A stretch of 20,530 nucleotides of DNA from Planctomycetota bacterium (GTDB lineage: Bacteria > Planctomycetota > Phycisphaerae > UBA1845 > PWPN01). Each line of letters opens with the position of its first letter. The stretch's first letter is position 1. Positions 1 to 20,530 of this stretch are shown here, piece by piece. The position numbers and the translations under genes are program-made. The stretch covers positions 2,325,031-2,345,560 of the forward strand of contig CP070790.1 in NCBI GenBank assembly GCA_020346805.1, read 5' to 3'. Under the pieces are notes generated by a model that did not search any database, was not told where the DNA came from, and saw only the letters and a program-made list of their open reading frames with translations.

Positions 1-1
1 A

Positions 2-565
2 TTCGAGGCCGCCTGGCCGGTGGCCATCAGTCCGGGAGGTACGCTGTCGACCAGCAATTACTACAGTTCACCCCAGTCGATTTATATTGGTACAAAGCGA
101 GCTCGAAACCATCGGAGTATGACGCCAACCTATGGTACCGATAGTAATCCTTTGGTATGGTCGATTCAGTATTATGACAACAGCGCCTTCAATCTGGATC
201 GGCAATACGTCCAATTGCTGGATGCCAGTCCTTCGGTAACCCAACTTCTGGCTATGGGCACGTATAACAACAAAACTGCCATGCGCTATTATTATTCGGC
301 GCGAATCGCATATTCCCCCGGTCCGGGCTGGGTTATTTTGAATGATCCGGGTGCACCGGGGAGATCGATTGGCTGGCACGAAATTAAGGCGGTGATCAAG
401 AGTACAACCATCGACTTCTACGTGGATGATGTGTTGGCCAAATCCAACGTGCCTTACTCCAGTTATGAGGGTAAACACACCTTCGATCAGTGCCGAATCG
501 GCTCGGGCTTCAGCTCGACCAGTGCCGCCTACTATGACGACTTCTCGGTTGCCGGTGGTCAGTAA
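2..565 (+). CDS. C-terminal part of a secreted LamG/concanavalin-like protein (5' truncated)
   Basis: The reading frame is open from the first full codon of the window (it starts FEAAWP) and ends with TAA at 563-565, so the true start lies upstream. A GTG at 20 is an internal codon, not a convincing start, as no ribosome binding site precedes it. About 188 residues are visible. They are rich in Tyr, Ser, Asn and Gly and show the alternating pattern of a beta-sandwich: a segment WHEIKAVIKSTTIDFYVDDV, typical of LamG/concanavalin-like folds where a strand describing the ligand face precedes a V-D-D turn, and a final YYDDFSV strand. From family knowledge such domains sit at the end of large exported proteins and bind carbohydrate or act as structural modules. 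The ligand cannot be deduced. No catalytic motif is visible. A strong hairpin follows 12 bases after the stop. Confidence 0.6.
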   Translation, partial: FEAAWPVAISPGGTLSTSNYYSSPQSIYIGTKRARNHRSMTPTYGTDSNPLVWSIQYYDNSAFNLDRQYVQLLDASPSVTQLLAMGTYNNKTAMRYYYSARIAYSPGPGWVILNDPGAPGRSIGWHEIKAVIKSTTIDFYVDDVLAKSNVPYSSYEGKHTFDQCRIGSGFSSTSAAYYDDFSVAGGQ

Positions 566-576
566 CAAATCAATAT

Positions 577-618
577 TACCAGAGACATGCAAGCCGAGTG
601 GCTCGCATGTCTCTGGTA
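577..618 (+). terminator. Strong nested hairpin after the first gene
   Basis: A perfect 14-bp inverted repeat (TACCAGAGACATGC at 577-590, its complement at 605-618) encloses a second 4-bp stem AGCC/GGCT with a GAGT loop. It begins 12 bases after the stop of the first gene. There is no T-run after it, so it is a terminator or an RNA 3'-end stabiliser by position, not a textbook intrinsic terminator. Confidence 0.6.
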
Positions 619-781
619 TGCTTATCAGTACACGGAAATGGGATTTTTATTTACAAAACATTATGAAAGGAGGTTTTAATAGAAAAAATAATTAATTTTT
701 GTGTATTTTGAGGTCATTACCAGTTACCCAGAACGACGATGGGAAAATTTTAGATTCTTTTATGGACAGAGGAGGCCCGAA

Positions 782-2539
782 ATGAAATGGAGACTGTTTT
801 CATACTTATTGGTTCTACTTTTATGTATTTCCATAAAGACGGCATATGCTGAATGGAGTAGTGTAGGAACCGGGATCGACTATCAGCAATTTACCCTACC
901 GTATCCAAACAATGTTTTTGTGGCCCGTCATACTCGCAGCAATACCAATGCTTTCATAGAAAGCAGTATTGCACAGGGCCGAACCTCAGGAGGAACCGAA
1001 ACAGTCAGCAACCAGGCCAGTCGATACGACGAAGCCATTAACTATTGGAATCAAACCTGGGGGAATCGTAACGATGTCATAGTGGCCATTAACGGCTCTT
1101 ATTACAACACCACCACCGGAGTGCCGGAAAGCGGAGTTATTCACTCCAGTTGGTACGACAAAAGATATGACAATGCTAGCGGCATGAGTGGTTTTTTATG
1201 GCAGTTGGACCGGGATGCTTTTATCGGTGAGTGTATTACCCATTTTAATTACAAGAATATTGTTACCTACGTCAACACTACTAATACACAGCAATTCCAG
1301 GGCGTAGGCCGGGATCGGGGTTCGAATGAGCTCATTATTTATACGCCTCAATATGATAGCGACACCAATACCGACAACACCGGTTCCGAGGTGCTGGTCG
1401 AGCTGAGTACCCGACCCGCTCTGATTATTCCAACACCCAACATGGTCACCGGCTATGTCCGCCAGATCCGGGAGGATCAGGGTTCCACACCGATCCCGTT
1501 TGACCATATAGTCTTGTCGGCTACGGGAACTGCCGAAACAACCATGCTTAGCAACGTCAGTATTGGTTCAGAGATCGGCATCTCGCACGAAATCAAGAGT
1601 TATGAAAGAGACTGCAGCACGGCGAGATCACTTGACTGGACCAAAACATACGCGGGCGTCTCGGGAAACTGGGTCTTCCTCAATAACAACGTGATCCAAT
1701 ACGGCATAGATCCTTCGGGGGAGACACATCCTCGCACCGCCATTGCCTTAAACGACAGTTATGTTTTTTACATCGTTTGCGACGGCCGGGATCCGGGTAC
1801 CAGTGTCGGCATGACCATCGACGAGCTGGCTGAGTTCTGCAAAAACACCTTGGGGGCCACTTGGGGTGTGAACCAGGATGGCGGCGGCTCATCAACCATG
1901 GTGGTCAACGGTACGGTGATGAACAATCCATCCGACGGCTCGGAACGTTCGGTGGCCAACGGTATGCTGATGTGTAATTTATTGGCAAAGTCACAAACAA
2001 CGACTTTTGCCGCCGACGACCCTGTGCAAACAAACGCTGCCGCCAATATTAGACTTGGACCGGGCACTAACTATGCAGTGATAACCACGCTTTCCAGCGG
2101 TGCGACGGGAACCATTGTGGCCCACTCTCTCAATGGTGTGGCCGCTAAAGGCTATAACTGGTGGAAGTGTGATTTCAGTGGCACCGTCGGTTGGGTAGCT
2201 GAGTCTCTGCTTGAACCATACGGCCCGCCTATTACCTGTCACGTGGACTCGATTGTTTTAAGCACTGTGCCTGGGTCTAAAGGAACCAAGTATGGGCGCG
2301 CTACGGTTACAATTAAGGATAACAACGGAGGTTTGGTCTCTTCGGCAAACGTGACCGGGACATTCACCGGCGACTTTGATGAGACATTATCGGAAACGAC
2401 AAATATCAATGGCGTGGCTGTATTGACTACCACCGCAGCCGTGAAAAAACCGAGTTTCACCTTCTGTGTCGATAATATTACACATGCTTCACTGACTTAC
2501 AATTCTGATGACAATGTTGAGACCTGTTACTCATATTAA
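782..2539 (+). CDS. Secreted phosphodiester glycosidase with SH3b and Ig-like domains
   Basis: The start is the ATG at 782, preceded by AGAGGAGG at 8 bases; an upstream GTG at 701 has no such site and would bury the signal peptide. The product has 585 residues. Residues 1-23 are a Sec signal peptide (positive MKWR, hydrophobic core, cleavage after AYA). Residues about 95-403 match the phosphodiester glycosidase domain (NAGPA family, PF09992): VAINGSYY, PRTAIAL near 317-323, and the hallmark DGGGSSTM at 366-373 followed by PSDGSER at 383-389. Known members remove a sugar from a phosphodiester-linked glycan (the human enzyme uncovers mannose-6-phosphate); the bacterial substrate here is unknown. 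Residues about 411-480 form a bacterial SH3 domain (NIRLGPGTNYAVI, GWVAESLLEPYG), and 485-574 an Ig-like domain resembling Big-1 (ATVTIKDNNGGLV, NGVAVLTTTA). It acts outside the cytoplasm. It stands alone and converges with the GGDEF gene. Confidence 0.88.
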   Translation: MKWRLFSYLLVLLLCISIKTAYAEWSSVGTGIDYQQFTLPYPNNVFVARHTRSNTNAFIESSIAQGRTSGGTETVSNQASRYDEAINYWNQTWGNRNDVIVAINGSYYNTTTGVPESGVIHSSWYDKRYDNASGMSGFLWQLDRDAFIGECITHFNYKNIVTYVNTTNTQQFQGVGRDRGSNELIIYTPQYDSDTNTDNTGSEVLVELSTRPALIIPTPNMVTGYVRQIREDQGSTPIPFDHIVLSATGTAETTMLSNVSIGSEIGISHEIKSYERDCSTARSLDWTKTYAGVSGNWVFLNNNVIQYGIDPSGETHPRTAIALNDSYVFYIVCDGRDPGTSVGMTIDELAEFCKNTLGATWGVNQDGGGSSTMVVNGTVMNNPSDGSERSVANGMLMCNLLAKSQTTTFAADDPVQTNAAANIRLGPGTNYAVITTLSSGATGTIVAHSLNGVAAKGYNWWKCDFSGTVGWVAESLLEPYGPPITCHVDSIVLSTVPGSKGTKYGRATVTIKDNNGGLVSSANVTGTFTGDFDETLSETTNINGVAVLTTTAAVKKPSFTFCVDNITHASLTYNSDDNVETCYSY

Positions 2540-2602
2540 GATCGGCGTTTGTGATAATGGTTCGGCAGCGGCTTGAATTGTATACCGACTTTAAGGCAGT
2601 TA

Positions 2603-2653
2603 GATCATTAATTCCATGATCGGCGGGCATCGTGAAATAATCACGATGCCCGC
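2603..2653. terminator. Double hairpin between convergent genes
   Basis: Two hairpins lie back to back. The first is GATCAT/ATGATC (2603-2608 and 2616-2621, 7-base loop). The second is a perfect 13-bp stem, GCGGGCATCGTGA at 2623-2635 and its complement at 2641-2653, with a 5-base loop. They sit between the glycosidase stop (2539) and the GGDEF gene stop (2728 on the other strand), so they can terminate both. T-runs are weak on either side. Confidence 0.6.
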
Positions 2654-2727
2654 TCATTTGTGCAATTAACACGTCAAAACCGTAAAAATTATTTCAATTT
2701 ATTTGAATGTACAAATATTAATCTGAT

Positions 2728-4089
2728 TTATTCCCCCACCGATGCAGCCTGGTAATCGGTTTGGTATACGGTCACCTGCGAACCGTTAATATTTCCGGCC
2801 CGGTGCAGGGCCGCTTTAACCATTTGCAGCAGCTCGTCTGCAGAGGCGGGATTGTTTTCCCGCAACGAAGCGATCCCTGCGGTCATAGTCGGCTTGGGCT
2901 CGATGGCCAGCAGCTTGGTCTGCTGGTTAAACATACGGATGATTCGCCCCGCGATAACCTGGGCATCCTGTACCGGAACCGAGGGCAGAATCACCGCGAA
3001 ATCCACGTTTTCGCAACGGACGGCCAGATCCTGATTGCGGGTGTGCTGTTTCAACAATTCTCCAACAAATTTCAACACCTTATCCCCGGTGTTAGATCCT
3101 AAGTGGTCATTGATGCTATCGAAGTTACCGATCCCAATCATCACTACCGAAAGATCGTGATTTGCTTCCCGCTGCGAGGAGAAAATATCCGCAAATTTCT
3201 CCTCCAGTAGTAAACGGTTCCCCAACTTGGTCACCGGATCAGTCCAGTTTTTTTCCTGGGTCTCCTGTAATTTGCGGATAATCTTTTCGGTCTCTGCTGC
3301 CACACGATTGTCGACCGATCGTTCGAGTCTTTCCACCCGATCACGCCACGCATCGATATCCAGGCTCATATCGGTCAACACACGAGCCAGATCCCCGATC
3401 TCGTCATCACGGTCGGCATACAAGGACACCTCCTTGGATTTTTGGCGTACAGTTTTGGATCGGCGGGTTAATTGTGTAAGTGGTTCTATAACCTTTTTAT
3501 TAAGCCATAAAATCCCCAGTATCATACCGGTAGCCGATATCAAAATTAATCGACTGAAAAACGATCCCACTTCCCCGGTAGTCTCATCCAACTCTTTTGA
3601 GAACCGGGTTGCACAAACCAGCGTACCTGCCGGCTCCTCGGAATCTGCCGCCATTATCGGGACAGCGGCCAGGGTTAAGTCGGGCAGCTTCTGTTCTCGG
3701 ACGGCAGATATGTGTCGAACCCATACCTGGTTTTGTCTCCTCTCGGAAACAAGCAGCTCCGAATATTTATCCAATAATGAGGAATGTCCCCGCACAGCTA
3801 TCGGTTTATTAAGTGAATCATACACCGCCATCAGGCAGGTGTCGGGGTGCCAATTTTGTTCTTCAATAAATCGGATTAACTCGGATTTAATGCCCACCAG
3901 GAGTAACGGTTTGATCTGGATCGCATATGTCTCGGCAATAGCCTTGACCCGCAGTCTCTCTGCCCGCCGACCGCTGCGGTAGATTTGCAGACCGTATAAG
4001 GCACTGGCCCCCAAAATAGTCGATGACACGGTCAATCCGATCGAGAGCCATAACGTCTGACGCAGGCTGAGCGGTTTGCGTTTTCTCAT
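2728..4089 (-). CDS. Membrane sensor with HAMP and degenerate GGDEF domain
   Basis: The product has 453 residues. Transmembrane helix 1 is at about 14-35, an extracytoplasmic sensor region at 36-175, helix 2 at about 179-196, a HAMP segment at 197-250 (KKVIEPLTQLTRRSK, DDEIGDLARVLTDM), a coiled-coil linker at 250-282, and a GGDEF fold at 283-445 that starts with DPVTKLGNR. Active diguanylate cyclases make cyclic di-GMP. Here the signature is ENVDF (360-364) instead of GGDEF/GGEEF, and the metal-binding D-x-D of the first loop is G-I-G (319-321). Guanine-side residues N-D (327-328) and G-D (335-336) remain. The fold is clear, but catalysis is unlikely; a receptor or partner-binding role is inferred. 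No EAL or HD-GYP domain is present. The ATG at 4089 has only a weak ribosome binding site. The gene is monocistronic, divergent from the prepilin-like gene. Confidence 0.85.
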   Translation of the reverse strand: MRKRKPLSLRQTLWLSIGLTVSSTILGASALYGLQIYRSGRRAERLRVKAIAETYAIQIKPLLLVGIKSELIRFIEEQNWHPDTCLMAVYDSLNKPIAVRGHSSLLDKYSELLVSERRQNQVWVRHISAVREQKLPDLTLAAVPIMAADSEEPAGTLVCATRFSKELDETTGEVGSFFSRLILISATGMILGILWLNKKVIEPLTQLTRRSKTVRQKSKEVSLYADRDDEIGDLARVLTDMSLDIDAWRDRVERLERSVDNRVAAETEKIIRKLQETQEKNWTDPVTKLGNRLLLEEKFADIFSSQREANHDLSVVMIGIGNFDSINDHLGSNTGDKVLKFVGELLKQHTRNQDLAVRCENVDFAVILPSVPVQDAQVIAGRIIRMFNQQTKLLAIEPKPTMTAGIASLRENNPASADELLQMVKAALHRAGNINGSQVTVYQTDYQAASVGE

Positions 4090-4425
4090 CTTTGGTTGGT
4101 CCTAATATATATAAATGTCGTAATCCTGAGGTGATATCGGCAAATTATTACACCATACTGAGTTACGTGTCGGTCCAAGTTAATCGCCAATACGCATTTA
4201 TCATTCGATGATTACAAAATCCCCGTTTTTTTATATAAGGATCCACTCTATATCGGTACTTGTCCGGCAAAAGTTAGGTAGACGTTTTACAAGATCAAAG
4301 CCCTGCTGAATTCCCATTAACAATATTACCCAACCGATGCCAGCTTATTTGACTCCACTGTTGATATAGTACCTTTACTCCAATCAGATTATCAATAAGG
4401 TATTCTGAGAATAGGGTCACAAGAC
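4090..4425. other. Divergent intergenic region, 336 bp
   Basis: This AT-rich stretch separates the divergent GGDEF and prepilin-like genes and must hold both promoters. I see no gene, no long hairpin and no convincing -35/-10 pair. A TATAGT at 4365-4370 is a possible -10 for the rightward gene but lacks a -35 at proper distance. The segment GTAATCCTGAGGT near 4121 resembles the TAGTCATCCTGA word found at 6219 and 8842. Confidence 0.4.
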
Positions 4426-5424
4426 ATGTATCCCAGGCTCGGTAAGAGGATCGGAATAGTGGACAGATTAGACCAATGCCACAAATGCTTCACCTTGATC
4501 GAGGTTCTTGTTGTTGTAGCCATAATCGTGCTGTTAATCACCATTCTGCTTCCCAGCCTGGCGTCGGCCCGAGAACAGGCCCGATCAGCTTCATGCGGTG
4601 TCCTGCTTAAACAGATCGGTGTCGCCGGAGCGGGGTATGCAAACATTAATCGCGGATGGTTGGTGGGATCGCCCAACACCAGTGGTAATGGTACCCGGCC
4701 GGGATTCAATGCCGGCGCATACACAGATACCGTCAATCCCAAACACTACCCGGCCATGCACATCTTCGACTGGGCCAGTCCGCTGTTGCGTTTTTTGAGT
4801 GTTCGACCGCCAATCGATATTCAGCAGCGTTATGCCGCAGCGGTGGACGAGGTCTTTGGCTGCCCGACAAATCGCCGCAAGGCCGGTCCGGTGAATTTCC
4901 CGGCCCTAAAATATTTAATCCCCGCTGACGCATCGGCCCCAAGTTATGCCACCTCGCGGCATTTCATGTTAGTCGGTAAAGGGGCAAAAACCGGCAAGAT
5001 ACGCGGAAAATTGTGGTGGAGTAAGGACCATGTGCCCACCGGCTACGTGCCCAAACTGGACCGCATGCGCAAACCGGCAAATAAAGCATTTCTTGCCGAC
5101 GCCCATGTGGTCTCAAAAACCAAAGGGCAAATCGCAAACGCCAACTGGGGATTTACTTCTCAGGGGGCATGGCGCTCGCATGACATCGGGCCCGTAACCT
5201 ATCGCGGATTATTCCTGCGTAAGCAGATGTGGCGGCACCAGGGGGCAATCAATATCCTGGCTTTCGACGGACACGTCCAACGCCTCACCGAAGGTGACAG
5301 CTTGACCCGCAACGGATATGGCCAAGGGGCCAGGAAAGCACAATGGTGGTTTCCCTCGGGAACCAAAATTATCGATCTGCAGGACAGGGGAACAAACGAA
5401 CCTGAAGACCTGGTCGTACCCTAA
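4426..5424 (+). CDS. Prepilin-type N-methylation protein with H-X9-DG motif
   Basis: The product has 332 residues. After a 21-residue leader comes the type IV pilin/pseudopilin signature [20 protein letters not shown] (22-41) with the +5 glutamate (E26), cut and methylated by prepilin peptidase in known families. The residue before the cut is Cys21, where Gly is usual and Ala common. The helix continues as [10 protein letters not shown]. Near the C-terminus [14 protein letters not shown] fits exactly the H-X9-DG motif that marks the large planctomycete family of pilin-like proteins (with DUF1559 relatives). These are thought to form pseudopili or surface structures; the individual role is unknown. 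The central part (about 65-270) shows aromatic and Gly-rich sequence without catalytic motifs. ATG at 4426 is used; AGGG lies 10 bases upstream, a weak ribosome binding site. It converges with the small secreted-protein gene with only 25 bases between the stops. Confidence 0.85.
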
Positions 5425-5449
5425 ACCAATAAATTACACCTATAATTAT

Positions 5450-6118
5450 CTATCTGGAAATATCACGCTGAATTATTAATGTAACCACTTCAGTTTGACC
5501 GGTACCACCCGAAGATGCGCCCTGATCCTCCACGAAAAACATAATTGTCTCGCCACATGGAACATCTACATCTCGATACACGGGACCATCCTGATCAGTC
5601 GGATTCGTCAGTACGTTGCCGGTGGCATCGGCAACCGCTGCGGCAATGGTCTTAAGTGCCTGGCATCGAATTCTTATCCATCGCGTGTCCTGACTGGGCA
5701 AAAGGTTGATGGGATTGGGAGCCAAGTTGTCATTGAGATTTACATTCTGAAATATTTCAACGAAATTTAGCATACATTCGCCATCATCCTTGCCGGGACA
5801 TGGACACGGACAGGCAACTGTTGAATTAGGATTGGTACAACATGCAAAACTGGGAGTATCGGGATATTGATCGGCGGGATCATACCCGTCGTGTGTATAA
5901 AGGGCCATTTGTACGGGAACACTTGTCTGATTGCTCAAAACGATACAGACAAAACCGGATTCACAACTGGCCAACGCCTGACTAATAAGGCTATCGTCAT
6001 CGGTAATCACCGAATAAGATGACGGCGTCGAAGGCGGAGGACAGCTGGCTCCGATAAAAATTGGAACTATGATGCAGCAGGAAACCAGAATAACAACCGC
6101 CCTGGATCGCATTAACAT
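5450..6118 (-). CDS. Small Cys-rich secreted protein, member A of a tandem family
   Basis: I do not recognise a named family. The start is the ATG at 6118, since AGGAG lies 6 bases upstream; an in-frame ATG at 6157 has no ribosome binding site. The product has 222 residues. Residues 1-25 are a signal peptide with a hydrophobic core, followed by Cys26 (IGASC), so it may be a lipoprotein, although the -3 residue is Gly instead of Leu. The mature part has a beta-rich core: FVCIVLSNQTSVPVQMAL near residue 56-74, a cysteine cluster (ACCTNPN...CPCPCPG) and a final strand VPCGETIMFFVED. The core motif and the C-G-x-x-I motif recur in the next two upstream genes. The nine or so mature cysteines suggest disulfides, thus an exported location. 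It is last in a probable three-gene operon. Its stop is TAG. Confidence 0.72.
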   Translation of the reverse strand: MLMRSRAVVILVSCCIIVPIFIGASCPPPSTPSSYSVITDDDSLISQALASCESGFVCIVLSNQTSVPVQMALYTHDGYDPADQYPDTPSFACCTNPNSTVACPCPCPGKDDGECMLNFVEIFQNVNLNDNLAPNPINLLPSQDTRWIRIRCQALKTIAAAVADATGNVLTNPTDQDGPVYRDVDVPCGETIMFFVEDQGASSGGTGQTEVVTLIIQRDISR

Positions 6119-6275
6119 TGTCAACTCCTGAATAATCCCATAATCAATCCATAACATACATCATTATATATATTCACCGATTATTTCTCCATCACCGTCT
6201 TGTCCTGCCGCGTCAAATTAGTCATCCTGAATGCGATGTTCTATTCAAGCGAGTGCACCCTCGCATCATAAACAG

Positions 6276-6860
6276 TCAGGGGATCATAAATCCGTTCCTT
6301 ATTAACAGCAAACGAATGGTTTCAAAGGTGTCCGCTCGGGTAAAGGGACCCTGTTGGGTAGCCCCGTCAATAATTCCTACGGATAGGGCGATACCGGTTT
6401 CACTTCGCGGATCTTCAGTGAACAAAAATACTATGGCGTCTCCACTGTCAAAATCCTGACCGGCCACCAGGGGGGGGCGGCCAAAGGGTATCTGCACGGT
6501 CAACCCGTTAGGATAAGTTGCCACTACAGAAGGTTCATTGACGTTGTTGGGATCGCCGATAGATATCTGAATCATCGGCCAGTCAAACAATGTGCCCACC
6601 ATCTTGTCTTCGGGACGCAGATTGACAAAATAATTAAACGGCGGTTGAACACTCCCGTCATCCGCGAAAATCCTAAGGTCCAGATCTGCAGTGGTCTGGT
6701 TCACTACACTGGTCAGTACAAAAGGCGTATCCCCCGGTGCCGTTGGGTATAATCCCCCAAACGTTTGGTTTATCAGTTCGGGGTTTAAGCAACCACCAAG
6801 AAACGGTGACAAGCAAATCAGTACACCGATAGCGAATAATCGGCACGAACGATGGAGCAT
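6276..6860 (-). CDS. Small lipoprotein, member B of a tandem family
   Basis: The product has 194 residues. ATG at 6860 is preceded by AGAGGAG at 6-7 bases. Residues 1-23 form a lipoprotein signal with the canonical lipobox LGGC (Cys24), so the mature protein should be diacylated by Lgt and membrane anchored. The mature region starts CLNPELINQTFGG and has the family core FVLTSVVNQTTADLDLRIF followed by DDGS, then a late motif FDSGDAIVFLFTED that aligns with VPCGETIMFFVED of member A and LECGRIIVIQATG of member C. No enzyme motif is seen; the sequence looks like a beta-sandwich. A run of eight G (6470-6477 on the plus strand) lies within the coding region and is prone to slippage. It is the middle gene of three in the same direction, 157 bases before member A. 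Function unknown. Confidence 0.75.
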   Translation of the reverse strand: MLHRSCRLFAIGVLICLSPFLGGCLNPELINQTFGGLYPTAPGDTPFVLTSVVNQTTADLDLRIFADDGSVQPPFNYFVNLRPEDKMVGTLFDWPMIQISIGDPNNVNEPSVVATYPNGLTVQIPFGRPPLVAGQDFDSGDAIVFLFTEDPRSETGIALSVGIIDGATQQGPFTRADTFETIRLLLIRNGFMIP

Positions 6861-6967
6861 ATAATCTCCTCTGCTGGTTATATGTTATTCAATAACTTAC
6901 CTTTGCTGCATTAATTCAATTGTCGCCTCTCTCCAATAAATGTATAATTCTCAAGCTGCCCGATCAT

Positions 6968-7435
6968 TTACCACACTTGTACCGAAAAAGTCGGGGGAGT
7001 ACCTGTGGCCTGAATGACTATTATTCTGCCGCATTCCAGGCTATCACCCATAACCAGACTCCCCAGATTGGTGGGGATGTCGACAGTACCACCCACATCC
7101 GTATAGCTGAAAGTCACAAAGGAAATAGTTTCTATATCGCAGTCCAGGGTCATTACATAATAATCTGCCGGCCCTGTGGTCAAAGACCAGTCTTTTAAAA
7201 TACCCCCCTCCCTGGTTACATCCAACTGGATTTCGACTGATGCTGCCGAATTATTCATCAGCAGAACCGCTACATAACCTTCCGGCGATTCCAGTCCGGC
7301 AATGGGATTGCCCCCCGCCAGCCCCACTAATGCCGGATTAAGCACACCGCAACCGGCGTTTAACGCCAGCCCTAACCCTGCCAGGGCAAGCATAATCGAT
7401 TGTCTAATGGACAGGCCCGCATACCGGTAAATCAT
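6968..7435 (-). CDS. Small lipoprotein, member C of a tandem family
   Basis: The start is the ATG at 7435, with AGGAGG about 10 bases upstream; an in-frame ATG at 7489 would put 18 charged residues before the signal peptide. The product has 155 residues. The signal peptide (1-28) ends in LNAGC (Cys29), a probable though not canonical lipobox. The mature start CGVLNPALVGLAGG resembles the CLNPELINQTFGG of member B. The family core is GYVAVLLMNNSAASVEIQL and the terminal motif LECGRIIVIQATG. There are two to three cysteines, no catalytic motif. It is the first gene of the leftward set, 107 bases before member B, and faces the Gfo/Idh gene across a short divergent promoter region. Function unknown. 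Confidence 0.74.
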   Translation of the reverse strand: MIYRYAGLSIRQSIMLALAGLGLALNAGCGVLNPALVGLAGGNPIAGLESPEGYVAVLLMNNSAASVEIQLDVTREGGILKDWSLTTGPADYYVMTLDCDIETISFVTFSYTDVGGTVDIPTNLGSLVMGDSLECGRIIVIQATGTPPTFSVQVW

Positions 7436-7678
7436 CGGGGGAAACCTCCTCGGGTGGGTAAAATCGGCCCGCAGCCTACCCACGGGCAACTGCAGATTCT
7501 ACATGATATTACGGCAAACCATGTGGGTCAGGCAAGGGCTTTGAATTCAGGCCGATTTTATGCCTCCCAGGCCGATTTGGCGTAGCACATACCACCACTG
7601 CAAACCGGTCTCAGTTGTTGTACAATCGGCACAAAGCAAAAGCGGATCACAAACAGTTTGTCAGCGAAAGGAACGATA
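7436..7678. promoter_or_regulatory. Divergent promoter region with repeated GGCCGATTT boxes
   Basis: Between the lipoprotein cluster and the Gfo/Idh gene the 11-mer CAGGCCGATTT occurs twice in direct orientation (7548-7558 and 7568-7578), exactly 20 bases apart, i.e. two helical turns. Its core is present inverted as AAATCGGCC at 7461-7469. Spacing and placement fit a regulator binding region serving either gene; the regulator is unknown. Confidence 0.4.
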
Positions 7679-8830
7679 ATGGCTGTATCAAATAGAATAT
7701 CCAGAAGGCAATTTTTACGTACCAATGCGGGATCAGCGGCGGCGGTCTTGGCCGGTCCGGCCGTACTGCGGGCTGCCCAGTCCAACCAGCCGGCTGGCGA
7801 CGACATCTGCTGCGGGATGATCGGCACCGGAGGACGCGGTACCGCCATATTAAACGCCCTCAAAAACGTCCCCGGGGCACGCGTCACCGCCTTGTGCGAC
7901 ATCGACGCTAAAAATCTCAACCAGGCTTCCGAGATTGTCGCCGACGATAATCCCAAACTCTTCAAAGACTACCGCAAGATGCTCGACTTCAAGGATCTCG
8001 ATGCCGTCTTCGTGGCGACGCCCTGCCACCTGCATAAGGTGATGTTCGTGGCCGTTCTTAAATCCGGCCGGCACTGTTACGGCGAGAAGCCCATGGCCCT
8101 CAACGTCGCCGACCTCAACGAAATCGTCCGCGTAAGTAAATCCAGCAAAGGGATCTTTCAGATCGGTACCCAACTTCGCTACGACGGTAAAGCAAGGGCC
8201 GCCGTGAGGGCCATCCACGAGGGGAAAATCGGCAAACCGATTTTCATCCGTATGTCCCGTCACAATGACTGGGATATGGCCCACGATCGAAAGTGGCTGT
8301 TCAAACGCAAGTTCTCCGGCGACACCATTGTCGAGCAGGCGGTTCACGAGTTCGATGCATGCAACTGGGTATTTAAGGGTGTTGCCGTCCGGGCCGCCGG
8401 CTTCGGCGGGCAGGCCGTCCTCTTCGAGCCTGAGGGTCGAGACTTGATGGACCACTACACCTTGTCGCTGGACTACGGCAAAAATAAAAAGGTCTCATAC
8501 AGCCATTCGTGGATCTCCGGGTCCAAGGCTCCCATTAACAACATCCAATTGGCTGTCCTGGGTTCCGAGGCCACCATCGATTTATTACAAGCAACCATCT
8601 ACCCGCGTACCGGACGCCGCTTCGACAAAACCGAATCCATCAAGCTCGAACCCGAGCTGAAGGGACATCGTAACCGCTTGGCCGTCGAGGCCTTCTTCGA
8701 TTGCTGCCGGCAAGGTAAAAAGCCCTTGGCCAACGTCGAGACCGGCCGGGACGCTACTCTAGTTGCCCTGCTGGGCAGAATGGCCCTCGATACCGAACGT
8801 GTAGTCACCATGAAAGAATTATTAGCCTAA
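7679..8830 (+). CDS. Tat-exported Gfo/Idh/MocA family oxidoreductase
   Basis: ATG at 7679 is chosen because AAAGGA lies 6-7 bases upstream; a TTG at 7658 in frame is less likely. The product has 383 residues. The twin-arginine signal SRRQFL is at 8-13 with a hydrophobic stretch and Ala-rich end near 33, so the folded enzyme is exported, probably with its cofactor bound. The Rossmann motif GMIGTGGRG is at 46-54, the EKP motif (lysine in the active site) at 136-138, and EQAVHEFD with the probable catalytic His223 at 219-226. Known members oxidise or reduce sugars, inositols or similar with NAD(P); the substrate cannot be read from the sequence. Planctomycetes carry many such Tat-exported copies. 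It stands alone, divergent from the lipoprotein genes, and is followed by a palindromic element. Confidence 0.9.
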   Translation: MAVSNRISRRQFLRTNAGSAAAVLAGPAVLRAAQSNQPAGDDICCGMIGTGGRGTAILNALKNVPGARVTALCDIDAKNLNQASEIVADDNPKLFKDYRKMLDFKDLDAVFVATPCHLHKVMFVAVLKSGRHCYGEKPMALNVADLNEIVRVSKSSKGIFQIGTQLRYDGKARAAVRAIHEGKIGKPIFIRMSRHNDWDMAHDRKWLFKRKFSGDTIVEQAVHEFDACNWVFKGVAVRAAGFGGQAVLFEPEGRDLMDHYTLSLDYGKNKKVSYSHSWISGSKAPINNIQLAVLGSEATIDLLQATIYPRTGRRFDKTESIKLEPELKGHRNRLAVEAFFDCCRQGKKPLANVETGRDATLVALLGRMALDTERVVTMKELLA

Positions 8831-8843
8831 GGGTAGTCACGTA

Positions 8844-8880
8844 GTCATCCTGAGGTCGCCGCGGCGCTTTCAAAGATGAC
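8844..8880. repeat. REP-like palindromic element
   Basis: GTCATC (8844-8849) pairs with GATGAC (8875-8880), inside which TGAG pairs with TTCA and CGC with GCG around a CGCG loop. It begins 13 bases after the Gfo/Idh stop. The left end TAGTCATCCTGA (8842-8853) recurs at 6219-6230. It may act as a terminator or be a dispersed palindrome. There is no T-run. Confidence 0.45.
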
Positions 8881-9032
8881 GAGAGAAAGAGTATCGGGTA
8901 ACAACAAGGGTGCAAACCCTGGATCAGGTTTTGTATCCCCTATTTACCCCGCGGGCTTGTTTCGCGGTGCTTCGCAGGACCGTGTCACACTAAAATCAAA
9001 CACTTCAACAAAGCAATGGGCGGACGAATTCC

Positions 9033-9908
9033 TCACGGCAGAATCTGTGTGCCGACACCTTTATCGGTGAAGATCTCCAGCAACAGGGAATGGGTGATTC
9101 TGCCGTCGATGATATGGGCTTTCCGACTACCGGCGTCAAGGGCCTGTATACAGGCTTCCACCTTGGGAATCATTCCTTTGCCGATGATCCCCTGGCCCAT
9201 GAACTCGGCAATTTCCTGTCGATTTAGACTGGGCCGAAACGATTCCGGATCGTCACGTTTGGTCCGTATCCCGTGCGTATCCGAGACCATAACCAGTTTT
9301 TCGGCCTTGACCGCGGCGGCCACTACGCCGGCCACCGTGTCGGCATTGACGTTTAACTTGCCGCCGCTGGCATCCAGGGCGATGGGGGCGATAACCGGGA
9401 TGGTGTCGGCTTTGCACAAAAGCTGCAGTACCTTCTTGCTTACCCGCTCGATTTTACCTACCAATCCGATATCGATCCGCCGATTGTCCGGCCCCTCCAG
9501 GTAGGTCCGCTCAGCAAACAAGACACAACTGGTCAGACTGTTCAGCCCGATGGCCTCCACCCCGAAGGATTTCAGCGTCTCCACGATCCGCTTATTGATC
9601 CGCCCGCACAGAATCCGTTCGGCAATAGCCAACGTCCGTTCGTCGGTATAGCGCAGGCCTTGCACGAAGTTAGGCTCCAGCCCGGCCTCGTCCATGGCCC
9701 GGGAGATCTCGTTACCCCCACCGTGCACGATTATCGGCTGCATCCCCACATAATTCATAAAAACCACATCCCGCAACAATTCCCGCTCGGCATCCGGATC
9801 GTCCATGACCGAGCCTCCGAGCTTGACTACGACAATCTTCTCGTAGTACTCGCGGATATACGGCAGGGCTTCGATGAGGGTGGCGGCTTTGCCGATAGCC
9901 TCTTGCAC
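9033..9908 (-). CDS. argB: Acetylglutamate kinase
   Basis: The enzyme phosphorylates N-acetyl-L-glutamate with ATP, the second step of arginine synthesis, in the cytoplasm. The GTG at 9908 is preferred: AAGGAA lies 7 bases upstream and the resulting 291 residues match the usual 290-300, starting with the family-typical QEAIGKAATLIEALPYIREY. An ATG at 9989 would add 27 basic residues not seen in the family. Motifs: KLGGSVMDD (glycine-rich phosphate loop, Lys at position 30 or so), HGGGNEIS (where HGGGPxI is usual), GLRYTDERTLAIAE, and the substrate/ATP segment NVNADTVAGVVAAA, then VSDTHGI. GGSVM and GGGNEI are variants of the commoner GGNAM and GGGPQI. It is not beside other arg genes, so it is probably transcribed alone or with genes outside the evidence here. 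Confidence in function is high. Confidence 0.93.
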   Translation of the reverse strand: MQEAIGKAATLIEALPYIREYYEKIVVVKLGGSVMDDPDAERELLRDVVFMNYVGMQPIIVHGGGNEISRAMDEAGLEPNFVQGLRYTDERTLAIAERILCGRINKRIVETLKSFGVEAIGLNSLTSCVLFAERTYLEGPDNRRIDIGLVGKIERVSKKVLQLLCKADTIPVIAPIALDASGGKLNVNADTVAGVVAAAVKAEKLVMVSDTHGIRTKRDDPESFRPSLNRQEIAEFMGQGIIGKGMIPKVEACIQALDAGSRKAHIIDGRITHSLLLEIFTDKGVGTQILP

Positions 9909-10549
9909 GGATTTGTTCCTTATCAACCTGTAAACTTTTGCCAACAACCGACTACGAATGAAAAGACGGTACGAAGGGTGACTCGGCAAGTCAAGAGCCC
10001 GCCGAATTTTTCGACATATTCCTGCAAGGGAATTGGATCCTTGGGTCGTTGATACTTAGACGCTGTTATTGGACTAAAGAACGGGCCTGCCCCCCCAACA
10101 GGTCCGTTCTTACATGAGAACTGTTTCGGATTATCCGCTGGCCATACCCCGCGTGGTCGGCAAATTGGTTGCTTCGGTCCCCCAAAAGCGTTTATCGCGT
10201 CGCTTGCGTCGGCTCGTATAACACCTCGCCCGGGCTCAAGCTTTTGTCACTGATTGTTGTCTTCCCTATCTTTCCCTGCCGGAAAACACCTGGCAGATGA
10301 GGGCGGGCACTTGGCGGTTTGATTTGTCAACCACGTGCAATTCCCATCATCAATGTCGGCAACAAGTGACCTGCTGTTCACTTTTGAAAAACAAGAAGTA
10401 TAAAAATTAAAAACGCTTAAATTAGTGGTGATAATACAAGTTTCGATAATCTTTGATGTTGCCAATAATCGGATGTGAACGGATGGTTACGGCCCGAGTT
10501 TATCGGAGGGGCGAATGTACCGGTATGTTCGAAACCATGTGCAGTATTA
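9909..10549. other. Gene-poor region, about 640 bp, with one strong hairpin
   Basis: No convincing gene is seen. The part nearest argB (9909-10076) should carry its promoter. A hairpin lies at 10077-10111. The segment 10112-10255 is GC-rich with short repeats (GCGTCG twice near 10197-10211), whereas 10380-10450 is AT-rich. Either strand could encode a small RNA, but I could not match it to tmRNA, RNase P, SRP or 6S RNA by conserved words. The stretch downstream of lgt (10450-10549) shows no hairpin. Confidence 0.4.
10077..10111. terminator. 13-bp hairpin with C-rich loop
   Basis: AAGAACGGGCCTG (10077-10089) pairs with CAGGTCCGTTCTT (10099-10111) with one G-U pair and a 9-base loop that is mostly C. 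Reading leftward it ends in TTCTTTAG, a short T-rich tail, so it best suits leftward transcription: the far end of the lgt transcript or an unrecognised small RNA. Confidence 0.5.
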
Positions 10550-11722
10550 TTAAGGGACCTCGTTTGCCGATTCGCTTGAAGACGAACTGTCGGTTTTTTG
10601 TCCGGCGGCCTGGCAGGGGACGGCCCGCGGCGAGCGGAGTTGTAACTTCTGAAGTATAAAGAATCCCATAACACTAATAACAAAAAGGGCAATACTGATG
10701 GCCTGCGATGCGGTCATGCCCAAGGTGTCGCGAAGATTGTCTATGCGGATAGCTTCCTCCATAAACCGCTCGACGGCATAGAGCGTCATCGCCAGTAAAA
10801 ATACCGTCCCGTGCCTTTTGCGCCGATAAAAGTAAGCGCTGGTCAACCAGGCCAAAAGCAGTGGTCCGATAGCTCCGTAGATCTGGGAAGGATGCACCGC
10901 CGTTGCGTAATATTCTGGACCATCGGCTAAATCGGCCAGAGCCGTCGTCGTAGTGTCGAATGACTTAAAGTGATTGAACAGGGGTTGAGCCATCTGTTCC
11001 CACCTTTCATAATCGGTTCTGGCCCGTTCGATCTTCTTTTGATCGCCCTGTTTCTCGGCCTCGGCCAGGGCCGCCGACTTGCGGTCGAGTTTTTGTTTGA
11101 TTTTATCCAACCCGTCGGGAATCAGGATCTGTTTAGGCATTGGGGCCGCAATACCTGATGAATCGATGAAGATTAACTCCGCCGGTACGGTAACCTGACG
11201 CTCCTGCCATTGCCGATTGTGTGGCGGGCTGCCGAAGGGAAATTTCACCGCCCAGGGTACACTCTCCGGGCAAGATCCGCCCCAACAGCAGCCAAAGAGA
11301 AAACAACCGATCCGCCCCACACCCATCCCAAATAACAACGACGGTGCAACCAGGTCAGCATACAAGCGCTTGGAAAGCCCCTTGTACCATAAGTATAAAA
11401 AACAGGGGATGAAGGCACCGAGCACCCCGCCGTAAAGTTCGAATCCGCCGGCCCGAATATTGAAGATCTGAGCCGGATTATGGGCAAAATCGGTATCCCA
11501 CCGATGCAGTACGTAAAATGCCCGAGCCCCGATAGCGCTGAAGATAAGGATGATGAAGCCCAGGTTGAGTACGATATCCGGGTCGGCCTTGACCTTCTTG
11601 GCCCGGTGGGCCATCCAGAAGGTGGCTCCCAAAAAGGCTATCAGTACCATGGCCCCATAGCTTGGTACAGTAAAGTTGATTCCAGGTATGGTAAAAAGTT
11701 CAGGATGCATGGGTCGTCCCAT
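10550..11722 (-). CDS. lgt: Prolipoprotein diacylglyceryl transferase with a large insertion
   Basis: Lgt transfers diacylglycerol from phosphatidylglycerol to the lipobox cysteine of prolipoproteins in the inner membrane. The product has 390 residues against about 270-300 usual. Transmembrane helices are at about 22-40, 52-72, 95-113, 125-146, 283-300, 306-322 and 340-360. The signature GRIGCFLFGCCWG is at 136-148, YG at 22-23, FELYGGVLGA near 94-103, and HPSQIYG at 277-283. Between 168 and 275 lies an insertion of about 100 residues, partly a charged coiled coil (KIKQKLDRKSAALAEAEKQG), in what should be the loop between helices on one side of the membrane. A Ser-rich tail ends the protein. 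ATG at 11722 is listed; the ATG at 11710 (MHPELFTIPG) starts nearer the usual family start. It divergently faces the serine hydrolase gene. Substrates may include the small lipoproteins at 5450-7435. Confidence 0.9.
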   Translation of the reverse strand: MGRPMHPELFTIPGINFTVPSYGAMVLIAFLGATFWMAHRAKKVKADPDIVLNLGFIILIFSAIGARAFYVLHRWDTDFAHNPAQIFNIRAGGFELYGGVLGAFIPCFLYLWYKGLSKRLYADLVAPSLLFGMGVGRIGCFLFGCCWGGSCPESVPWAVKFPFGSPPHNRQWQERQVTVPAELIFIDSSGIAAPMPKQILIPDGLDKIKQKLDRKSAALAEAEKQGDQKKIERARTDYERWEQMAQPLFNHFKSFDTTTTALADLADGPEYYATAVHPSQIYGAIGPLLLAWLTSAYFYRRKRHGTVFLLAMTLYAVERFMEEAIRIDNLRDTLGMTASQAISIALFVISVMGFFILQKLQLRSPRAVPCQAAGQKTDSSSSSESANEVP

Positions 11723-11881
11723 TCGACTTCACGAAAACTCAGGTTTAACACAAGACCGCTAAAACAATGAGGGTAACATCATAATTCGTTTTCGTCCACC
11801 GGCCATAAAGCTCGGTATCCCCGGCAACCGAAGCTGGGATAACGGTTTTACAAAGCCAATATAAAAGGGTAAAGAGCAGCT

Positions 11882-13963
11882 ATGAAAGGTCCCACATTAA
11901 AAACGAATATCTGCCTGGTATTCCTGCTCGTAATTGCGTCGGTTATACCAGTTTGCGGTGGCCAAATGGTCTGGCCGATGCCCGAATGGCCGAGGGCCAC
12001 ACCGGCCGATATGGGTATGAACGGAGCCAAACTTCGTGAAGCACGTGATTATGCTCTTGCCGGCGGCGGGTCGGGGTATATTACCCGCAGCGGCAAACTG
12101 GTGCTCACCTGGGGTGATCCCAAACGTAGATACGATCTCAAGTCCACCACCAAATCCTTCGGCTCCACCGCCCTCGGTCTGGCCATCAAAGACGGCAAAA
12201 TGAAACTGAACGACAAGGCCCGCAAGTATCACCCCACCTTCGGTACTCCACCGGCAGGTAACACCGGTACCGGCTGGTTGGATGATATTACCCTTTGGCA
12301 CCTGGCCACCCATACCTCCGGCTTTGCCAAATCCGGAGGATATACCGCCCTCGAATTCGCCCCCGGCACGCAGTGGAACTACAGCGACGGTGGGCCTAAC
12401 TGGTTGGCCGAGTGCTTAACCCTTCTCTACAAGCAGGACCTCAGAACACTGATGTTCGAACGCGTATTTACACCAATCGGAATCAAAGACGCAGATTTGA
12501 CCTGGCGCGATAACGTATATCGGCCGCACGAAATCAACGGTATCAAGCGTCGCGAGTTTGGGTCGGGCATCAGCGCCAACGTCGATACCATGGCCCGGAT
12601 CGGCTACCTGTACCTCTGCAACGGCCGGTGGCAGGATAAGCAGATACTGCCTGGAAGTTTCGTTGATGTCGCCCGCAAGCCGATATCTTCGGTTGTGGGA
12701 TTACCCGTGCGAAACCCCGATGTCAATTACAACGCCTCCGATCATTACGGTCTGCTCTGGTGGAACAATGCCGATGGTACACTCGAAAATGTACCCAAGG
12801 ATGCTTATTGGTCGTGGGGTTTGTATGAAAGCATGATCGTGGTTATTCCCAGTCTTGATATTGTGGTAGCCCGTGCAGGTAAAAGTTGGCAGAAAAAGCC
12901 CAGTTCCAACTACAAAATACTCAAACCCTTTCTTGAACCTATCGTCGCATCCGTTCGGCAATCCTCCTCGAAAGACAAGCCACCTTATCCGCCCAGCCCG
13001 GTGATCGCCAAACTTACCTGGGCCGATCCATCAACCATCGTCAGGCGAGCCAAGGGCAGCGACAACTGGCCTCTTACCTGGGCCGACGATGATCATTTGT
13101 ATACTGCATACGGCGACGGATGGGGTTTTGAAAAAGCCAAGGTGACCGCCAAGTTGAGCTTGGGCGTGGCCAGGATCATCGGAGCGGCCGATGACTTTGT
13201 CGGTATCAACATTCGCTCGCCCAGCGCTGAACAAACCGGCGACGGACCAACCGGCAAAAAGGCCAGCGGTATGCTCATGGTAGACGGTGTGCTTTACATG
13301 GTGGTACGCAATGCGGGCAATTCCCAACTGGCCTGGTCCAACGACCATGGTAAAAGCTGGAAATGGAGCGAGTGGAAGTTTACCCAAAGTTTCGGCTGCC
13401 CGACCTTCTTAAACTTTGCCGCCAACTACGCATCGGCCCGCGATGAATATGTTTACGTCTATTCGCATGATAAAGACACCGCCTATATTCCATCTAATAG
13501 AATGATTCTGGCCCGCGTGCCCAAAAACAAAATCACTGCCCGTAATTACTATCGGTTCTTCAAATCGTTGGATTCCAAAGGCAAACCCTTCTGGACTGAA
13601 GAGATTAACAAACGCGGAGCGGTGTTTGTCAACCCCGGTCAATGTTACCGCTCATCGGTCTCTTACAATTCAGTTCTTAAACGTTATCTCTGGTGCCAGA
13701 TTATTCCCGCTCGTAATAAAAACTCTCGTTCGGGAATCGGCCTTTACGACGCTCCCGAACCTTGGGGACCTTGGACCACGATCTATTACAACAACAAGTG
13801 GGACGTCGATCCCGGCGAAAGTGCGTCCATCCCTACCAAATGGATTTCCCAAGATGGCACGGCTTTCCATCTGGTTTTTTCAGGCGACGATACTTTCTCG
13901 GTACGCAAGGCAACTCTGACTCTGTCCGAGCCGCGAAAATCGCCTGACAAAGTTAAATCCTAA
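11882..13963 (+). CDS. Secreted serine hydrolase (class C beta-lactamase fold) fused to a propeller-like domain
   Basis: The product has 693 residues. Residues 1-27 form a signal peptide ending around VCGG. Residues about 38-365 belong to the beta-lactamase/transpeptidase-like serine hydrolases (PF00144): SxxK as S88-T-T-K91, followed by SFGSTALGLAI; LWHLATHTSG at 138-147; PGTQWNYSDGG at 161-171, where the second motif reads Y-S-D in place of Y-x-N. No clear KTG-like third motif is visible. Members include esterases, peptidases and amidases; the substrate is unknown and true beta-lactamase activity is unlikely. Residues about 385-685 form a second domain with Trp-rich repeats (LTWADDDHLYTAYGDGWGFE, NSQLAWSNDHGKSWKWSEW) like sialidase or DUF4185-type beta-propellers, suggesting carbohydrate binding or cleavage. 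The ATG at 11882 has only a weak ribosome binding site (AAGAG). It is monocistronic, upstream of the UroD-like gene. Confidence 0.83.
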   Translation: MKGPTLKTNICLVFLLVIASVIPVCGGQMVWPMPEWPRATPADMGMNGAKLREARDYALAGGGSGYITRSGKLVLTWGDPKRRYDLKSTTKSFGSTALGLAIKDGKMKLNDKARKYHPTFGTPPAGNTGTGWLDDITLWHLATHTSGFAKSGGYTALEFAPGTQWNYSDGGPNWLAECLTLLYKQDLRTLMFERVFTPIGIKDADLTWRDNVYRPHEINGIKRREFGSGISANVDTMARIGYLYLCNGRWQDKQILPGSFVDVARKPISSVVGLPVRNPDVNYNASDHYGLLWWNNADGTLENVPKDAYWSWGLYESMIVVIPSLDIVVARAGKSWQKKPSSNYKILKPFLEPIVASVRQSSSKDKPPYPPSPVIAKLTWADPSTIVRRAKGSDNWPLTWADDDHLYTAYGDGWGFEKAKVTAKLSLGVARIIGAADDFVGINIRSPSAEQTGDGPTGKKASGMLMVDGVLYMVVRNAGNSQLAWSNDHGKSWKWSEWKFTQSFGCPTFLNFAANYASARDEYVYVYSHDKDTAYIPSNRMILARVPKNKITARNYYRFFKSLDSKGKPFWTEEINKRGAVFVNPGQCYRSSVSYNSVLKRYLWCQIIPARNKNSRSGIGLYDAPEPWGPWTTIYYNNKWDVDPGESASIPTKWISQDGTAFHLVFSGDDTFSVRKATLTLSEPRKSPDKVKS

Positions 13964-13971
13964 TCTGATGT

Positions 13972-13999
13972 TTGCAAGGATTATCCTGTAGGGTAGAAT
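13972..13999 (+). promoter_or_regulatory. Possible sigma-70-type promoter for the UroD-like gene
   Basis: TTGCAA (13972-13977) and TAGAAT (13994-13999) are separated by 16 bases and lie 49 bases before the chosen ATG, just after the stop of the serine hydrolase. Match is 4/6 and 5/6 to the E. coli consensus; planctomycete promoters may differ. Confidence 0.35.
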
Positions 14000-14047
14000 C
14001 AAACCATTGCGTCTCGCGCTAACAAAGTTTTGAATAGGATGATAAAC

Positions 14048-15055
14048 ATGACTTCCAAAGAACGCGTACTCACCGCCCTGCGTCATGAGCCGCCCGACAA
14101 GGTTCCTTATTACATGGCTTTTTTGGTACCGGAACATGAAAAGCTGGTGGATTATTTCGGCGATCCCGATTACTACGACAAACTAGGCTGCGACATGACC
14201 ATTACCGCCGTTACCCGCGTTTCCTGGGGAGTGCGCGACGCCGACGGCTATCATACCGACGAATTCGGCCTACGCTGGAACCGTAAAATCGATCCGGATA
14301 TAGGCATCCCCGAAGGCACGCTTAGCCAGGAGAATTTCGACAGTTATCCCTGGCCCGATCCCAAAGCCTCCGGCAGATTCGACCAGCTCGACGCCGCCCT
14401 CAAAAAAAATCCGGATAAATTCAACATCATGTCCCTTACTTTCAGTTTGTTCGAGCGGTCGTGGGGGCTGGTTGGGCTGGCCAACTTTCTGATGGGCATG
14501 ATCGAAGACAGGCCCTTTATCGAGGCGGTGCTGGATCGGGTTTTGGAATTTAATCTGGCGGTCGTCGACGAGGGCGTGAAACACTGTCCCGATATCGACG
14601 GCATATACTTCGGTGATGATTTTGGTTGTCAGCGGGGTGTAACGGTGGGGGCCCCGCGCTGGCGCGAGATACTCAAACCACGACTGGCCAGGCAGTACGC
14701 CCGGGCCCACAAGTACGGCAAACCGGTTTTCATCCATTCCTGCGGCAAGGTCGAGGAGCTGTTTGAGGATTTCATCGAGATCGGAGTGAACTGTTTTAAT
14801 CCCTTCCAGCCGGAAGTAATGGACATCTACGAAACTAAAAAGATGTACCGAAACCGATTAGCCTTCTATGGCGGGATCAGCCTGCAGAGTTTATTACCCT
14901 TCGGCACGCCGCAACAGGTCAAGGATGAGGTGGCCAACATTGTCAAAAAGATCGGAGGCGAGGGCGGATTCATCGCCGCCCCCTCCCATACCGTCACCGG
15001 CGACGTACCTGCCGAAAACATCGTCGCCATGCTCGATGTGCTGCAGAATCAATAA
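14048..15055 (+). CDS. Uroporphyrinogen decarboxylase-family protein
   Basis: The start is the ATG at 14048 (MTSKERVLTAL), with AGGA 8 bases upstream and the standard family N-terminus; the in-frame TTG at 14030 and ATG at 14039 are less likely. The product has 335 residues, one TIM barrel. Motifs: ERVLTALRHEPPDKVPYY at the start (where true HemE has RQAGRYLPEY, absent here), a C-terminal metal-site-like HSCGKVEEL with His and Cys, GVNCFNPFQPE, and FYGGISLQSLLPFG. This places it with the UroD-like proteins outside heme synthesis, many of which resemble corrinoid methyltransferases (MtaA/MtbA class) or are of unknown substrate; planctomycetes have many. It is probably cytoplasmic. A promoter candidate precedes it, and a palindrome cluster follows. 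No corrinoid protein gene is adjacent, so its substrate stays open. Confidence 0.87.
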   Translation: MTSKERVLTALRHEPPDKVPYYMAFLVPEHEKLVDYFGDPDYYDKLGCDMTITAVTRVSWGVRDADGYHTDEFGLRWNRKIDPDIGIPEGTLSQENFDSYPWPDPKASGRFDQLDAALKKNPDKFNIMSLTFSLFERSWGLVGLANFLMGMIEDRPFIEAVLDRVLEFNLAVVDEGVKHCPDIDGIYFGDDFGCQRGVTVGAPRWREILKPRLARQYARAHKYGKPVFIHSCGKVEELFEDFIEIGVNCFNPFQPEVMDIYETKKMYRNRLAFYGGISLQSLLPFGTPQQVKDEVANIVKKIGGEGGFIAAPSHTVTGDVPAENIVAMLDVLQNQ

Positions 15056-15292
15056 TCCCAGGAAAAATCAAAATATCAAAATAGATTTGGGTTTCCCGAT
15101 GAATCGGGAAGGACGGGACATCCACCATGTTTGGCCCTTGTTGACTCGTCGCGGCGGAGCATGCCGCCGTTAGGCCACGGCACGCCTGCCGTGCCAGGGT
15201 AGCCGGGCACTCGGGCTACTGCGTGTAGGCTGCTGCATCCGTCCACCATTTGACAACCACGGGCAAAAGCAGATCAGAGATCGGGGACTTGC
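15056..15292. repeat. Gap holding a cluster of four short palindromes
   Basis: Four small inverted repeats follow one another: TTCCCGA/TCGGGAA (15093-15110, TGAA loop), CGGCGG/CCGCCG (15152-15169), GGCACG/CGTGCC (15179-15195) and GTAGCC/GGCTAC (15199-15219). The first is suited to be a terminator of the UroD-like gene though no T-run follows. The other three form a compact GC-rich block resembling a palindromic repeat element. No gene is visible; convergent transcription from both sides ends here. Confidence 0.5.
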
Positions 15293-15619
15293 CTATGCCG
15301 CCTGTCGTTGTTTTAATCGCTCCCCCACCTCAGCAATTTGCTGATGAGGTAGGCCGCCCAGATAATTGAAATGGTTCGCACGGCAGACCCTACGATCTAA
15401 TATAGTGATCCGGTGAGGGGAAAGGTTTGTGTGAAAAACGGGTGGGAAGGGAGGTAAGGAGTGGGTAAGCTTTGATTTATGGGTCGATGGGATTAAAGGA
15501 TTGCTGATCGATGAGGTGGCTTTTCGGGCGGCGGTCGTTTCCTCCGTCCGTGCGGAATTTGTGTGATTATGACATTCCCATTGAACCGACAGCTTTGTTA
15601 CGAATCGGTCCATATTCAT
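15293..15619 (-). CDS. Possible small protein coupled to the upstream kinase
   Basis: A 108-residue reading frame starts at an ATG that overlaps the kinase stop (ATGA, 15616-15619), with AAGGATG in front: the layout of translational coupling. It is rich in Pro, His, Thr and Arg, with the end HFNYLGGLPHQQIAEVGERLKQRQAA looking like a normal helix, while the middle (Ser/Thr/Pro-rich) does not look like a folded domain. No family is recognised, no signal peptide or membrane helix. Base use is less GC-rich than in neighbouring genes. It may be spurious or a decayed gene. Confidence 0.3.
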   Translation of the reverse strand: MNMDRFVTKLSVQWECHNHTNSARTEETTAARKATSSISNPLIPSTHKSKLTHSLPPFPPVFHTNLSPHRITILDRRVCRANHFNYLGGLPHQQIAEVGERLKQRQAA

Positions 15620-16494
15620 CCTTGAATACGTGGTTCAGGTTCGAGCTGTATGCGAACATCGGCACATGAAGCGGCGGCCGATACGATCTCTGTATTGGCC
15701 CGGTCGTTAAGCTCGAATTTGGCAGAGGCGGTTTGTTCGGTTAGGCCGCCGCGAATGTGGCGGGCGATAACCCGCTGGCGGGCGAGGTCGGCATCGCATT
15801 CCAGAAATAATTTCGGATGCAACTGCGAGGAAACCGCATCCCAGGGCGGGTTATCATCGAGCAAATAATTACCTTCCACCAACAGAACACGAGTCTGCGG
15901 TAAAACGGTCAAGGCTTCGGGTATCGGATCGTGCCGCTGGCGATCGTAGACAGGAAGTTTGACGATGCCCTCGGCCTGGTGCAATTCGGCCAAAGCTTTG
16001 CATAAAACCGACACATCGAACGATTCGGGACAACCCTTGCGCCGCCGAAGGGGAATTGCCTTGCCCGCTCCATTGTTGATGGTACGTTTGTCGAGCACCT
16101 GGTTAGACAAATGCCAGCCGTCCATGCCGACGGCCGAGAACCAACTCATGGGGAACAAGGCATGGGCCACATGCGTCAAGGCGGCGGTGAAAGCCGTTTT
16201 TCCGCTGCCGGGTATTCCCGCCAAACCGGCGATGACGCGTTTCTCGCTGCTTTGCTGGAGGTCTTGAAGCATAGTCAACAGTGGGAAATAAACACCGGTA
16301 AGCTGAGCCTCGGTGATTTCAATAGTCGTGGCATAGCCGGCCACTTTAAGAGTAACCGGACCGGTAAGGGTGGCTGCATATTGCGACCATGCCTGGGGGT
16401 AATTTGTGTTTCGATTATATTCCGACATCGGTCTAATTGGTAACAATTCTTTCGCCCCAAGAGGGCTTAATAATCCGTTTGTCAACTTACTCAT
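15616..16494 (-). CDS. P-loop kinase of the uridine kinase/YggC (PRK) type
   Basis: The product has 292 residues from the ATG at 16494; neither this nor the in-frame ATG at 16428 has a clear ribosome binding site, so the start is uncertain. Walker A is GIPGSGKT (93-100). MDGWHLSNQVLD (124-135) carries the acidic and His residues of the family, followed by RRKGCPESFD (151-160). The lid segment LVEGNYLLDDNPPW (205-218) and RVIARHIRGG (241-250) complete the phosphoribulokinase/uridine kinase/pantothenate kinase pattern. Related proteins include E. coli YggC and fructose or nucleoside kinases, all phosphorylating a sugar or nucleoside hydroxyl with ATP in the cytoplasm. The exact substrate cannot be assigned. 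It is 139 bases downstream of purB in the same direction, with a repeat-containing gap between, so co-transcription is possible but not certain. Confidence 0.82.
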   Translation of the reverse strand: MSKLTNGLLSPLGAKELLPIRPMSEYNRNTNYPQAWSQYAATLTGPVTLKVAGYATTIEITEAQLTGVYFPLLTMLQDLQQSSEKRVIAGLAGIPGSGKTAFTAALTHVAHALFPMSWFSAVGMDGWHLSNQVLDKRTINNGAGKAIPLRRRKGCPESFDVSVLCKALAELHQAEGIVKLPVYDRQRHDPIPEALTVLPQTRVLLVEGNYLLDDNPPWDAVSSQLHPKLFLECDADLARQRVIARHIRGGLTEQTASAKFELNDRANTEIVSAAASCADVRIQLEPEPRIQG

Positions 16495-16534
16495 GGTTTA
16501 AACAATGGACTACATTCCTCCGTTACTTAGAGAC

Positions 16535-16604
16535 TGGCTAATTGAAAATAATCCACCGAATGGCTGATTTTCAACCACCAAGTGGTTGATTTTCATCCAT
16601 TATG
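16535..16604. repeat. Degenerate 22-bp tandem repeats with a palindrome
   Basis: Two 22-bp units beginning TGGCTGATTTTCA (16561) and TGGTTGATTTTCA (16583) are nearly identical over their first 13 bases, and a weaker third unit starts at 16535 (TGGCTAATT). CAACCAC/GTGGTTG forms a hairpin across the units (16572-16588). They lie directly upstream of the kinase start and downstream of purB; an operator or attenuator for the kinase is a possibility. Confidence 0.45.
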
Positions 16605-16633
16605 TCAATCTTCTTAGTCCGCAGACCTTCGTT

Positions 16634-18088
16634 TTACACATTCAGTTCCACTGATTTGTTACGTGCCGAGCGGTAGCGGGTAAGAATGGGACGGACGACG
16701 TCTTTTAGAAACCGATCGACCTGCTGGGGGGCCAGCCCGACGAATTGCCTGGCGTCCAATGCCTTCTTGAGGTCCACATCGGCAAAGGCCGGGTCGGCGG
16801 CCAATCGGTCGATGAGATCGTTGGATCGGCCGTGCATTTTGACCTGACGGGCGGCGGCCTGCGAATGCTGCCGTATTATTTCATGCAGTTTTTGACGATC
16901 ACCGGTCTTGGCCCGTTTACCCTTTTTCGGCCCGGCGGTAGCGGCCATTAATATATCTTCGGTGGCCATGAAGGGCAGCTCCGCATCTACATGGGCCTGA
17001 ATAACCTGGGGATAAACTACCAATCCGCGGGCTACGTCAACCACCAGCCGAAGGATGCCGTCGGTAGCCAGAAAACCTTCCGGGGTAGTTAGCCGCTTGT
17101 TTGATGAATCGTCGAGGGTACGCTCGAACCATTGCTCGGCCGCTGTTTGATAGGGCGAGGACATCATGGAGATAACGTAGCGTGCCAGTCCGGTCATTCG
17201 TTCGCAGCGCATGGGATTACGTTTATAGGCCATTGCCGACGAGCCCACCTGTTTTTTGCCGAAGGGTTCTTCGATTTCCTTCAAGCCGGCCAATATGCGG
17301 ATATCGTTGGCGAACTTGTGGGCGCTGGCGGCAATGTTGGCCAGGGCGGCGGCGATCTGGGCGTCGATCTTGCGGGTATAGGTCTGCCCGACGATGGGTT
17401 CAACCTTGGTGAAGCCCAATTTCTTGGCCACCATTTTTTCCAGCCGGGCTACTTTGCCCTGGTTACCGTCGAACAAGGCCAAAAAGCTGGCCTGGGTACC
17501 GGTGGCCCCGCGTATGCCGCGGAACTTCAGATCATCGATACGATGTTCGATCTCGGCCAGATCGCGAACGAATTCGTAGCACCACAAACATCCCCGGCGT
17601 CCCACAGTGGTGAGTTGTGCGGGTTGAAAATGGGTGAAGCCCAGGCATGGTAACTTACGCCACTTGCGGGCAAACTGTGCCAAGGCGTCGACGGCATTAA
17701 CCAACCAGTCTCGGATCAAAATCAGGGCATCGCGGATGATAATTAAATCGGCGTTATCGACCACGTCCATGCTGGTGGCCCCGAGGTGGAGTATACCCCG
17801 GGCCGCCGGCGCCACATCGCCCCAGGCATGGAGGTGGGCCATTACATCGTGCCGAAGTTTCTTTTCGTGAACCGCCGCCTTATTGAAATCAATCCTGTCG
17901 ATAGTACGGCGAAGCTGGGCCAACTGATTTTTGCGAATGGGCAGCCCCAACTCGGCCTGGCACTCAGCCAGGCTCAGCCAAATCCGCCGCCAGGTCAGTA
18001 TCCGCCGGCGGGGGCTGAAAAGTCGGCACATCTGTTCGGATGCGTTACGCGTTACCAGTGGATTTTCGTATATATCTTTGTCACTCAT
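16634..18088 (-). CDS. purB: Adenylosuccinate lyase (animal-like type)
   Basis: PurB splits adenylosuccinate to AMP and fumarate, and SAICAR to AICAR and fumarate, in purine synthesis (cytoplasm, homotetramer). The ATG at 18088 is chosen: AAGGG lies 7 bases upstream and the 484 residues equal the length of human ADSL; an upstream ATG at 18232 would add 48 unsupported residues. The fumarate lyase signature is GSSAMAYKRNP (282-292), where Ala replaces the usual Pro (GSSAMPYKRNP). FTHFQPAQLTTVG with the probable catalytic His is at 151-163, GATGTQASF at 194-202, GQTYTRK at 234-240, QWFERTLDDSSN at 319-330, and ELPFMATEDI at 370-379. A Lys-rich insertion (GPKKGKRAKTGD, 386-397) is unusual. Compared from memory, the motifs are closer to animal ADSL than to bacterial E. 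coli or Bacillus PurB. It is divergent from the Tat-exported gene. Confidence 0.93.
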   Translation of the reverse strand: MSDKDIYENPLVTRNASEQMCRLFSPRRRILTWRRIWLSLAECQAELGLPIRKNQLAQLRRTIDRIDFNKAAVHEKKLRHDVMAHLHAWGDVAPAARGILHLGATSMDVVDNADLIIIRDALILIRDWLVNAVDALAQFARKWRKLPCLGFTHFQPAQLTTVGRRGCLWCYEFVRDLAEIEHRIDDLKFRGIRGATGTQASFLALFDGNQGKVARLEKMVAKKLGFTKVEPIVGQTYTRKIDAQIAAALANIAASAHKFANDIRILAGLKEIEEPFGKKQVGSSAMAYKRNPMRCERMTGLARYVISMMSSPYQTAAEQWFERTLDDSSNKRLTTPEGFLATDGILRLVVDVARGLVVYPQVIQAHVDAELPFMATEDILMAATAGPKKGKRAKTGDRQKLHEIIRQHSQAAARQVKMHGRSNDLIDRLAADPAFADVDLKKALDARQFVGLAPQQVDRFLKDVVRPILTRYRSARNKSVELNV

Positions 18089-18172
18089 AAAGCACCCTTG
18101 TAAAACATAAAAACATCGACATCGCTTTAAGGGCCGAAACCGTCCTTTATGGAGAATCAGTTTAGCCAATGT

Positions 18173-18201
18173 TTCACTTTTGGCAATTAAACCTCTATGA
18201 T
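18173..18201 (+). promoter_or_regulatory. Possible promoter of the Tat-exported gene
   Basis: TTCACT (18173-18178) and TATGAT (18196-18201), 17 bases apart, lie 57 bases before the GTG start at 18259. Fit is 4/6 and 5/6 to the E. coli consensus. Its place inside any longer reading frame from 18169 argues for the later start. Confidence 0.33.
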
Positions 18202-18258
18202 AAAGAAGGAGTCGAGCGGGATCACCCGTCAAATAAAGATTTTTACAGGAGATTAACG

Positions 18259-19260
18259 GTGAACGATCATACTGGCCAAGAAGATGTTTCCTTCGGTTTG
18301 GACGACATATATTGCAGTCAGGAAAGGCGGCGTTTTCTTAAGCGGTTGGCGGTGGGGGCCGCAGCGGCGGCCGTCGGAATCCAGCGTTTGCCCAAGGCCG
18401 AGGCAGCCCAAAACGAGCCGAAATTAATCGAGAGCGCCCCCGGCGAAATGCCCACGATCAAAATCGGAAAATATACCCTCAGCAGAATGGTGGTGGGTAA
18501 CAATCCGCTTGACGGAATCTCGCATTCCTCGCGCAACCTATCCGATCACATGCGCGAATACTTCACCGTAGAGCGCATCACCGAGTTTTTAATGCGCTGC
18601 GATAAGTTGGGGCTCAACGCCTGGCAATCGGAATATAAAGACAAGATTCATCGAGCACTGCAAAATATTCGGGAGCAGGGATCCAAGATGCAGGCCATGT
18701 ATCTTTCCGCCGATCATCCCCGGGCCCGACCTCTGAAGGAACAACTGCCGACCAAACCAATAGCCATCGTACATCACGGCGGAGTGACCGATCGTCTGTT
18801 CAGGTTGAACAGACATGAAAAGGTGCACGACTACCTAAAGCAGATCAAAGACGCCGGGGTGATGGCCGGTGTCTCCGCCCACAATCCGGACTGTATCAAG
18901 TATATCGAAGAGAAGGGCTGGGAAGTCGACTTTTACATGTGCTGCTGCTATCAGGTAACCAGGCCGGGCGAGCAGATAAAGGCGAAACTGGGAACCGTAC
19001 CGCTGGGCGAACCCTTCCTGGCCGGCGACCGCGATGAGATGACGGCAGTGGTGAAGCAGATAGACAAACCATGTCTGCTGTTCAAGATCCTTGCCGCCGG
19101 CAGGCTTTGCGGTAGCGACCGGGAGGTGGAAAACGCCTTTAAATATGCCTTTGCCAATATCAAAAAGACCGACGGCATCATCGTAGGCATGTATCCCAGG
19201 TTCAAGGACGAGATCGGCGAGAACGTCAAACTAACCCTCAAATACGGAAAACCGGCATAA
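18259..19260 (+). CDS. Tat-exported protein resembling aldo/keto reductase N-terminus (TIM-barrel-like), function unknown
   Basis: GTG at 18259 is chosen because AGGAG is 7 bases upstream; a TTG or other codon from 18169 would extend the protein across a promoter-like element. The product has 333 residues. A twin-arginine motif RRRFLKRLAVG follows a leader of about 18 residues, then an Ala-rich hydrophobic stretch to AEA: export of a folded protein. The mature part begins IKIGKYTLSRMVVGNNPLDG, like the first strand of aldo/keto reductases (G-x-x-VSxLGxG), and continues with repeated beta/alpha pattern: AWQSEYKDKI, AIVHHGGVTD, GVMAGVSAHNPD, KPCLLFKILAAGRLCG. The typical D-Y-K-H tetrad of aldo/keto reductases is not evident. 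Such proteins recur in planctomycetes, often near sugar-related genes; no reaction is assigned. It precedes the galM locus, separated by a hairpin. Confidence 0.68.
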   Translation: MNDHTGQEDVSFGLDDIYCSQERRRFLKRLAVGAAAAAVGIQRLPKAEAAQNEPKLIESAPGEMPTIKIGKYTLSRMVVGNNPLDGISHSSRNLSDHMREYFTVERITEFLMRCDKLGLNAWQSEYKDKIHRALQNIREQGSKMQAMYLSADHPRARPLKEQLPTKPIAIVHHGGVTDRLFRLNRHEKVHDYLKQIKDAGVMAGVSAHNPDCIKYIEEKGWEVDFYMCCCYQVTRPGEQIKAKLGTVPLGEPFLAGDRDEMTAVVKQIDKPCLLFKILAAGRLCGSDREVENAFKYAFANIKKTDGIIVGMYPRFKDEIGENVKLTLKYGKPA

Positions 19261-19277
19261 GATCGCGCCTTACATTT

Positions 19278-19316
19278 TGAGTTCGCCCTACAACTCACTT
19301 GTTTTTCTCGAAAAAC
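19278..19316 (+). terminator. Hairpin pair with T-tract after the Tat-exported gene
   Basis: TGAGTT/AACTCA (19278-19297, 8-base loop) is followed by CTTGTTTTTC, a T-rich tail, 17 bases after the stop: an intrinsic terminator candidate. A second hairpin GTTTTT/AAAAAC with CTCG loop (19301-19316) overlaps the tail. Confidence 0.45.
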
Positions 19317-19406
19317 AGGGATAATCTCTGCGTAGTTTCAACCGGCATTCGCACGAGACTGGTTCGTCAACGTCACATGAAAACAGGAAAAGCGGGAGGT
19401 TTTATT

Positions 19407-19517
19407 ATGAAAAAGGCATACCTCAAGCTGGGATTAACAATGGCGTGCATTCTGTTTTGCTCATGCTCGCAGGATTCTGCTGAAAGAGATGATACCATTA
19501 TGGCAAAAGGCAAATAG
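19407..19517 (+). CDS. Tiny lipoprotein signal ORF, probably the detached N-terminus of galM
   Basis: ATG at 19407 has GGGAGG 7 bases upstream, a good ribosome binding site. The 36-residue peptide MKKAYLKLGLTMACILFCSC... is a lipoprotein-type signal (lysines, hydrophobic core, cysteines at about 18-20) followed by a hydrophilic linker (QDSAERDDTIMAKGK) and TAG at 19515-19517. The frame continues without shift into galM: only TAG and GAG separate the two, with the second ORF starting at ATG 19521 or GTG 19527. Secreted GalM of related bacteria commonly start with such a lipoprotein leader directly before KKPFGKTPDG (known from family memory). So this is either one gene broken by a single-base change, a readthrough site, or a sequencing error, or a genuine upstream peptide. 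It could also be a real 36-residue peptide of its own. Confidence 0.6.
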   Translation: MKKAYLKLGLTMACILFCSCSQDSAERDDTIMAKGK

Positions 19518-19526
19518 GAGATGAAT

Positions 19527-20530
19527 GTGGTAAAGAAACCGTTCGGCAAAACTCCCGACGGCCAAGAGGCCGATTTGTTCACCCTTACCAATACCAAGGG
19601 CATGAAGGTCGATATTACCAACTACGGCGGAATTGTGGTCAGACTGCTGGCGCCCGATCGCAACGGCAAATTTGACGACGTGGTTCTGGGATTCGATACG
19701 CTGGCCGACTATCTCAAGGGCCATCCCTATTTCGGGACCATCATCGGGCGCTACGGCAATCGGATCGGCAAGGCCAGGTTTAAGCTGGACGGGGTGGAAT
19801 ACAAATTAGCGGCCAACAATAATAAAAACCATCTGCACGGCGGATTGAAAGGTTTTGATAAGTACGTCTGGGATGCCGAGCCCTTCAAGCGTGCCGACGC
19901 GGTAGGGTTGAAGCTGACCTACTTCAGCAAAGACGGCGAGGAAGGCTATCCCGGCAACCTTAAGGCCACGGTGTACTACTCACTAAACGATAACAACGAA
20001 TTGAAAATAGAATATTATGCCGAAACCGATAAGGCCACGCCCGTTAATCTGACCAATCACAGCTACTTCAACCTTGTCGGTGCGGGTAACGGGGATATTC
20101 TCAAACATGATTTGATGCTCAAGGCCGAGAAGTTCACACCGATTGACGACGGCTTGATCCCCATCGGCGAAATCCGCAACGTCAAAGGTACGCCTTTTGA
20201 CTTCACCAGGCCTACTGCCATCGGGGCCCGAATCAATCAGGATGATATACAACTAAAGTACGGTAAAGGCTACGATCATAATTTCGTGCTGGAAAGCGGT
20301 GGCGGAGCGTTGGCCCTGGCAGTGAGGGTACATGAGCCGACCAGCGGGCGGATCATGGAAGTGCATACCACCGAGCCGGGCGTCCAGTTCTATACCGGCA
20401 ATTTTCTGGACGGCAGCAAGATCGGCAAAGACGGGAAAGCGTACAAGCACCGCTACGGATTCTGCCTGGAAACGCAGCATTTTCCCGATTCGCCGAACAA
20501 GCCTGAGTTTCCTTCTGTGATACTAAGGCC
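19527..20530 (+). CDS. galM: Galactose mutarotase (aldose 1-epimerase), runs off the window
   Basis: GalM interconverts alpha and beta anomers of aldoses. The frame is open from 19518 to the end of the window, so about 334 residues are visible with few missing (typical length 340-350 plus leader). AGGAG at 19516-19520 sits directly against the ATG at 19521 (no spacer) but is 6 bases from GTG 19527, so GTG is the more plausible internal start. Motifs in order: FGKTPDGQEADLFTLTN, ITNYGGIVV, IIGRYGNRIGKA, NHLHGGLKGFDK with a substrate-binding His, VNLTNHSYFNL with the catalytic acid His, GYDHNFVL, TTEPGVQFYTGNFLDG and FCLETQHFPDSPN with the catalytic base Glu. Without the upstream leader the protein would stay in the cytoplasm, whereas its closest-looking relatives are exported. 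It follows the tiny signal ORF in the same frame. Confidence 0.9.
   Translation, partial: MVKKPFGKTPDGQEADLFTLTNTKGMKVDITNYGGIVVRLLAPDRNGKFDDVVLGFDTLADYLKGHPYFGTIIGRYGNRIGKARFKLDGVEYKLAANNNKNHLHGGLKGFDKYVWDAEPFKRADAVGLKLTYFSKDGEEGYPGNLKATVYYSLNDNNELKIEYYAETDKATPVNLTNHSYFNLVGAGNGDILKHDLMLKAEKFTPIDDGLIPIGEIRNVKGTPFDFTRPTAIGARINQDDIQLKYGKGYDHNFVLESGGGALALAVRVHEPTSGRIMEVHTTEPGVQFYTGNFLDGSKIGKDGKAYKHRYGFCLETQHFPDSPNKPEFPSVILR

Follow-up and report, generated by a model that had tools for sequence, protein, structure and literature searches.

How is a gene to be read when its export leader and its enzyme are written in one frame and an in-frame stop codon stands between them? The question is raised by the end of the window, as we call the whole analysed stretch of 20,530 nucleotides from a Planctomycetota bacterium, where a lipoprotein-type leader is followed by TAG and then by galM, the gene for aldose 1-epimerase. 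The answer that we favour was reached by comparing this locus with galM of the same family, of the class Phycisphaerae and of other phyla, and it concerns the start codons of the gene as much as its stop.

Results

A leader and galM in one frame, parted by TAG

The leader ORF (19407..19517) starts at ATG 19407, 7 bases after a Shine-Dalgarno-like (SD) GGAGG (19395..19399), and runs for 36 codons to 19514 (MKKAYLKLGLTMACILFCSCSQDSAERDDTIMAKGK). Its putative signal peptide consists of charged residues, a hydrophobic stretch and a lipobox-like LFCSC with the Cys and with F at −3, and a short linker then leads to the TAG (19515..19517). F at −3 is unusual for a lipobox; the lipoprotein-type layout as a whole is common to the window and its relatives, and 11 homologous fused leaders occur in the family. 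The arrangement described by a previous sequence-only reading, namely leader with ribosome binding site, TAG, GAG and galM in a single frame, is borne out by the sequence and by frame checks. The AGGAG that it placed over the stop (19516..19520), at a spacing of 6 to GTG 19527, is also present.

What that reading overlooked is ATG 19521, which lies directly 3′ of the GAG that follows the TAG and has its own SD-like AAGG (19507..19510) at a spacing of 8, in a place common to four relatives (L006, L007, L008 and L012). A cytoplasmic GalM from an internal start, as had been proposed, is still the likely product; its proposed start, GTG 19527, gives way to ATG 19521 as the likely one, because ATG is the start position kept in relatives, and GTG 19527 was for this reason ranked second as main start. 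The window does not contain two in-frame starts in one open frame, as the TAG cuts it. RNA structure at both starts was no more stable than in shuffled sequences (z 0.03 and 0.84), a simple scan of 19240-19560 detected neither promoter nor terminator, and ARAGORN found no tRNA in the window.

Counted from the conserved internal ATG, galM occupies 19521..20530 and stays open from the junction to the end of the window with no further stop or frame break. Its identity is supported by profiles and by alignment with a solved enzyme: it matches PF01263 (311.2 bits, cut-off 27, E 9.9e-93) and NF008277 (325.6 bits, cut-off 240), and the score against TIGR02636 galM_Leloir, 342.3 for a gene cut at its 3′ end, lies below the cut-off of 397.65. 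Residues 3-336 of the short form align with the solved GalM 1snz starting at residue 6 of the latter, so the short form is the whole GalM domain at its N-terminus. The translation contains NHLHGG, NHSYFNL and EPGVQFYTGN, which may hold the catalytic His and Glu. This is the single PF01263 match in its own genome (assembly 72.75% complete). The 3′ end of the gene is missing because the window is exactly one contig flanked by two 100-N gaps; the assembly, although presented as one contig, strings together short contigs across such gaps, with 36 of these in 220 kb sampled (L305-L315).

Two further observations concern other genes of the window. In the gene preceding galM (18169-19260), which has no Pfam match, a twin-arginine-like stretch (RRRFLKRLAVGAAAA) lies well inside the listed ORF, so the start is probably further in. 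On the minus strand, 5450-7489 holds three successive ORFs (235, 194 and 173 aa) whose N-termini resemble leaders; they seem to encode small secreted proteins that are related to one another.

Close relatives have the same frame without a stop

The first galM search covered 60 relatives in addition to the own genome; 12 of the relatives belong to the same family, and 11 of these 12 gave a match. Among the 12 readable galM N-termini of the family, 11 carry a leader fused in this frame with no stop, and L020, the twelfth, is a second copy that has no leader. The alignment with nearest relatives that the sequence-only reading had proposed as a check thus places leader and galM in one frame, and opposite the TAG all 11 leader-bearing genes have a sense codon, of varied identity; the idea that leader and galM were once one fused frame is well founded on this evidence, and a single substitution, as had been suggested, may have made the TAG. 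The junction codon of these 11 genes is ATG in nine, TTG in one and no start codon in one, and in several of them AAGGAG or AAGG precedes it by some 6 to 11 bases. Since all 11 leaders are fused and free of stops, the split in the window is, as judged from the alignment, either derived or an error.

Under the second of these options, the TAG would stem from faulty base calling or assembly, or from the allele of a minority strain, and the gene would have two starts and no interruption, as in its relatives. We regard this as a serious possibility, if somewhat short of an even one. The assembly is fragmented, as the 100-N gaps described above attest (36 in 220 kb), and 72.75% complete, the TAG lies 1.0 kb from a contig end, none of the 11 leader-bearing family genes has a stop there, and the leader is otherwise intact. 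On the other hand, no second stop and no frame break interrupts the galM body before the contig ends, and the variety of codons found at the TAG position among the 11 relatives indicates that this position is not constrained.

UAG is a normal stop in this genome

Readthrough of the stop, which had been put forward as one way to obtain exported as well as cytoplasmic GalM from the window gene, can be weighed against the use of UAG in the own genome. TAG ends 17 of 98 long ORFs sampled from it, and in none of the 17 does the frame continue past the stop for as many as 60 codons; this confirms the earlier view, drawn from a single gene, that TAG is a normal stop. The suppressor tRNA that the same reading had suggested looking for was not seen, the anticodon CUA occurring in 0 of the 21 tRNAs found in the own genome, a weak result at 72.75% completeness. 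General recoding of UAG was rejected on stop usage together with the lack of a CUA tRNA among these 21. The frame is identical on both sides of the stop, as readthrough would need, and no RF1 (TIGR00019) scores over the cut-off in the own genome, whereas 10 of 12 family relatives have one. The missing RF1 says little, however, because such a gap is expected in a genome 73% complete, and the relatives without RF1 are 84% and 55% complete. We therefore consider it extremely unlikely that UAG is read through or recoded here. The own genome does contain (L148) an RF2-type release factor and a short RF-like protein; the better release-factor match carries SPF, presumably the mark of the RF2 type.

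The leader-galM junction across Phycisphaerae

The 5′ ends read from the class were chosen by similarity to the window gene, and the larger counts include related species. Leaders were called with a home-made hydropathy rule, with doubtful calls for L179, L230, L244, L208, L212, L367 and L374, and an SD match was taken as at least 4 bases at a spacing of 4-12. In 105 leader-bearing genes, the alignment column at the junction holds ATG in 57 and TTG in 4, and in no other column from −8 to +8 does ATG appear more than 4 times. An SD match precedes 53 of these 61 start codons, a rate that compares with 89/105 at the leader starts and 30/35 at the starts of leaderless galM; the corresponding figures are 7/44 at the junctions that have no start codon and 50/505 at in-frame internal ATGs of the 98 long ORFs of the own genome. 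The spacing is 8 to 9 bases in 38 of the 53. Altogether, a start with a match of at least 4 lies at or near the junction in 58 of the 105 leader genes, and these are counted as two-start genes.

With one gene per genus (n=49), 25 genes have a match of at least 5, where synonymous redraws expect 13.4 (P 4e-7) and codon-order shuffles expect 5.1 (P 2e-14). When the linker encodes Lys-Glu at the SD place, AAGGAG encodes the dipeptide in 23 of 24 cases, to be compared with the codon usage of the body (AAG 497/755, GAG 332/574). As far as these comparisons go, the junction in the relatives itself looks like a translation start.

The same data bear on two other explanations of the site. One is that SD-like codons pause ribosomes for export of the leader and start no translation, and pausing at such motifs has indeed been proposed. 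It would leave unexplained why ATG falls in one column in 57 of 105 genes, why the spacing is 8 to 9 bases in 38 of 53, and why matches are so few (7/44) at junctions that have no start codon; we hold it to be very unlikely. The other holds that an ancestral leaderless galM later acquired a leader and that the internal SD and ATG survive from it without being used. The same site does occur in leaderless galM genes (a match of at least 4 in 30 of 35), and repeated recent fusions would leave such relics. However, the site persists in genes that are about 60 to 70% identical and have diverged linkers, and it exceeds what synonymous redraws yield, with AAGGAG in 23/24 Lys-Glu cases. Paralogues, considered below, speak to the same point.

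The window gene is placed by the tree among the fused two-start genes of its family. The sequence-only reading had conceived of dual localisation as a new switch made by the stop, a view that the class-wide presence of the internal start and its SD in uninterrupted relatives speaks against. Since these relatives already have the internal start, the stop would break an older two-product arrangement.

Junction starts beyond the class

Other planctomycete classes were represented by 25 loci from 16 genera. A start no more than 5 codons upstream or 3 codons downstream of the junction, with a match of at least 4, was found in 10 of these 16 genera and was absent from 6. Two Thermoguttaceae loci (L043 and L046) have a junction start with a match. 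Five Verrucomicrobiota loci (L070, L077, L079, L081 and L085) have a leader-bearing galM with a junction ATG and no match of 4; the SD criterion is thus not universal, since these five and many leaderless galM of family f11 have no such match. In the exported GalM lipoproteins of Bacteroidota and other named phyla, mostly the former (L027-L103, minus seven from Verrucomicrobiota/Thermoguttaceae), the leader is fused likewise, and they differ in having a junction ATG in only 1 of 65.

Two-start genes and leaderless copies

If the junction start supplies a cytoplasmic enzyme, a genome with another source of that enzyme might dispense with it. Copies were classed as two-start (leader, with a start and a match of at least 4 near the junction), leader-only or leaderless. 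Two or more matches were present in 65 genomes, of which 51 were fully read, 5 had an unreadable copy and 9 were partly read. In a first set of 30 multi-copy genomes with all copies read, 15 had leaderless copies without a two-start gene, 11 the reverse, 4 both and none neither (p 5e-5; by genus 0.0017, where one genus may occupy two cells). A follow-up check on 21 further genomes, picked solely as unread, gave 19 with leaderless copies only, 0 with a two-start gene and 2 with neither; they are mostly of family f11, in which the two-start state is hard to see because many leaderless galM genes have no SD match of 4. Pooled (n=51), the counts are 34 leaderless only, 11 two-start only, 4 both and 2 neither (p 1.8e-6). 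Among 60 single-copy genomes, which are about half of those found and were chosen by similarity, the gene is two-start in 40, leaderless in 14, including that of the window, and leader-only in 6.

Counted per gene in the tree set, the two-start state is found in 29 of 32 leader genes whose genome has no further gene for a cytoplasmic form and in 4 of 39 whose genome has one. The tree requires at least 19 changes between two-start and other states, 9 of them forced by well-supported branches. Restricted to phylogenetically independent pairs on well-supported branches, of which there are 5, the two-start state and the other source go in opposite directions in about 3.8 and together in about 0, which is not significant in a sign test (p 0.125). 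The scarcity of the site in leader genes whose genome has another source of cytoplasmic GalM also argues against unused relics, and we judge the relic explanation unlikely.

These counts rest on several decisions. Ten loci whose N-terminus was not reached were dropped (L016, L019, L258, L263, L272, L381, L393, L394, L403 and L407), L023 is a fragment of the L017 gene, and L271 was unused. L230 (misaligned), L179, L367 and L374 were counted as leaderless, although the last three look leader-bearing, and L244, L208 and L212 were counted as two-start on weak sites. The tree also contains a clade of 16 exported-only galM paralogues (L197, L216, L241, L203, L214, L240, L264 and others); in fully read genomes each member is accompanied by a leaderless or a two-start copy.

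Discussion

The open frames, the conserved starts, the SD enrichment and the division among paralogues can be read directly in the sequences. From them we infer that translation begins at both starts, and that the leader is processed and the products end up in different places. The model that we propose is as follows. Initiation at the first ATG would yield a preprotein with a lipoprotein or Sec leader and hence an exported GalM. The second ATG, exactly at the border between leader and enzyme, would yield a leaderless cytoplasmic GalM from the same gene, probably served by an SD of its own that the codons of the linker, often AAG GAG, provide. Where the gene has been duplicated, a leaderless copy and a leader-only copy may often share out the two roles. 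The window galM presumably descends from the fused two-start state, with the TAG now standing between leader and enzyme. Provided that this TAG is real, the leader ORF would give only a 36-residue (lipo)peptide, and GalM would be cytoplasmic alone, initiated at ATG 19521 and perhaps also at GTG 19527; ribosomes terminating at the TAG three bases upstream might help initiation at ATG 19521. What is proposed for the window depends on the TAG being real. We think it quite probable that galM is commonly a two-start gene in Planctomycetota and that the TAG in the window leaves only the cytoplasmic form. The broader proposition, that an internal start kept by selection throughout the phylum lets one galM make two products for two compartments, that duplication has repeatedly split these roles and that the stop in the window did the same, seems likely to us, with slightly more reserve.

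In eukaryotes, the use of alternative starts for dual targeting is well documented, and from bacteria single cases are known. A search of the open-access literature found, among the papers listed, none on an internal start of galM. With respect to the solved enzymes (PF01263; 1snz, 4rnl), the window galM shares the whole domain, and the N-terminus of its short form is that of cytosolic GalM; the leader and the internal start are what sets it apart. The closest parallel appears to be the N-terminal proteoform pairs with and without signal peptide revealed by ribosome profiling in Salmonella (OmpX, PagC and yfhG; PMC11005335), which likewise involve one gene, two in-frame starts, and a shorter form that has no signal peptide and a different predicted location. 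The Salmonella pairs were detected experimentally in one species, with localisation predicted (PMC11005335); the galM case is known from sequence alone, and its second start is kept phylum-wide at a fixed place, with an SD and with a trade-off among paralogues. In-frame internal starts within bacterial genes are also on record for infB, clpA, clpB, ssaQ and ccmM, each with an internal SD and start codon, and their products differ in domain content or partners (PMC11005335); for galM, the difference would be one of compartment, with the whole enzyme retained.

Annotation of start sites and prediction of localisation may, for such genes, name one product out of two. If the model is true, the case of galM would be deeply conserved and would lend itself to a clear evolutionary test, the two-start gene set against split paralogues, and the same comparative method could test how often bacteria place one enzyme in two compartments. 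The window, in turn, would represent a natural loss of the exported form of GalM.
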